A stretch of 64,000 nt of DNA from Brachyspira suanatina (GTDB taxonomy: Bacteria > Spirochaetota > Brachyspiria > Brachyspirales > Brachyspiraceae): NCBI RefSeq assembly GCF_001049755.1, contig NZ_CVLB01000002.1, forward strand, positions 419,743 through 483,742. Reading direction: 5' to 3'. The notes under the pieces are model-generated. The model worked only from the letters and a program-made list of their open reading frames with translations. It had not been told where the DNA came from and ran no database searches. Position 1 is the first letter of the stretch. Every line of letters starts with the position of its first letter. Shown one piece after another: positions 1-64,000 of the stretch. Made by a program: the position numbers and the translations under genes.

Positions 1-1647
1 ATATTTAATTTAGATGAGTATGAAACAAAAGATTGTATTACAGATGGAGCAGGTGATAAACAGATAGATGCAGTTTATATAAATAACCAAAACTCAACTA
101 TTTATATTATTCAAGGAAAATTTCATGAAAAAGAAAATATAGATTCTAAACCTTTAAGAGAAGTATTATCATCATGGATTCAAATTCAAAATTTAGAAGA
201 ATTACAGCATAATGCTAATGAAAAACTTAAAGTAAAAATTACTGAAATTGCATCTGCACTTGATGATGACTATAGTATATGTTTTGAATTAATTACAACA
301 TCTGAATTAACAGATTCTGCAAAAAATGATTTAGAAATATTTCAAAAAACTATTTCTGAAAATGATAAATTTAATGCTAATCTCATAGTTGTAGATAATG
401 AAACTTTACAAACACGATACAATGAAGCATTAAATATGAATAGACCTTATATTAATCATAATTTCAGTGTTGAATCAAACAAGTATATGGAAATGTATAT
501 TGGTAATAAAAAAGCTGTTATAGCAGCAATACCTTTAAAAGAATGTATTAAAATTCCTGGTATTAAAGATGGTAGTTTATTTAGAAAAAATGTACGTCAG
601 TCTTTGGGTATGGATAATAAAGTGAATAAAGGCATAGCCCATACATTAAGGAGTGACCCGGAAAAATTTTTTTTCCTTCATAATGGTATAACTGCTATTT
701 GTTCGTCAATAAATATTGATAATGGTATTATAAGCGTAAAAGAACTTAATGTAGTAAATGGTTGCCAATCATTAAATACTATATTTAACTGCAGTCAATC
801 AATACGCAATACTGACAATGCGTATATAATGTTCCGTTTTTATGAGATAAATGATGCTCAATATGCTGATAATATTAGTACATCAACTAATTCTCAAAGT
901 ACTGTAAAAGCTAGAGATCTTAGAAGTAATGATAAAAATGTACTTATGATGAAAAAAGATTATGAACAGTATTTTTCAGATGGATATTTTATTACTAAAC
1001 GCGGAGAATTCGCTGATCCGCTTAAATATAATACGGCTCATATCGTAGATTTAACATTATTAGGAAAGCAGCTAATAGCTTGGCATTCTCAAAGACCTAC
1101 TATTTCATATAGCGAAAGTAAAATTTTCGATAAATATTTTGATCAATTATTTCATAGAGAATACAAAGCAGAAAATATACAAGCATTGCATGAGTTATAT
1201 GATAACATTTTAAAAAATTGGAATAATAAAAATCCATTAAGACTAAATGAAGCCCTACTTGCTATGAAAGCATATATACCATTTCATCATTTATATGCCA
1301 TTTCTCTATTATTTTGTGAAGTAAATCAAATGCATGATTTAGTACCAAATCCTTATATAGTGTTAGAAAAATTAAAAAATAATAATTTACTTAATACAGT
1401 AATAAAATTTACTGCTCAATCTTTAAATATAGCATTTGAAATAGCGAGAGAAGAAGCTATTAATAATAACAAAGTATTTAGCCCTCAAAACTGGAGTAAA
1501 GCAAAAGCTTCATTAAAAGATATACGTAATGCTGTAAAAGGTCAATATAGTACTTTAGAATTGAGTAATAAAGACTTTTTTGATACAATAGATAACTCAT
1601 TACAACTTGAAAAAGATAATTTTGAATCACGCTGGGCTGCTGACTAA
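1..1647 (+). CDS. AIPR-family abortive-infection protein (5' end cut)
   Basis: The reading frame is open from the first base of the window, so the N-terminus lies outside and the first visible ATG at 436 is internal. The visible part is 548 residues. Residues 16-40 contain D-G-A-G-D-K-Q-I-D-A followed by a strand ending in Q-G-K, which fits the PD-(D/E)XK-like nuclease fold at the start of AIPR proteins. The central part has the family segments with GxxLFxxNVR, LHNGIT and VVNGCQ. AIPR proteins are linked to phage resistance, often beside restriction systems. No partner gene is visible, and the mechanism in this organism is inferred. A strong hairpin terminator follows. Confidence 0.85.
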   Translation: MFNLDEYETKDCITDGAGDKQIDAVYINNQNSTIYIIQGKFHEKENIDSKPLREVLSSWIQIQNLEELQHNANEKLKVKITEIASALDDDYSICFELITTSELTDSAKNDLEIFQKTISENDKFNANLIVVDNETLQTRYNEALNMNRPYINHNFSVESNKYMEMYIGNKKAVIAAIPLKECIKIPGIKDGSLFRKNVRQSLGMDNKVNKGIAHTLRSDPEKFFFLHNGITAICSSINIDNGIISVKELNVVNGCQSLNTIFNCSQSIRNTDNAYIMFRFYEINDAQYADNISTSTNSQSTVKARDLRSNDKNVLMMKKDYEQYFSDGYFITKRGEFADPLKYNTAHIVDLTLLGKQLIAWHSQRPTISYSESKIFDKYFDQLFHREYKAENIQALHELYDNILKNWNNKNPLRLNEALLAMKAYIPFHHLYAISLLFCEVNQMHDLVPNPYIVLEKLKNNNLLNTVIKFTAQSLNIAFEIAREEAINNNKVFSPQNWSKAKASLKDIRNAVKGQYSTLELSNKDFFDTIDNSLQLEKDNFESRWAAD

Positions 1648-1672
1648 ATACATTATTTACTTTGTTATTTAT

Positions 1673-1705
1673 AAAAAAAGGGGCTTAAATTAAGTCCCTT
1701 TTTTA
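1673..1705 (+). terminator. Rho-independent terminator after AIPR gene
   Basis: A GGGGCTT...AAGTCCC hairpin is flanked by an A tract and a T tract. It lies 25 bases after the AIPR stop codon. Confidence 0.8.
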
Positions 1706-1721
1706 TAGCTTTATTCTAATT

Positions 1722-2040
1722 CCCCGCCCTCTATGCTTTTCAATTAATTTATAAAATTTTTGTTTTTATTTCCTTTACGGCTATAATTAAAAAAACATGC
1801 CCGCCCTAGCTTATTTTAAATATATAGATTTCCAATACGCACGTTTAGCAATTCTAAATATGTAAATTAATTAATCATTCAAATTTAAATTATATAATAA
1901 AAATCTTCTCCCGTGCGTTGAGATAGTCAAAAAATCTAATCAAAAGCTTGGGTGGGTTATGCTTTTTTGTATTGAGTTAAAAAAAATAAAGAATATAAAT
2001 ATGTGAAATAAAGGCAATAAATATATAGGGGGGAATGTGA
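1722..2040. repeat. Nested palindromic intergenic element, copy A
   Basis: No gene is seen between 1648 and 2106. The stretch instead holds G+C-rich blocks in mirror order: CCCCGCCCT at 1722, GCCCGCCCTAGC at 1799, ACGCACG at 1837, then CCCGTGCGTT at 1910, GCTTGGGTGGG at 1946 and a G6 run at 2028. The second half is roughly the reverse complement of the first, with AT-rich spacers of about 30-80 bases. The same blocks recur at about 8.0, 22.3, 49.4, 52.5 and 62.0 kb. The copy sits between the 3' ends of two convergent genes. Confidence 0.8.
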
Positions 2041-2060
2041 ATAAAATTTCAATATAATAA

Positions 2061-2083
2061 AAAGGAGGCTTTAAAAGCCCCCA
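2061..2083 (-). terminator. Terminator of the rpmH-jag operon
   Basis: On the minus strand a GGGGGCTTTTAAAGCCTCC hairpin is followed by a T run, just past the jag stop codon. Confidence 0.8.
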
Positions 2084-2106
2084 TTATTAATTAAATCATA
2101 TAATAA

Positions 2107-2811
2107 TTATCTGTTTCTATAATATGATTTATTATAACCGCCTCTATCATTATATCTTTTATTATTGTAACCGCCTTTTCTTTTTGAATATACTTTTACA
2201 CTTCTGTATGGTGGCTCACCATCACTCTTAGTTTCAACATCATTATCATTTTGAAGTTCTAAGTGTATGATTCTCCTCTCATAAGGCGACATAGGATCTA
2301 AAGCTACAACTCTTCTAGTCTTTTTAGCCTGCTGCGCAGCTTGACGAGCAATATGCTTCAAAGTTTCTTCGCGTCTTTCTCTGTATCCATCAACATCCAA
2401 TATAATATGTCTTTCAATATCATCATTAAATTTCTTAGAAGCTATTAATGAAATTATAAATTGTAAAGCCTCCAATGTAGCACCTTTTTTTCCTATTAAT
2501 ACACCAGAATCATCTGTAGAAATGTTAATATAAATTCTCTTTTCGCTCTCTTCCTTAGCAGTAACTTCAGCCTCAACCCCCATATATTTTAATATATTAG
2601 ATACTATAGATTGAAATTCACCCAAATTTGTAGAAATTTCTTCATAATAAACTCTTATAATAGTAGGAGATTCCTCTCCAAAACCTAACAATGTTCGTTT
2701 ACCCTTATCTATTACCTCAATTCTAACCTGATCTTCCGTAAGATTAAGTTCCTCCAGTGCCTTACTAACGGCTTCCTTTTCTGATTTACCACTAAACTCT
2801 TTTACTAACAT
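2107..2811 (-). CDS. khpB: RNA-binding protein KhpB/Jag (SpoIIIJ-associated)
   Basis: This 234-residue protein shows the three Jag parts in order. A Jag_N domain spans about 1-50 (KEFSGKSEKEAVSKALEEL). A type II KH domain follows, with the loop LIGKKGATLEALQ near residue 105. An R3H-type helix region with YRERREETL and PMSPYERRIIH lies at about 140-190. The last 25 residues are rich in G, Y, R and N and are probably disordered and RNA-binding. KhpB proteins bind RNA and influence cell division and envelope gene expression in other bacteria. A strong GGAGG ribosome site precedes the start. It is the last gene of the cluster, next to yidC as in many bacteria. Confidence 0.93.
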   Translation of the reverse strand: MLVKEFSGKSEKEAVSKALEELNLTEDQVRIEVIDKGKRTLLGFGEESPTIIRVYYEEISTNLGEFQSIVSNILKYMGVEAEVTAKEESEKRIYINISTDDSGVLIGKKGATLEALQFIISLIASKKFNDDIERHIILDVDGYRERREETLKHIARQAAQQAKKTRRVVALDPMSPYERRIIHLELQNDNDVETKSDGEPPYRSVKVYSKRKGGYNNKRYNDRGGYNKSYYRNR

Positions 2812-2859
2812 AGTATCCTCCTTTCATATGATAAAGTATATATAATACCACTTTAATTA

Positions 2860-4719
2860 TTACTTTCTTTTTTTCTTTTTCTTTTTTGATTGTTTTACTT
2901 CCTCTTCTTCAACTATCTCATTTGTATTAGCTTTATCTATCTTTGAAGTTATGAACTGCTGAGCAACCCCAAATATATTCTGTGCTGTCCAATATAAAGC
3001 AAGACCGCTTGCAAAATTATAGAACATAAGAAGCATCATAAGCGGGAAAATAGTAGTCATCATTTTCATTTGCGTTGCAGCAGCTCCGCCACCTGATGCA
3101 GAAGATGAAGGCTGAAGTTTCATACTTAAATAACTTGTTACAGCCATCACTATAGGGAATAAGTTAAAATTAAATCCACCTAATATAGGTATTCCTGCCG
3201 GAAATACAAATAACTTATCAGGAGAAGAAAGGTCTGTTATCCATAAGAATGGAGTATTCCTTAATTCTACCATAGACTGCATAAGATAGAAAAATGCTAT
3301 CAAAAGTGGAAATGGAAGAAGCATAGGAAGACATCCTCCTAAAGGATTAATCTTCTCTTTTTTATAAATAGCCATTATTTCAGCATTCAATTTATCAGGG
3401 TTATCTTTATACTGCTCCCTTATACGTTCTATTTTAGGATTAACCAACTGCATCTTTTTCATAGATTTATAAGAAGCATGATTGAGCGGAAAAGTTACAA
3501 GCTTAAACAAGAATGTAAACAGTAATATAGCCCAAGCATAATTTTTTGTAATATTATACAAAGCATTAAGAATAACATCCAATATATAAGTTAATGGTCT
3601 CAAATTAAGTCCTAAAAAGGATTCTTGGAATATAGACTCATAAGATTCTTCCAAATAATATTTAGAAAAAGTTCTTCTTACTTTAGGTCCCATAAATACT
3701 GAATAATTATCAGTAATAGAAGAACCGCTTTTAATAGTATGTTTAGACATTAAATTTGCTACATGAAAATCATTTCTATATTCATTAGTCGAAGGTTTAG
3801 AAAAAGTCATTGTTTCAAAAACTGTATTATTAGATTGAGCAGGAGAAGAAATAATAGCAAAATATCTATTATTCAAAGCTACCCATTTATCCTCACCTTC
3901 ATATACAGCATATCTCATCTGATTAGTTTTAATTCCTCTTGAAGAAGAGCCAAATCCAAATAATCTAGAGAAAATATTATCTTTTACTATATCTCCTGTT
4001 AATAATATTTTGGATTTACCATTTCCTTTTATCAGATATTGCGCCTTAGTAGCATCTTCTCTTATAGCATTTTTATCTGTTCTATATGGCCCTATACCTG
4101 TAGCCAAGAAATATGAGTAGAATAGAGAAAGATCTTTTTCACCGATATTCTCTATATTAACAGAATTTTTTAACTGATAAGGATCCTCACCAAAAGTGAA
4201 AGTTTTAGTTATTTTAACTTCTGTATTATCTATAATAGCATTAGCAGAAAATGAAACTTTATCGCTGCTTTCTTCTATCAATTGGTAATCCAAATTTTCA
4301 GGTATTGCGATAGAATTTGATAGGTTTTGAAAAGTTACAGTGAAAGGATAAATACCTTCATAAACTTGCTCTACCATATCAATAATTTCATTAGTAGCAT
4401 CCGCACCTAAATCCTGTGGATAATAATTTTTTAATTTATATGAATACAAAGAACCATTTTTAAAAATTGCTATAACATACTCATTTTCAAGTATTTTTTC
4501 ATTATTAATTGATGCATTTGTATTTTCTATTTTTTGCATTTGAGCAGTATTTAATAAAGTGTTTTCAGAAGTTGTATTATTATTACTGACAGCATTTGAA
4601 TTTGTATTTACATTAGAATTATAAACAGGCTTCACTGTTTTTGCCTGATAAAACATGTATAGAAACATTATTATAGCGGAAAGTCCAATAGCTATAACCA
4701 TTCTTTTATTATTGCTCAT
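2860..4719 (-). CDS. yidC: Membrane protein insertase YidC
   Basis: YidC inserts and folds inner-membrane proteins with or without SecYEG. The 619-residue length, an N-terminal membrane segment (about 6-24) and a large soluble region (about 60-360) match the Gram-negative type with a periplasmic domain. The conserved C-terminal core begins near residue 375 and contains LFKLVTFPLNHASYKSMKKM and NPLGGCLPMLLPFPLLIAFF, followed by further membrane segments. The tail ends in a run of lysines, as expected for ribosome contact. An Asn/Ser/Thr-rich linker follows the first membrane segment. It lies between yidD and jag. Confidence 0.96.
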   Translation of the reverse strand: MSNNKRMVIAIGLSAIIMFLYMFYQAKTVKPVYNSNVNTNSNAVSNNNTTSENTLLNTAQMQKIENTNASINNEKILENEYVIAIFKNGSLYSYKLKNYYPQDLGADATNEIIDMVEQVYEGIYPFTVTFQNLSNSIAIPENLDYQLIEESSDKVSFSANAIIDNTEVKITKTFTFGEDPYQLKNSVNIENIGEKDLSLFYSYFLATGIGPYRTDKNAIREDATKAQYLIKGNGKSKILLTGDIVKDNIFSRLFGFGSSSRGIKTNQMRYAVYEGEDKWVALNNRYFAIISSPAQSNNTVFETMTFSKPSTNEYRNDFHVANLMSKHTIKSGSSITDNYSVFMGPKVRRTFSKYYLEESYESIFQESFLGLNLRPLTYILDVILNALYNITKNYAWAILLFTFLFKLVTFPLNHASYKSMKKMQLVNPKIERIREQYKDNPDKLNAEIMAIYKKEKINPLGGCLPMLLPFPLLIAFFYLMQSMVELRNTPFLWITDLSSPDKLFVFPAGIPILGGFNFNLFPIVMAVTSYLSMKLQPSSSASGGGAAATQMKMMTTIFPLMMLLMFYNFASGLALYWTAQNIFGVAQQFITSKIDKANTNEIVEEEEVKQSKKKKKKRK

Positions 4720-4807
4720 AAAATGTTTAAGCTCCTTAAATCAATTATATACAAACAAGAATTCGTTAAGCAATTAAAAAAGGAAGATGGACTAACACAT
4801 AAAAATA

Positions 4808-5017
4808 CTATGGTACAGGATCATATATTTTTTTTGCTAGCGGGTTACATCTCAGTACTCTGGCAATTGCAAGAAAACCACCCTTTATAGCTCCATATTT
4901 AATTACAGCCTGTTTAGCATATTCAGAACATGAAGGTATATATCTGCAGGAAGGTCTTAAATAAGGGGAAATAGCTTTCTGATATAAAAAAATCAAAAAC
5001 AAAAGAACATTTTTCAT
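4808..5017 (-). CDS. yidD: Membrane protein insertion efficiency factor YidD
   Basis: The 69-residue protein carries the YidD signature: an N-terminal amphipathic segment (LLFLIFLYQKAISPYL), then RPSCRYIPSCSEYAKQA with its paired cysteines, and LRCNP near the end. YidD assists YidC-dependent insertion. Its start overlaps the rnpA stop by four bases (ATGA), so the two are probably translationally coupled. Confidence 0.95.
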   Translation of the reverse strand: MKNVLLFLIFLYQKAISPYLRPSCRYIPSCSEYAKQAVIKYGAIKGGFLAIARVLRCNPLAKKIYDPVP

Positions 5018-5394
5018 ATATGCAAAACCTTCTGAAATAATTTTAATAAGTCTTTTTTATAATCATCAAATGAAGGCAGCTTATAACTATCAAACCTATT
5101 AACTATAATAAAATAATCATATCCAACAGGAATTTTATCTTTTTGAGTTCTATATATTTCTCTAACTATTCTCTTAACTCTATTTCTACCCACAGAATTA
5201 GTTTTATTTTTTTTTATAGTTACAGCAAACCTAGAATATGAGCGATTATTTTCTAATAAGAGCACAGTGTATTTAGAATTATAAATTCTTTTAACACTGC
5301 TGCTATTATTAAAGAATGCTGATATATCGCTTCTGTGCTTTAACCGCTCTTTACTATACAATTTTAATGAGTATTCCCTGTAACAGTTTTCCAT
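5014..5394 (-). CDS. rnpA: Ribonuclease P protein component
   Basis: RnpA binds the RNase P RNA and helps mature tRNA 5' ends. The 126-residue protein has the typical size. It contains the basic signature NSVGRNRVKRIVREIYR (about residues 66-82) and an earlier YTVLLLENNRSYSRFAVTIKK strand region. The gene lies 28 bases after rpmH and overlaps yidD, the order found in most bacteria. Confidence 0.95.
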   Translation of the reverse strand: MENCYREYSLKLYSKERLKHRSDISAFFNNSSSVKRIYNSKYTVLLLENNRSYSRFAVTIKKNKTNSVGRNRVKRIVREIYRTQKDKIPVGYDYFIIVNRFDSYKLPSFDDYKKDLLKLFQKVLHI

Positions 5395-5422
5395 AAGTAC
5401 TGCTTAATAATTGCTTAATATT

Positions 5423-5566
5423 TTACTCATCTGCTGCAGTTAAGCGATATCTACCTTTTCTTCTTCTGCGTTTTAAAACATCTCGTCCATGTTTAGTTGC
5501 CATACGTTTAAAAAATCCGAATTTTCTGGCACGACGCAACTTACTTGGCTGATAAGTTCGTTTCAT
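5423..5566 (-). CDS. rpmH: 50S ribosomal protein L34
   Basis: The minus strand reads a 47-residue, strongly basic protein. It starts [19 protein letters not shown] and contains [20 protein letters not shown] near the end, which is the L34 pattern. A GGAG ribosome site precedes the ATG by a few bases. It heads the rpmH-rnpA-yidD-yidC-jag cluster and has a consensus promoter about 70 bases upstream. The C-terminal TAADE extension is slightly longer than the usual L34 end. Confidence 0.96.
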
Positions 5567-5628
5567 ATATGTCTCCTTAAAGATTATATTTCTTTATTGA
5601 TTTTCATACTAAAAAAATTTATACAAAT

Positions 5629-5667
5629 ATACTCGAGTATTATACTATACAATTTTAGTCTTGTCAA
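5629..5667 (-). promoter_or_regulatory. Consensus promoter of rpmH with TSS palindrome
   Basis: On the minus strand TTGACA (5667-5662) and TATAAT (5644-5639) are separated by exactly 17 bases, both perfect sigma-70 boxes. A perfect 12-bp palindrome ATACTCGAGTAT (5629-5640) overlaps the end of the -10 box and the expected start point. Confidence 0.85.
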
Positions 5668-5731
5668 GTACACAAAAACAATGCAAAAAAACAGCTATAT
5701 ATTAATATATTATAATATTTCATTTATAAAT

Positions 5732-5759
5732 TTGATATTATATGATTTAATGATATAAT
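5732..5759 (+). promoter_or_regulatory. Promoter of RsbW-like gene, probably leaderless
   Basis: TTGATA and TATAAT are spaced by 16 bases. The -10 box ends seven bases before the ATG at 5766, so transcription should start at or next to the start codon. No Shine-Dalgarno site is present. Confidence 0.65.
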
Positions 5760-5765
5760 ACTAGA

Positions 5766-6245
5766 ATGAAGAAATACTTACTTGAGAATAAATTGGAAGA
5801 TATTACTCCATTAATAGAAAATTTATCTGCTGAGGTAAAAAAATATATACCAAATAATGAAATGGATTTATTTTCTGCTGCTTTATATGAAGTAATTATG
5901 AATGCAATTGAGCATGGAAATCTTAATATCTTATATGAAACTAAAAAAAATTGGCTCAAGAAAAATATTTACCATAAAAAATTAAAAGAACTTCTAAAAA
6001 CTGAAAAAGCCAAAAATACACATGTAGAAATAACATTGCAGATAGAAGATGATAATATTATTATTGCTGTTAAAGATCAGGGACTTGGATTTAAACCTAA
6101 ACAGGAAGCTAAAAAAATAAATAATGATGGATTTGCACGTGAAAGCGGAAGAGGAATTATGATGATTAAATCATACTTTGATGAAGTAAAATTTAATAAA
6201 AAAGGCAATGTTATAACATTAATAAAATTAATAAAAAAAGAGTAG
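5766..6245 (+). CDS. RsbW-like anti-sigma factor ATPase
   Basis: This 159-residue protein is a stand-alone GHKL ATPase of the RsbW/SpoIIAB type. The N-box is EVIMNAIEHGN (Asn46), the G1 box is VKDQGLGF, and the G2-like SGRGIMMIKSYFD follows. Family members bind a sigma factor or act as serine kinases of an anti-anti-sigma protein. No sigma or STAS partner is visible here. A stretch of about 30 residues after the N-box (KKNWLKKNIYHKKLKELL) is longer than usual. It is divergent from rpmH and precedes the Nudix-kinase gene in the same direction. Confidence 0.85.
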   Translation: MKKYLLENKLEDITPLIENLSAEVKKYIPNNEMDLFSAALYEVIMNAIEHGNLNILYETKKNWLKKNIYHKKLKELLKTEKAKNTHVEITLQIEDDNIIIAVKDQGLGFKPKQEAKKINNDGFARESGRGIMMIKSYFDEVKFNKKGNVITLIKLIKKE

Positions 6246-6340
6246 TAAAAATAATTATTTTTTAATTTATAAAGCGATAAAGACATTATTATCTGTCGGT
6301 TAATTTTAACAATAAAAATAATTTTAAAGAGATTCAATTT

Positions 6341-7891
6341 ATGTCCAATGATAAGAAAATAAAAAAAGTAAAAAATACTAAATATTTCCGTAAATCTCCG
6401 CCTATACAATTAGATACAGGATTTGTAAGCTTAGAAAGATTTATGGCTATAAATGAGTATGATGACGGTTCTTTTTCCAGAGAATATAACTGCGATATAA
6501 TAAATAGAAAAGGAAGAGATGCTGTTATTATAGTACCATATACTTATATAGACAATCAAATACATGTTCTTATGATAAGTACTTTCAGACCTGTTGTTTA
6601 TTACAGAGAAAAAGTAATGACAGGAAAAAAAATAGAAGAGATAGATGAACATATTATGAATTTCTTAGAGTTCCCTGCTGGAATGCTTGAAGAAGATGAA
6701 ATTAATGAAAAGAATCCTAATCAGGGAATAAAAAAATGTGCTAAAAGAGAACTTGAAGAAGAAACAGGATATAATGTAGATTTAAAAAAAATAAACGTAT
6801 TAGGTCATAGATATTATAGTTCTTCAGGCATTATAACAGAAAGAATCAACATTGCCACATGCGACATAACAGGATTAACTCCGAAAAAGGAAATACAAAC
6901 CGACGGCTCTGTAATGGAAGAAAATATAGAATCTTTTTTTGTACCTTTTGATAAGGCTATGAGATGGTGTAAAGAAGGTGTTATAAAAAATGCCGGTACT
7001 GAAATAGGACTTTATAGACTTTATTTCTCTATACTATATGAACATCAAAAGAATCATAATTTAATACTTCAAAAAAGGCTTCATGCTCTTTTGAATGAAA
7101 TAAATTCTCTCAAAAAAAGTGCTGAACATTATAATAAATTAATAAGAGAATTCAAAGCAACCGTTTCTCATGAATTAAGACATCCGTTTACAGAAATTAT
7201 GGGATACATTAATCTTCTTAAAAAGAATAATATGCCTGAAGAAAAAAGAGAGGAATTCTTTAATATTGTCTCAAGAAGTATTAAAAAACTTTATGATACT
7301 AATAACAATCTTATACAGATAGCTTTAAAAGATGATGAAAGTTATAAATATGTATCAGAATTCAATATTAAAGAAGAGCTTGATATTATTATAGAAGGTT
7401 ATAAATTCATTTACCCTAAAAATATAAATATAGAAATGAATATAGAAAAAAACTGCACCACATTGATAGGATATCATGAAAGATTCCGGCTTATAATGGA
7501 AGGCATAATATCCAATGCTTTCAAATTCACAAAATCCGGAACTATATCAATAAATGTAAGAACTTTAGATACTATAGAAAAAAAAGAACTTGATTTCTCT
7601 CCAGACTTATTTAATTATCATACTATGAAAAATATTATACCTAATGAAATTGAGATAATAGTAAAAGACACTGGAAAGGGAATAAAGCCTAGCAAATTAA
7701 AAAAAGTATTCATACCTTTTTATCAAGCCGATTCAAGATTTGAAAGAGAGTACGGCGGAATGGGTATTGGTTTATCTGTTGTAAAAGATTTGCTTGATAC
7801 TATGCAAGGCACAATAAATATAGACAGTTCAGAGGGAGCCGGAACTATAGTAAAATTAAGAATGCCTTTTGGTATTCCAAGCAAGAATTAA
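6341..7891 (+). CDS. Nudix-histidine kinase fusion protein
   Basis: Two domains are joined in 516 residues. Residues about 30-225 form a Nudix domain of the ADP-ribose pyrophosphatase type. Gly114 and Glu120 start the Nudix box and REL-EEE-TGY (136-144) closes it, with all catalytic acids present but about eight extra residues in between. A coiled-coil linker (about 235-270) leads to a histidine kinase core: SHELRHPF with His277, N-box Asn392, DTGKGI with Asp443, and GGMGIGLSVV. There is no membrane segment, so it is cytoplasmic. I infer that the Nudix part senses or processes a nucleotide and controls the kinase. No response regulator is adjacent. Confidence 0.85.
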   Translation: MSNDKKIKKVKNTKYFRKSPPIQLDTGFVSLERFMAINEYDDGSFSREYNCDIINRKGRDAVIIVPYTYIDNQIHVLMISTFRPVVYYREKVMTGKKIEEIDEHIMNFLEFPAGMLEEDEINEKNPNQGIKKCAKRELEEETGYNVDLKKINVLGHRYYSSSGIITERINIATCDITGLTPKKEIQTDGSVMEENIESFFVPFDKAMRWCKEGVIKNAGTEIGLYRLYFSILYEHQKNHNLILQKRLHALLNEINSLKKSAEHYNKLIREFKATVSHELRHPFTEIMGYINLLKKNNMPEEKREEFFNIVSRSIKKLYDTNNNLIQIALKDDESYKYVSEFNIKEELDIIIEGYKFIYPKNINIEMNIEKNCTTLIGYHERFRLIMEGIISNAFKFTKSGTISINVRTLDTIEKKELDFSPDLFNYHTMKNIIPNEIEIIVKDTGKGIKPSKLKKVFIPFYQADSRFEREYGGMGIGLSVVKDLLDTMQGTINIDSSEGAGTIVKLRMPFGIPSKN

Positions 7892-7980
7892 TAGTATTAT
7901 TAAATTAGACTAATAATTCAAAACTAATTCATATTATTAATATTACTATGCAATAATTTAAACAAATATTAGGTAAGCTG

Positions 7981-8315
7981 TGAAATTTAAGTTTTAAAAC
8001 TTATTTTCACTCCCCGCCCAATTTATTTTTCAATCAATTTAGAAATATACAATTTTATATTTCATTATTATCTACTAAGAAATTATAACACCCACCCAAG
8101 CTTTTTTAAAAAAGCATATAACTCAACTCACGCTAAGCTAAATTATAAATATTAATAATATTTGAATTCAAACTTAATTATATTAAAAAATGCCGTTCAC
8201 CGTGCGTTAATTAAATCTTTAAATATAATTATTACTATGGCGGACATGCTTTTTTCTAAAAACACTAAATATAGTTAGATGATAATAAACAAAAACAAAA
8301 AACAAAAGGGATTGG
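7981..8315. repeat. Nested palindromic intergenic element, copy B
   Basis: The 500 bases without a gene between the convergent kinase and RsbW-like genes carry this copy. The blocks are an AT-rich hairpin at 7981-8010, CCCCGCCC at 8012, CACCCACCCAAGC at 8089, CTCACGCTAA near 8128, CCGTGCGTTAA at 8200 and a decayed TGGCGGACATGC at 8238. The right outer arm is reduced to a GGG run near 8308, so this copy looks older than copy A. Confidence 0.75.
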
Positions 8316-8392
8316 AATTAAAATTAAGTAATATAACTGGAAAAACAAATATAAAATTATGATCGTACAGATTTATTAAAAACAATAAAAGA

Positions 8393-8824
8393 TTAATCTC
8401 TATTTTTTATTATTATTATCCTTCTTCCATTATCTTCAAAATAAAAATCATCTGTATATAAAGAAATAAGAAATATTCCTCTTCCGCTGTCTTTATAAAT
8501 ATTATCCTGTGATTCTGTTAAACATATCATAGCAGAAAAATAATCAAATCCATCTCCCTCATCTTCTATAATTACTTTAACCATTTCATCATCAATATGG
8601 AAGCATACATTTACATTTTTATCACAATCATTTTTATTTCCATGAATTATAGCATTAGTCAAAGCTTCCTCAAAAGCTATTTGAAATGCATCACATTCTT
8701 TTACTCCATTAGAATGTAAAAAGGATAAAAAATCATTGGAAACTTTAGGTACCAATAACTTATTACTAGGAATTTTTACCGATAATCTTTTTTCTACTTT
8801 ATTTCCGCAATATTCTATACTCAT
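8393..8824 (-). CDS. RsbW-like anti-sigma factor ATPase
   Basis: A second stand-alone GHKL ATPase, 143 residues. It has the N-box FEEALTNAIIHGNKND, the G1 box IEDEGDGFDY and DSGRGIFLISLYTDD. It is closer to the standard RsbW length than the 159-residue paralogue at 5.8 kb. The sigma factor or anti-sigma antagonist it would control is not in the window. It has its own promoter and reads away from the aminotransferase gene. Confidence 0.86.
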   Translation of the reverse strand: MSIEYCGNKVEKRLSVKIPSNKLLVPKVSNDFLSFLHSNGVKECDAFQIAFEEALTNAIIHGNKNDCDKNVNVCFHIDDEMVKVIIEDEGDGFDYFSAMICLTESQDNIYKDSGRGIFLISLYTDDFYFEDNGRRIIIIKNRD

Positions 8825-8870
8825 AGTTCAACTCTATAATACTATAACTAATTACATTATATAACTATAA

Positions 8871-8898
8871 AGTATAGAAAAATAAGACCCATTGTCAA
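8871..8898 (-). promoter_or_regulatory. Promoter of the minus-strand RsbW-like gene
   Basis: On the minus strand TTGACA (8898-8893) and TATACT (8876-8871) are 16 bases apart, giving a 5' leader of about 40 bases. Confidence 0.65.
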
Positions 8899-8919
8899 GT
8901 TTTTTAAAATATAAAAATA

Positions 8920-8947
8920 TTGACATTAATTCTATTTTGAATACAAT
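8920..8947 (+). promoter_or_regulatory. Promoter of the DegT-type aminotransferase
   Basis: TTGACA and TACAAT are spaced by 16 bases, about 30 bases before the aminotransferase start. An AAGG ribosome site precedes the ATG. Confidence 0.65.
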
Positions 8948-8983
8948 TTAACTGTTATTTTATTTTTTTATAAAGGATTTTTT

Positions 8984-10102
8984 ATGAAATATATGAACCT
9001 TTACAGAGGATATGAAAAGCGAAAAGAAGCCATTGATAAAAAAATATCTTCTATTATAGAAAGAAGCCAATTTATATTCGGCGAAGAGTTAGAAACATTA
9101 GAAAAAGAATTATCAAACTATACAGGTGCTAAATATGCTGTTGGAGTTTCATCAGGACATGTTGGTTTAGTACTTTCCCTCTTAGCATTAGGATTCAATG
9201 CTGGAGAAGATCATTCTCAAAAAGAAGTAATAGTACCAGCTATGACATTTTTCTCAACTGCTGAGGCTCCTGCTTTTTTAGGCATGAAGGTAAGAGTTTG
9301 CGACATTGATGAATATTTTAATATGGATGTAAAAAAACTTGAAAGCTTAATAAATAAAAATACTGCTGCTATTATACCAGTTAATTTATTTGGTCAATGT
9401 GCTAATTTTGATGTTATACTAGATATCGCTAAAAAGAATAATATATTTGTTATAGAAGATGCTTGTCAGTCATTTGGAGCCAGCTATAAAAATATAAAAT
9501 CATGTTCCGGAAAATTAGGAGATATCGCTGTAACATCATTTTTCCCAGCTAAACCTTTAGGCTGTTTTGGTGATGGCGGAATGGTATTCACTAATAATGA
9601 AGAATTATATAAAAACCTTAAACAGCTTCGTCATCATGGTGATGAAGGCGGAATGATTCATGTTAAATTAGGAACTACAGGAAGACTTGATAATTTACAA
9701 GCTGGTATTTTGCTTGAGAAATTCAAAGGCTTTGATGCTGATATGGATCATAGAAGAAGTGCTGCAGAATACTATAATGAAAAATTAAAAGATGTAGTAA
9801 AAGTACCTCAAGTTGCTGAGTATACTCAAAGCGTACATGCTCAGTATGTTATACAGGTAGAAAATAACAGAGATGAAGTAAGAACTAAATTAAATGAATT
9901 AGGAATACCTACAGCACTTTATTATCCACACCCTATACATTTGGCTCCTATACTTGTAAAAAAATTGGGATATAAAGAAGGAGATATGCCTGTATCAGAA
10001 TATGCTTCAAAACATAATTTGGCTTTGCCTATAGATAATGATATTCTTAAAGAAGAACAGGATATTGTTATAGAGGCTGTCAAAAAGGTAGTTAATAAAT
10101 AA
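8984..10102 (+). CDS. DegT/DnrJ/EryC1/StrS-family aminotransferase
   Basis: This PLP-dependent enzyme family transfers an amino group to keto-sugars used in lipopolysaccharide or other surface glycans. The 372-residue protein has the usual length. Lys190 in SFFPAKPLGCFGDGG is the expected PLP-binding lysine. Upstream, IEDACQSFGASY contains the Asp that contacts the PLP ring nitrogen, and GRLDNLQAGILLEK is the family signature in the C-terminal half. It stands alone between a promoter and a terminator, so the sugar substrate cannot be read from context. Confidence 0.9.
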   Translation: MKYMNLYRGYEKRKEAIDKKISSIIERSQFIFGEELETLEKELSNYTGAKYAVGVSSGHVGLVLSLLALGFNAGEDHSQKEVIVPAMTFFSTAEAPAFLGMKVRVCDIDEYFNMDVKKLESLINKNTAAIIPVNLFGQCANFDVILDIAKKNNIFVIEDACQSFGASYKNIKSCSGKLGDIAVTSFFPAKPLGCFGDGGMVFTNNEELYKNLKQLRHHGDEGGMIHVKLGTTGRLDNLQAGILLEKFKGFDADMDHRRSAAEYYNEKLKDVVKVPQVAEYTQSVHAQYVIQVENNRDEVRTKLNELGIPTALYYPHPIHLAPILVKKLGYKEGDMPVSEYASKHNLALPIDNDILKEEQDIVIEAVKKVVNK

Positions 10103-10122
10103 TTAATTTAGAATTATGATAA

Positions 10123-10150
10123 AAGCAGGTGTTTAGGCACTTGCTTTTTT
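10123..10150 (+). terminator. Terminator after aminotransferase gene
   Basis: AAGCAGGTG and CACTTGCTT form a nine-pair stem (one G-T pair) followed by a T run. Confidence 0.8.
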
Positions 10151-10249
10151 ATTTTAAATTTAAATAAATAAGAAAATTCTCTTTTAATTTTTACAATACC
10201 ATGATTTTAATAAATTAATTTATATACTAATAATATATAACATAAAAAT

Positions 10250-10278
10250 TTGACAAATAGAACAATGTTTTATATCAT
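10250..10278 (+). promoter_or_regulatory. Promoter of the deoC operon
   Basis: TTGACA and TATCAT are spaced by 17 bases. A GAGGAG ribosome site (10288-10293) precedes the deoC ATG. Confidence 0.7.
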
Positions 10279-10298
10279 ATTTAATATGAGGAGTAAAT

Positions 10299-10952
10299 AT
10301 GGATAATCTTAATAAATTAATAGACCATACTATTTTAAGAGCTGATGCAACGATAGATGAAATAAGAAAGCTGTGTATAGAAGCTAAAGAATATGGATTC
10401 TATTCTGTATGCGTAAATTCAGCTTATGTAAATGTAGCTTATAATTTTTTATTGCATTCAGATGTAAAAGTATGTTCGGTGGTAGGCTTTCCTTTGGGTG
10501 CTATGATGAAAGAGGCAAAAGCTTATGAAACAAAAGTTGCAGTTGATAGCGGAGCTGATGAAATAGATATGGTAGTAAATGTTGGTTTCTTAAAAAGTAA
10601 AAAAATAGATCTTTTTGAAAGAGATATAAAAAAAGTAAGAGATGCATGCCATGCCAGCATATTAAAAGTAATTATAGAAACTTGTCTTCTAACAGATAAA
10701 GAAAAAGTATTGGCATGTAAAATAGCAAAAGAATGCGGTGCCGATTTTGTGAAAACTTCTACAGGATTTTCTACAGGCGGAGCAACAGAACATGATGTAA
10801 AACTTATGCGTGAAGCTGTAGGAAAAGAAATGGGAGTTAAAGCTTCAGGAGGCATAAAAACTTATGAAGATGCTTTAAAAATGATAGAAGCAGGTGCAAA
10901 TAGATTAGGAACAAGCAGCAGTATAGCAATAGTAAAATCAGCATCAAAATAG
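10299..10952 (+). CDS. deoC: Deoxyribose-phosphate aldolase
   Basis: DeoC splits 2-deoxyribose-5-phosphate into glyceraldehyde-3-phosphate and acetaldehyde. The 217-residue protein shows the TIM-barrel motifs [28 protein letters not shown] and [14 protein letters not shown], the last with the Schiff-base lysine. Near the end, [12 protein letters not shown] gives the second active-site lysine. It begins an operon with two nucleoside phosphorylases only 13 and 18 bases apart, so it handles the sugar released from deoxynucleosides. Confidence 0.96.
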
Positions 10953-10965
10953 GAGATAATCATCT

Positions 10966-11784
10966 ATGGAATATAATGAACCTAAAGCATTCTATGATGA
11001 AGATGCATTTAAAAATAATCTTCTTCAATACCATATAAAATTAAAAAAAGGCGATGTTGCGAGATATGTACTTCTTCCTGGAGATCCTAAAAGAGTGGGA
11101 TATATTGCAAAATTTTTGGATAATCCTGAATTAAAAGCTGATTACAGAGAATATGTTACTGTAACAGGTAAATATAAAGGAGTAGATGTTTCTGTAACTT
11201 CTACAGGTATAGGAGGCCCTTCAGCTTCAATAGCTATGGAAGAACTTATTAAAGTTGGTGCTAATACATTTATAAGAGTTGGAACTGCAGGCGGACTTAG
11301 CCTTAAAGTAAGGCCTAATGATTTAGCAATAGCCCAGGCTGCAATAAAAGATGAAGGCACTACAAAAGAATACATACCTCTTGAATATCCTGCTATTGCA
11401 AATACTGATGTTATGCTCGCATTGAGAGATGCTGCTAAAAAAATAAATGCTAACTATCATATAGGTGTGGTTCATAGTAAAGATTGTTTCTATGGAGAAT
11501 TAGAACCTCAGAATTCTTTTTTCAGAGAAAAATTTGAAAATAATCTTAAATATTATACATTATGCGGTGCTATAGCTTCAGAGATGGAATGTGCCGCTCT
11601 TTTTGCATGTGCCTCTTTAAGAAAGGTAAGAGCCGGTGGAATAATGCATATAGTGGAAAATACTATGGTTGAAAGAATGGGTACTCATTTAGAATACAGC
11701 GATAATATAGAAAATATGATATTAACAGCGTTAGAAGCTATTATTTTATTAAATGAAAAAGACAAAAAAGCTGAAAAGAAGTAA
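10966..11784 (+). CDS. udp: Uridine phosphorylase-like nucleoside phosphorylase
   Basis: This is a member of the NP-I family (272 residues). It has LLPGDPKRVGYIAKFL for phosphate binding, STGIGGPSASIAMEEL, IRVGTAGGL, and the base-binding end segment with SEMECAALFACA. Such enzymes convert nucleoside plus phosphate to base and (deoxy)ribose-1-phosphate. Whether uridine, thymidine or purine nucleosides are preferred cannot be set by eye. A ribosome site AGGAGAT lies before the ATG. The charged Lys-rich C-terminus (KDKKAEKK) is not part of the fold. Confidence 0.88.
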   Translation: MEYNEPKAFYDEDAFKNNLLQYHIKLKKGDVARYVLLPGDPKRVGYIAKFLDNPELKADYREYVTVTGKYKGVDVSVTSTGIGGPSASIAMEELIKVGANTFIRVGTAGGLSLKVRPNDLAIAQAAIKDEGTTKEYIPLEYPAIANTDVMLALRDAAKKINANYHIGVVHSKDCFYGELEPQNSFFREKFENNLKYYTLCGAIASEMECAALFACASLRKVRAGGIMHIVENTMVERMGTHLEYSDNIENMILTALEAIILLNEKDKKAEKK

Positions 11785-11802
11785 TTAAAGAGGTAATCAA
11801 AT

Positions 11803-12588
11803 ATGTTTCCAAAAGCCTATTATCAAGAAAATGAAAATCTAGTTCATCATTTGAAATTAAAGAAAGGTGATGTCGGAAGATATGTTATTATGCCGGGGGA
11901 TCCTAAAAGATGCGTGAAAATAGCTAAAAGATTTGATGACGCCAAATTAATAGCTGATTATAGAGAATATGCCACTTATACAGGATATATAAACGGAGTT
12001 AAAGTTTCAGCTACTTCTCATGGTATAGGAGGCCCTTCAACTGCTATAGCTTTGGAAGAACTTATCAAAGTTGGAGCTGATACATTTATAAGAGTTGGTA
12101 CTTGCGGAGGTATGAATATTGATGTATTGCCTGGCGATGTTGTTATAGTTAATGGTGCTATAAAAGGCGGTGGTACAATGGACAATTATATACCTAAAGA
12201 GTTTCCATGCGTGCCTAATATAGATGTGCTTGAAGCTATGATTGAAGGAGCTGATAAAATAAAAACAAGAACTCATGTTGGTGTGGTACAATGCAAAGAT
12301 GCTTTTTATGCTCAGCATGCACCTGAAAGTATGGCAGTAGACAAAGAATTATTATATAAATGGGATAGTTATATCAAAGCTGGCTGTTTGGCTTCTGAAA
12401 TGGAATCTGCTACATTATTTGCAGTAGGTGCTGCTAAGAATGTAAGAACCGGAGCGGCTATGCTAGTTTTACATAATCAAGAGAGAGTGAAAAATAATAT
12501 TAATGACCCAAAAGATTATACTGGAGAAGAAGCAATAGATTTGATAATAGAATCAATTAAAATTTTGATAGAAAAAGATAAAAAATAA
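11803..12588 (+). CDS. Uridine phosphorylase-like nucleoside phosphorylase
   Basis: A second NP-I family enzyme, 261 residues and clearly paralogous to the upstream one. Motifs are IMPGDPKRCVKIAKRF, TSHGIGGPSTAIALEEL, IRVGTCGGM and ASEMESATLFAVG. It differs in the substrate-facing segment (QCKDAFYAQHAPESM against HSKDCFYGELEPQNSF upstream), so the two probably divide the nucleoside range. It lies in the same operon, ahead of the nucleoside-binding lipoproteins. Confidence 0.88.
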   Translation: MFPKAYYQENENLVHHLKLKKGDVGRYVIMPGDPKRCVKIAKRFDDAKLIADYREYATYTGYINGVKVSATSHGIGGPSTAIALEELIKVGADTFIRVGTCGGMNIDVLPGDVVIVNGAIKGGGTMDNYIPKEFPCVPNIDVLEAMIEGADKIKTRTHVGVVQCKDAFYAQHAPESMAVDKELLYKWDSYIKAGCLASEMESATLFAVGAAKNVRTGAAMLVLHNQERVKNNINDPKDYTGEEAIDLIIESIKILIEKDKK

Positions 12589-12634
12589 TAACAATATAAA
12601 AACAATAATAAAAAAATAATTTTAGGATGTAATT

Positions 12635-13717
12635 ATGATTAAAAAAATAGTGTTATGTGTGTTATTCATCACATCTTTATTTGTATTGTCATGCGGTAAA
12701 AAAACAAATACCGATACAGGTACTTTTGAAATAGCTGTACTTATAGATTTAGGTCCTATTGATGATAAATCTTTTAACCAGGGATCTTGGGAAGGTGTAA
12801 AGGATTATGCCGAAAACTATGGTATAAGCTACAAATATTATAGGGTTCCTGATAAGGATATAGATTCTTATATGAATACTATAGATCTTGCAGCTAGATG
12901 CGGAGCTAAACTTATAGTAACTCCAGGATATATGTTTGAACCTGCAATTTATAAAGCTCAGGATATTTACACAAATATACATTTCATATTAATAGACGGA
13001 GAACCTCAAGATGGAACTTATACAGATTATAAAACATCATCTAATACAGTTGCCATTCTTTATTCAGAGGAAGAAGCAGGATTTTTAGCAGGTTATTCTA
13101 TAGTAAAAGAAGGATATACTAATTTAGGATTTATTGGAGGAGTTGCTCACCCTGCAGTCGTAAGATTTGGATATGGATTTGTACAAGGTGCTGATTATGC
13201 TGCTGTTGAATCAAAATTACCTAAAGATTCAGTTAATATAAAATACACTTATGTAGGCAATTATGACCCTACTCCAGAAAATCAAACTCTAGCCACTTCT
13301 TGGTATAGAAGCGGAGTACAGGTAATATTTGCTGCTGCTGGTGCTGCCGGCAATTCTGTTATGAGTGCTGCTGAAAATAATAATGGATTAGTTATAGGTG
13401 TTGATGTTGATCAAAGTTTTGAATCTCCTACGGTTATTACTTCTGCTATAAAATTAATAAGAGAATCTGTTTATAATGCTGTTGCCTCTTATTATAATGG
13501 CAATTTTGGCGGAGGAAAAACAACCATATTAGGTACTAGTGTTAATGGTGTTGGTCTTCCAATGGATAATTCTAGGTTTAAAATTTTTAATAAAAATGAT
13601 TATGATTTTATTTATAAAATGCTGATGAATAAAAATATAACAGTTTTAAAAGATACTCATGCAGAAACTCCTAAAGAATTACCAATAAATACAATAAAAT
13701 TGGATTATATAAAATGA
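12635..13717 (+). CDS. BmpA/PnrA-like nucleoside-binding lipoprotein 1
   Basis: A 360-residue substrate-binding lipoprotein of the Bmp family. The signal ends in the lipobox VLSC (Cys20), and the mature part contains IDDKSFNQGSWEGVKDYA, LIVTPGYMFEPA, GVDVDQSFESPTVITSA and KTTILGTSVNGVGLP. The treponemal relative PnrA binds purine nucleosides and works with an ABC importer, which is encoded downstream here. It is the first of four tandem paralogues. Its N-terminal region is nearly the same as that of paralogue 2 (DYAENYGISYKYYRVPDK in both), pointing to recent duplication or gene conversion. Confidence 0.9.
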   Translation: MIKKIVLCVLFITSLFVLSCGKKTNTDTGTFEIAVLIDLGPIDDKSFNQGSWEGVKDYAENYGISYKYYRVPDKDIDSYMNTIDLAARCGAKLIVTPGYMFEPAIYKAQDIYTNIHFILIDGEPQDGTYTDYKTSSNTVAILYSEEEAGFLAGYSIVKEGYTNLGFIGGVAHPAVVRFGYGFVQGADYAAVESKLPKDSVNIKYTYVGNYDPTPENQTLATSWYRSGVQVIFAAAGAAGNSVMSAAENNNGLVIGVDVDQSFESPTVITSAIKLIRESVYNAVASYYNGNFGGGKTTILGTSVNGVGLPMDNSRFKIFNKNDYDFIYKMLMNKNITVLKDTHAETPKELPINTIKLDYIK

Positions 13718-13766
13718 TTATATTCTCTATATAAAAAGATTTATCAGTAACAGGTGAATTAGAAAT

Positions 13767-14840
13767 ATGAACAAATTTCTTACTTTTCTTATTATGATTG
13801 TTTTTTTGTATGCTGCTTCTTGTAGTGATATAGATGGTGAGGAATCATCTGGTTATGAAATAGCTGTCATTGTAAGAAATATAGACGATAAATCATTTAA
13901 TCAAAGTACTTGGAATGGAGTAAAGGATTATGCTGAAAATTATGGCATAAGCTATAAATATTATAGAGTTCCTGATAAAAATGTAGAATTAACGTTAAAT
14001 GCAATAGATATTGCTGTTCGTATGGGAGCTAAATTGATAGTAACACCAGGACATATATTTGAAACAGCTATTTATAAAGCACAGTATATGTATACTAATG
14101 TACATTTTATATTGATAGATGGAAAACCTCAGGATGGAACTTATACAGATTATAAAATAGCAAAAAATACAGTTTCTATTCTTTATGCTGAAGAAGAAGC
14201 AGGATTCTTAGCAGGATACTCTATAGTAAAAGAAGGATATACTAATTTAGGAGTTATAGGAGGTATGGCTCTTCCTCCTGTCATAAGATTTGGATATGGT
14301 TTTGTACAAGGCGCTGAATTTGCTGCCAATGAATTAAAGATACCTAAAGGTAATATAAGTATAAAATACACATATGTTGGAAATTATAATAATTCTATTG
14401 AAAATCAAACTTTAGCTGAATCTTGGTATCAAAGCGGAACACAGGTAATATTTGCTCCGGCAGGAGGTGCTGTAAAATCTGTTATAAATGCTGCTGAAGA
14501 TAATGGAGGTTTAGTTGTAGGCATTGATGTTGATCAAAGTTTTGAATCTCCTACTGTTATTACTTCTTCTATGAAATTGATAAGAGAATCTGTTTATAAT
14601 GCTATTGCCTCTTATTATAATGGTAATTTCAACGGAGGAAAAATTACAGTATTAGGTGCTCAGGTTAAAGGTATAGGACTACCTATGGCTACTTCTAAAT
14701 TTAAAGTTTTTACAGAAGATGACTATAATATAATATATGACTCTCTTGTGAAAAAAAAAATTAAGGTATTAAAAGATACTGATGCAGAAAGTATTGACAA
14801 ATTACCTTTAAATTTAGTAAAAATTAATTATATAAATTAA
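13767..14840 (+). CDS. BmpA/PnrA-like nucleoside-binding lipoprotein 2
   Basis: A 357-residue paralogue with lipobox AASC (Cys19). It keeps NIDDKSFNQSTWNGVKDYA and GIDVDQSFESPTVITSS. Compared with the other three, the strand before IDDKSF is shortened by about two residues (VIVRNIDDKS instead of VLIDLGPIDDKS). This removes the Asp/Glu-Gly section that lines the ligand pocket in this family, so its ligand range may differ. It sits 49 bases after paralogue 1. Confidence 0.9.
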   Translation: MNKFLTFLIMIVFLYAASCSDIDGEESSGYEIAVIVRNIDDKSFNQSTWNGVKDYAENYGISYKYYRVPDKNVELTLNAIDIAVRMGAKLIVTPGHIFETAIYKAQYMYTNVHFILIDGKPQDGTYTDYKIAKNTVSILYAEEEAGFLAGYSIVKEGYTNLGVIGGMALPPVIRFGYGFVQGAEFAANELKIPKGNISIKYTYVGNYNNSIENQTLAESWYQSGTQVIFAPAGGAVKSVINAAEDNGGLVVGIDVDQSFESPTVITSSMKLIRESVYNAIASYYNGNFNGGKITVLGAQVKGIGLPMATSKFKVFTEDDYNIIYDSLVKKKIKVLKDTDAESIDKLPLNLVKINYIN

Positions 14841-14853
14841 TTAGGAGACTGGT

Positions 14854-15939
14854 ATGAAAAAAATTGGTATATTTATAATAATTATTACAGCTTTTATACT
14901 AATTATTTCCTGCAAAAAAGATAATAAAGATAATATAGAAAAAAGTGAATATGATATAGCATTAATCACAGAGGGAACAATTGATGACAAATCATATAAT
15001 CAAGGAGCTTGGCAAGGATTAATAAGATATGCTGAAAGTACAGGAAAAAAATACAAATACTATCAAGCAGCACAAAATACTACAGAATCATTTATTGATG
15101 CTATAGATTTAGCAGTTAATGAAGGTGTAAAATTAATAATAACTCCTAATTATTTATTTGAAAAAGCAGTATATATCTCTCAGGATAATCATCCGAATAT
15201 AAGCTTTATAATTATAGATGGAATACCTCAGGATGGAAATTACACAGATTTCAGAATAGAAAGAAATGTTCATTCTGTTATTTATGCAGAAGAAGAGGCT
15301 GGTTTTTTAGCTGGATATGCTATAGTAAAAGAAGGATATACTAATTTGGGAGTTATAGGAGGTATGCCTGTTCCTCCTGTTATAAGATTTGGATATGGAT
15401 TCGTTCAAGGTGCTAATTATGCCGCCAAAGAATTAAACCTGCCTATTAGAAACATAAAAATCAATTATACATATATTGGTAATTTTAATGATACAGATGA
15501 AAATAAAGAACTTGCATCTTCTTGGTATCAAAGCGGTGTTCAAGTAATATTTGCTCCTGCTGGAGGTGCTGCAAAATCTGTTATAAGTGCTGCTGAAGAA
15601 AATAATGGATTAGTTATAGGAGTTGATGTTGATCAAAGTTTTGAATCTCCTGTTATTATTACTTCTGCCATAAAAAGAATAAGAAATTCTGTTTATAATA
15701 GTGTTGATTCATTCTATAATGGCACTTTTAAAGGAGGACAAACTGTTGTATTAGATGCCAAAGTTAATGGTATAGGGCTTCCTATAAAAACTTCTCAGTT
15801 TAAAAATTTCACAGAAAATGATTATAATGCAATATATCAGCAGATTTCAAATGATAATATTAATATATTAAAAGATATGGATGCAAGAAGTGTAAAAGAA
15901 TTACCTTTGGATATAGTAGAAATTAATTATATAAGATAA
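14854..15939 (+). CDS. BmpA/PnrA-like nucleoside-binding lipoprotein 3
   Basis: A 361-residue paralogue with lipobox IISC (Cys20). Ligand-pocket segments are LITEGTIDDKSYNQGAWQG (Tyr replaces the usual Phe after KS) and GVDVDQSFESPVIITSA. The middle region, with YTYIGNFNDTDENKELASSW, is closer to paralogue 4 than to 1 and 2. An AGGAGA ribosome site follows directly on the stop of paralogue 2, 13 bases before the start. Confidence 0.9.
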   Translation: MKKIGIFIIIITAFILIISCKKDNKDNIEKSEYDIALITEGTIDDKSYNQGAWQGLIRYAESTGKKYKYYQAAQNTTESFIDAIDLAVNEGVKLIITPNYLFEKAVYISQDNHPNISFIIIDGIPQDGNYTDFRIERNVHSVIYAEEEAGFLAGYAIVKEGYTNLGVIGGMPVPPVIRFGYGFVQGANYAAKELNLPIRNIKINYTYIGNFNDTDENKELASSWYQSGVQVIFAPAGGAAKSVISAAEENNGLVIGVDVDQSFESPVIITSAIKRIRNSVYNSVDSFYNGTFKGGQTVVLDAKVNGIGLPIKTSQFKNFTENDYNAIYQQISNDNINILKDMDARSVKELPLDIVEINYIR

Positions 15940-15997
15940 CTTTTGGCTTTAATAATTTTTAGCAAATAAATATATTAAAAAGAGGAGACATCAGATT

Positions 15998-17077
15998 ATG
16001 AAAAAAATTATTGTTTTAATCATCACCTTAATTAGCTTCATTCTAGTAGTTTCATGCGGTGGAGGAGAAAAAAAGTCTGGAGGATATGAACTAGCATTAA
16101 TAACAGATGTTGGTACCATAGATGACAGATCATTCAATCAGGGTTCTTGGGAAGGATTAACAAAGTATGCACAGGAAAAAGGTATATCTCATAAATACTA
16201 TCAGCCTGCTCAAAAAACTACAGATGCTTATGTTGATGCTATAGACTTAGCAGTATCAGCAGGTGCTAAATTGGTAGTAACTCCAGGATTTTTATTTGAA
16301 CCTGCTGTATATAGAGCTCAAGATACTCATCCTAATGTAAGTTTTGTACTTTTGGATGGTACTCCTCAAGACGGAACTTATACTGATTTCAGAATAGAAA
16401 AAAACGTTTATTCTGTACTTTACGCTGAAGAACAGGCAGGATTTTTAGCTGGATATGCTATAGTAAAAGAAGGATATACTAATTTAGGAGTTATGGCTGG
16501 TATGGCTGTACCTGCAGTTATAAGATTCGGATATGGATTTGTACAAGGTGCTAATTATGCCGCTAAAGAAATGAATATGTCTGTAGGAAATATAAAAATC
16601 AACTATACTTATATAGGTAATTTTAATGCTACTCCAGAAAATCAAACTTTAGCTACTTCTTGGTATCAAAGCGGAGTACAGGTAATATTTGCTCCTGCAG
16701 GCGGTGCTGGAAACTCTGTTATGAGTGCTGCTGAACAAAATAACGGATTAGTTATAGGTGTTGATATTGATCAAAGTGCTGAATCTCCTACTGTTATTAC
16801 TTCTGCTATGAAAATGCTTGGAGAATCTGTTTACAATGCTATAGATGATTTCTATAAAAATCAATTCCCTGGCGGAAAATCTGTTATACTTGATGCTAAA
16901 GTTAATGGTATAGGACTTCCTATGGCTACTTCTAAATTCCAAAAATTCAATCAAAATGATTATGATATGATATATCAAAAACTTAATAATGGAGAAGTAA
17001 AAGTTCTTACTGATAAAGATGCTAAAGATGTTAATCAATTACCTTTAGATATAGTTACAGTTAATTTGATACAATAA
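15998..17077 (+). CDS. BmpA/PnrA-like nucleoside-binding lipoprotein 4
   Basis: A 359-residue paralogue with lipobox VVSC (Cys20) and a Gly-rich start to the mature protein. It has VGTIDDRSFNQGSWEG and GVDIDQSAESPTVITSA, where Ala replaces the Phe found in the other three. The ribosome site AGAGGAGA is the best of the four, so this may be the most highly made copy. A terminator follows, so the binding-protein transcript ends before the ATPase gene. Confidence 0.9.
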   Translation: MKKIIVLIITLISFILVVSCGGGEKKSGGYELALITDVGTIDDRSFNQGSWEGLTKYAQEKGISHKYYQPAQKTTDAYVDAIDLAVSAGAKLVVTPGFLFEPAVYRAQDTHPNVSFVLLDGTPQDGTYTDFRIEKNVYSVLYAEEQAGFLAGYAIVKEGYTNLGVMAGMAVPAVIRFGYGFVQGANYAAKEMNMSVGNIKINYTYIGNFNATPENQTLATSWYQSGVQVIFAPAGGAGNSVMSAAEQNNGLVIGVDIDQSAESPTVITSAMKMLGESVYNAIDDFYKNQFPGGKSVILDAKVNGIGLPMATSKFQKFNQNDYDMIYQKLNNGEVKVLTDKDAKDVNQLPLDIVTVNLIQ

Positions 17078-17100
17078 AAATATTAATAAAATATATTTAA

Positions 17101-17140
17101 GAGATACCTGATATTATAACTTGGTATCTCTATTTTTTTT
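17101..17140 (+). terminator. Terminator after the BmpA array
   Basis: GAGATACC and GGTATCTC form an eight-pair stem with a 14-base loop, followed by TATTTTTTTT. Confidence 0.85.
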
Positions 17141-17148
17141 ATAAATAT

Positions 17149-17177
17149 TTGACAATTTAAAATCATTTAACTATATT
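17149..17177 (+). promoter_or_regulatory. Promoter of the nucleoside ABC transporter genes
   Basis: TTGACA and TATATT are separated by 17 bases, directly after the terminator. The ATPase and permease genes can thus be set independently of the abundant binding proteins. Confidence 0.75.
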
Positions 17178-17229
17178 TTATATATAATTGTTTTTTAATT
17201 ATTAAATAAAAATTATCATAGGAAATATA

Positions 17230-18759
17230 ATGGAAAATTCTGAATATGTAGTTGAAATGCTTAATATAACTAAACGTTTTAAAGGTATAGTAGCTAATGA
17301 TAATATTACTATACAATTAAGACGAGGGGAAATACATGCTTTGCTTGGTGAAAATGGAGCTGGAAAATCCACTTTAATGAGTGTTCTTTTCGGACTTTAT
17401 AAACAAGAAGAAGGTATTATTAAAGTTAATGGTAAAGAAGTAAATATTGATAATCCTAATACTGCTAATGCTTTGGGCATTGGTATGGTACATCAACATT
17501 TCAAATTAGTTCATAATTTTACAGCTTTGGAAAATATTATGCTTGGTGTAGAAACCGTAAAAAACGGAATACTTCAGGTTGATGATGCTAGAAAAAAAGT
17601 AATGGAATTAAGCAAAACTTATGGTCTTGAAATTTATCCTGATTCTTTGATAAGCGATTTAACTGTAGGTATGCAGCAGAGAGTAGAAATTTTAAAAATG
17701 CTTTATAAAGATAATAATATACTTATTTTTGATGAGCCTACTGCCGTACTTACTCCTAGTGAAATAGAAGAGCTTATGAAAATTATGAAATCCTTAACTA
17801 AAGAAGGAAAATCTATTCTTTTCATCACCCATAAATTAAATGAAATTAAAGAAGTTGCTGACAGATGTTCAGTACTTCGTAAAGGTAAATATATAGGTAC
17901 TATTGATGTAAAAAGCACTACAAAAGAAGAGATGTCTGAAATGATGGTCGGAAGAAAGGTATCTTTAGTAGTAGAAAAGACAGAGGCAAAACCTAAAGAT
18001 ATAATATTATCAGTAAAAGATCTCAATGTTAAATCTCCTCATAGTGAAAAAAATATTGTAAAAAATGTTTCTTTCGATGTTCGTGCAGGAGAGATAGTAT
18101 GTATTGCTGGTATTGACGGAAACGGACAAAGCGAGCTTATATATGCACTTACAGGTTTAATTGAGATGTCAAGCGGAAGCATTCATTTAAATGGCAAAGA
18201 CATTACTAACCTATCAATAAGAAATAAAACTTTAAGCGGAATAGGACATATTCCGGAAGACAGACATAAACATGGACTTGTACTTGATTATACTCTTGGA
18301 GAAAATACAATACTTCAAACTTATTTCACAGAAAGATTTCAAAATAAGGGCTTCTTAAAATTTAAAGAAATAGAAAATTATGCTAATGAACTTATAAAAA
18401 GATTTGATATAAGAAGTGCGGAAGGAGCTAAAACTATAGCTAGAAGTATGTCAGGAGGTAATCAGCAGAAGGCTATCATAGCAAGAGAAATAGACAGAAA
18501 TCCGGATTTACTTATAGCAGTTCAGCCTACAAGAGGATTGGATGTTGGTGCTATAGAATATATACATAAAGAATTAATAAGACAGCGTGATAATGGAAAG
18601 GCGGTTTTACTTGTTTCTTTAGAGCTTGATGAGGTTATGAATTTAAGCGACAGAATACTTGTTATATATGAAGGCGAGATTGTAGCTAATGTTAATAATA
18701 AAGATTTAACTATTAATGAATTAGGTCTTTACATGGCAGGATCTAAGAGAAGTGCATAA
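17230..18759 (+). CDS. Nucleoside ABC transporter, double ATPase subunit
   Basis: Two nucleotide-binding domains lie in one 509-residue chain, as in NupO/RnsB-type sugar and nucleoside importers. The first has Walker A LLGENGAGKSTLMS, signature LTVGMQQRVEIL and Walker B ILIFDEPTAVLTP. The second has the degenerate Walker A GIDGNGQSE, signature SGGNQQKAIIAREI and LLIAVQPTRGLDVGA, which is the normal asymmetry for this group. Its two permeases lie 1.4 kb downstream, beyond the Rpn gene and a repeat array. Confidence 0.93.
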   Translation: MENSEYVVEMLNITKRFKGIVANDNITIQLRRGEIHALLGENGAGKSTLMSVLFGLYKQEEGIIKVNGKEVNIDNPNTANALGIGMVHQHFKLVHNFTALENIMLGVETVKNGILQVDDARKKVMELSKTYGLEIYPDSLISDLTVGMQQRVEILKMLYKDNNILIFDEPTAVLTPSEIEELMKIMKSLTKEGKSILFITHKLNEIKEVADRCSVLRKGKYIGTIDVKSTTKEEMSEMMVGRKVSLVVEKTEAKPKDIILSVKDLNVKSPHSEKNIVKNVSFDVRAGEIVCIAGIDGNGQSELIYALTGLIEMSSGSIHLNGKDITNLSIRNKTLSGIGHIPEDRHKHGLVLDYTLGENTILQTYFTERFQNKGFLKFKEIENYANELIKRFDIRSAEGAKTIARSMSGGNQQKAIIAREIDRNPDLLIAVQPTRGLDVGAIEYIHKELIRQRDNGKAVLLVSLELDEVMNLSDRILVIYEGEIVANVNNKDLTINELGLYMAGSKRSA

Positions 18760-18795
18760 AGTTAATGAAGATATGATATTTTATATAATTGAATT

Positions 18796-19656
18796 ATGAG
18801 AAGTAATAAAGATTTTAATGTTTTGAATGATTATTTTGTGAGATATCTTTTTTCTGATAAAGGAAGTGAGTCTATATTATTGGATTTCATCAACTCTATA
18901 ATGCTTGATTCTGGCATGAAAACTTTTAGATCAGTAGAGATATTAACTCCATTCAATTATAAAGAGAATTACGAAGATAAAGAAACAATTGCCGATGTAA
19001 AATGTATTACCCAAAATGGTTCGGTTGTTATAATAGAAATTCAGCTTCAAGGCAATTCAAGATTTCCAGAGAGAATATTATACTATTGGGCTTCTAATTA
19101 CAGTAAACTTTTAAAACATGGAGAAAAATATGATGCCCTAACTCCAGTAATAAATATTAATCTTCTTAATTTTAATTTAGACGAAAGTAATAATATACAT
19201 TCCTGTTATATGATTTATGATACAGTTAATCAAAGACTTTTGACAGATCATTTACAGATACATATAATAGAACTTAAAAAATTTCAGTATAATTTATTAA
19301 AACCTGATTTAAATTGCTGGTTAAAGTTTTTTACTATGAAAGAGAAAGATAATAAGGAGAAAATTATGTCCGAATTAGTTAAAGAAAAAACAATAATGGA
19401 AGAAGTTCAAAGAAAATATAATAATTTCATAAAAGACAGACTTATGATGAATGAATATGATAAAAGACAAGCATATTTATATGGAAATCAAATAATGCTT
19501 GAAGAAGAAAGAAGATTAGGAATTGAAGAAGGCATAGAAAGAGGTAAAAAAGAACAGCAAATATCTATAGCTAGAAATTTAAAAAAATCAGGAATAGATA
19601 TAAAAATAATTAGTGAGAATACAGGTTTGAGCATAGAAGAAATAAAAAATTTGTGA
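18796..19656 (+). CDS. Rpn-family PD-(D/E)XK nuclease
   Basis: This 286-residue protein belongs to the recombination-promoting nuclease (Rpn, 'PD-(D/E)XK transposase') family. It starts DFNVLNDYFVRYLFSDKG; Asp67 and E81-I-Q83 (VVIIEIQ) form the nuclease core, and FPERILYYWASNYSKLL follows. The C-terminal part is charged and ends in a helix-turn-helix-like GIDIKIISENTGLSIEEIKNL. E. coli Rpn proteins cut DNA and promote RecA-independent recombination. The gene splits the ABC importer operon. A TATAAT box ends seven bases before the ATG, with no ribosome site. The array that follows repeats its last codons. Confidence 0.87.
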   Translation: MRSNKDFNVLNDYFVRYLFSDKGSESILLDFINSIMLDSGMKTFRSVEILTPFNYKENYEDKETIADVKCITQNGSVVIIEIQLQGNSRFPERILYYWASNYSKLLKHGEKYDALTPVININLLNFNLDESNNIHSCYMIYDTVNQRLLTDHLQIHIIELKKFQYNLLKPDLNCWLKFFTMKEKDNKEKIMSELVKEKTIMEEVQRKYNNFIKDRLMMNEYDKRQAYLYGNQIMLEEERRLGIEEGIERGKKEQQISIARNLKKSGIDIKIISENTGLSIEEIKNL

Positions 19657-20095
19657 GTGCCTGACATTCGATAGAATGGCAGGGCTTATTAACGAACAAA
19701 TTTTTTATAAAGGATATAAGAAATAAAAAAATTATGAACCTATTTTAAGTTTACTTAAAATAGCCTAAAAGAGAATAATTTTTTTATAAAGGATAGAAGA
19801 AGTAGAAAAACTATAATAAAAAATTTGTGAGTGCCTGACATTCGATAGAATGGCAGGACCTATTAACGAACAAATTTTTTATAAAGGATAGAAGAAATAA
19901 AAAATTTGTGAGTGCCTGACATTCGATAGAATGGCAGGGTTTATTACGAATAAATTTTTTATAAAGGATAGAAGAAATAAAAAAATTATGAGCCTATTTT
20001 AAGTTTACTTAAAATAGCCTAGAAGCGAATAATTTTTTTATAGATAAATAAAAAATAAAAAATGTGTGAGCAACAGCGAACAAGTTTTTATAAAA
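19642..20095 (+). repeat. Two-type hairpin array behind the Rpn gene
   Basis: Five units are arranged X-Y-X-X-Y, with a decayed sixth. Unit X (19642-19710, 19816-19882, 19896-19962) has an outer pair AAATTTGT/ACAAATTT and an inner stem CCTGACATTC-GATA-GAATGGCAGG. Unit Y (19721-19790, 19976-20041) has an outer pair AAAAATTAT/ATAATTTTT and an inner stem CTATTTTAAG-TTTA-CTTAAAATAG. Units are joined by TATAAAGGATAGAAGAA. The second joined X unit (X3) repeats the codons for IEEIKNL and stop, the exact end of the upstream Rpn protein. A shortened unit without its inner stem is at 20051-20092. No gene lies in this 488-base stretch. Confidence 0.85.
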
Positions 20096-20144
20096 AATAC
20101 TAGATAAAATTATTAATAATGTATTGTTATAAAAGGAGTACTTA

Positions 20145-21260
20145 ATGAATTTCAAAAACAAATTGGCTGGTATTTTGGAAAAAGAAGGATTTGTTAATAT
20201 ATTTTCTTCTTTTCTCGCTATTATTATAGGGCTGCTTCTGGGTCTTATAATACTTCTTATAAGTAATGTTCATGATGCTTTTCCCGCTTTTATGACAATA
20301 CTTTCAGGAGGATTCTCTGGAGGCTCTAGAGGAATGGGACAGGTTATATACACTGCCACACCTTTAATACTAACAGGGCTTTCGGTTGGATTCGCTTTTA
20401 AAAACGGACTTTTTAATATAGGAGCTCCCGGACAATTTATAGTAGGTGCTTATGCTGCTGTATTAGTGGCAGTAAAATGCACATTTCTTCCTCCTGCTCT
20501 ACATTGGTTCGTAGCCTTAATAGTTTCTTTTATAGCTGGAGGACTTTGGGCTTATTTACCGGGTTTTTTAAAGGCTCATTTCAATGTTAATGAAGTTATT
20601 TCAAGCATTATGATGAATTATATTGGTATGTATTTAGTTAATTATCTTGTTACACTTACAGTTTATGATATGCTTAAAAATCAGTCGCAAAATATACCTC
20701 CTTCTGCTATGATGCCTACTATGGGACTTAATGTTATATTTAGAGGCTCAAGTGCTAATGGAGGATTTTTCATTGCTGTTATCGTAGTAATAATAGTATA
20801 TATAATTCTTTCTAAAACTACATTCGGTTTCGAGCTTAAAGCATGCGGACTGAACAAAGATGCAAGTAAATATGCCGGCATCAACGAAAAAAGAAATATA
20901 GTTCTTTCTATGGTTATAGCAGGAGCTTTAGCGGGACTTGGCGGCGGACTTTTATATCTTTCTGGTGTTGGAAAGCATATAGAAGTAGTTGATATACTTG
21001 CTGAAGAAGGCTTTATGGGAATACCTATTGCATTGCTTGGACTTTCTCACCCTATAGGGATATTAATTGCTGGGCTTTTCATTGCTCATATTACTGTGGG
21101 CGGTTTTTATATGCAGATATATGATTTTACTCCTGAAATTATAGAAATGATTATATCATCTATAATATATTTCAGTGCTTTTGCTTTGCTTTTCAAATCT
21201 ATTGTTGGATTCATATCTAAAAAGCTAATCAAAAAAGAAGAAAAGAATGCTAATGAGTAA
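20145..21260 (+). CDS. Nucleoside ABC transporter permease (NupP-like)
   Basis: A BPD_transp_2 family permease of 371 residues with about nine membrane segments. It contains YTATPLILTGLSVGFAFKNG and FNIGAPGQFIVGAYA near the N-terminus, and GACGLN-like ELKACGLNKDASKYAGIN followed by AGALAGLGGGLLYLSG, the coupling region of this family. AAGGAG precedes the start. It pairs with the next gene to form the channel for nucleosides delivered by the BmpA-like proteins. Confidence 0.9.
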   Translation: MNFKNKLAGILEKEGFVNIFSSFLAIIIGLLLGLIILLISNVHDAFPAFMTILSGGFSGGSRGMGQVIYTATPLILTGLSVGFAFKNGLFNIGAPGQFIVGAYAAVLVAVKCTFLPPALHWFVALIVSFIAGGLWAYLPGFLKAHFNVNEVISSIMMNYIGMYLVNYLVTLTVYDMLKNQSQNIPPSAMMPTMGLNVIFRGSSANGGFFIAVIVVIIVYIILSKTTFGFELKACGLNKDASKYAGINEKRNIVLSMVIAGALAGLGGGLLYLSGVGKHIEVVDILAEEGFMGIPIALLGLSHPIGILIAGLFIAHITVGGFYMQIYDFTPEIIEMIISSIIYFSAFALLFKSIVGFISKKLIKKEEKNANE

Positions 21261-21291
21261 AGAATAGAAAATATAAAAGGAGATTTTTTTA

Positions 21292-22245
21292 ATGGAAACA
21301 ATTTATTTTTTAGTACAGCAGACAATGTTTTTTTCTATTCCGCTTTTACTTGTAGCATTAGGCGGAATGTTCTCTGAAAGAAGCGGAGTAGTTAATATTG
21401 CTCTTGAAGGCATAATGATAATAGGAGCTTTTGCCGGTATATTTTTCATAAGCAGATTAGGAGCCAATTTCCCTCCTATGATCACATTATTTTTAGCTAT
21501 GATTATATCGGCTTTATCAGGTCTTATATTTTCTCTTCTTCATGCTTATGCTGCTATTAGTATGAGCGCAGATCAGGTTATAAGCGGTACTGCTTTAAAT
21601 ATATTTGCCCCTGCTTTTGCTATATATGTTACAAGAGCTATTCAAGTTGTTCAGCAAATAAGTTTCGTTAATAATTTTAGAATAGAATCTGTACCTATAC
21701 TAGGAAGCATTCCAATAATAGGGGGATTATTATTTAAAAACACATACATAACAACATATATCGGATTCATAATATTAGCTTTATCTTGGTTTGTACTTTA
21801 TAAAACTAGATTCGGACTTAGACTAAGAAGCTGCGGAGAACATCCTCAGGCTGCCGATTCTGTTGGTATTAATGTTTATAAGATGCGTTATATTGGTGTT
21901 GCTATATCAGGAGCATTAGGAGGTTTAGGAGGACTAGTATTTGTTATTCCTACTTCTACAAACTTTAATGCTACTGTTGCAGGTTACGGATTTTTGGCTT
22001 TAGCAGTACTTATATTCGGACAATGGAAGCCTATGAAAATACTTTATGCGGCTTTCTTCTTTGGACTTATGAAAACATTAGCTTCTGCTTATTCAGGAAT
22101 ACCTATACTTGCAAGTCTTCCTATATCAAACAATATATACAAAATGATTCCTTATATAACAACTATAATAGTGCTTGCATTTACTTCTAAAAATTCACAG
22201 GCTCCTAAGGCATCAGGTATTCCTTATGATAAGAGTGTAAGATAA
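21292..22245 (+). CDS. Nucleoside ABC transporter permease (NupQ-like)
   Basis: The second BPD_transp_2 permease, 317 residues. It shows LLVALGGMFSERSGVVNIALEG near the N-terminus and RLRSCGEHPQAADSVGIN followed by ISGALGGLGGLVFV, the usual pattern for the smaller partner. The ribosome site AAGGAGA lies about ten bases before the ATG. It ends the operon; a terminator follows. Confidence 0.9.
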   Translation: METIYFLVQQTMFFSIPLLLVALGGMFSERSGVVNIALEGIMIIGAFAGIFFISRLGANFPPMITLFLAMIISALSGLIFSLLHAYAAISMSADQVISGTALNIFAPAFAIYVTRAIQVVQQISFVNNFRIESVPILGSIPIIGGLLFKNTYITTYIGFIILALSWFVLYKTRFGLRLRSCGEHPQAADSVGINVYKMRYIGVAISGALGGLGGLVFVIPTSTNFNATVAGYGFLALAVLIFGQWKPMKILYAAFFFGLMKTLASAYSGIPILASLPISNNIYKMIPYITTIIVLAFTSKNSQAPKASGIPYDKSVR

Positions 22246-22265
22246 AATCTATAATTACCGCATAT

Positions 22266-22300
22266 AAAAAGCTGAGAGTTTTTAAGGCTCTCGGCTTTAT
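22266..22300 (+). terminator. Terminator of the nucleoside importer operon
   Basis: AAGCTGAGAG and CTCTCGGCTT form a stem followed by TATTTATT. Confidence 0.75.
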
Positions 22301-22310
22301 TTATTATAAG

Positions 22311-22760
22311 CCCAACGCACGGTTAATACTCTTTATTATAAATAAAATTCTATTAATTTAATAATCATATATATTTATAATTTTATTTTTCGTGCGGTAA
22401 ATATACAGCAAATTTAAAAAAATCTTGGGTGGACAGCTAAAATAACAGTGAAAACAAAAAAGAAAAATAATACAAAAATATCAAAAATAAACTATAAGCC
22501 TATAGGGCGGGCAAATGTAATTAAATTTTAAAGCTTAATTTACATACCCCGCCCTTTATACCTTACAACTAACTTTTGAATTTTAATATTAAATATCTTT
22601 ATAGTTTAATTAGAAATTTCAGCACCCACCCAAGCGTTAAATATATTTTTAACTTATTTAAACGCACGATTAACGAAATTTAAAATATAATAAAATTTGA
22701 ATCATAAATAAATATATATTCTTAGCTTCACTCTGCGTGCGATAAAAAATCATAGTTGAA
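22311..22760. repeat. Nested palindromic intergenic element, copy C (double)
   Basis: Most of the 705 bases without a gene is a head-to-tail pair of partial elements. The first gives AACGCACGGTTAA at 22314, CGTGCGGTAA at 22391, CTTGGGTGG at 22424 and AGGGCGGGC at 22504. The second gives CCCCGCCCT at 22547, CACCCACCCAAGCG at 22623, AACGCACGATTAA at 22661 and CTGCGTGCGATAA at 22733. The two outer arms at 22504 and 22547 enclose an AT-rich hairpin and form one large palindrome. Confidence 0.82.
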
Positions 22761-22884
22761 AATATAACTATATTCAAAATACTAAAATATCTATAATATA
22801 TTGCCTCTTCTAAATCTATTAATAAATAGTTGTTTATTTTTTGTTAGTATGACAATATATTTTGTTTTATTGTATTAAAAAATA

Positions 22885-22912
22885 TTGACTTTACATTTTA
22901 TTTAAATATACT
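22885..22912 (+). promoter_or_regulatory. Promoter of the 90-residue protein gene
   Basis: TTGACT and TATACT are spaced by 16 bases, about 40 bases before the start codon. Confidence 0.6.
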
Positions 22913-22950
22913 ATTAATTATGTATAATTTTTATAAATGGATGTAAAGAT

Positions 22951-23223
22951 ATGGCTAATTGTGAAGAATTAAATAACTTAATAGAAAACATAGATTATCA
23001 AATATTATTAGATAATGCTTTAAAAATAAATGAATTGTTAGAAGATGATATTGTATTAGATGATATGATGAGTGAAAATTTATTTGTTTACTCTTTTGAA
23101 TTATTGGAAATGATAAAATCAGATCCTAAATCTTATCAAATATCAGATATAGACAATGATGAAAAAATCAAAGCAATATCTAGTATTATAAGAAAAATGG
23201 AATTATCTTTTATAGAATTCTAA
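22951..23223 (+). CDS. Small acidic hypothetical protein
   Basis: I do not recognise this 90-residue protein. It is acidic, rich in Asp, Glu, Ile and Leu, and appears fully helical, with no signal or membrane segment and no Cys/His cluster. It has a good promoter and a weak ribosome site (GGATG), so it is probably a real gene. It ends two bases from the 3' end of the convergent glycosyltransferase. Confidence 0.65.
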   Translation: MANCEELNNLIENIDYQILLDNALKINELLEDDIVLDDMMSENLFVYSFELLEMIKSDPKSYQISDIDNDEKIKAISSIIRKMELSFIEF

Positions 23224-23225
23224 TT

Positions 23226-25019
23226 TTATTTTTTTATAAATCCTGTTATAAAACCTTTTATAAAAAATACACCATAAGTAAGATGCGATAAAAATATACC
23301 TACAGCCTTACAAAAACCCTTTATAGGCGATAATGTACTAACCCAGCTTCCAATCAAACATAATACATAAAAACTATGAGGAAATAATAATAAAGCTAAA
23401 AATATATTTTTATTAATAGCTGGAATATAATTATTTAAAACTTGGGGTAAATTAAAATATAAAGCAAAAGGCACAAAAATTGTATAAAGTAAGAATATTG
23501 AAGGAATGAAATATGATAAACTTAAAGAGTTGCCTCCAAATCTTTTAACAAAATATCCCCTATGCCAAGCATAACTTTTTAACTGCTTGAAATGTCCGAA
23601 GAATAAATCCCTTCTATGATGATAAACTAATGCCTCAGGAGTATATAATATTTTTTCATTTTCTTTCATGATGTTATTGCAAAGAATAGTATCTTCACCA
23701 GGCCAATACTCACTGTCAAAACCTCCTACCCTATCATAAAGCTCTCTTGTAATAATAAAATTGCAGCTAGGATAGTCGTTAACATACTGAACTTTGTCTG
23801 GGATATATCTAGCCTTATGCTTTCCGCTCATAAGTGTTGAACTGTAAATGAGTCCGCTTATCTGTTTTGAAAAATTGTCCTTAGGTGTATTTATAGCAGG
23901 ACCGCCTAAAGCAGAAATTTTTGTGCTCTCCATAGCCCTCAATGCATTTAAAAGCCAATCTTTTTCAGGATATGTATCATCATCTAAAAATGCTAATATA
24001 TTACCATTAGATTTTTTTACTCCTATAGCTCTTTTTATTGCAGGAGGAAGTTCTCCTGTTTCTATTATTCTTATTCTGCTGTCTTTAAATAATTCTATAT
24101 CAATTTCATCTTCTGTATATTTGTCTGGAAGTATTATCACTTCAAAGTTTGTATATATCTGTTCAAGTAAATATTCTGTTTCTTCTTTTATATAATCATT
24201 GATTTTTTTTAAAGGTATTATAATACTTACAAGCGGTTTTTCTTTTAACTCGCAAAATAAATCTTTATAAAAATGAACAATATTAAGCCTATAAAATATC
24301 GCTAATGTATCAATGAATGTTCTCCAAAGAATAGGAAATCTAATAAATCCAAAATGCCTATTAGGATTAACTATAACAGGAGCAGATACTATTTTTTTAT
24401 CATTAGAATTGCAAGCCACTAATACTTCTAAATCATAAGCAAAAGCCTTAACTAATATTCTAGGAAAAATATTTATAATGGCATCTCTTTTAAAAAGTTT
24501 TAATCCTGTTTGAGTATCCTGTATTGGAAGATGAAAAAATACCTTCACAAACATAAAATATATAAAAGATATTAATTTTCTTATATTAGAATAATTAACT
24601 ATAGAATCTTTATGCCTTTTAGAGCCTATAACAACATCAGCATTTTCTTTTTGCATAATAACAAAGAAATTTTCTAATTGAGAAGGATCTATTTCCATAT
24701 CTCCATCACAAAATATTATATATTCACCGCTTGACATTTCGCATGCTCTTTTTAAAGCATGTCCCTTGCCTTGATTTTCTCTTGCATAAATACCTATTAT
24801 ATTTTTTAAATTTTTATTAGTATTATTATTTTGAAAGTTATCACATAATTTTTTTATTTCTTCTTTTGAATTATCGCTGCTTCCATCATCAGAAATAATT
24901 ATTTCAAAATTCATAAAAAAAGGAGAAACTTTTTCTATAAGTATATTAATATTTTTTTCTATTGTTTTTTCTATATTATATACAGGAACCAATATAGATA
25001 CTAATTCATTTATTTTCAT
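23226..25019 (-). CDS. Tandem family-2 glycosyltransferase, membrane-anchored
   Basis: Two GT-A domains are fused in 597 residues. The first (about 1-245) begins VSILVPVYNIEKTI, has SDDGSSDNS and FCDGDMEIDPSQ (DxD), and resembles polyprenyl-phosphate sugar transferases with DTQTGLKLFKRDA. The second (about 260-500) has PLVSIIIPL, FLDDDTYPEKDW, GGPAI, GGFDSEYWPGEDT and YHHRRD, the acceptor end of GT2 enzymes. About three membrane segments close the protein. A role in lipid-linked surface glycan synthesis is likely; donor and acceptor are unknown. It is preceded by no other glycan gene. Confidence 0.88.
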   Translation of the reverse strand: MKINELVSILVPVYNIEKTIEKNINILIEKVSPFFMNFEIIISDDGSSDNSKEEIKKLCDNFQNNNTNKNLKNIIGIYARENQGKGHALKRACEMSSGEYIIFCDGDMEIDPSQLENFFVIMQKENADVVIGSKRHKDSIVNYSNIRKLISFIYFMFVKVFFHLPIQDTQTGLKLFKRDAIINIFPRILVKAFAYDLEVLVACNSNDKKIVSAPVIVNPNRHFGFIRFPILWRTFIDTLAIFYRLNIVHFYKDLFCELKEKPLVSIIIPLKKINDYIKEETEYLLEQIYTNFEVIILPDKYTEDEIDIELFKDSRIRIIETGELPPAIKRAIGVKKSNGNILAFLDDDTYPEKDWLLNALRAMESTKISALGGPAINTPKDNFSKQISGLIYSSTLMSGKHKARYIPDKVQYVNDYPSCNFIITRELYDRVGGFDSEYWPGEDTILCNNIMKENEKILYTPEALVYHHRRDLFFGHFKQLKSYAWHRGYFVKRFGGNSLSLSYFIPSIFLLYTIFVPFALYFNLPQVLNNYIPAINKNIFLALLLFPHSFYVLCLIGSWVSTLSPIKGFCKAVGIFLSHLTYGVFFIKGFITGFIKK

Positions 25020-25125
25020 AATTTACATTTCAGTCAAAATTTTTTATATTTGTTTATACTTAAGAATTAAAGATTATTATACAAAAAGTATTAATCAAAG
25101 TCAAATTTAATAATGCTTTATAAAA

Positions 25126-25638
25126 TTAAGGTATATTTATTATTGTAGGATCGGTATCTTTTTTCTCAACTGTCCAATCTTCCTCATTATTAGGATCCAT
25201 CTCAGCTATTTTTTCAAGTCCCATACATATATATGTACCTTTAGCTGTTACTGCAACTTTATCATCATTAAGAAGTATATAACCTTCGCCTTCAAATATT
25301 CTGCCGTCTCCGGAAGTGATTTTTCCTATTATTCTGATTTCTTCATTAATAGGTACAGGTCTTTTATATTTTGTTGTAAGTGTCATAGTAACACCCCATT
25401 TATCTTCTCCTGTATAAGGCATCATAGCTCTTCCTATAGTTTCATCTAATATAGCAGCAAGTATACCGCCATGAACTCTTGATGGATAACCTTGATGCAC
25501 ATCTTTAAAAGTTACCAAAGCACATAATGATTTATCTTCTAATTCATAAAATTCAGCTTTCAAACTTAAATCATTTTTAAAACCGCATACTAAACACATT
25601 CTTGAATTGTTTTGTTTATTTAATACTTTTAATTCCAT
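25126..25638 (-). CDS. PaaI-like hotdog-fold thioesterase
   Basis: This 170-residue protein matches the PaaI/4HBT acyl-CoA thioesterase fold. HQGYPSRVHGGILAAILDETIGRAM contains the conserved HGG and the acidic residue of the active site, and TKYKRPVPINEEIRI gives the following strand. CXXC-like CLVCGF near the N-terminus (residues 15-20) is also seen in this subgroup. Substrate is unknown. The C-terminal 20 residues after CMGLEK are polar and lie outside the fold. It has a CTCC-type (GGAG) ribosome site. Confidence 0.85.
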   Translation of the reverse strand: MELKVLNKQNNSRMCLVCGFKNDLSLKAEFYELEDKSLCALVTFKDVHQGYPSRVHGGILAAILDETIGRAMMPYTGEDKWGVTMTLTTKYKRPVPINEEIRIIGKITSGDGRIFEGEGYILLNDDKVAVTAKGTYICMGLEKIAEMDPNNEEDWTVEKKDTDPTIINIP

Positions 25639-25790
25639 ATATAAAACTCCTATTATTGCTTATAGAATAGATAAACTCACTTACATTATCTGCAAAAACT
25701 ATCATACATATTAATGCTTTTTATATAAAAAAACAATATTACTTATTAGTTTATTTATAGTTTTTATACTATAAAACCATTTTTGATTAG

Positions 25791-25819
25791 TTGACAAAAA
25801 TGTAAATTAAATTTAATAT
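25791..25819 (+). promoter_or_regulatory. Promoter of the ytxH-like gene
   Basis: TTGACA and TAATAT are separated by 17 bases. A very strong AGGAGGA ribosome site follows at 25841-25847. Confidence 0.7.
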
Positions 25820-25853
25820 TAAAGCTAAGTTATGTAACTAGGAGGATATTATT

Positions 25854-26120
25854 ATGTCTAAAGAAGTATCAGGTATGTTTTCATTTTTACTAGGCTTATC
25901 AGCTGGTTTAGCATTAGGTGTACTATTTGCTCCAAAAGCAGGTGAAGAAACAAGAGAAGATATCAAAGAAACTATGGACAATATCAAATATAAAGTAGAT
26001 GATATTTATCATAGAAGCGTATTAAAAACTTCAGAATTAGTTGAAAAAGGAAAAGAAAGAACTAATGATTTCTTTGAAAAAAGAAAGAAAAAATCTTCTG
26101 AAGAAACTGTTGAAGAATAA
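25854..26120 (+). CDS. YtxH-domain protein
   Basis: The 88-residue protein has an N-terminal membrane segment with the YtxH pattern FLLGLSAGLALGVLFAPKAGEETRE, then a charged helical tail. Homologues in Firmicutes are general-stress membrane proteins of unknown mechanism. The strong ribosome site suggests high expression. The partner gene starts eight bases later. Confidence 0.85.
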   Translation: MSKEVSGMFSFLLGLSAGLALGVLFAPKAGEETREDIKETMDNIKYKVDDIYHRSVLKTSELVEKGKERTNDFFEKRKKKSSEETVEE

Positions 26121-26128
26121 TAATTAGC

Positions 26129-26536
26129 ATGCAAGATATTACATTTCAAATTAATGTTATAGCTATATCTTTAGCTTTCATAGCTATTTCTATATTGATA
26201 TTAGTATTAGCTATATTTTTTGTTTTACTTGCAGGTTATTTTAGATTTACTAATAGGTTCGATAGAATACTTGCAAATATCGAATCTATTAGTGAAAAAA
26301 TAGGAAGCATCACTGATACAGTTAATGATGAAGCTAATAAAGTAAAAGTAACATTAGACAGCATACATGATTCTTTTAATAGTTTATCTAATAGTATTAA
26401 TAATTTCAGTTCTATAACTACAGATATATCTAATAATTTTAGTATTATTAATATATTTAAGTCTATATTTGCCTTATTCACTGGTAAAAATAGAAAAAAA
26501 GATGATTTCACAGAAAATGATGATGATGATTTTTGA
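26129..26536 (+). CDS. DUF948-like membrane/coiled-coil protein
   Basis: One membrane segment (about residues 8-36) is followed by an amphipathic helical region with regular Ile/Ser/Asn heptads (IESISEKIGSITDTVND and so on), then an acidic tail DDDDF. This architecture and its place after a YtxH gene match DUF948 proteins, which pair with YtxH in other bacteria. The function is unknown. Confidence 0.7.
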   Translation: MQDITFQINVIAISLAFIAISILILVLAIFFVLLAGYFRFTNRFDRILANIESISEKIGSITDTVNDEANKVKVTLDSIHDSFNSLSNSINNFSSITTDISNNFSIINIFKSIFALFTGKNRKKDDFTENDDDDF

Positions 26537-26561
26537 TTTATAATTTAGGAATTGTTTAGTT

Positions 26562-27632
26562 ATGATAAAAAAAATATTTTTTTCAATCTTTTGTATAATT
26601 TTATTTTCTTCTTTTTTATATTCACAGGATACAAATTGGGTAATTAGAATAAGAGACAGCGAAGGAAATATCAAAAAACTTATAACTGTTGAGGAAGCAT
26701 TATCTGAAATATCTAATCTTACCATTTTAAGAGGAGCTCCAGAAGAGGCTGTTAATACTCTGCTTACTAATGAATTGCAATTATGGCAGTTTGCCTCACA
26801 GATCATAGAACAAGAAGTACTATACTTAAAAGCTGTTGAAGAAGGATATGATAAAGATGAAGAGATATTAAAATTAATAGCAAAAGAAAGAGATAATCAA
26901 TTATCTCAGATTTATATGCAAAGTAAAGTATCTGATAATTTTGCTGTAGTAACAGATGCTGAAAAAAGAAAATTCTTCAATGATAACATATCAAGAATAA
27001 GAGCTGCTGTAGGTCCTAATGTAAGATATGAACAGGTTGCTATGGAAATAGAAACAACAATTCTTCAAGAGCGTATGAGAAATGAATATGACAAAATTAT
27101 AGAAATGGGAAAAAGTAAATATAATTTGAAATATTCAGCTGATACAGATCCTTGCATTACTATAGAAGATCAAACCGTACCTTTGTCAGAATTTAATGAT
27201 ATGTTTGAAGAATCTATAAAACAAGCAGGAGCTAATATACCGGCAGCTTTGAGATTACAGGCAAAAGAAGGAATGTTTAAAGCTTTTGTTGCAAGAGAAA
27301 TTATGATGTATGAAGCTAAAAAGGAAGGATTTTATGATACTCCTCAAGCTAAAGCCATAGAAAATTTCTTAACTAGAAGTGCTGTTACTTCACATTATAT
27401 AGATAAAACTATAAGATCTACTATACCTACTCCTACAGAAGAAGAAATTAATCTTGCTTATGAAAGATATGGTAAAATGTATAATATAGATTCTTTGCCT
27501 TATGCAGATGCCCAAAAGGCATTGGCCAGTTTAGTGGTTGAAGCTAAAACTCAGCAAAAATATCAAATATTAGTTACAGATCTAAGATACAGATACAATA
27601 TAGAAAAAAATATTGATTTATTAAAGAAGTGA
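26562..27632 (+). CDS. SurA/PpiC-like periplasmic chaperone candidate
   Basis: The protein (356 residues) has a clear signal peptide ending near FLYSQD (about residue 22). It is mostly helical, with NELQLWQFASQIIEQEVLYLKAVEEG resembling the SurA N-terminal domain, and a second related part with AFVAREIMMYEAKKEGFYD. No parvulin isomerase motif is evident. I infer a periplasmic chaperone acting on outer-membrane proteins, supported by the barrel-like protein encoded 15 bases downstream. Confidence 0.6.
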   Translation: MIKKIFFSIFCIILFSSFLYSQDTNWVIRIRDSEGNIKKLITVEEALSEISNLTILRGAPEEAVNTLLTNELQLWQFASQIIEQEVLYLKAVEEGYDKDEEILKLIAKERDNQLSQIYMQSKVSDNFAVVTDAEKRKFFNDNISRIRAAVGPNVRYEQVAMEIETTILQERMRNEYDKIIEMGKSKYNLKYSADTDPCITIEDQTVPLSEFNDMFEESIKQAGANIPAALRLQAKEGMFKAFVAREIMMYEAKKEGFYDTPQAKAIENFLTRSAVTSHYIDKTIRSTIPTPTEEEINLAYERYGKMYNIDSLPYADAQKALASLVVEAKTQQKYQILVTDLRYRYNIEKNIDLLKK

Positions 27633-27647
27633 TTATTAACTAATATT

Positions 27648-28541
27648 ATGAAAAATAGATTATTAATTATATACTTTATATTTTTTATATTATTCTGTTT
27701 TTCTCAAATATCTTTTGCAAGAAGAAATGATTTTGAATTTGATGTAACTCCGCTTATAGAGAAAAATAAAATGTTTTCTGTAGGTATGGGAGGAATATTT
27801 TCTGAATATAATGGCTGGTTTAATAATGGTAAATTAAATATCTTGGATCCTTATAACCCTAATATAAGCAGAAGAGATTTATATTTTACATTTATGCCTT
27901 ATTTCAAAGTAAGACCTATAAAATATTTAGAATTGGGAGTATCAACAAGCTTCACATATCAAAGGCAGGATTGGAGAAATGATATAACAAGCGCCACAAA
28001 TATGACTGATACTTTTAATTTTGATTCTATAAATGCTACTATGAAAGCTACACTTTTAGATTGGTATTTATCTATAGGGGTTAAAGTAGGATTAAGTTAC
28101 AGCTTTATGAAAAATAATCATATATATGCTGATATAAAAGATCCTTTTAATATATATACAACTATAATGTTTGCAGGAATTCCAAAGGTAATACCTCTTA
28201 ATTTTTTCTTCTGCTACACGTTTGACACAAGAGATAATTTATTAAAAGATATACTTAATACAGGTGAAATATCCGGAGGAATAGAGGTTATAACTTCTCC
28301 TTTCATAACTTTATATACCGGCGTAAATTATATATTCCCATATACTAAAGACTCAGATTTATCCTATTTAGATATATTTGTAAAATTCAAAGCAACAATA
28401 TCTGATTTTCTATATATGACTGTATCATATCAGAAAACAGTATATGGAACAGGAAATGCACCAAATACTGCAACATTTAATTTTGCTATAGAATATATGT
28501 TCTATACTCCTCAATGGGATTGGTGGAGCTTAAAAAAATAA
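27648..28541 (+). CDS. Putative outer-membrane beta-barrel protein
   Basis: The 297 residues start with a signal peptide (to about SFARRND). The remainder is rich in alternating aromatic and polar residues (YLELGVSTSFTYQRQDW, LYTGVNYIFPYT) and ends in FNFAIEYMFYTPQWDWWSLKK, consistent with an outer-membrane barrel. I do not recognise the family. No ribosome site is obvious; it probably depends on coupling with the upstream SurA-like gene. Confidence 0.6.
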   Translation: MKNRLLIIYFIFFILFCFSQISFARRNDFEFDVTPLIEKNKMFSVGMGGIFSEYNGWFNNGKLNILDPYNPNISRRDLYFTFMPYFKVRPIKYLELGVSTSFTYQRQDWRNDITSATNMTDTFNFDSINATMKATLLDWYLSIGVKVGLSYSFMKNNHIYADIKDPFNIYTTIMFAGIPKVIPLNFFFCYTFDTRDNLLKDILNTGEISGGIEVITSPFITLYTGVNYIFPYTKDSDLSYLDIFVKFKATISDFLYMTVSYQKTVYGTGNAPNTATFNFAIEYMFYTPQWDWWSLKK

Positions 28542-28552
28542 ATATTATATAA

Positions 28553-29290
28553 TCATATAGAAAATATAATATTAATACTCTTTCCTAATAAATGCTGGGA
28601 TATGGTCTGTATGAATGCTAGTATAGTTCTTAATATTCCAAAGAATAACAATGCATAAAGTATTAAAAAACCATAAGGATATATTCTATCGTAAGTATCT
28701 TTTCCTTTAGGAGATAAGAAAAATCTTAATATCCAACCGCCGTCTAATGGAGGAAAAGGAAGAAAATTAAAAAACATAAGCATTATATTGATCATATAAA
28801 ACATAACTAACATTGTTAAAATTACAGGCAAGGCATTAATTAAAATATTAGATAAAGCATTACCATTATGCTCTAAAAACATTATTATTTTATATATGAT
28901 AAAAGTACCATCTACATTAAATGTAAGTATTTTCAATATAATAAATGATACAGTTGCTATCACAAGATTGGCAAAAGGACCTGCAAATGATACCAATGCC
29001 TGATCTCTTTCAAAATTATTAAAATTATGAGGATTAACAGGTACAGCTTTCATCCAGCCTATAACCGGAATACCTGTAACTGCTGCAATTATTGGAAGAA
29101 CTACACTTCCTAATATATCAATATGTGCTAAAGGATTTAAAGTAAGCCTTCCAAGACTCATAGCTGTTCTATCTCCAAACATAAATGCTGTTCTAGCATG
29201 AGAATATTCATGTGTACTTGCTGATATTATAAATACAACATAGGATATAATGCCTATTGAAAGTTTGTTAGAAAATATTTCATAAACCAT
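28553..29290 (-). CDS. Site-2 protease family (M50) membrane metalloprotease
   Basis: A 245-residue integral membrane protease. The zinc motif is H27-E-Y-S-H31 in the first half, and the second conserved element is NFLPFPPLDGGWILRFF, which supplies the Asp ligand. The minimal topology without a PDZ domain fits the YwhC/RIP-like group rather than RseP. Such enzymes cut within membranes, but the substrate here is unknown. It diverges from the sulfated-sugar locus. Confidence 0.88.
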   Translation of the reverse strand: MVYEIFSNKLSIGIISYVVFIISASTHEYSHARTAFMFGDRTAMSLGRLTLNPLAHIDILGSVVLPIIAAVTGIPVIGWMKAVPVNPHNFNNFERDQALVSFAGPFANLVIATVSFIILKILTFNVDGTFIIYKIIMFLEHNGNALSNILINALPVILTMLVMFYMINIMLMFFNFLPFPPLDGGWILRFFLSPKGKDTYDRIYPYGFLILYALLFFGILRTILAFIQTISQHLLGKSINIIFSI

Positions 29291-29411
29291 TTTTTATTCA
29301 TTTCCTTAAAATATCTGATGTTTAAATATAAGAAACTTATACAATTTTAGTATAAATTATATTTTTTGCAAATTTAAAAAATTTACACAACAAATATATA
29401 TACAAATTTGT

Positions 29412-29451
29412 TATATATTTTAAATTTATATATATAAATTTAAAATATATA
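29412..29451. promoter_or_regulatory. Perfect 40-bp A/T palindrome upstream of sugar locus
   Basis: Every base pairs: the 20-base half beginning TATATATTTTAAATTTATAT is followed immediately by its exact reverse complement. It ends one base before the -35 box of the next gene. A regulator site or cruciform is likely. The GntR-type gene of this locus is one candidate binder. Confidence 0.75.
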
Positions 29452-29479
29452 TTGACATATATACAATTTTATATATACT
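29452..29479 (+). promoter_or_regulatory. Promoter of the sulfated-sugar operon, probably leaderless
   Basis: TTGACA and TATACT are 16 bases apart. The -10 box ends eight bases before the ATG at 29487, so the mRNA should begin at the start codon. There is no Shine-Dalgarno site. Confidence 0.7.
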
Positions 29480-29486
29480 TTATTGT

Positions 29487-30980
29487 ATGAGACACTTAAA
29501 ATTATTTACAGATTTACATTCAAATTTACATCATGAACAAATTCATGAATTAGAAAAATGGTATAATCATGCAAAAGAAATGCTTGATTTTTGGGCTGTG
29601 GTATATTATCCATACCATGTGGTAAAAACAGAAGGCGGAATGCCTGTAGAAACAATACATTCAGATGAAATAATAAAAAAAGACTGGGAGTATATACGTA
29701 ATTTTTTAAAAGAACATAACGATCCTAACTTCCCTGTATTTTTAGCATATGAATGGCAGGGTAATGGTGAGGACGGAGATCACAATGTATTTTTTCTAGA
29801 TGACGGCGAACCTATTTTTCCTTTAACATATAAGGAATTATGCGATCAGCTGCCTAAAACTGCTATAGCAATACCGCATCATGTTGGATACTTAAAAGGA
29901 TTCAGAGGCAAGAATTGGGATACTCATAATGAAGAAGTATCTCCTGTTGTAGAGATATTCTCATCTCATGGTTCTTCTGAAAGTGCATTTACAGATCTTC
30001 CTATGGTAAGACATATACATATGGGACCTAGAACAGGAGGCGGAACTGTATTTGACGGATTAAATAGAGGCTATAAATTTGGAATAATAGCTTCCGGAGA
30101 TAACCATGTAGTTTCTACAATGTATGAACATGGATTTGCATGCATAAAAGCAAAATCTAAATCAAAAAACGATATTTGGGAAGCTATAAAAAATAGAGAA
30201 GTTTATGCTGTTACATCTAGTAAAATATTATTAGATTATGATTATAAAGAAAATACTCATAATGTAGAAGTATATGCTTCAGATGCCGTATCAAGAATAG
30301 AGTTAATAAAAAATGGAAATGTACATCAAACTTATGTACATAACGGAACTTGGGAAGAAAAAGAATTAGGTGATACTGTAAAATTCAAATTTAAAATAGA
30401 ATTTGGCTGGGGACCAGATACAAAAATATTTGAAGATATAAGCAGTAAAGTATGGGACGTTGAACTTCAAACAAGCGGAAAAATAGTATCAGTTGAAAAA
30501 TGTTTCTCTACATTCGGACAGCATTTAGAATGGGATAATAAAAGCAATAAATGTAAATTCACTCTTACATCACATAAAAATACTCAATCCGGAAAATGGA
30601 TGGGACCTTCTCCTATTACAAATGAAGCAGTAATATTTGAAATAGAAGATAATATCAACTCTGATTTAATTTTAAATATAAACGGAAAAGAGTTTAAGAA
30701 AAAAATCTCTGACATACTTGCCAATACTGATTTAATAGTATTTTTGGACGAAGCTAAAAAACTTGTATTGGAACGTTACAATTTAAAAGAATTCTACAGA
30801 GGCGATCCTTTCTATCAAAATGCTTATAAAGTTCGTTTATTAAAAGGAGCACCTGAAATGGCTTATAAAGTTAATTGCTCTTTCAAAACAGATAAAACGA
30901 ATATCGGAGATTATTATTTAGTAAAAGTAATTCAAAGAGATGGAGCCGTTGCTTGGTCATCTCCTATTTGGATATCTTAA
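29487..30980 (+). CDS. PHP-like metal-dependent hydrolase (DUF3604-type)
   Basis: This 497-residue protein starts directly with the PHP-type motif TDLHSN. Further metal-ligand candidates follow: FLAYEWQGNGEDGDHN, AIPHHVGY, EIFSSHGSSE and IIASGDNHV. The order fits the PHP/DUF3604 group of phosphoesterase-like hydrolases. The C-terminal 220 residues look like beta-sandwich. No signal peptide is present, so it is cytoplasmic. It is the first gene of an operon with a PTS transporter and a sulfatase, which suggests a carbohydrate-ester substrate. The exact reaction is unknown. Confidence 0.7.
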   Translation: MRHLKLFTDLHSNLHHEQIHELEKWYNHAKEMLDFWAVVYYPYHVVKTEGGMPVETIHSDEIIKKDWEYIRNFLKEHNDPNFPVFLAYEWQGNGEDGDHNVFFLDDGEPIFPLTYKELCDQLPKTAIAIPHHVGYLKGFRGKNWDTHNEEVSPVVEIFSSHGSSESAFTDLPMVRHIHMGPRTGGGTVFDGLNRGYKFGIIASGDNHVVSTMYEHGFACIKAKSKSKNDIWEAIKNREVYAVTSSKILLDYDYKENTHNVEVYASDAVSRIELIKNGNVHQTYVHNGTWEEKELGDTVKFKFKIEFGWGPDTKIFEDISSKVWDVELQTSGKIVSVEKCFSTFGQHLEWDNKSNKCKFTLTSHKNTQSGKWMGPSPITNEAVIFEIEDNINSDLILNINGKEFKKKISDILANTDLIVFLDEAKKLVLERYNLKEFYRGDPFYQNAYKVRLLKGAPEMAYKVNCSFKTDKTNIGDYYLVKVIQRDGAVAWSSPIWIS

Positions 30981-31006
30981 AATTATAATAACTTTGGAGT
31001 TTTTAT

Positions 31007-32602
31007 ATGTCAAGTAATTTATTAACCTTTTTAAAAGATGAAATAGGCGGTCTTGGTCAAAGATTAGGAAAGGCAATTATGATGCCTATAGCTGTTTTGC
31101 CTGTAGCAGGTTTGTTCTTAGGAATACCAGCAGCATTATCATCTCAGGCAGTTAAAACTACATACCCTATACTTAGTAATGTAGTATTGCAGGATATTTT
31201 ATCTATAATGAATGCAGTTGGTAATGGTGTTTTCACAGCACTTCCATTAATATTTGCTGTAGGTATATCTGTTGGTTTAGCTAAAAATGAAAAAGGAGCT
31301 GCAGGATTATCCGGAACTGTAGGTTATTTTGTACTTCTTACTTCTATCAGTGCCTTACTTACTATAACAGGAAAAATGGCTCCTGAAGGCGTTGATATGA
31401 GATTATTAGGTCAGGGCATGCAATTTGGAATAAAAACTCTTAATATGAATGTATTTGGCGGTATATTAGCAGGAGTAGTAACAGGAATAGTTCATAATAG
31501 ATTTTATAAAACTAAATTACCTGATTATCTTGCTTTCTTTGGAGGATCTAGATTTGTCCCTATAGTAAATACTGTTGTTTTCTTATTTGTAGGTTTAATA
31601 ATGTTCTTTATATGGCCTGGAATAGCAAATATAATTTCCTATATAGGTAAAATAACTCAAAATTTAGGATTATTAGGAGCATTCATATACGGACTTATAT
31701 TAAGACTATTCTACATAATAGGATTGCACCATGTATTTTATCTTCCTTTCTGGACTACAGCAGCAGGCGGTACTTTAGAAGTTGGCGGAAAAGTAATAGA
31801 AGGATGGCAGCAAATATTCTTAGCACAGCTTGCAGATCCAAATACTGTTAAATACTTTAGCAACATAGCTTTATATAACAGTGGAAGATACATACATATG
31901 ATATTCGGACTTCCTGCAGTTTGTCTTGCTATGTATTATTCTATACCAAAAGGTCCTAAAAGAAAAGCAACTTTTGGTTTCCTATTATCAATAGCTTTAA
32001 CATGTTTTATAACAGGAGTTACAGAGCCTATATCATTTGCATTGTTATTTGCATCTCCTATGCTTTTTATTGCTGAAGCTATACTATTTGCTTTCTCATT
32101 CCTTGTAGCAGCATTATTAAATATTACTATAGGATCTACATTCTCAGCAGGTATATTAGAGTTTTTATTATTCGGAGTATTCCAAGGAAATTCAAAAACT
32201 AATTATTTATCATTATTGCTTGTAGGCATACCTGTAGCTGTAGTATATTTCTTTGTATTTAAATTCTTAATTAAAAAATTACATGCTAAAACACCTGGTT
32301 TAGATGATGATACAGAATTAAGCTCTGAAATGAAATTAAATGTAGATTTCAAAGGTAATCCTCAAATGATATTAGATGCTTTAGGAGGAATAGAAAATAT
32401 TGTAGAATTGGATAACTGTGCTACTAGATTAAGAGTAACAGTGAAAAAAATAGAACCTGTTAATATAGAGAATTTAAAGAAAACAGGAAGCCCTAATGCA
32501 ATAGTTAGAGGTAAAAATATTCAGGTTATATACGGACCTAAAGTTAATTTGATAAGAACAGAGATAGATGAATATTTACAATCTATAGGAAAAACAATAT
32601 AA
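31007..32602 (+). CDS. PTS EIICB transporter, glucose/N-acetylglucosamine family
   Basis: Residues 1-430 form the EIIC membrane channel of the glucose family (GKAIMMPIAVLPVAGLFLGIP, GLHHVFYLPFWTTAAGG, ITGVTEPISFALLFASP). Residues about 448-531 form EIIB with the phosphorylated Cys471 in ELDNCATRLRVTV. EIIA is absent and must come from another protein. Transport phosphorylates the sugar. GGAG lies before the start. Its placement before a sulfatase without a signal peptide suggests that the imported sugar is sulfated. Confidence 0.93.
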   Translation: MSSNLLTFLKDEIGGLGQRLGKAIMMPIAVLPVAGLFLGIPAALSSQAVKTTYPILSNVVLQDILSIMNAVGNGVFTALPLIFAVGISVGLAKNEKGAAGLSGTVGYFVLLTSISALLTITGKMAPEGVDMRLLGQGMQFGIKTLNMNVFGGILAGVVTGIVHNRFYKTKLPDYLAFFGGSRFVPIVNTVVFLFVGLIMFFIWPGIANIISYIGKITQNLGLLGAFIYGLILRLFYIIGLHHVFYLPFWTTAAGGTLEVGGKVIEGWQQIFLAQLADPNTVKYFSNIALYNSGRYIHMIFGLPAVCLAMYYSIPKGPKRKATFGFLLSIALTCFITGVTEPISFALLFASPMLFIAEAILFAFSFLVAALLNITIGSTFSAGILEFLLFGVFQGNSKTNYLSLLLVGIPVAVVYFFVFKFLIKKLHAKTPGLDDDTELSSEMKLNVDFKGNPQMILDALGGIENIVELDNCATRLRVTVKKIEPVNIENLKKTGSPNAIVRGKNIQVIYGPKVNLIRTEIDEYLQSIGKTI

Positions 32603-32633
32603 TAAATAAAAAAATCATATGTAGGTGACTTTT

Positions 32634-33986
32634 ATGAATATCATATATATACATACTCATGACAGCGGAAGAATATTAAGTCCATATGGATATAATACTA
32701 AAAATGATGCGCTTTTGAATTTTGCTCAGGATAGTCTTTTATTTAGAGAAGCATATGCAGCATCTCCTACATGTTCTCCAAGCAGATCAGCTTTATTAAC
32801 AGGAATGTATCCTCATTCTAATGGAATGCTAGGGCTTGCTCAAAGGGGATTCAGCATATACGATTACTCAAAACATTTAGTACAATTTTTAAAAGGCAAT
32901 AATTATCATACTGTTTTATGCGGAATACAGCATGAAGCAGGTTCATATCTTGATCATAAAAATGGTGCAAATGTTATAGGATACGATGAAGATATATCAA
33001 CTGATAATACAGGATTAAAAGAAGAAGAATTGCATAATTGGGATTATAATAACTCATTGAATGCTGCTCAATGGATTTCTAATTATAATTCAGATAAGCC
33101 GTTTTTTATGTCTTTTGGATTTTTTGCAACTCACAGAAAATTCCCTATAAATAATGAAAACGGAGAAAATCCTAATTATGTAAAACCTCCAATGCCTATA
33201 GTGGATAATGAATATACTAGAAGAGATTATGCAAGATATTTAGATTCAGCAAAATATTTTGATAAAGCATTTGATAATATTATCAAAGCTATAAAAAAAG
33301 CAGGTATTTATGACAAATCCATTATCATATTCACTACAGATCATGGAATAGCATTTCCATTTGCAAAATGTAATTTGAAAGATAGCGGAATAGCTGTTTC
33401 ATTTATAATGAGAGTGCCAAACTCAAAATTAAACGGCGAAGTATATGATAATTTAATCTCTCATGTTGATGTATTTCCTACTTTATGCGATTTAATCGGA
33501 GTGAAAAAACCTAATTATTTACAAGGAATATCTTTTGCTGAAATATTTAATTCTAAAGATACTGAAATTAGAAAAGAAATATTCTCTGAAATTAATTTCC
33601 ATACATCCTATGAACCTGTTAGATCTATAAGAACAAAAAGATATAAATACATAAAATATTATGATGATAGTTATTTAAATATCAATTTGTCTAATATAGA
33701 TAATTCTGAGTCAAAAGATTATTATATCAATAACGATTTAAAAACTATTGAAAAGTCTAAAGAAGCATTGTATGATCTTCTATATGATATAGGAGAAAAT
33801 AATAATCTTATTAATGATAATAAATATGCAGATATATTACAAAATCTTAGAAATAGTTTAGATAAGATTATGAAAGAAACAAATGATCCTCTTTTAAATG
33901 GAAATATACAAGTTGATAAAAAATGGAAAGTAAATAAAGTTACTTGTTTAAATCCTAGTTCTAAGGATCCAAATGACTATTTATAA
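32634..33986 (+). CDS. Cytoplasmic type I sulfatase
   Basis: A formylglycine sulfatase of 450 residues, close to heparan N-sulfatase-like groups. Cys47 in PTCSPSRSALLTGMYPHSNG is the residue converted to formylglycine (C-x-P-S-R). IIFTTDHGIAFPFAKCNLKD supplies further metal and substrate residues. The N-terminal metal motif is THDSG in place of the usual DDxG. I chose the ATG with AGGTGA five bases upstream; a GTG nine bases earlier lacks such spacing. There is no signal peptide, so desulfation happens inside the cell after PTS import. No maturase gene (anSME/FGE) is in the window. Confidence 0.9.
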   Translation: MNIIYIHTHDSGRILSPYGYNTKNDALLNFAQDSLLFREAYAASPTCSPSRSALLTGMYPHSNGMLGLAQRGFSIYDYSKHLVQFLKGNNYHTVLCGIQHEAGSYLDHKNGANVIGYDEDISTDNTGLKEEELHNWDYNNSLNAAQWISNYNSDKPFFMSFGFFATHRKFPINNENGENPNYVKPPMPIVDNEYTRRDYARYLDSAKYFDKAFDNIIKAIKKAGIYDKSIIIFTTDHGIAFPFAKCNLKDSGIAVSFIMRVPNSKLNGEVYDNLISHVDVFPTLCDLIGVKKPNYLQGISFAEIFNSKDTEIRKEIFSEINFHTSYEPVRSIRTKRYKYIKYYDDSYLNINLSNIDNSESKDYYINNDLKTIEKSKEALYDLLYDIGENNNLINDNKYADILQNLRNSLDKIMKETNDPLLNGNIQVDKKWKVNKVTCLNPSSKDPNDYL

Positions 33987-33989
33987 TTA

Positions 33990-34703
33990 TTAAATAGTTT
34001 TTGTTATGTTGTATTGATAATACTGAGTATTTATTATAAGCTCGGTATAATCCAATACATCTCCTTCTTCAAGATATGTAATATTATGTATTTTTAAAAC
34101 GGGGGTATTATCTAATATCCCCATTAATTTTTTTATATTCTCATCTTCTATTATGATTGGTACAATAGTATGTTCGCAGCATACTATTTTTTTATTTTTT
34201 TTCTTCTCTACATAATCATATTTAGAATTAAGAAGCACTTCATAAGACAAATCAGGAAATTTACTCACAGACATATATGTGCTTTCATACATCATAGGTA
34301 TTCCATCAGCAAGTCTTAATCTTTCAAAATAATATATTTCTTCATCTTCAGGTATTTTTAATATATGCGATATTCTTTCAGATTTTTGAATTATATTAAA
34401 TATTATTACTTTAGTTTCTACTTTTTTGCCTAATGTTGACATCTCATTAGTAAAACTTTTTATAGGTATGCTTCTTGAAATTATATTAGATTTAGCTATA
34501 TATGTACCGCTTCCTCTAGTTCTTACCAAAAAACCTTTAGCAACTAAATTATCTGTAGCATGCCTTACTGTTAATCTGCTTACATTAAATTGTTTAGCTA
34601 ATTCATATTCTGTTGGTATGCAATCCCCATTTTTATAATATGAACTATTAATTTTATCTAGTATATAATTTTCTATGATTTTGTATTTCGATGTAGACTT
34701 CAT
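33990..34703 (-). CDS. GntR-family regulator with UTRA domain
   Basis: A 237-residue HutC-type regulator. The N-terminal winged helix has NGDCIPTEYELAKQFNVSRLTVRHATDNLVAKGFL, and RTRGSGTYIA closes the wing. The UTRA ligand domain follows (EEIYYFERLRLADGIPMMYESTYMS). Family members sense sugars or sugar phosphates. It is convergent with the sulfatase, three bases apart, and most likely controls that operon. Confidence 0.9.
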   Translation of the reverse strand: MKSTSKYKIIENYILDKINSSYYKNGDCIPTEYELAKQFNVSRLTVRHATDNLVAKGFLVRTRGSGTYIAKSNIISRSIPIKSFTNEMSTLGKKVETKVIIFNIIQKSERISHILKIPEDEEIYYFERLRLADGIPMMYESTYMSVSKFPDLSYEVLLNSKYDYVEKKKNKKIVCCEHTIVPIIIEDENIKKLMGILDNTPVLKIHNITYLEEGDVLDYTELIINTQYYQYNITKTI

Positions 34704-34737
34704 ATTTCTTTATATATCAACTCAACTATTATAAAAA

Positions 34738-35466
34738 TTAATGATTCAATACTTTATACAAGAATTCTTTTACTCTATCATGTTTAGGATTAGAGAAGAA
34801 CTCATTAGGTTTTTCATCCTCAAGTATCTTTCCGTCATTCATAAAAAGTATTCTAGTAGCAACATTCTTAGCAAAACCCATTTCATGAGTAACAATTATC
34901 ATAGTCATGCCTTCTCTGGCAAGCTCTATCATAACATCTAAAACCTCTTTAATCATTTCAGGATCCAAAGCAGAAGTAGGCTCATCAAAAAGCATAATAT
35001 CAGGCTCCATAGCCAAAGCTCTTGCTATAGCTATTCTCTGTTTCTGTCCTCCTGAAAGCTTGCTAGGATAAACATCTTTTTTATCAACCAAACCTACTTT
35101 ATTAAGAAGTTCTATAGCTTTTTTCTCAGCATTTTCTTTTGAAATTTTTTTTACTTTCATAGGGGCTAAAGTGATATTTTCCATAACAGTTTTATGAGGA
35201 AATAAATTGAAATGCTGAAATACCATTCCAAGTTCCTGTCTTATAACATTAATATCAGTGTCTTTATCCATGATATTTTTGCCATTTATGATAATATCAC
35301 CTTGAGAAGGTTCTTCAAGTCTGTTTAAGCATCTTAAAAAAGTAGATTTACCGCTTCCTGAAGGTCCTATTACAGCGATAATTTCTCCTTTTGCAATATC
35401 AACATCTATACCTTTAAGAACTTCTAATTTTCCAAATTGTTTATATAAATTTCTTACCTTAATCAC
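34738..35466 (-). CDS. Polar amino-acid ABC transporter ATPase (GlnQ-like)
   Basis: A 242-residue ATPase with Walker [17 protein letters not shown]-loop [14 protein letters not shown], signature [16 protein letters not shown] and Walker [15 protein letters not shown]. The near-invariant match to GlnQ/HisP types and the neighbouring genes identify an amino-acid importer. Its start overlaps the permease stop by eight bases. Confidence 0.95.
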
Positions 35467-36172
35467 TTTCTCTCAAACCCTCCTCTACTCTCTTCATAAT
35501 CATCGCAAATACAGAAGTAAGTATAAAATATATTATTCCCACAGCAATTAAAGGCTCAACTCCTCTATATGTTTGACTTGTAATGATGTTAGCAGATCTA
35601 AGCAAATCAACTCCGCCTATAAATCCAACAACAGAAGTTTCTTTAAGCAATGCTATAAACTCGCTTACAAGAGGAGGAAGTATTTTTTTGATAGCCTGAG
35701 GTATTATAATTTCTTTCATAGACATAGAATAATTCATACCTAAAGCCCTTGCAGCTTCCATTTGTCCTTTATCCAAACTTTGTATGCCTGCTCTTATAAT
35801 TTCAGCAACATAAGCTCCGGAGTTTATTCCAAAAGCAATTGCCGCTATAATAAGTATTGGAGTATCTCTTAAACTATCAACAAAAATAACATTAGCCCAT
35901 ATCATGAGCTGTACTACAACAGGAGTTCCTCTTAAAATATTTACATACCAGAATGCCAATTTTGATAAAGGATTGAAATCTTTGAACTTTTTAGAGTTTT
36001 TGAACGGATAAAATTCAGAAAGCTGAAGCAATGCCACTAATATACCTAGTATAACACCTATTATAGTAGAGCATGCTGTTGTTCCTACAGAAAATAATAA
36101 TCCTTTTATAATATAGATGTATCTCTCATTTGATATGAATATTAACTTTAGAAGTTCTAAATATTCAAGCAT
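35459..36172 (-). CDS. Polar amino-acid ABC transporter permease
   Basis: The 237-residue HisM/GlnP-type permease has [35 protein letters not shown]-like [13 protein letters not shown], and the coupling motif [22 protein letters not shown]. About five membrane segments are visible. It probably works as a homodimer, since no second permease gene is present. Confidence 0.94.
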
Positions 36173-36196
36173 ATATATAAACCCTTATAAAAAATA

Positions 36197-36246
36197 TATC
36201 CTCTTCTTATAATCCCATACAAAATCGAGAAAATAAGAAGAAGATA
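36197..36246 (-). promoter_or_regulatory. Intercistronic hairpin between binding protein and permease
   Basis: TATCCTCTTCTTAT pairs with ATAAGAAGAAGATA over 14 positions with one mismatch, around a 22-base loop. Hairpins at this spot usually stabilise the binding-protein mRNA or reduce read-through, giving more binding protein than permease. Confidence 0.65.
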
Positions 36247-36257
36247 TAAAATATATA

Positions 36258-37001
36258 TTATTTCCCAAAATACTTACTTATTAAAGCATCATAAGTGCCG
36301 TTTTCTTTAAGTGTTTTTAAAGCATCATTCATTTGAGCAAGAAGTTCTGTATCTTCTTTTCTCATAGCAATAGAATACTCTTCAACAGCAGCATCAGTTT
36401 CTACCAATTTTAATTCAGTATTCTGAGCTACATAGTTCTTAGCAGGCTCATAATCTAATACAACAGCATCAACTTTCTGAGATTTCAAAGCTAATATTGT
36501 TTCTGCAGTAGTATTGAATTTCTGAACTTCTACATTAGGCATCTCGCTTACCAAAATGTCACCTGTATATCCTAAAACAACACCTATTTTCTTACCTGTA
36601 AAATTATCAAAAGAAGTTATATCTGTATTTGCTGCCTGAACTACTATAGACTGTTTTGAATTATAATAAGGCTCTGTGAAATTAACAAACTTTTTTCTTT
36701 CTTCAGTTGCTGTCATACCAGCTGCAATAACGTCTATTTTTTTAGCCTCTAAAGCAGGAAGTAGTCCGTCAAACTGCATATCCACTATTTCTATTTCTTT
36801 ACCTATTAACTTAGCTGCTTCTGCTATTAAATCCATATCAAAACCAACTATTTTATCACCTTCTCTGTATTCAAAAGGCTCAAATTCTGCATTAGTACCT
36901 ACATATAATTTGTTTTTTTCTTCTTTCTTTTGACAGCTTATGAATAGAACTAAAACCATTGACAAAGCTATAACTATTTTTATAATATTATTCTTAAACA
37001 T
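36258..37001 (-). CDS. Amino-acid binding lipoprotein of ABC importer
   Basis: The 247-residue protein has a signal peptide with lipobox FISC (Cys23) and a SBP_bac_3 domain. It shows LYVGTNAEFEPFEYREGDKIVGFDMDL, IDVIAAGMTATEERKKFVNFTEPYY and GKKIGVVLGYTGD. The ligand-binding Arg of the family is replaced by a GMTATEER context typical of polar or basic amino-acid binders. The exact amino acid is not clear. It is the first gene of a three-gene operon. Confidence 0.93.
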   Translation of the reverse strand: MFKNNIIKIVIALSMVLVLFISCQKKEEKNKLYVGTNAEFEPFEYREGDKIVGFDMDLIAEAAKLIGKEIEIVDMQFDGLLPALEAKKIDVIAAGMTATEERKKFVNFTEPYYNSKQSIVVQAANTDITSFDNFTGKKIGVVLGYTGDILVSEMPNVEVQKFNTTAETILALKSQKVDAVVLDYEPAKNYVAQNTELKLVETDAAVEEYSIAMRKEDTELLAQMNDALKTLKENGTYDALISKYFGK

Positions 37002-37035
37002 AATAAAACCCTTTACTTTCTAGATTTTTGCAATA

Positions 37036-37064
37036 ATTCTATATAATAATGTAAAAAAGTCAAG
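37036..37064 (-). promoter_or_regulatory. Promoter of the amino-acid importer operon
   Basis: On the minus strand TTGACT (37064-37059) and TAGAAT (37041-37036) have a 17-base spacing. Confidence 0.6.
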
Positions 37065-37189
37065 GTAAAATATATGCTTTTAAAATGCTGATTTATCACA
37101 TAAATGAATTTGAATTAATAAGATATATAATATATAATTTCTACCTAAATAATAAATAATTAAATAATAAAAATGGAGATGTAAAATAT

Positions 37190-37798
37190 ATGAGAGGTTC
37201 TGCGGTAGCAATAATATTTATCATAGTGAATATAATAGCTATCAGCATATTTATGATAGTATCCACTACTTCAATAAAAGAATCTATATTAACAGAAGAA
37301 AAATTATCTAGAGAATCATTGGACTCTATATTAGATACTTATTATAAAAAAAATATAGCCTCAGAAAATTATTATAATGCAGTATCTGTAATACCAAAAA
37401 TAGATATATACGTTTTGCATTCTTTAAGCAATTATATAGAAAGAATAAAATCAATAGAAGCAGACTCTACTTTAATAGAAAAGCCATTAACATTTCAGGA
37501 ATATCAATATATTCAGGCAAGAATAACTGAAAATATAAATAAAATTAATTATACGGCTAGAAATTATCCGGTATTAAGAACAAATCTTAATTACATAGAA
37601 GCTATAAATGAAATGCGTCCTATAATAGAAGATGAAAAAAAATATATATCCGCTTATAATGATCATGTCTTGGAATATAACAGACTTACTACAACTCCGC
37701 CTTCAAGTATAGTAGCAGGTATAATGGGTAAATTTCCTTTCTTAAAATTTGAAACAGGAACTAATATTATAGCACAAACTTCACATATGTTTCAATAA
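37190..37798 (+). CDS. LemA-like membrane protein
   Basis: The 202-residue protein has an N-terminal membrane helix (about 5-27) and a long helical body. The C-terminal YNDHVLEYNRLTTTPPSSIV-AGIMGKFPFLKFE matches the LemA signature, in which Y-N, y-N, P and F-E are conserved. The rest is divergent and lacks the typical NLVETVK start. A GGAGAT ribosome site precedes the ATG. The role of LemA proteins is not settled. Confidence 0.72.
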   Translation: MRGSAVAIIFIIVNIIAISIFMIVSTTSIKESILTEEKLSRESLDSILDTYYKKNIASENYYNAVSVIPKIDIYVLHSLSNYIERIKSIEADSTLIEKPLTFQEYQYIQARITENINKINYTARNYPVLRTNLNYIEAINEMRPIIEDEKKYISAYNDHVLEYNRLTTTPPSSIVAGIMGKFPFLKFETGTNIIAQTSHMFQ

Positions 37799-37885
37799 AT
37801 AAAAATATATTATTAATTATATTTGCAAAAATTAAAACTTTTACTATAATATAAATAATTAAATATTCGGATAGTATGAAGCATC

Positions 37886-38923
37886 ATGAACGATAATGTA
37901 ATAGAATTGAAAAACCTAAAAAGAGTAACGCAGAAAGAAATCGCTAAAAGACTTGGAATAAGCAGAACAACTGTAGCCAGAGCTATAAACGGAAGTGAGT
38001 TTATTAAAGAAGAAACTAAATCAAAAATATTGGAATTGGCTTCAGAATTGAATTATGAAAAAAATTATATAGGAAGTTCTTTAGCAAATCAAAAAGAAAA
38101 AACAGTTCATTGCCTTATAGCTAATTCTTTTAATGAATTTTATACAAAAGAAATAGTACGTGGACTTAATACTATTCAAAAAGAATATTCTATATATAAT
38201 TATAATCTAAAAATAACACCAACAGAAATACATTCTCCAGAAAAACAGGTAGAGATTTTAAAAAACATCTTAGAAGAAGGTAATATTGACGGTTTAATAA
38301 TTACACCTTTAAATAGAGAAGTAATATATAATATACTAAAACCATATTTCGGTAAAATTAATATAATATCCATAGGAACAAGATTATCTGAAAATATACC
38401 GCATGTAGGACCTAATCATATAAAACAAGGCTCTATAGTTGCCGGAATAGTTTCTAATCTTTTAAGAGATAATGAAAAACTTCTTATTATAGATAATGGA
38501 GATGATAATATTTCTTCAGGAATGTATTTAGAAGGTTTCTTACAAAGAATAAAAGATACCAAAATAGATACTATAGGTCCTATTTACTGCGGAAATATAG
38601 AAGACAGCATACATACTATCAAAAAAATATGCTCTAAAGAGAATATTAAAGGAATTTATATTAATAGATATGCTCAGGAAATTTATGATATGATAGATAA
38701 AAGCATATTGAAAGATAAGAAAATAGTTACTCATGGTATGGCAGAAAGCATCAAAAACTTAATAAAATCAGGCATAATATCATTTACTGTTATGGAAGGC
38801 GTATTTATGGAAGGATATAATGCCGGTAAAATGATGTTTGAAATGATATACAAGAAAAATGTTAGTACTAATTGGGAGGTTTCTGATTCTAAAATAATAT
38901 TTTTAGAGAATTTACAAAATTAA
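37886..38923 (+). CDS. LacI-family transcriptional regulator
   Basis: A 345-residue regulator. The helix-turn-helix is VTQKEIAKRLGISRTTVARAINGS (residues 14-37), then the hinge helix and a periplasmic-binding-protein fold (IDGLIITPLNREVIYNI, IISIGTRLS). About a dozen extra residues precede the usual start of the helix-turn-helix. The effector is probably a sugar. No transport genes are adjacent, so the targets are unknown. Confidence 0.9.
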   Translation: MNDNVIELKNLKRVTQKEIAKRLGISRTTVARAINGSEFIKEETKSKILELASELNYEKNYIGSSLANQKEKTVHCLIANSFNEFYTKEIVRGLNTIQKEYSIYNYNLKITPTEIHSPEKQVEILKNILEEGNIDGLIITPLNREVIYNILKPYFGKINIISIGTRLSENIPHVGPNHIKQGSIVAGIVSNLLRDNEKLLIIDNGDDNISSGMYLEGFLQRIKDTKIDTIGPIYCGNIEDSIHTIKKICSKENIKGIYINRYAQEIYDMIDKSILKDKKIVTHGMAESIKNLIKSGIISFTVMEGVFMEGYNAGKMMFEMIYKKNVSTNWEVSDSKIIFLENLQN

Positions 38924-38951
38924 TATTATTAAAATTTATTTTGAATTTTAC

Positions 38952-38980
38952 TTGATAAAATTAACATATTATGATAGAAT
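38952..38980 (+). promoter_or_regulatory. Promoter of rplS
   Basis: TTGATA and TAGAAT are separated by 17 bases, giving a leader of about 90 bases before rplS. No clear hairpin or known leader motif was seen in it. Confidence 0.65.
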
Positions 38981-39079
38981 ATTGCAACTATATTCTATAA
39001 TGTTATATTTGTTTATTTTAGATTCTTACGGAAATTAAATAACATTAATATAAATAAAATTAATTAGGAGATATTACAA

Positions 39080-39514
39080 ATGGATCAACAGATAAGATTA
39101 GTAGAAGCAAAATATAAAAAAGAAGCCATACTACCTTTTGAAATAGGTGATACAGTAAAAGTATGGGTAAAAATCATCGAGGGCGATAGAGAAAGATTAC
39201 AGGCTTATGAAGGTACTGTTATTTCTATTCGCGGAAAAGGAATTAATAAAAGTTTTATTGTTAGAAAAATATCTTACGGCGTAGGCGTTGAAAGAATATT
39301 CTTATTAAATTCTCCTAGAATAGATCATGTTGATATCATAAGAAAAGCTAAAGTAAGAAGAGCTAAACTTTACTATCTTAGAAATAAAGTTGGTAAAAAA
39401 GCTCGCTTAGTAGAAAGATTGGGCGTAAAAATACCTAAACATTCTGATTTAATAAAAAATACTGCTGAGGAAAATACAGCAGCAGAAGAAAATAATTCAG
39501 CTTCAGCAGAATAA
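39080..39514 (+). CDS. rplS: 50S ribosomal protein L19
   Basis: L19 sits at the 30S-50S interface. The 144-residue protein has [47 protein letters not shown] and [17 protein letters not shown], all typical. The last 25 residues are an acidic, Ala/Glu/Asn-rich extension not found in the E. coli protein. Usual neighbours rimM and trmD are absent, so the gene has left its common operon. Confidence 0.97.
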
Positions 39515-39542
39515 TATTTTTTAATATTTTAAGGAGAATTTT

Positions 39543-40370
39543 ATGGGCTATAAAATAGTTGCCAGAGAGCAATGGTCAGAAAAAGTTTTTATGATGAAAG
39601 TACTAGCTCCGGATATTGCTAAACATCGTAAAGCTGGTAATTTTATCATATTCAGACTAGATGAGAAAGGTGAAAGAGTACCCCTAACTATAGCTGATGC
39701 TGACGCAGAAGCTGGTACTATTACTATAGTTACTCAAAGTATAGGATATTCAACTACTAAACTTATGGGACTTAAAGTTGGTGATGAAATATTGGATATC
39801 ATAGGACCATTAGGTCAGCCTACTCATATAGAAAAGAAAGATGGTATAGTTTTAGGTGTTGGCGGCGGTGTAGGTATTGCTCCTTTACATCCTATAGTAG
39901 AAGCTCATCATAAAGTTGGTAATAAAGTTATTTCTATATTGGGTGCTAGAGATAAATCACTTATCATTATGGAAGATATGATGAAAAAAATATCTGATGA
40001 AGTTCTTATCTGTACTGATAATGGAAGTTACGGAGAAAAAGGTCTTGTAACTGATATGATCACTAGAATATATGAAAGAGGCGAAAAAATTTCTGAAGTT
40101 ATAGCTATAGGTCCTGCTATAATGATGAAATTTGTTGCTATGCTCACAAAAAAATATAATCTTCCTACAGTTGTTAGCTTAAACCCTATTATGATAGATG
40201 GTACTGGTATGTGCGGATGCTGCAGAGTAAAAGTAGGAGATCAAACTAAATTTGCATGCGTTGAAGGCCCTGAATTTGACGGACACTTAATCGATTTCGA
40301 TCTTCTTATGAAAAGACAGGCTATGTACAAAAAAGAAGAGCATGAATGCAATTTAAAATTAGCTAATTAA
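39543..40370 (+). CDS. NfnA-like FAD/NAD ferredoxin reductase subunit
   Basis: The 275-residue protein matches the small subunit of NfnAB / SudB (sulfide dehydrogenase subunit). It has an FAD-binding domain with RVPLTIAD, an NAD-binding domain with GVGGGVGIAPLHP, and a C-terminal Cys cluster GTGMCGCCRVKVG...FACVEGPEFDGH for a [2Fe-2S] centre. NfnAB couples ferredoxin and NADH to NADP reduction. The NfnB partner, normally adjacent, is not in the window. An AAGGAG site lies upstream, 28 bases after rplS. Confidence 0.88.
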   Translation: MGYKIVAREQWSEKVFMMKVLAPDIAKHRKAGNFIIFRLDEKGERVPLTIADADAEAGTITIVTQSIGYSTTKLMGLKVGDEILDIIGPLGQPTHIEKKDGIVLGVGGGVGIAPLHPIVEAHHKVGNKVISILGARDKSLIIMEDMMKKISDEVLICTDNGSYGEKGLVTDMITRIYERGEKISEVIAIGPAIMMKFVAMLTKKYNLPTVVSLNPIMIDGTGMCGCCRVKVGDQTKFACVEGPEFDGHLIDFDLLMKRQAMYKKEEHECNLKLAN

Positions 40371-40388
40371 TATTTAATTATAAAATAA

Positions 40389-40424
40389 AAAGTTACAGTC
40401 TGATTCAGATTGTAACTTTTTTAT
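40389..40424 (+). terminator. Terminator after the NfnA-like gene
   Basis: AAAAGTTACAGTCTG pairs with CAGATTGTAACTTTTTT around a three-base loop, with a T run at the end. Confidence 0.85.
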
Positions 40425-40441
40425 GATACAATCTATTTATA

Positions 40442-40855
40442 ATGAAATTACTTGTAGATGTTAAGATAAAAAATCTTGTTCTTCAGAAATTTGAATGGGA
40501 CAGCACATACTTTCAAATAACATTAAATATAAAGAATAATTATCCTATAAAAATAAAATTAGAAAATCTAAAACTCAATCTTATTAATTGCTTAAATGAA
40601 AAATTTGCCTATAGTGAATGCAATAATATATCAATAAAATCAAGAGAAAATAAAGATATTACTTTTAATGTAATTTTATACAATAAAGAATTTTCAAACT
40701 TAATAAATAACTTCTTTAATTTTAAAAAATCAATATTTAAAATTCATATAATAACTGCTAAATTAAATATGTTTTCTATAATACCAATAAATTTAAAAAA
40801 CTATGAGCATAATATTGATATACTTGATATTATAAAACATCTATATAATTCATAG
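40442..40855 (+). CDS. LEA14/WHy-like protein without signal peptide
   Basis: The 137-residue protein shows the LEA type 2 strand pattern, with ITLNIKNNYPIKIKLENLKLNLIN corresponding to the 'N-P/Y-P...l-l' motif of WHy domains. It lacks a signal peptide, unlike the two following genes. A TACAAT box ends about ten bases before the ATG with only a weak -35 (TTCAGA), so the mRNA leader would be very short. Family assignment is by pattern only. Confidence 0.55.
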   Translation: MKLLVDVKIKNLVLQKFEWDSTYFQITLNIKNNYPIKIKLENLKLNLINCLNEKFAYSECNNISIKSRENKDITFNVILYNKEFSNLINNFFNFKKSIFKIHIITAKLNMFSIIPINLKNYEHNIDILDIIKHLYNS

Positions 40856-40964
40856 AACTAACTATTTAATTTATTTTTAGTGATAATCAATAATACATTA
40901 TTATATATTACTATTTTCAGTTATATTTGTTATATAAATATGACTAAATAAAAAGGTATGATTT

Positions 40965-41456
40965 ATGATTAAGAAAATAACCGTTATAATCTCAATATTA
41001 TCAATGCTATTTATACTATCTTCATGCGAAACATTGCAGTCATCAGCAAGAGAAATTACAAGAAGCTACATAGAAGAACATAAACCTGATATAAAAGCAA
41101 AAAGTGCTAAAATATCAAGTGTAACATTACAGGATATCACTTTAACTACTTTGTTTGAAATAAAGAACAATTTAGACTTTGAAGTTCCTATTGATAAAGT
41201 AAAAATAGACCTTATTAATACTTCAGGAAAAACTTTTGCAACAGCTACTTCTGTAGAAACATTAAAGATACCTGCAAATCAGGCAAGAGATATTAATTTA
41301 GATTTTAAAGCTAAATATTTAGATGTATTTACAACAGCTTTTGATGCTATAAAATCAAAATCTTTTAAATGTGATGCTAAAATAACTTTAACATTCACTG
41401 TATATGGAATGAAATTCGAATTCCCTTATACTAAAGAATTGACATTTACAGAATAA
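40965..41456 (+). CDS. LEA type 2 / WHy-domain lipoprotein
   Basis: A 163-residue lipoprotein with lipobox LSSC (Cys21). The mature domain has TLTTLFEIKNNLDFEVPIDKVKIDLIN and KIPANQARDINLDFKAKYLD, the two conserved strands of the LEA_2 fold. The homologous E. coli-type proteins are poorly understood and are linked to stress or desiccation tolerance. It is a tandem duplicate of the next gene. Confidence 0.75.
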   Translation: MIKKITVIISILSMLFILSSCETLQSSAREITRSYIEEHKPDIKAKSAKISSVTLQDITLTTLFEIKNNLDFEVPIDKVKIDLINTSGKTFATATSVETLKIPANQARDINLDFKAKYLDVFTTAFDAIKSKSFKCDAKITLTFTVYGMKFEFPYTKELTFTE

Positions 41457-41944
41457 TGAAATTAATAAAAATATCAATTTTATTATTAATAATAGCTGTA
41501 TCATGCTCTAGAGTAAAATCAGAGGCTAATAAAATTACAAGAGAATATGTAGAAAAATATAAACCCGATATAATTGTAAAATCTGCCTCTATAGATAATA
41601 TGACTTTATCTGATATTACATTAAATACATTAATGGAAATAAAAAATAATTTACCCTTTGAGCTTCCGATAGAAAAACTTGAAATAAACCTTATTAATTC
41701 TTCAGGTGATATATTTGCTAATTCAAAATCATCTGAAGAATCAAATATTATAAAAATTCCGGCTAATGATTCTAAAGAAATTAATATGAAATCTAAAGCA
41801 CAATATATAGATTTATTTCAAACTGCTTTTGATGCTATAAAAACAGAAAGTTTTAAATGTAATGCTGATGTAATTTTGACTTTTAATGTTTATAATATGA
41901 ATTTTCAATTTAAATATGATATAGAAATAATTTTTATAAAATAG
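41456..41944 (+). CDS. LEA type 2 / WHy-domain lipoprotein, duplicate
   Basis: The 162-residue paralogue has a short signal and lipobox AVSC (Cys17). It matches the previous protein along its whole length (ITREYVEKYKPDI, LNTLMEIKNNLPFELPIEKL, FNVYNMNFQFKYDIEI). Its ATG overlaps the TAATGA stop of the upstream gene, so translation is coupled. It is convergent with the McsB-like gene, one base apart. Confidence 0.75.
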   Translation: MKLIKISILLLIIAVSCSRVKSEANKITREYVEKYKPDIIVKSASIDNMTLSDITLNTLMEIKNNLPFELPIEKLEINLINSSGDIFANSKSSEESNIIKIPANDSKEINMKSKAQYIDLFQTAFDAIKTESFKCNADVILTFNVYNMNFQFKYDIEIIFIK

Positions 41945-42952
41945 CTATTTTTTTAATATGTCCCTTATAACATTAGCTCTTATTTCATCAATATTTCTAT
42001 AATAGCTGCTTTTTTCATATAAATGCTTTAAATGAGCATTCTTTCCAACAAATATCATATAATATATGGTATCCAAATTTATATTATCAATAATATCATA
42101 ATAAATACCTAATCTAAGCCATAAACTATAATTGATAAGCTCTCTATATTTTAAAGATCTTGCTGACAATAATATAGCATTACTTCTATATATTCTATCT
42201 TCAGCCTTAACCCTATCAAGTTTTTTTATTCTATTTCTTATTTTCTTTTCTTTTTCAGATATCTCTCTAACCTTTTCTATAATGGTGTCAAGTATAAATT
42301 TTTCAGTAACACCTATCATAATATTATTGCTTATATTTAACAATCCATTTTTTAAATTAACTTCAAGACCTTTTTTATTACATTCACTGATTATATAGTC
42401 TATATTATCAGGAGTTTTCCAAGTAAGGCAAGGAACAGCTATACAAACTTCAGCCCTCATAGCCGTACCTATTATATTAGGCGAACTAGTAAGAAATCCG
42501 AACTTTTTATCATAAGCAAAATCTACTTTCTGATCTAAAGCACTCTCTATTTCATAAGCCTTATTAAAGCAACTTTCTAATTCTAAACCTCTTGCTATAG
42601 TTTGAATTTCTAAATGCTCATTTGAATTGATTAATAAAGATATATCCTCATCTTCATCTGTGAATAATGATGCATGCACTATATTCTTATTGCTTGGTAT
42701 AGTAAGATTTTCTATAAGCATTCTAATATTTATAGAAGGAATATCAATAAGTTTTTTATATGATAGATTAAGATTTAATTCTTCTATACTAGACTTTAAA
42801 ATATTTTCTGTATTTTGAAAATCTTCTTTATCCATATTATGGAAGAATCTAATATCATCTAAATTCCTATAAATCGAAATTCTAGAATATAGTACTATAT
42901 TATCATCTTCACCTTTTTTGTATATCCAATTTGAGGTATTATTAACGGACAT
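41945..42952 (-). CDS. mcsB: McsB-like guanido kinase family protein, catalytic residues lost
   Basis: The 335-residue length, the RGLELE, FGFLTSSP and ISNNIMIGVTE segments and the mcsA neighbour identify an ATP:guanido phosphotransferase of the McsB (protein-arginine kinase) family. Key positions differ, however. The NEEDHLR motif reads N109-S-N-E-H-L-E115. The reactive Cys of TSCPTNxGTG is Ser157 (TSSPNIIGT). The nucleotide-loop GxYGEGS segment is missing, and RIRLARN is RISIYRN. I infer a pseudo-kinase or changed activity; a scaffold role with McsA is possible. It overlaps mcsA by 11 bases. Confidence 0.75.
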   Translation of the reverse strand: MSVNNTSNWIYKKGEDDNIVLYSRISIYRNLDDIRFFHNMDKEDFQNTENILKSSIEELNLNLSYKKLIDIPSINIRMLIENLTIPSNKNIVHASLFTDEDEDISLLINSNEHLEIQTIARGLELESCFNKAYEIESALDQKVDFAYDKKFGFLTSSPNIIGTAMRAEVCIAVPCLTWKTPDNIDYIISECNKKGLEVNLKNGLLNISNNIMIGVTEKFILDTIIEKVREISEKEKKIRNRIKKLDRVKAEDRIYRSNAILLSARSLKYRELINYSLWLRLGIYYDIIDNINLDTIYYMIFVGKNAHLKHLYEKSSYYRNIDEIRANVIRDILKK

Positions 42953-43490
42953 CTTTTTTTTCGCTCTTAGTTTTTTTAGATATTAAATCTTTTTTCAAAT
43001 GTTCTAATTTATCTCTTATCAAAGCAGCTTCTTCATATTTTTCTATTTTTATAAAAAGTTCTATTTCCTCTCTATATTTATTAATTTTAGATTCTATATC
43101 TTTATTGGTTAAATTTCTGCTTGATATTTTTCCTATATGTTTATTTTCTCTATGTATTTTCTTTATATGTTTACTGATTTCAGATTTAAAATATTCATAG
43201 CATTTAGGACAGGATACTACTCCTGTTTTTAGGAAATCATCTAAAGAATATCCACAAACTTTGCATATTTTATTTGAATGCGGAGTTTTTTTCTTCTTCT
43301 TTTTGGAAGGCAATGACTTATAATTTGGAAATATAGTATCAATATTATTAAACTCTAATTCTAAGCATTTTTCTATAATATTGCCGTTTATTTCGCATTC
43401 TTTACATATATGAATTTGCCTGCGCTCATTACCTATTATTTCTTGAATATATAATACAGCTTTTTCTTTACCACAGATATTGCACTTCAA
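42942..43490 (-). CDS. mcsA: McsA-like zinc-finger/UVR protein
   Basis: A 182-residue protein with two Cys4 zinc-binding units: CNICGKEKAV...ICKECE near the start and CKVCGYS...CPKCYEYF in the middle. A C-terminal UvrB/UvrC motif follows (YEEAALIRDKLEHLKKDL). McsA activates McsB and helps ClpC-dependent degradation in Firmicutes. CtsR and ClpC genes are not next to it. It is translationally coupled to the McsB-like gene. Confidence 0.82.
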   Translation of the reverse strand: MKCNICGKEKAVLYIQEIIGNERRQIHICKECEINGNIIEKCLELEFNNIDTIFPNYKSLPSKKKKKKTPHSNKICKVCGYSLDDFLKTGVVSCPKCYEYFKSEISKHIKKIHRENKHIGKISSRNLTNKDIESKINKYREEIELFIKIEKYEEAALIRDKLEHLKKDLISKKTKSEKKDVR

Positions 43491-43564
43491 AATGATTGCC
43501 CCTAATAACTTATTATTAAAATTTTATCATTTAATAAAAAAAAAAGCAAATAATTAATATAATT

Positions 43565-44275
43565 TTATCTTAATTTTATAAAAATATCTAAATCTTCTCT
43601 ATTTGTAATCTTTATATTATCAGAAGAGCATTCAGCTATCTTTACATCTCCTAAATATTTACTGTATATCTCAGCATCATCTGTAACCAAATCAGCATCT
43701 TTATCATTTATATACATTTCTATAGCTTTAATATAATTATCAAATTTAAAAGCTTGAGGGGTAGCAGCTCTATAAAGATATGTTCTATCAATAGTATCTG
43801 TTATAGTTTTATCATCATTAACTTTTTTTATAGTATCTACAACTTTAGAAGCCAATATAGCAGCATCATATTTCAAAACTGTTTCATATAACAATGTAAT
43901 TTCTTTCTTCTTAACTAAAGGTCTAACACCATCATGAATAAATACATAATCTGTCTTAATATCTTCTCTATGCTCATTTAAAAAAGTCATAGCATTATAT
44001 ACAGAATATACCCTCTCACTTCCGCCTTTTATATAATGAATATTCTTCTTTATTTTTTCTTTAATAAGCTCTTCTTTTTCTATATATTTTTTTATATTCT
44101 TTATCTCTTCTTCGGCACTCACCAAAACAACATTATTAAAATTAAATTTAAGCATATTTATAAGAGTATGAATAAATATATGCTTATTATCAACCTTTAT
44201 AAATTGTTTTTTGACTTTGCCTGCAAATCTTCTTGAACTTCCTGCTATTAATATTACTAAAGTTGTATTATTCAT
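43565..44275 (-). CDS. ispD: 2-C-methyl-D-erythritol 4-phosphate cytidylyltransferase
   Basis: IspD makes CDP-methylerythritol in the MEP isoprenoid pathway. The 236-residue protein has LIAGSSRRFAGKVKKQFIKVDNK (nucleotide-binding loop), HDGVRPLVKK, ATPQAF and TDDAEIY. The first loop begins I-A-G-S-S-R-R rather than A-A-G-x-G-x-R, a modest change. It is 14 bases after the MATE gene and probably in the same transcript. Confidence 0.9.
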   Translation of the reverse strand: MNNTTLVILIAGSSRRFAGKVKKQFIKVDNKHIFIHTLINMLKFNFNNVVLVSAEEEIKNIKKYIEKEELIKEKIKKNIHYIKGGSERVYSVYNAMTFLNEHREDIKTDYVFIHDGVRPLVKKKEITLLYETVLKYDAAILASKVVDTIKKVNDDKTITDTIDRTYLYRAATPQAFKFDNYIKAIEMYINDKDADLVTDDAEIYSKYLGDVKIAECSSDNIKITNREDLDIFIKLR

Positions 44276-44289
44276 AAATATTTATTCTC

Positions 44290-46137
44290 TCATTTATTTT
44301 CTGTATTATTATTTTTATTTCTTAAATTCATTCTTTCTTCTCTGCGTTTTTGGTTTTCTATTTTTTTCTCTTCTCTTAATCTATGTCTTGCCTCTCTTCT
44401 AGATTGAACTTCCTGCTTCATCTGTAATTTTTTAGCTTCTTTTTCTTTTTTCCTATTTTCATTATACTCTTTACGTTCTTGATTTTTCTTCTCTCTCAAT
44501 TCTTTCATCTCTTCAAGCTGCATTCTCCATTCTGCTCTTTCCAATTTTCTCCTCTCTTCTTTTTGTCTTTCTATCTCTTCCTTCTTCTGCATTTTTTCTA
44601 TCTTTTCAAGTTCCTTTTCTCTAAATAAAACAAGCTTAACAGGATCTTTTATTTTACTTAATTTATCTCTCATCTTCTGAACATAATCTTTTCTCTTACC
44701 AATATTTTTAGGGAATAATCTAGCCCCCAAAGAATCTACAAACAGCCTAGTCCTTAAAACAAGACTATTTTGAGTTCTCAAATTAATAACAGATACCCAA
44801 GGCACTCTTAATATTATAACTAATGCTATTAGTCCTGCCATAGTATTTGAAAATAAATTACCCCAAAATACTGACCAATATGATAAATACTTACTTGTTA
44901 AAAGAATAAATATAAATCTCAAAAACCAGATCCTAAGCAAACTTATTATAAGAGGTATCCTAGTTCTTCCAAGACCAATTAAAGCCCCCTGAGAAACCAT
45001 AGCAACACCAAAACCTAATACACCAAAAGCAAATATAGGAAGTGATTTATTAGCTACATATAAGTCTTCAGCTTCCCTAGTAAATAATATAGTAAGATGC
45101 GGCGTAAGAGGTATAATAATAGCTATAAGAACAATAGCCGTAATAACAGACATTATAATTCCTGTATAACAAGACTTTCTGGCTTTATCATTATACTTAG
45201 CTCCTATATTCATACTAACCATTGTAGTAACAGCAGATCCGAAAGCAGCAGTAAAATTGAAACATATATTAACTATATTATTGGATATACCTTGACCATT
45301 TAATACTGCAGCTCCATATTTTTCAACTTCTGTATTGATAAGGAAGAATCCCAAATTGGTTAAAAATGTATTAAGCATAGAAGGAACACCTATAATCATA
45401 AGTTCCTTCAATACTGTAGAATCAAATTTAAACTCTTTTAAAGATAATTGATCATCTCCTTTCTTTATAAATAAATCATAATACATCCAAACTGTTACTA
45501 TAGAATAAGTGGAAAATGAAGCCAATACACTTCCTACTACACCTAAATGAAGTAAATAAACATATATAAAATTAAATAATATTTTTAAAAGCAGTAATAT
45601 TATACTTCTTATGAGAGTAGCTTCCGGTTTACCATTAGCATTTTTTATACCATTATATAAAGCAGCTAAAAATGTCATAGGCATAACAAAGCTGTATAAG
45701 GATAAATATGTAAATACATTCTCTTTAATATTAGGAAGAAGATTCATTGATACTAATATGCTCACAACATATAGTGTAGGCCCCATAGCAATTCCAAACA
45801 TTACACCTATAACAACTATTTGTGTGGATATTCTTTTTGCATTTTTAAAGTCCCCTAATCCATTATACTGCCCTACTATAGCCATAGCAGCAACACCTAA
45901 ACCTTGAGATAATGCTGTCATCATATTTATTATAGGTTCTGCAAAATGCACACTGCTTGCTATAACAGTACCTGCAACATTATTAAGAAAAAGGCCGTCC
46001 ATTAATGGTATCATAGACTGAACTATACTCATTATAAGAGTAGGAATAGATAACATTATTAATGTATTAGTAATAGGGCCATGAAGTATTAAATCACGTC
46101 TCGCCTCTGTAGATTGACTTTTAAAAAAACTAATCAT
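44290..46137 (-). CDS. MATE-family exporter with long charged C-terminal tail
   Basis: Residues about 15-460 form the 12 membrane segments of a MATE exporter (GPITNTLIMLSIPTLIMSIVQ, MTALSQGLGVAAMAIVGQYNG, FGSAVTTMVSMNIGAKYND). From about residue 497 to 615 the protein is almost only Lys, Arg, Glu, Gln and Met, in a predicted long coiled coil (EKELEKIEKMQKKEEIERQK). Normal MATE proteins end near residue 450-480. The tail should lie in the cytoplasm; its function is unknown. The exported compound is also unknown. Confidence 0.85.
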   Translation of the reverse strand: MISFFKSQSTEARRDLILHGPITNTLIMLSIPTLIMSIVQSMIPLMDGLFLNNVAGTVIASSVHFAEPIINMMTALSQGLGVAAMAIVGQYNGLGDFKNAKRISTQIVVIGVMFGIAMGPTLYVVSILVSMNLLPNIKENVFTYLSLYSFVMPMTFLAALYNGIKNANGKPEATLIRSIILLLLKILFNFIYVYLLHLGVVGSVLASFSTYSIVTVWMYYDLFIKKGDDQLSLKEFKFDSTVLKELMIIGVPSMLNTFLTNLGFFLINTEVEKYGAAVLNGQGISNNIVNICFNFTAAFGSAVTTMVSMNIGAKYNDKARKSCYTGIIMSVITAIVLIAIIIPLTPHLTILFTREAEDLYVANKSLPIFAFGVLGFGVAMVSQGALIGLGRTRIPLIISLLRIWFLRFIFILLTSKYLSYWSVFWGNLFSNTMAGLIALVIILRVPWVSVINLRTQNSLVLRTRLFVDSLGARLFPKNIGKRKDYVQKMRDKLSKIKDPVKLVLFREKELEKIEKMQKKEEIERQKEERRKLERAEWRMQLEEMKELREKKNQERKEYNENRKKEKEAKKLQMKQEVQSRREARHRLREEKKIENQKRREERMNLRNKNNNTENK

Positions 46138-46351
46138 ACTTATCCTTTAAAATTTCTCGTATAAATAATATAACCGATTATTATATATTATATTTTATAT
46201 TAATAAAAAAAATTTTGCATGAATAAAACAAAAAAATTAATTTTTTTTGATTATTACACAAGCAGATAATTATATCAATCATAATAATTTTTTATGATTT
46301 TATATAAATTATTACTCAATTTATATAAAGTGAAAAAATTAGAATATTTTT

Positions 46352-46379
46352 AAGGGAGCTTTTCATAAGCCCCCTTTTT
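46352..46379 (-). terminator. Hairpin after PBP1A gene
   Basis: On the minus strand GGGGGCTT and AAGCTCCC form an eight-pair stem, five bases past the PBP1A stop. The T tail on this strand is weak and is much better on the plus strand. Confidence 0.55.
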
Positions 46380-46383
46380 ATTT

Positions 46384-48753
46384 TTAACTTCTTATATTTC
46401 CTAAACTAGGATCCTCTATATTATCTTCAGGAAGCAAGTATATATTATTATTGTTTTGATTATTATTTTGTATGTTGTTGTTTTGATTACTATCATAGCT
46501 GTTACTATTTTCATCTAAAGGAGTATAATAAAAATCTCCCTCATCTTCCATCATAGCATCATTAGTTGCTTCATTTCTAGGAGTACCTGTTCTAAGGTGA
46601 TCTATAGGACATTGAGTAGATAAATCAACATTTCCTCCTACTGTAAGAGGTGCTACATTTACACAAGTATGATTTCTAGGAAGTCCTGAATCCTGACAAA
46701 TTTCTACTATTAATACATCATTAGGAACAGGCCAATTAAATTCTCTCTTAGATGAAGGAGTGATAGAATCAAGATATTGAAATGTAGCCAAAGCAGTAGT
46801 AGCTCCTCCTGTAACATTATTAGGAAGTAAATCATTTCTATCGCTTCCTATCCAGGTAATTGTAACTATTTCATCATTATAAGCAGCAAACCAGTTATCT
46901 CTATGTTCGCTTGTAGTTCCTGTTTTTGCTGAATATGAAGGATACTTAAATCCGTAAGTATTAGCACTTCTGTAGGCTGTTCCTCCAGGGGCTATTACTT
47001 TCTGTAAAGTAGTATTTAAAAAATAATAAGATGATGGGGAAGTTGCACTTATTTTACGAGGTGTTCTATCAACTAAAGCTGTAACACTAAGTTCATTACC
47101 ATCAATATCAATTATTTTATCTACTATATAAGGCTCATATTTAATACCGCCGTTAGCCAATGCACTATATGCTGAAGCTAAATCAAGCGGACTCATTTCC
47201 ATAGTTCCTAAACCTATAGATAAAGCATTCGGTATATAAGCATTTTCTCCAAAAAATTCCCTTGAATGTTCTATAAAATAAGAAAGTCCTATATCATTTA
47301 ATAATTTCACAGCTATAGTATTAATTGATTTTGATAATGCTGTCTCTAAAGTTATTTCGCCTCTATACCTTCTGTCAAAATTTCTAGGTGAATATGCAGG
47401 CTTTCCAGAACCTTGAGGATAGCTATAATTTGTATCAAGCATAGTAGAAAAAGGCTGTGCTCCGCCTTCGAATGCATATAAATAGATAAAAGGTTTAATT
47501 ACACTCCCTATTTGTCTTTTTGCTTGAACTGCTCTGTTAAACTGATTTTGCAATGTGTATCCGTCACCACCTATCATCACAAGTATTCCACCTGTTTTAG
47601 GATCTATTGATACCATTGCACCCTGATAGCTTCTGTTTGAAGAACTAGTCTGCAATTTTCTTATATTTTCTTTCATTACAGAATCAGCAACTCTGTAATA
47701 TCTTTCATTTACAGTTGTATATATTTTAAGTCCTGACAATGCAAGCTCATCTTTATTGAAATAATTTAATAATTCCTGTCTTACATATTCATTTACATAA
47801 GGTGCTCTGTTTACAGTCATTTTCCATTGCGCACCTTTAACCTGCTTATTTATATTAGTATACTCTTTATCAAATAATTCAAGTTCAGATTCCATAGTTT
47901 GTTTATCTATGATATTATTTTTCACAAGTCTTGATAATATTTGTTCCACTTTTTTTCTGCTGTTATCAGGATTATTTACTATAGAATAATATGTAGGATT
48001 AGGAAGCATACCAACTAATATAGCATACTCTAATAATCTGCATTGTCTTAAAGGTTTATTGAAATAATGATTGGCTGCAGCTTCAAATCCGTAGTTTCCG
48101 TCACCAAGATAAACAGTATTAAAGTACATAGCTAAAATTTCTTTCTTAGTATATTTCTGTTCTATCTCTCTTGCTGCAAACATTTCAAATAGTTTTCTCT
48201 CTATAGTTCTTTCACTTTTAGTAAATAGAAGTTTAGCCAACTGCTGAGTAAGTGTGGAACCTCCGCCTACTATTTTTCTTGTTAAAATAGTTTGTATACC
48301 TAAATAAGCTGTTCTGAAATAGTTAATACCTTTATGAGAATAGAATTTCTGATCCTCCATTAAAAGCAAAGTCTGCTCTAAAAGAGGGTTAATATCATCA
48401 ACATTAACAACCTCATAAGCAGGAGGCATATACTCACCTATTAATATATTATTTCTATCATATATCTTTGTAGGAGGAGAATCTCCGAAAGGATTTAAAG
48501 GATTAAAATATCTTATCCTTTTTTCATTACCTCTTATAACTATTATATCATAGTATTCTTCAAGCATAGCCATACTTTGATCTCTTCTGGCAACCCAGTC
48601 TTTATATACGCCTCCGACAAAATATATACCTACTATACCTACTGCAACGAACACGAATAAACATACTATAAAAATAGTTAATATAAATTTCTTTAATTTA
48701 GATTTTTTCTTCTTTACTACGTTGTTATTATCTTTAATTTTTTTCTTAAACAT
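46384..48753 (-). CDS. Penicillin-binding protein 1A (bifunctional)
   Basis: A class A PBP of 789 residues that polymerises and cross-links peptidoglycan. After a cytoplasmic Lys-rich start and a membrane helix (about 25-50), the glycosyltransferase domain shows EDQKFYSHKGINYFR and GGSTLTQQLAKLLF. The transpeptidase has the active Ser417 in GSVIKPF, SKSINT and KTGTTSEHRDNWFAAY. The C-terminal 70 residues are Asn-rich with repeated Q-N-N-N, probably disordered. It stands as a single gene. Confidence 0.94.
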   Translation of the reverse strand: MFKKKIKDNNNVVKKKKSKLKKFILTIFIVCLFVFVAVGIVGIYFVGGVYKDWVARRDQSMAMLEEYYDIIVIRGNEKRIRYFNPLNPFGDSPPTKIYDRNNILIGEYMPPAYEVVNVDDINPLLEQTLLLMEDQKFYSHKGINYFRTAYLGIQTILTRKIVGGGSTLTQQLAKLLFTKSERTIERKLFEMFAAREIEQKYTKKEILAMYFNTVYLGDGNYGFEAAANHYFNKPLRQCRLLEYAILVGMLPNPTYYSIVNNPDNSRKKVEQILSRLVKNNIIDKQTMESELELFDKEYTNINKQVKGAQWKMTVNRAPYVNEYVRQELLNYFNKDELALSGLKIYTTVNERYYRVADSVMKENIRKLQTSSSNRSYQGAMVSIDPKTGGILVMIGGDGYTLQNQFNRAVQAKRQIGSVIKPFIYLYAFEGGAQPFSTMLDTNYSYPQGSGKPAYSPRNFDRRYRGEITLETALSKSINTIAVKLLNDIGLSYFIEHSREFFGENAYIPNALSIGLGTMEMSPLDLASAYSALANGGIKYEPYIVDKIIDIDGNELSVTALVDRTPRKISATSPSSYYFLNTTLQKVIAPGGTAYRSANTYGFKYPSYSAKTGTTSEHRDNWFAAYNDEIVTITWIGSDRNDLLPNNVTGGATTALATFQYLDSITPSSKREFNWPVPNDVLIVEICQDSGLPRNHTCVNVAPLTVGGNVDLSTQCPIDHLRTGTPRNEATNDAMMEDEGDFYYTPLDENSNSYDSNQNNNIQNNNQNNNNIYLLPEDNIEDPSLGNIRS

Positions 48754-48945
48754 TTATCACCATATTAACATAATTATATATATTATATATGATACTATAA
48801 TATATATAACATTGCAAGCGGAATTTATTTAGATTTTTTTTATTTTAATAATAAAAATTATTAGTTTTATATATTAGAAAATTATAATTGACTTATATAT
48901 CTTTATATATTAAACTAAATGAAAATATATTTTAAGTGAATATTT

Positions 48946-49323
48946 ATGAATAATTTTCAATCTAAATCTTTATTAACAATATCTATTTTGTCAATAGTAA
49001 CATGCGGTATATATTTTATTTATTGGATTTATGTAACAACAAATGATATTAATAATTATATGGAACAAGAATATATTAATCCTACATTAGCTGTTGTTTT
49101 ATCAATAATAACATGTGGATTATTCACTGTATATTGGTTCTATAAATATGGAACTATAGTATTTAATGATATGAGTAAAAAAGCTGAACTAGACAGTTAT
49201 GGTGAGAGTGCTGCTGTTTTAGCTATACTCTTATTTATACCATTTGGATATATTTACTCTATTATAGCTCTTCAATCCAAACTTAATATCATTTTCACTA
49301 AATATTCAGAGAATAATGTATAA
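48946..49323 (+). CDS. DUF4234-family membrane protein
   Basis: The 125-residue protein has two copies of the DUF4234 pattern: SIVTCGIYFIYWIYVTTNDIN and SIITCGLFTVYWFYKYG, each with C-G-x-x-x-x-Y-W. A third hydrophobic stretch lies near the C-terminus. Function is unknown. A TTGACT...TAAACT promoter candidate lies at 48888-48916. Confidence 0.85.
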   Translation: MNNFQSKSLLTISILSIVTCGIYFIYWIYVTTNDINNYMEQEYINPTLAVVLSIITCGLFTVYWFYKYGTIVFNDMSKKAELDSYGESAAVLAILLFIPFGYIYSIIALQSKLNIIFTKYSENNV

Positions 49324-49350
49324 TAAAAATTTTCAATTATCAATATTCAT

Positions 49351-49555
49351 ATCGCACGCTGAATAAATTCACAAATATAATACAATTCTCAATTATCAAT
49401 AAAAATCATAAATAAAGTTAAGTTAATCGTGCGTTAAATACATTTTTTAATTAAATAAATCTTGGGTGGGGCTATATTTTCTAATAGCGTAGAAAAACAA
49501 AATAAAGTAAAAATTTCATAGTAATGCCTTAAAAAATAAAGGGGGGTATGTAAAT
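49351..49555. repeat. Nested palindromic intergenic element, copy D (right part)
   Basis: The copy lacks the two left outer arms. It keeps ATCGCACGCT at 49351, CGTGCGTTAA at 49428, CTTGGGTGGGG at 49461 and the G6 run followed by TATGTAAA at 49541. It begins about 30 bases after the stop of the DUF4234 gene. Confidence 0.75.
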
Positions 49556-50231
49556 AATTTTTTTAATTTATTTTGATTATATACTCTAAAAATGATAGAT
49601 TTTAATAAAAATTTTCAAATTTATTCTAATTTTTATAGTTAAATATCGTATTTACACCTAGCCAATTACCTGAATATATAAAAAAGATTTATATATTCTA
49701 ATTACAAGTAAGGATAAAATCATTTATATTGATAAAGTTAAAGATCAATATAAAATTAAGTTAAGTAATGAAATTTATATCAACTTTGAAAAAAATTGTT
49801 CTTGAAACTACATAAGCAGTAACGACAAATTATCTTAAAATATACTTCTAAAAACTATAGCGAGCAAAATTAAAAACATAATGAAAAATACAATAATGCC
49901 TACATGTTTAAAATCAGCAAAATAATAGAGTCTATAGAATAATATTAACTAACTATTTAAAAATTTGCATAAGAAATAACAGCAATTAGTAATGGTATAA
50001 CTTTTAAACATTTTGTATATATTTAAAGTAATTAATATACATAAGACTTGAGTCTTTAATTATATTCAAGCCTTTTATTTTATAAGCGTAATTTTTTTTT
50101 AAAATAATCAAAAAAACAACACATAAATTCATAATTTTATTATATTTATTAGCATATTACTATTTAACAAATATTATTATGTAAAAGACAATTTACAAGA
50201 TAGATAATATATAAAAAATAAAGGATATACT
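49556..50231. other. Gene-free stretch with paired segments
   Basis: No reading frame is convincing here. Two long pairings are visible: GAATATATAAA with TTTATATATTC (49671-49698), and TTATATTGAT with ATCAATATAA (49726-49755). A terminator-like AAGACTTGA...TCAAGCCTT hairpin with a T-rich tail lies at 50043-50078. The stretch could be a decayed gene or contain a non-coding RNA ending at that hairpin. The -35/-10 evidence is weak. Confidence 0.3.
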
Positions 50232-51107
50232 ATGATAAAAAAAACAATATATTACATCTTTACATTTTTATTATTCATATTCTTCATAAGCTGCAGAAAT
50301 AATTCTAATAATGTAACAAACCCTACATCTTACAGCAATCCTGCAACAGAAACTATAAATAAATACACAGTTAAAGGAATAGATAATAAGTATAATTCTA
50401 CTTGGAAATTTTTCAATGCTGACAGCACAGGAAATGATTCAGTTGATGTTGTTATATCAGATGGCGGAATAAGTGGTTTAGTAATATCAAATAAAACTGA
50501 TAAGGTTAATTTTGATAAAAATGCTATTTACAGCATAAAAGAGGAAAATAAAAATAAATACTATGACAGATATTATGGATATATAGTAAGTTCTGATAAT
50601 TGGGTTGGAGAGATTCAATTTCCTACTGATGAATTTGAAACTGTTGGATTTATTTATATAAAAAATAAAAAAACTTCAGATATAATAGTTGGTATGATTG
50701 ATAAAGCTCCAGGACCTAGAGAAGGAATAGATAAAGGATACTGGGGAAAAAGAAGCAGAACTAATAATGGATTAAAAAGAACTGTAGATATACAAGGAGA
50801 TTTTGTAACATATTATGAGAATGAAGTTCAAAAAATAAAAATACCTTCAAAATTCTTTGAATTATCTAAAGGAGATGGTTTTTACGGATATAGCATAATG
50901 CTTGGACTTTTATATCCTGGAGTATCAATAAATGTATACAATTCTAAGAATTCAAGTATATTACCTAGCGTATATTTTGAATATATTGATTACAATTATT
51001 ATCTCGATATACAATTAAGAGATGATGGAGTGCCTATTTCAGCAAAATACAATAAAAAAGAAACTATATACTCTTCCGGAGATATGTTATATTCTAAAGA
51101 AAACTAA
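50232..51107 (+). CDS. Hypothetical lipoprotein
   Basis: I do not recognise the family. The 291-residue protein has a signal peptide with lipobox FISC (Cys21), then an Asn/Ser/Thr-rich linker and a soluble beta-rich domain with several Trp and Tyr (STWKFFNADSTG, DKGYWGKRSRT). Brachyspira-type genomes carry many such lipoproteins. It has a terminator after it and an AAGGA ribosome site before it. Confidence 0.75.
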   Translation: MIKKTIYYIFTFLLFIFFISCRNNSNNVTNPTSYSNPATETINKYTVKGIDNKYNSTWKFFNADSTGNDSVDVVISDGGISGLVISNKTDKVNFDKNAIYSIKEENKNKYYDRYYGYIVSSDNWVGEIQFPTDEFETVGFIYIKNKKTSDIIVGMIDKAPGPREGIDKGYWGKRSRTNNGLKRTVDIQGDFVTYYENEVQKIKIPSKFFELSKGDGFYGYSIMLGLLYPGVSINVYNSKNSSILPSVYFEYIDYNYYLDIQLRDDGVPISAKYNKKETIYSSGDMLYSKEN

Positions 51108-51140
51108 TTCGTTGTTTTAATACCATAAATTTATATATAT

Positions 51141-51180
51141 ATGCTTTAAATAAAATTTTTATTTAAAGCATTTTTATTTT
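51141..51180 (+). terminator. Terminator after the lipoprotein gene
   Basis: ATGCTTTAAAT and ATTTAAAGCAT form an 11-pair stem followed by TTTTTATTTTT. Confidence 0.85.
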
Positions 51181-51223
51181 TAAACGAAAATTAAAACGAT
51201 ATTTTTATTTAATGGTTGTTTAT

Positions 51224-52462
51224 ATGAATAAATATATAATAATATTTTCTATAATACTTAGTTCTATATTATCGGCTAATAGTTTTAAAGTTATATCCAG
51301 ACAGGGAGAAGCCTCTGTAATTGTAAATGAAGAGCATGCCAATATGGATATAAAAAAAAGTTTTCCAGATGATTATTTCTCTATATCTACAAAAGAGGAA
51401 TCATATTTAGTAATAGATAATGGTGAAAAATCAATAATACTTATGCCAAGCTCAAAACTTACTTATGAAAATAGTAAATTCACTTTGGATTCAGGATATA
51501 TTTATATAAAAAGCAAACATAATGATGATATTCAAATGACTTTAACAAAAGATGGCAAAGGATATAATTTCAAAGGAAAATCTTTTGCTGTTGTATCTTA
51601 TGATGATGAAGTATCTGTTATAACATATAATAATGCTGTAAAAATAACACCTGAAGCATCTTTGGGAGTAAGCTATTTTTTGGAGCCTCATCATAAAACA
51701 TCTATAATACCAATGCTTAACGGTCCTTATAGAACTACAGAAAATGAAAAATCTTTAATTGAAAATGTATCAAGACAGTTAGAAAGCGAAGTAGCAAGTC
51801 ATTTAAACGAAGATATAGACAGATATAATTTTAAAATAATGGAAGGCACAAAGAATGAAAACACTATATACAGAGTGGTTCATCCAGAAAAAGGACCTAA
51901 TATATTTTTGATAGTACCTCATGGAAGTGAAAGAGTTGGTACTGATGTTGCTATGGAAAGAATAACTATGCCTATAAAAAAAGGAAGCCTTACTATTGTA
52001 CCTATTGCTGTACCTGAAGCATACAGAAAAAATACTAGAGCCATAGAAGGACAGGATATCAATAACAGATTCTTTGATAAAAGTATGAGCAGAACTGATA
52101 CTGATAAATTAGCTAAAGAGTATATGGATATGCTTGATGAATATGATATAGATGTTGTGCTTACACTTCATGAAGGAAATGGATTTAAAGAATTCTTTGG
52201 TGATTCAATAATATATGATACTAGAAAATTAGATGATAAAGTTGTAAAAGTCTTGGATAATATAAACTCAAGAATAGAGCCTATGAAATTTAAATTCAGA
52301 CAGATGTATTATCCTATGCCTACTACTATTACATATTATGCCGCTAAAAAGAATATAGAATCTTTTGGAATAGAGCTTACAAGAAATTTAGATTATGATA
52401 AAAAAAGAATAATTATGCATACTATATTAAGCGAATTCTTAAAAATATATGGGCTTGAATAA
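51224..52462 (+). CDS. FecR-like plus M14/M99-type carboxypeptidase fusion
   Basis: The 412-residue protein has a signal peptide ending near ILSANSF. Residues about 20-150 resemble a FecR domain (VISRQGEASVIV, SYLVIDNGEKSIILMPSSKL, SGYIYIKS, FKGKSFAVVSYDDEV). From about 215 the pattern fits a zinc carboxypeptidase: H233-G-S-E236, GQDINNRFFD, H316 in LTLHEGNGF and E384 in GIELTRNL. All expected metal and catalytic residues are present. Helicobacter Csd4 (M99) trims peptidoglycan and shapes helical cells, and a like role here is an inference. A 12-base-upstream ATG is an alternative start. Confidence 0.68.
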   Translation: MNKYIIIFSIILSSILSANSFKVISRQGEASVIVNEEHANMDIKKSFPDDYFSISTKEESYLVIDNGEKSIILMPSSKLTYENSKFTLDSGYIYIKSKHNDDIQMTLTKDGKGYNFKGKSFAVVSYDDEVSVITYNNAVKITPEASLGVSYFLEPHHKTSIIPMLNGPYRTTENEKSLIENVSRQLESEVASHLNEDIDRYNFKIMEGTKNENTIYRVVHPEKGPNIFLIVPHGSERVGTDVAMERITMPIKKGSLTIVPIAVPEAYRKNTRAIEGQDINNRFFDKSMSRTDTDKLAKEYMDMLDEYDIDVVLTLHEGNGFKEFFGDSIIYDTRKLDDKVVKVLDNINSRIEPMKFKFRQMYYPMPTTITYYAAKKNIESFGIELTRNLDYDKKRIIMHTILSEFLKIYGLE

Positions 52463-52489
52463 AATATAAAAACAATTATATTTTGAAAT

Positions 52490-52815
52490 TTTATTTACAT
52501 ACCCCGCCCTTTATTCTTTATTGCTATAATCTGCAATTTTAAATTTCCTTATATTTAAAATCTATTAAGAAAATAAAGCACCCGCCCAAGCTGTAATTAT
52601 ATTTAAAAATTTATTTAACGCACGGTTAACCAAATTTAAAATATAATTTAAATGTTATAATCAATTCGCTCATATTTATAATTTTACTCTGCGTGCGTTG
52701 TGGAAGTAATAAATAAAAAATCCCTAGGGTGAAAGCTATAAATTCTCTATCAGCAATTAAGAAAGAAAAAACAAAATTGAAAAATAAATCTATAAGAATA
52801 TAGGGCTATGAATGA
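52490..52815. repeat. Nested palindromic intergenic element, copy E
   Basis: The blocks are CCCCGCCCT at 52502, CACCCGCCCAAGC at 52579, AACGCACGGTTAA at 52617, GCGTGCGTTG at 52691, a decayed CCCTAGGGTGAAAGC at 52722 and AGGGCTATGAATG at 52802. The left half is well kept and the right half is decaying. It lies between convergent genes. Confidence 0.78.
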
Positions 52816-53172
52816 AAATTTAGCCTTAATATTAAAAGCTCAGGTTTCATTATAAAAAATCCGCCACCTGAAAGGCTCTGATAATAAATTATCAGACGGC
52901 TGTCAATTTTTTATAAAGACTTCAATTTTATTATTGTTATGCTCGTCTACGCATACAATAAGCTAGTGAGTAAACTCACTAGCTGGCTAAGACTCACTTT
53001 TATATTTAAATTCTAATGTTTTAAAGCGATAAACGAGCAGCTGATAACTTTAGTTGGCAGCTATATTAAAAATAAAAAATTGAGCGTCTATCAGCTAAAA
53101 GCTGATAGAGATTTTAAAGCGAGATTTTTTATATATAATAATAAGTTTATCGCTAGCAATAATAAGAAATTA

Positions 53173-53222
53173 TTATTTATCTAGCTTAAAGAAGCGCATT
53201 GCTTCTTCTAGCTCTCTAGCTT
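53173..53222 (-). pseudogene. Remnant of a chemoreceptor 3' end
   Basis: The minus strand reads [16 protein letters not shown] and stop, the same C-terminus as the intact chemoreceptor 140 bases away, with only a few base differences. Only about 16 codons remain. The downstream 47-base repeat is also shared, which suggests recombination between chemoreceptor copies. Confidence 0.8.
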
Positions 53223-53237
53223 TTATTATTATAAAAA

Positions 53238-53291
53238 TTGACAGCCTAAAAGGCTCTGATAATAAATTATCAGACGGCTGTCAATTTTTTT
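53238..53291 (-). terminator. Terminator of the chemoreceptor gene
   Basis: TTGACAGCC and GGCTGTCAA form the outer stem, with an inner CTGATAAT/ATTATCAG stem. Both strands have a T tail, so it can work in either direction. Confidence 0.7.
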
Positions 53292-53315
53292 ATAAAGACT
53301 ACTTCATCAAAGTAA

Positions 53316-55160
53316 TTATTTATCTAGCTTAAAGAAGCGCATTGCTTCTTCCAACTCTCTAGCTTCATTTAACAAAGAAGCTGCTGCTGAAGCAGATTGT
53401 TCTACCAATCCGGCATTCTGCTGAGTTACACTGTCCATTTGAGAAACCGCTGTATTTACCTGATCAACTCCCGCCTGCTGTTCTATTGCTGTTTCACTTA
53501 TATCCCTCATTATATTAGAAGTTTCCTCTATTTTCTTCTCCAAATCCTCAAATATCTTTTCAGACTCTTTAGCCTTCTCTACTGATTTACTAATCTTTTC
53601 ATATATAACATTAATTAAAGTTGTAATATCCTTAGCTGAAGATTGAGAGTTCTGTGCCAAATTTCTAACCTCACTAGCTACAACAGCAAATCCTTTACCT
53701 TGATCTCCAGCACGTGCAGCCTCAACCGCAGCATTAAGTGCTAATATATTAGTTTGGAAAGCAATATCTTCTATAACCTTTGTTATATTCTTTATCTTTT
53801 CGCTGTCCTCATTAACCTCTTCTATACTCTTAGTAGTTTCTAAAATTATAGCTCCTGCATCTCTAATTGAACTCATAGATTCTTTCATCATATTATTACC
53901 TTCTATAGAATGCGAAGTAGAAGATTTAATTGTAGAAGCCATCTCCTCCATAGAACTAGCAGTCTCTTCAAGACTTGCTGCCTGAGCCTCTGTTCTTCTT
54001 GATAAATCAGAATTACCATTAGCTAATTCCTGAGCTGCTGTAGTTATTTTTATAGAAGAATCATTAACCTGAGATATTATCTCTGTAAGTTTCTTACGCA
54101 TACCGCTGAAAGATTCAAATAATATTCCAAGCTCATCTTTTCTCTTATGCTCATTTGAAACATAAGTTAAATTTCCTGTTTCTATTTCTTTAGCCTCTCT
54201 TATAATGCTGTTTATATGTCCCATTATTCTCTTTATAAACAATGAAACAAATATAGATAATAACAAAATAGCAATTAATCCTACCAATGAACTTATTAAA
54301 ATTAATTCCCTGTTTGTAGCATATATTTCACTATCAAACATAGTCATAGCAATTATCCAATTCATAGACTTCATTCTGCAATAAGAACCTGTTCTTTTTT
54401 TATCCATATAAACATATGATAAAGTACCCTGTGTTAAATTATTATCAAATACTGTTTTATAATCCGGAACCACACTAGAACCTATTTGCTCATAAATATT
54501 ATCCATTATATCAACCAAATTAGCATCTATTGCTAGTATTCTTCCTGTTTCTCCCAAAGCTATATCTGAAAAATAATTATCATGTATAAGTTTCCAATCT
54601 ATTACAACAAGTATTGCTCCCAATAAATTTCCGTCTAAACTTTTTATAGCGCCGCCTAATATCAATGATTTATTTCCAGTATCTACTGAATCTATTATTT
54701 CCTCATCAAATGTATATTCAAAATTCTTAGATTCTAATATATTCCAAAAATTAGGCCTTGTATCAGCAATATTATTCCCTATAGAATTCCCCAAAGCATC
54801 AGCTATAATATCACCATTCAAATCTATTACTGCTATATTTATAGAATATTCATTAGCTCCATTAAATAGTGCTAAAGCATTCAAAGCATCAGCCTCTGTC
54901 TGTTCATTTCTATTTAAAAGTGAATTCATAATTGCTGGAGCAACAGAATAAGTCTTAGCTAAAGAAACCTGATCTATTAATATAGCATCAAATAATTTAG
55001 CATATGATTGTGCTGTATTAGCAAATCCTTCAAATCTACTTTTGCTTATGCCTTTATTGGCAAAAGTTACTGCTATGCTTAATATAATAAATATTATCAA
55101 TATAGATATAAATGATATTATAGCAGGGACTTTGAAAGATAAACTATGTATCCTTTTCAT
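53316..55160 (-). CDS. Methyl-accepting chemotaxis protein
   Basis: A 614-residue transmembrane chemoreceptor. It has an N-terminal membrane helix, a periplasmic dCACHE-like domain (about 35-280), a second membrane helix (about 290-312), a HAMP segment, and the cytoplasmic signalling domain. The tip reads [37 protein letters not shown] chose the ATG with GGAG eight bases upstream; the TTG twelve bases earlier is part of the leader. The ligand is unknown. The C-terminal [13 protein letters not shown] is repeated in the nearby remnant. Confidence 0.94.
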
Positions 55161-55448
55161 ATAAAACTCCAAATTATATTTATATCAAAAATCAATTTTT
55201 TAATTTACCTAAATGTGTTATTAAATATGATTTTTATTAAAATAGTAAAATATAATAATCCTTTATAGTTAATCGTTATTTTTTATTAATTTTATACCTT
55301 TTTTAATATAAAAAAATATTTTTTTATAAAAAAATAAATAAAAATTATATTTTTTTTCCACTTTTTAAAAAAGTTTTATATATTATTAGTATAACAAAGT
55401 TGATTTGTATCTAATTTTATAAATTTTTTCTTCATAATTTACCTTAAT

Positions 55449-55479
55449 AGCGGATATAGTTTTATATCCGCTTATTTTT
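55449..55479 (+). terminator. Orphan intrinsic terminator before the YgjP-like gene
   Basis: AGCGGATATA-GTTT-TATATCCGCT is a perfect ten-pair stem followed by TATTTTT. It points in the plus direction but no plus-strand gene lies before it. The rest of 55161-55500 is A/T-rich with no gene. It may end a small RNA or act as an attenuator of the next gene, 22 bases on. Confidence 0.7.
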
Positions 55480-55500
55480 CCTGATTTATTTTTGATAAAA

Positions 55501-56211
55501 ATGTATTATAAAATGAATGAAATAATAATAGAATACAAAAAAATTAAAAATATATACATAAGAGTAAAAACCGATTTAAATATATATGTTACAGCCCCAA
55601 AAAGAGTTACTAAAAAATACATATACGAACTCATAGAAAAAAGAAAAGATTGGATAGAAGAAAGAAAAGAAGCAATAAATAATAAAAACAGCTTTGATTT
55701 AAGTAAAAAAGAACTAGAAAGTGGAAATGAAATATATTATCTAGGCAAAAGCTATATGCTTAATGTATTAAAATGCCAAAAAGAAAATATAATTCTTGCA
55801 GGCAGAATGATGTATATGTATGTTAATATAAAAGATAAAGAAGAATATAAAAACAACGATATAAGAAAAAAACATATTCTTCTTGATACATGGTACAAAA
55901 AAGAGTCATTAAAACTATTCGACTCACTCATAAAAAAATACACTTCTATGATGAACTTAGAAATTAATACATTCACAGTAAAAAAATTGAAAAGCAAATG
56001 GGGTTCATGCGATACAATAAAAAAACATCTCACATTCAATTTAGAGCTTATGAAATACCCTATTTCTTCCATAGAATATATTGTGCTTCATGAATTAGCA
56101 CATTTACTGCAGGCTAATCATAGCAAAAAATTCTATAATATAGTAAGTCTTTATATGCCTGAATGGAAAAAAGAGAAAAAGATTTTGGATACATTTTTTA
56201 ATAATTTATAA
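55501..56211 (+). CDS. YgjP-like (M48/DUF45) metallopeptidase
   Basis: A 236-residue protein of the YgjP/SprT-like DUF45 family. The zinc site is H-E-L-A-H in IVLHELAHLLQANHSKKFY, near residue 200. KSKWGSCDTIKKHLTFNLEL is the conserved region before it. YgjP-type proteins are often linked to restriction systems, and their substrates are unknown. ATG at 55501 or 55513 are both possible; no ribosome site is clear, and the nearby terminator hairpin leaves little leader. Confidence 0.85.
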   Translation: MYYKMNEIIIEYKKIKNIYIRVKTDLNIYVTAPKRVTKKYIYELIEKRKDWIEERKEAINNKNSFDLSKKELESGNEIYYLGKSYMLNVLKCQKENIILAGRMMYMYVNIKDKEEYKNNDIRKKHILLDTWYKKESLKLFDSLIKKYTSMMNLEINTFTVKKLKSKWGSCDTIKKHLTFNLELMKYPISSIEYIVLHELAHLLQANHSKKFYNIVSLYMPEWKKEKKILDTFFNNL

Positions 56212-56308
56212 CTTAAAAAGTTGAAAAAAATATAAATTACACTATACTAAAGAAGCTTTTTATTTCATAATACAAAATTAATAATATATAATAATAGAGG
56301 TAAAAATA

Positions 56309-57793
56309 ATGGATTATAATGAAAAGTTATATAATGTATTTTCCAGCGGAGAGCAGAGATTAGAATCATGGATGGCTGCTGTATTTACTAAAGAATATGA
56401 TCATAATATGACAATTGAAGAATTCAGAGATATATTATCACAATCAGATGAATATATGGTATTAGAATTCAATGAAATAGAAGAATCAAAATTTATAAGA
56501 GATAAATCTAAATGGGAAGCATCTATTAAACTTCAGTATTTACCTATGGTTATGGATGAAGACGAGCATTCTTGCGGATGCGGACATGATGAAGGTGGAT
56601 GTTGCCAAGATGATGAAGAGCATTCCTGTGGCTGCGGACATAATCATGATGATGAAGAACATTCCTGCAGATGTGGGCATAATCATGACGATGAGGAAGA
56701 AAATAATGATGAACTTAATTTTTATGTAGCTTTAGTTGATGCTTCAAGCGTTACTGAAAATGTTCCTGAAATATTTTCTGTAAACACTGTAAGGGAAGAT
56801 GATTATAAAGAAGCATGTCAATGTAAATATGCTGTACATGTATCTACAATATTTGATAATCATCCGCTTACTGACTATCAAAGACAATTAAAATTATTAG
56901 ACAGTTTAGTTCCTGAATGTTCTATATTTTTAGATATGTCATGCTATACAGCACATTCAGGAGATTGGCTTTCTTATACTTCAACTTTCGCTTTACCGCC
57001 TTCTTTGGATTATCTATACACTATACATGCGGTTTATGATGATGATAAAGACCCTAACAAAGTTGAATATTGGTTCCATACTCATGGACTTTACAGAGTC
57101 GGTTCTATAGAATTAGAGATAGTAGGCGTTGAAGATTCAAATGCTGCTTATGGAGCATTGCTTAATACTTGTGCAAAAATGTTTATAGAGAGAGGAGTGC
57201 CTGAAGCCGGATTTAAATTTAATCCCGCATATAACACTTATGTATGCTGGTTCCCTTGGCAGGAGGCTTTGAAGAAATTAAATATTGCCGATGATGTTAC
57301 AGGAAGTGCAAAAGACAGAAATGACGGAGTACATAATACGCCTTCCGGTATTTTACTTGCTGTAGATGCTGATGGTAATTATCATTCTCTTGATTATTAT
57401 AAAAATGAGCTTACAGATAACCCTATGTTTATGATGAGTTATTTTGAAACTTCTCTTATGAGAGAGGCTGCTTTTGAAAAATTAGAGTATTTCTTAGAAT
57501 TATTAAATAAAAATAAAGGTGATGATAAAACTTCTTTCTTAGTAAAATTAGGATACGGCGAAACAGAAGAAAACCCTAATGATTTAGAGCATTTATGGTT
57601 TGATGTTCATGACTTCACTAATGGCGGATATTTTGATGCTACTTTAATAAATGAACCTTATAAAGATTTAGGTATGCATGAAGGCGACAGAGGAATGCAT
57701 AGCATAGAAAGGCTTACAGATTGGGAAATATATTCAGAAGAAAATAACTATAATTCAAGAAATATATATTTATTATTTCAAGAAGAAGAGTAA
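56309..57793 (+). CDS. DUF4026 protein with Cys/His-rich insertion
   Basis: The 494-residue protein has the DUF4026 body, with SIFLDMSCYTAHSGDWLSY and VEYWFHTHGLYRVGSIELE. Residues about 84-133 contain an acidic insertion with three repeats of EHSCGCGH or EHSCRCGH and two of HNHDDEE, clearly metal-binding and encoded by near-duplicate DNA segments. The rest of the domain family has no known function. An AGAGG ribosome site precedes the ATG. Confidence 0.82.
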   Translation: MDYNEKLYNVFSSGEQRLESWMAAVFTKEYDHNMTIEEFRDILSQSDEYMVLEFNEIEESKFIRDKSKWEASIKLQYLPMVMDEDEHSCGCGHDEGGCCQDDEEHSCGCGHNHDDEEHSCRCGHNHDDEEENNDELNFYVALVDASSVTENVPEIFSVNTVREDDYKEACQCKYAVHVSTIFDNHPLTDYQRQLKLLDSLVPECSIFLDMSCYTAHSGDWLSYTSTFALPPSLDYLYTIHAVYDDDKDPNKVEYWFHTHGLYRVGSIELEIVGVEDSNAAYGALLNTCAKMFIERGVPEAGFKFNPAYNTYVCWFPWQEALKKLNIADDVTGSAKDRNDGVHNTPSGILLAVDADGNYHSLDYYKNELTDNPMFMMSYFETSLMREAAFEKLEYFLELLNKNKGDDKTSFLVKLGYGETEENPNDLEHLWFDVHDFTNGGYFDATLINEPYKDLGMHEGDRGMHSIERLTDWEIYSEENNYNSRNIYLLFQEEE

Positions 57794-57820
57794 TTTTGAA
57801 AATTTTTAATCTAATTATAA

Positions 57821-57858
57821 AATTGTGAGTGTCTTATAGATTCTCACAATTTTTTTTA
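57821..57858 (+). terminator. Terminator after the DUF4026 gene
   Basis: AATTGTGAG and CTCACAATT form the stem, followed by a T8 run. Confidence 0.85.
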
Positions 57859-58053
57859 TATATTATATCTTTATTAATTCATATAATCACTGTTATATCA
57901 TAATTTTATATGAAAATATCATAAATAATCACTATTACTATGACTAAATTCAAAAAAATAGTTATTATTAGCTATATCTTTTTTTATATTTTTACTTAAA
58001 CTTTTACAATAAGAATTCTATCTTAAGTACATTACATTAAAACGGAGAAAAGT

Positions 58054-59022
58054 ATGGAAAGAGCATATATAAAAAACATAGCTTATTACGTGCCTGAAAG
58101 AATATTAGACAATAAATATTTTGAAAGCATATTGGACACTAACAATGAATGGATAATCACTCGTACAGGAATAGAAACAAGACATATGGCTAGAGCAGAT
58201 GAAACTATTTTTGAAATGGGTTTGAATGCTGTTAGAAACTTAGAAAAAAAAGGTGTTGATTTAAAAGAAGTTGATACAATATTAGTACCTACTGTAACTA
58301 AAGATTATATATTCCCTTCTATGGCAGGACAATTGCAAAAAACATTAGGATTAAAACACTGCTTTGCTTTAGATTTATCTGCTGCCTGCTCTGGATATAT
58401 ATATGCATTAAACACTGCTACTTCATTAATAGAAAGCGGACAATGTAAAAATGTACTTATAGTTTGTAGTGAAAAACTTACTAAAGATATCAATTGGAAA
58501 GACAGAGGAACCGCTATTTTATTTGGAGATGCTGCTACTGCTTCATTGATAACAGCAAGAAATGACGGCAAAGGAATAATAGGAATGCATATGCAAAGCG
58601 AGCCGGATATGAGTATTGTACTTAATGGAGGAAGTGCTTGTCCTATAAAAGCTGATGATATAGAAGCTCCGGAATTTAAAATATATATGGATGGATCTGA
58701 AACTTTTAAAAGAGCTGTTACAGAATTTTCTAACAGTATAGATAAAGTTTTAGCAACTTCAGGAAAACAATTAAGCGATGTTAAATATTTTGTACCGCAT
58801 CAGGCAAATTTAAGAATTATGCAGGCTGTAGCTAAAAGAATAGGTCTTCCTATGGAAAAAGTAAGCGTAGTATTAAATAAATTTGGAAACTGTTCTTCAA
58901 CAAGTATAGGATTAGCTTTAACTGATGCTTTGGATAATAATAAAATCAATGAAGGCGATTTAGTTCTTCTTACAGGATTCGGAGGCGGATTCACTTGGGG
59001 ATCTACTTTAATGATTTGGTAA
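58054..59022 (+). CDS. fabH: Beta-ketoacyl-ACP synthase III
   Basis: FabH condenses acetyl-CoA with malonyl-ACP to start fatty-acid synthesis. The 322-residue protein has the complete Cys-His-Asn triad: Cys112 in DLSAACSGYIYAL, His249 in VPHQANLRIM and Asn279 in FGNCSSTSIGLAL. A CGGAGA ribosome site lies upstream. It is not next to other fab genes. The Gly-rich end GFGGGFTWGS is typical. Confidence 0.96.
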   Translation: MERAYIKNIAYYVPERILDNKYFESILDTNNEWIITRTGIETRHMARADETIFEMGLNAVRNLEKKGVDLKEVDTILVPTVTKDYIFPSMAGQLQKTLGLKHCFALDLSAACSGYIYALNTATSLIESGQCKNVLIVCSEKLTKDINWKDRGTAILFGDAATASLITARNDGKGIIGMHMQSEPDMSIVLNGGSACPIKADDIEAPEFKIYMDGSETFKRAVTEFSNSIDKVLATSGKQLSDVKYFVPHQANLRIMQAVAKRIGLPMEKVSVVLNKFGNCSSTSIGLALTDALDNNKINEGDLVLLTGFGGGFTWGSTLMIW

Positions 59023-59059
59023 TTATAAGGCTTTGTATAATTTAATAGTTTTTGATAAG

Positions 59060-59090
59060 AGGATAGTATTTTTTAATGCTATCCTTTTTT
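59060..59090 (+). terminator. Terminator after fabH
   Basis: AGGATAGTAT and ATGCTATCCT form a stem around TTTTTTA, followed by a T6 run. Confidence 0.8.
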
Positions 59091-59121
59091 ATTACTATAT
59101 AATAAACATCAAATAAAAATA

Positions 59122-59249
59122 TTGACAGCAAAATACTTTTTAATATAATAAATATATGAAACTTGTTATTGAATTAAGCTCCGGCAATATTTAATCATTT
59201 TATTGTTTGGAGCATGCTAAAAAAACAGTATGCTATAGTTTTTTATAGT
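59122..59249 (+). promoter_or_regulatory. Promoter and attenuator-like leader of the second MATE gene
   Basis: TTGACA (59122) and TATAAT (59144) are spaced by 16 bases. Two hairpins compete in the leader. The first is GCTCCGGCAAT (59178-59188) with ATTGTTTGGAGC (59202-59213). The second is AGCATGCT (59211-59218) with AGTATGCT (59227-59234), followed by a T6 tract. They share bases 59211-59213, so they cannot form fully together. This is the layout of a transcription attenuator. Confidence 0.6.
59156..59194 (+). CDS. Candidate 12-residue leader peptide
   Basis: The ORF MKLVIELSSGNI begins seven bases after the TATAAT box, at the expected transcription start, and ends in the loop of the first hairpin. 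A ribosome on it would cover the 5' arm of that hairpin and free the terminator stem. It is too short to support by composition and is inferred from the layout. Confidence 0.4.
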   Translation: MKLVIELSSGNI

Positions 59250-59299
59250 TATTAAAAATTATAAAATTTTTAATATGTTTTTAATTCAAGGAAAGTTTC

Positions 59300-60571
59300 A
59301 TGTATTTAATAAAATTTTCATTTATTTTATTCATTTCAAATATATTACAATACTTATATAGTATTATAGATATAATATTTATTTCACATTTAGTTGGCGA
59401 TAATGGCGTTATAGCATTAGGCAACTGTGCTTCTATAATGTTTATAATAACTTCTGTATCTTTAGGCTTATCAATAGGCGGTTCTGTTATAATATCAAAA
59501 TATAAAGGGGCTGATAATAATATAAAATATAAACAAGCTATAGGAAGTTTATTATTTTTATCTTCATCATTGGCTTTTATAATTTCAATAATAGGTTTAA
59601 TATTCTCAAAGCATATATTATCATTTATGAATATACCTAAAGAATCATTTAACTATGCTTATGATTATATAAAAATAATTTTTTCAGGAACATTCTTTAT
59701 ACTTATATATTCTTCTTTATCTTCTGTGATAAAATCAAGCGGAAGAGAAAAAGCCTCATTATATTTTATTATAATAGCTGCATTAGTTAATTTTTTATTA
59801 AACTTTTTGTTTTGTTATATATTAAAATTATCTGTAAAAGGTGCTGCATTAGCTACCGTAATATCTCAGGCTTTTTCATTTTTATTATCATTATATTATA
59901 CAAGAAAATTATTAAGTTTTAATTTTGATATTAAAATAATAAAAGAGTTATTATTTATTTCTTTACCTTGTATATTTCAAATGCTTATAATAAATATATC
60001 ATATTTTTTTGTTAATATAATGATGAATAAATATGACGCTCTTACTGGATTCACAATAGGCTTAAAAATAAATACTTTTATAGGTATGATTTCTTGGTCT
60101 ATAGGAGAAGCTTTAAGTATAATTGTTTCAAAGAGTACAGGAGAAAAAGATTATATAAAAATAAAAAGCACAGTTAAATTTGCTATATTCTTCAATATTA
60201 CCGCTACAGTAACAGCAATAATATTTATACATCTATTCGTTAAAAATATAATCAGCATTTTCTACAGCGGGGATGAAAAAGTTATCAATGATATAATATT
60301 TTATTTAAAAATATGTGCTTCATTTAATGGCATTACTTATGCTTTGATGTATATATTAGATAGTTTTTTGATAGGCATTCAAAAGTCATATTTAGCTTTT
60401 ATTAATTCATTTATAGATTCTATAATATTTAAAGTGATAATATCAAAAATATTAGAAATACATATAGGCTATTTAGGAATATATATTTCTATGGTTATAT
60501 CAAGTATTATTCCTGCTTTAATAGGCATTATTTATTTATGCATCTTTATTAAAAAATATATAAATAATTGA
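59300..60571 (+). CDS. MATE-family efflux transporter
   Basis: A 423-residue multidrug/toxin exporter with about twelve hydrophobic segments. It starts YLIKFSFILFISNILQYLY and has VIALGNCASIMFIITSVSLGLSIGGSV and KSTGEKDY in the second half-repeat. It is unrelated in detail to the tail-bearing MATE at 44.3 kb. AAGGAAA is the ribosome site. Its 150-base leader carries paired hairpins, so its expression is probably conditional. The exported compound is unknown. Confidence 0.87.
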   Translation: MYLIKFSFILFISNILQYLYSIIDIIFISHLVGDNGVIALGNCASIMFIITSVSLGLSIGGSVIISKYKGADNNIKYKQAIGSLLFLSSSLAFIISIIGLIFSKHILSFMNIPKESFNYAYDYIKIIFSGTFFILIYSSLSSVIKSSGREKASLYFIIIAALVNFLLNFLFCYILKLSVKGAALATVISQAFSFLLSLYYTRKLLSFNFDIKIIKELLFISLPCIFQMLIINISYFFVNIMMNKYDALTGFTIGLKINTFIGMISWSIGEALSIIVSKSTGEKDYIKIKSTVKFAIFFNITATVTAIIFIHLFVKNIISIFYSGDEKVINDIIFYLKICASFNGITYALMYILDSFLIGIQKSYLAFINSFIDSIIFKVIISKILEIHIGYLGIYISMVISSIIPALIGIIYLCIFIKKYINN

Positions 60572-60625
60572 ATTATTACAATTTTGTGATAAATTATCAT
60601 TATAAAAATATGATTGGAGTTACAT

Positions 60626-61909
60626 ATGTTAAAAGATATAAGAAGTAAACTGCTTATTATAATATTAATAAGTTTAGTTATTGGTGCTATACTTGGTATA
60701 ATAGTTTCATCTTCTGCATCAGAAGCAACAACAGCAAAATTAATATCTATAGCAGACCCTATTGGTAATTTGTTTGTAAGATTATTAAAAATGATAGTTA
60801 TGCCTGTAATTATTTTTACACTCATAAGCGGTGTTGCAAGCATATCGCCTAAACATTTAGGAGTTGTAGGAATAGCAATATTAGCATTTTATATGATAAC
60901 TTCTGTATTCGCATCTATATTAGGTTTAGCAGTAGGAAATATTCTTAATCCGGGAATGGGATTAGATTTGAATAATGCTGCCGCTGTTACAAAAGAATTC
61001 GTAAAGCCTAATTTAATTGATACACTTCTATCAATAGTACCTACAAACCCTTTTGCTTCATTTGCTAAAGGAGACGGAGATGTTTTACCTACTATATTAT
61101 TTTCAATTTTCTTCGGAATCTCATTAGCTTTTTGCCGAGATAATGAAAAAACAAGAGAAAGTGCTGATATAGTATATAAGTTCTTTGAAGGATGTACACA
61201 AATTATTATAAAAATCGTAGGCTGGATAATGTTCTATGCTCCTATAGGTGTTTTGGCATTAATATTTTCTGTATTTGCTAAAAATGGATCACAGGCATTC
61301 GGACAATTATTAAAAGTTACATCTACTGTTTATATAGGATTAATATTACAATTACTTTTGGTATATACTATAATAAATATATTATTCAAATTAAATCCTA
61401 TAAAATTTCTCAAAGATATTTCAGAAGCTTGCTTTACAGCATTTGTTACTCGTTCTTCAAGCGGTACATTGCCTATATCTATGAAGATTGCTGATGAAAA
61501 AATGGGAATACAAAAAGGAGTTTATAGTTTTACATTACCTTTAGGCGCTACTATTAATATGGACGGTACAACAATATATTTAGGTATTTGTGCTATATTT
61601 ATCGCTAATGCCACAGGAAACTTTTTAAATTTCTCTTCTGAAATAACAATAATAACAGTATCTGTATTAGCATCTATAGGAACTGCCGGAGTACCTGGAG
61701 CTGGTTCTATAATGCTTTTAATGGTTCTTAATTCTATAGGACTTGATATCAACAGCAATCCTAATATTGCAGCAGCATATGGTATGATACTTGGAATAGA
61801 TGCTTTATTAGATATGGGAAGAACTGCATTAAATATATCTGGTGATTTATGTGGTACAGCTGTTGTTGCAAAACTTACAAATCAAATGGATATGAGCAAG
61901 TGGAAATAA
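60626..61909 (+). CDS. Dicarboxylate/amino acid:cation symporter (DAACS)
   Basis: The 427-residue protein belongs to the GltP/DctA family. It carries TRSSSGTLPISMKIADEKMG, GATINMDGTTIYLG and TAGVPGAGSIMLL, the re-entrant loops and substrate site of this family. Glutamate, aspartate or C4-dicarboxylates are possible substrates. I chose the ATG with TGGAG six bases before it; a TTG twelve bases upstream is inside the ribosome site. A hairpin element follows it. Confidence 0.93.
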   Translation: MLKDIRSKLLIIILISLVIGAILGIIVSSSASEATTAKLISIADPIGNLFVRLLKMIVMPVIIFTLISGVASISPKHLGVVGIAILAFYMITSVFASILGLAVGNILNPGMGLDLNNAAAVTKEFVKPNLIDTLLSIVPTNPFASFAKGDGDVLPTILFSIFFGISLAFCRDNEKTRESADIVYKFFEGCTQIIIKIVGWIMFYAPIGVLALIFSVFAKNGSQAFGQLLKVTSTVYIGLILQLLLVYTIINILFKLNPIKFLKDISEACFTAFVTRSSSGTLPISMKIADEKMGIQKGVYSFTLPLGATINMDGTTIYLGICAIFIANATGNFLNFSSEITIITVSVLASIGTAGVPGAGSIMLLMVLNSIGLDINSNPNIAAAYGMILGIDALLDMGRTALNISGDLCGTAVVAKLTNQMDMSKWK

Positions 61910-61965
61910 GTTTAATATATAAAAATTAGATAACTTTATAAAATATAATCAGATTAACACTACAG

Positions 61966-62014
61966 AGGGCAGCAAGTATAATTAAATTTTAAAACTTAAT
62001 TATATTCCTGCCCT
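61966..62014 (+). repeat. Hairpin fragment of the palindromic element family, copy F
   Basis: AGGGCAG and CTGCCCT enclose AAGTATAATTAA...TTAATTATATT. The same AT-rich hairpin with G+C-rich ends lies in the middle of copy C. Only this outer-arm junction is present. With the following TCACTTTTTA it also serves as a plausible terminator of the symporter gene. Confidence 0.65.
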
Positions 62015-62140
62015 TCACTTTTTATAATTATATTTCATAAATAAAAATTGATGCACTGAAAATATATAAATATGCTCCGCAATTTTTATTGTATATTTAA
62101 TTAAAGATTAATTGACTATAGCTTTTATTATAAATAAAAA

Positions 62141-62905
62141 TTAATTAACTATAGCTTCTTTGAATCTGAAATCTATTCTATGAGTTTGATTTTCCTGATT
62201 CTGCAATGTCTTTAATATAGCAGCTAAATCAACAAACTTCTCAGTTTTCACATACTTTTCTAATATCACCTGCACCTGATAGCCTCTGGGATAAAGTATC
62301 AAATCATCTCCATAAGCATTAATCTCTGATATGAGATTGTATATTTCATTATGATTAGTTTTTAAATCATATATAACTGATGAAAGATATTTAGAATAAT
62401 CATTTTCTACCATTTTGTTTGTAGGATTGATAGTTAATCCTGTTATATAAGGTACATCATAATTATGAATAATATTATCTTTTATAATATAGCCGTCATC
62501 TGTAATTTCATATATTCCGCTGCTTGACTCTAATAAAAATAATGTGCCTCTTTCTACTACATTGATAATAAGCAGATCTGGAAAAGAAGTTTTTATACTT
62601 TCTACTTGAAGTCTAGGATTATTTTCTATGTCCGACTTTATCTCTTTTTTAGGTATATTAAACATGCTTATGTTATTATACTTTGATAATCCGGCTTCTT
62701 CCATTATATCTATAGCATTTAAAACTTCTAATCCTCGTATTTCTACTCTTAATATTCTAGTTTTATTTATAACAACAACAAAACACAATATTACAATGGC
62801 CGAAGCAAAAAAGATAATTATTTTTTTTATTATATTTTTCTGCTTATCGCTAAGTTTATTTTTTTTAAGCTTTTTTCTAAGTTTATTATCTTTAAAATCT
62901 TTCAT
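62141..62905 (-). CDS. ftsQ: FtsQ/DivIB-like division protein
   Basis: The 254-residue protein has a basic cytoplasmic start, one membrane helix (about 28-46), and a POTRA_1-type domain (ILRVEIRGLEVLNAIDIMEEAGL, ENNPRLQVESIKTSFPDLLIINVVER). A C-terminal FtsQ region follows, with YGDDLILYPRGYQVQVILEKYVKTEKFVDL. FtsQ links early and late division proteins. It follows metG instead of lying in an mur/fts cluster. Its last codons are duplicated about 30 bases further on. Confidence 0.8.
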   Translation of the reverse strand: MKDFKDNKLRKKLKKNKLSDKQKNIIKKIIIFFASAIVILCFVVVINKTRILRVEIRGLEVLNAIDIMEEAGLSKYNNISMFNIPKKEIKSDIENNPRLQVESIKTSFPDLLIINVVERGTLFLLESSSGIYEITDDGYIIKDNIIHNYDVPYITGLTINPTNKMVENDYSKYLSSVIYDLKTNHNEIYNLISEINAYGDDLILYPRGYQVQVILEKYVKTEKFVDLAAILKTLQNQENQTHRIDFRFKEAIVN

Positions 62906-62934
62906 TATAATATCAGCTTTTTAAAGTTTAATTA

Positions 62935-63999
62935 TTAATTAACAGCGCAGCCTGCATCGAAACCTTTTTCTGTAGTCATAAGAGAAAGAGTCTCGCCATT
63001 ATCAGCTAGTAGAAGCATACCATGAGAAGTAACGCCTCTGAATTTTTTAGGCTTCAAATTAGCTAAATAAAGTACTGTCTTTCCAACCATCTCTTCAGGC
63101 TTATAATATTCAGCTATAGAAGAAACAACAACTCTCTGCTCTCCTCCGCCAATATCGAGTACAAATTTAAGAAGCTTATCAGCATTTTCTACCTTTTCAG
63201 CAACTAATATTTTAGCAGTTAATAATTCTAATTTATCAAAATCTTCTTTTTCTATATTAGGCTTATGCTTATCTTCTTTAGGAGGATTAACCTGCTTTTT
63301 ATTCTCTTCAGCAGAAGCACCTATTTCTTTTTCTATATCATATCTATTGAATAAAGGCTCGCCTTTTTCAATTTTTATTCCAGCCTTTAAAGAACCCCAT
63401 TGCTTAGCAGTATCCAAAGGAACACTGTCGCCAAGTCCTAATCTATTAAATACTTTTTTAGGTGTTTCAATAAAAAATATCTGTAAATATGCAGTTACTA
63501 TATAGTATACTTGGAAAGAGATATACATTACATTGGCTAAATGATCCTTTTTAGTTTCATCTTTAGCCAAATTCCAAGGAGCGCTCTCCTCTACATATTT
63601 GTTAGTCATTCTTATAACTTCCCAAATATATGATAACGCCTCATGGAACTTAAAACTATCCAAAGCAGATTCAACATTAGCATCAAGAGTAAGAACCATT
63701 TTCTTTAATTCTTTTTCTCTATCTCCGTAAACGCTTTCAACCTCATCAGGAAGAATATTATTAAAATATTTTCCAAGCATAGTAGTTATTCTATGCCATA
63801 AGTTGCCATAATCATTAGCTAAGTCGCTGTTTATTCTCTTTAAGAAAAGCTCTTGAGAATAATAACCGTCAGAACCGAAATTAATCTCTCTCATAAGGAA
63901 ATATCTTAAAGCATCAACACCATACTTATCAATTAAAGTATTAGGATCAACAACATTTCCCCTACTCTTACTCATCTTTTTACCGTCATCAAAAAGCAC
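62935..63999 (-). CDS. metG: Methionyl-tRNA synthetase (5' part outside window)
   Basis: The visible 354 residues begin near the KMSKS loop (DDGKKMSKSRGNVVDPNTL), so the catalytic Rossmann half is beyond the window edge and the apparent start codon is internal. The anticodon-binding helical domain follows (NLWHRITTMLGKYFNN, VEESAPWNLAKDE). A C-terminal Trbp111-type tRNA-binding domain closes the protein (KLELLTAKILVAEKVENADKL, LANLKPKKFRGVTSHGMLL). It charges tRNA(Met). Confidence 0.96.
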   Translation of the reverse strand: MLFDDGKKMSKSRGNVVDPNTLIDKYGVDALRYFLMREINFGSDGYYSQELFLKRINSDLANDYGNLWHRITTMLGKYFNNILPDEVESVYGDREKELKKMVLTLDANVESALDSFKFHEALSYIWEVIRMTNKYVEESAPWNLAKDETKKDHLANVMYISFQVYYIVTAYLQIFFIETPKKVFNRLGLGDSVPLDTAKQWGSLKAGIKIEKGEPLFNRYDIEKEIGASAEENKKQVNPPKEDKHKPNIEKEDFDKLELLTAKILVAEKVENADKLLKFVLDIGGGEQRVVVSSIAEYYKPEEMVGKTVLYLANLKPKKFRGVTSHGMLLLADNGETLSLMTTEKGFDAGCAVN

Positions 64000-64000
64000 C

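Follow-up and report, generated by a model that had tools for sequence, protein, structure and literature searches.

How is a predicted exporter of Brachyspira suanatina controlled when its gene follows a perfect promoter, a very short open reading frame (ORF) and a stretch of RNA that folds back on the start of the gene itself? The locus lies in a 64,000-nt stretch of DNA that was analysed as a whole (the window); its promoter, leader and exporter gene are all on the + strand. The gene (59300-60571) encodes a predicted MATE-family exporter of 423 amino acids, with matches to Pfam MatE (4.5e-41, 140.7 bits, cut-off 24.9) and NCBIfam TIGR00797 (172.9 bits, cut-off 147.4); the nearest solved chain by E-value is BH2163 (2.1e-25). 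The Shine-Dalgarno (SD) sequence of the gene, AAGGA, is located at 59288-59292, 7 nt ahead of the ATG. At 56309-57793 the window encodes a DUF4026/DUF2314 protein with an inserted Cys- and His-rich repeat (EEHSCGCGHNHDD) that is metal-binding in appearance.

The promoter, TTGACA-16-TATAAT (59122-59149), matches the sigma-70-type consensus at 12 of 12 positions, in agreement with a preliminary description of the region, and is the sole perfect promoter of this type between 57500 and 61500. TTGACA-type promoters are found at the equivalent position in relatives. Transcription is predicted to start 6 nt past the -10 box, at 59156, which is the A of a 5'-terminal AUG.

Conservation and fold of the leader

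The leader is a real and conserved element. Of 26 Brachyspira genomes 17 have it, in a total of 19 copies, each ahead of the same MATE gene or its degraded remains; leader and gene thus co-occur. Beyond these MATE leaders, a covariance model of the leader found nothing in the 26 genomes of the genus and nothing in 31 genomes of the order, and a scan for the 5' motif across 84,980 species (GTDB-based collection) gave 11 matches, all of them in Brachyspira. Rfam 15 yielded no match at the gathering score and none up to an E-value of 5, and no description of such a Brachyspira leader was found in the literature. The MATE gene is broken (by stops or frameshifts, or largely lost) at 6 of the 19 loci (L004, L005, L007, L009, L017 and L028). 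The leader beside these broken genes is mostly intact, and is itself decaying at L017 and L028.

From 59156 to the MATE start codon at 59300 (146 nt), the leader forms one closed structure in the minimum free energy (MFE) fold. The MFE of a 150-nt fold is -41.7 kcal/mol, compared with -21.1 +/- 3.3 kcal/mol for shuffled sequences (z = -6.2), and none of 200 shuffles was as good. The structure is closed by a helix, P1, in which a 5' arm at 59156-59177 (59156-59164 and 59169-59177, interrupted by the internal loop GUUA) pairs with a 3' arm at 59281-59301 that lies over the SD and the start codon. Nucleotides 1-9 of the predicted transcript, AUGAAACUU (59156-59164), are perfectly paired with AAGUUUCAU (59293-59301) across the MATE start codon, and nucleotides 14-22, UUGAAUUAA (59169-59177), are paired with UUAAUUCAA (59281-59289), which overlaps or adjoins the SD; the GGA of the SD is located in the internal loop. 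This is the MFE pairing in all 19 copies, and in silico the probability of P1 is 1.00 in each of them, with the flanks of the SD and the AUG covered.

When the upstream leader of three species was shuffled 2000 times with its dinucleotides preserved, complementarity of this extent to the region from SD to AUG arose only 1, 4 and 0 times. Among 57 gene starts in the window, that of the MATE gene has the strongest SD-masking upstream helix, at -18.5 kcal/mol as a duplex (mean -10.2 +/- 2.5; runner-up -15.1). Nucleotides 1-19 are identical in 18 of the 19 copies, the remaining copy having a single A-to-G change. Where the gene is intact (13 copies), the two ends of the leader are its longest invariant runs, at 19 and 16 nt, while the longest such run in the MATE coding sequence is 12 nt; the 3' arm of P1, GGAAAGTTTCATGTAT, is invariant in these 13 copies. 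Changes in the core of P1 are confined to two copies with a broken gene, L017 (in genome G016) and L028 (the second copy in G005). Conservation also extends to hairpin P2, the loop of hairpin P3 and the internal loop GUUA. None of the 15 pairs of P1 shows a two-sided change, whereas some in P3 do, and P1 is therefore backed by complementarity and invariance, not by covariation. That the invariance goes beyond what pairing needs suggests a role for the 5' sequence as such, as would be expected of codons.

Two explanations at the level of DNA were considered and rejected. The two arms might be the terminal inverted repeats of a mobile element, but there are at most two copies per genome, always ahead of the MATE gene or its remains, and P2 is maintained by G-U pairs that are possible in the sense RNA alone. 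A DNA operator was dropped on the same grounds, P2 being kept by G-U pairs specific to the sense RNA.

Since GGA of the SD is in the internal loop of P1, as in some RNA thermometers, the leader might be one of these, with P1 melting at the temperature of the host and freeing an SD that is already partly open. In the folding model, however, P1 stays closed up to 65 C in each of four species tested, which makes this the least probable of the readings considered here.

Internal hairpins and termination

Inside P1 are P2 (59178-59213), a local hairpin (59211-59234), P3 (59232-59249) and, in the MFE fold, an A/U-only hairpin (59250-59274). The first two, which share three bases, are the hairpins 1 and 2 of the preliminary description; both are part of a larger closed leader that it missed. 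The architecture downstream of P2 varies between clades. In the clade of the window, GCAUGCU pairs locally with AGUAUGC to form hairpin 2, while the partner of GCAUACUAAA in most of the more distant species is a distal strand of the UUUAGUAUGC type, the two forming a long-range hairpin (P4) that encloses P3. The A/U-only hairpin is likewise specific to the clade; its place is taken in more distant relatives by the distal arm of P4.

The paired fraction of cells is 98.2% in the clean alignment A3, which omits a spurious reverse-strand row (L002 +); shuffles give 96.6 +/- 0.3% and slid versions 37-52%. Two-sided changes are present in 10 cells, against 2.7 +/- 1.3 in shuffles, but only 3 pairs are involved, a number reached by 165 of 500 shuffles, so that covariation is modest. 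Such as it is, it favours P3, where two pairs have changed from AU to GC on both sides, and one pair of P2, a hairpin that has 97.8% of its cells paired, a two-sided change at that one pair and one-sided changes at five others.

The preliminary description had proposed that the two hairpins are exclusive alternatives in a transcriptional attenuator: translation of a 12-codon ORF to its stop would prevent hairpin 1, hairpin 2 would then form as a terminator, and transcription would stop. Several of its elements are present in the window, where the 12 codons are found at 59156-59194 and hairpin 2 is directly followed by T6. A U-rich patch comes after the separate, large-looped hairpin P4 in several relatives, where termination may occur. 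Hairpin 2, however, is terminator-like in only 7 of the 19 copies, those of the window and of six close relatives. The window alone has T6; in the other copies this stretch, TTCTTT or a variant of it, forms the conserved loop and the 3' arm of P3 (GUUCUUU in the loop region of relatives, GUUUUUU, with its U6, in the window). Nor do the hairpins exclude one another, as both are present in the MFE fold, each giving up a few base pairs. The first 90 nt, which contain both, fold no better than shuffles (z = -1.1), and the 2 terminator-like sites in 4 kb, hairpin 2 included, are not unusual beside 1.1 +/- 1.1 in shuffles. Together with the variable end of the ORF, these observations indicate that the terminator switch is not the conserved function. 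What relatives have kept is hairpin 1 (P2) and the first six codons of the ORF; the terminator form of hairpin 2 and the length of 12 codons are limited to a clade or variable. Because it also leaves the P1 helix unexplained, we regard transcriptional attenuation as very improbable.

The conserved constraint is instead that the first codons of the ORF are paired with the ribosome-binding site of the MATE gene, which points to control of translation initiation, the most likely level of action, and not to termination. The P3 loop UUCUUU of relatives (about 59238-59245 in the window) is complementary to the SD stretch AAGGAA with one G-U pair; a contact between this loop and the SD, or a second mode of SD masking, is possible.

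Probable leaderless starts and the proposed trigger of release

The ORF that begins at the predicted transcription start, MKLVIELSSGNI (12 codons in the window), is conserved only in its first part, MKLVIE. Codons 1-6 are present in all 19 copies, one of which has GUG in place of AUG. A stop follows at codon 7 in 10 copies, leaving an ORF of six codons, and after codon 12 or 13 in the other 9. With its AUG at the predicted +1 and no SD or other ribosome-binding site upstream in the window sequence, this mini-ORF would be leaderless. It overlaps the masking structure; its AUG and the next five codons are conserved and its end is not, and pairing could also explain the conservation. Since the CAU that overlaps the MATE start codon requires a 5' AUG as its partner, the mini-ORF might be incidental. 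It may still matter for control.

Leaderless starts appear to form a sizeable class in Brachyspira, judging from the position of ATGs behind promoters. In two genomes of the genus the spacing between a perfect promoter and the ATG peaks at 6 nt (15 of 35 and 13 of 25), and in the genome of the window it peaks at 6-7 nt (24 of 46). There, 11 of 20 ATGs with a spacing of 6-7 nt begin ORFs of at least 90 amino acids without an SD, compared with 3 of the 20 that have another spacing (Fisher p = 0.02). The putative class would thus have an ATG 6-7 nt past a perfect or near-perfect sigma-70 promoter, no SD and a long ORF, and the sign that there are many such genes is useful in itself. An example of this type in the window has its ATG near 29487. 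In one relative (G001), a near-identical promoter, TTGACAAATAAAATTATTCTGTTATAATATTCTTATG, recurs many times with an ATG about 6 nt past the -10 box, perhaps as part of a gene family or mobile element. In the genome of the window (G000), perfect or near-perfect promoters at L106 and L110 (G000:C1:1623849-1624806 and 1808156-1809113) have short tandem repeats, of AAGCTCC or AGTCTAC units, directly downstream.

Measured from the -10 box, the AUG of the mini-ORF lies at a distance of 6 nt in 16 of the 19 copies and of 7 nt in the other 3. A leaderless start needs this spacing, while a mere helix would tolerate a 5' overhang, and we count it in favour of the ribosome as the trigger. The same spacing bears on the possibility that the leader is a constitutive structure, which keeps expression low, shields the 5' end of the mRNA or opens under the action of an RNA-binding protein, neither a small molecule nor a ribosome being the signal. 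A strong promoter combined with strong masking is what this would look like, and leader ends conserved beyond the needs of pairing are also compatible with it. Yet a perfect promoter followed by permanent repression would be wasteful, and both the leaderless spacing and the internal domain would be conserved without need; this reading seems unlikely to us.

Computed intermediate folds give an indication of when P1 can close. The average unpaired fraction of nucleotides 1-12 is 65-86% while the leader grows to about 95% of its length and falls to 25% at the end, which would allow a time window for ribosome loading. In these folds the 5' arm has no consistent alternative partner. With nucleotides 1-17 masked, as they would be by a ribosome at the AUG, the region from SD to AUG is freed in silico at a mean cost of 3.5 instead of 9.1 kcal/mol, which we count in favour of release by a ribosome. 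As P1 is too stable to melt and its 5' arm lacks a consistent competitor, the ribosome is the best candidate for the trigger.

The main rival is a riboswitch-like leader, in which the domain enclosed by P1 (P2, P3 and P4) has as its ligand a small molecule or ion that the MATE protein exports, binding of which shifts the equilibrium between P1 and the SD, the 5' AUG being merely the pairing partner of the start codon. The enclosed domain is indeed conserved in sequence, particularly in P2 and the P3 loop, with 98% of cells paired and some two-sided changes, and MATE genes elsewhere are under the control of the guanidine-IV riboswitch (PMC7736828). With no Rfam match even at an E-value of 5, it would have to be a new class. 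Its architecture past P2 depends on the clade, which is unusual in an aptamer, and the leader is found ahead of one gene family in one genus only; the ligand is hypothetical. Both the great stability of P1 and the want of another partner for the 5' arm also weigh against such a switch, which we consider doubtful.

We therefore suggest, at a probability of a little under one half, that the leader represses translation of the MATE gene in cis, and that ribosomes at its own 5' end probably lift this repression. Transcription would begin at the A of the 5'-terminal AUG, so that the first 22 nt of the RNA are those which, by sequence, folding and conservation, are complementary to the SD and start-codon region of the MATE gene. 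The finished leader would close and block the MATE start. Until its last few bases are made, the 5' arm is computed to be largely free, and a ribosome might meanwhile load on the leaderless AUG and read AUG AAA CUU GUU AUU GAA. Normally it would finish at once and the helix would close. A ribosome stalled at the start or the first codons (e.g., by a ribosome-targeting drug) would cover the 5' arm, the helix would not form, and the exporter would be translated. Synthesis of the pump would thus probably depend on occupation of the first 19 nt, most likely by a stalled ribosome. This retains from the preliminary description the logic of an antibiotic-sensing attenuator, in that promoter, very short 5' ORF and RNA structure probably couple ribosome occupancy to MATE expression, and gives up its termination mechanism.

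Several points argue against release by ribosomes. The length and end of the mini-ORF are not conserved, and the domain of P2 and P3 is conserved beyond the apparent needs of a plain attenuator. Leaderless initiation is often weak, and both the translation of the mini-ORF and the transcription start are predictions. Ribosome-targeting drugs are moreover not the chief substrates of MATE pumps.

Relation to known attenuators and riboswitches

In translational attenuation of the kind proposed, the mini-ORF would directly be the strand that masks the start site of its target. Somewhat more tentatively than for the repressor as such, we propose that a leaderless mini-ORF with codons antisense to the downstream ribosome-binding site constitutes a minimal spirochaete translational attenuator, which senses stalled, 5'-loaded ribosomes and turns on an exporter. 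To our knowledge, no translational attenuator has previously been described in spirochaetes. If the proposal is true, this one would be unusually economical, sensor ORF and masking strand being the same 19 bases. Resistance of Brachyspira to pleuromutilins and to macrolides and lincosamides is a veterinary concern, and if ribosomes bring about the release, MATE expression is predicted to respond to drugs causing a stall at the start codon or close to it.

The cat translational attenuators (chloramphenicol) have a leader ORF and a masked SD that is released via a stalled ribosome. In the erm translational attenuators (macrolides), too, a leader ORF precedes an SD masked by RNA pairing, which a stalled ribosome releases (PMC5118997). 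The Brachyspira leader differs from both in that its ORF has no SD and only 6 conserved codons, in gene and phylum, and in its masking helix, which is long-range and surrounds a structured domain of about 100 nt.

Among characterized leaders with a MATE connection, the guanidine-IV riboswitch (GGAM-1) is located upstream of MATE-class genes among others and works by transcription termination (PMC7736828); the leader described here has no Rfam match, a different shape and no conserved terminator. A leaderless leader ORF and a link to efflux are both found in rnTrpL/peTrpL of S. meliloti, where the 5' end of the attenuator RNA is the AUG of the leader peptide and there is a connection with multidrug efflux (PMC7298713). 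That system, however, is a trp transcription attenuator whose peptide acts in trans on an efflux operon, whereas the logic suggested for Brachyspira would operate in cis on the exporter's own start.

The same logic as proposed here, with a short upstream ORF and a masked ribosome-binding site of the target, is found in toiL/topAI of E. coli. There, a leader structure hides the ribosome-binding site of topAI and is opened by ribosomes that several drugs stall on the toiL ORF; tetracycline, for example, stalls them at the start codon of this ORF (PMC12121999). The target in that case is a toxin-antitoxin operon and Rho-dependent termination is involved (PMC12121999). The Brachyspira leader precedes a MATE exporter gene; its ORF is putatively leaderless, the masking would be done by the codons of this ORF themselves, and induction is a prediction.
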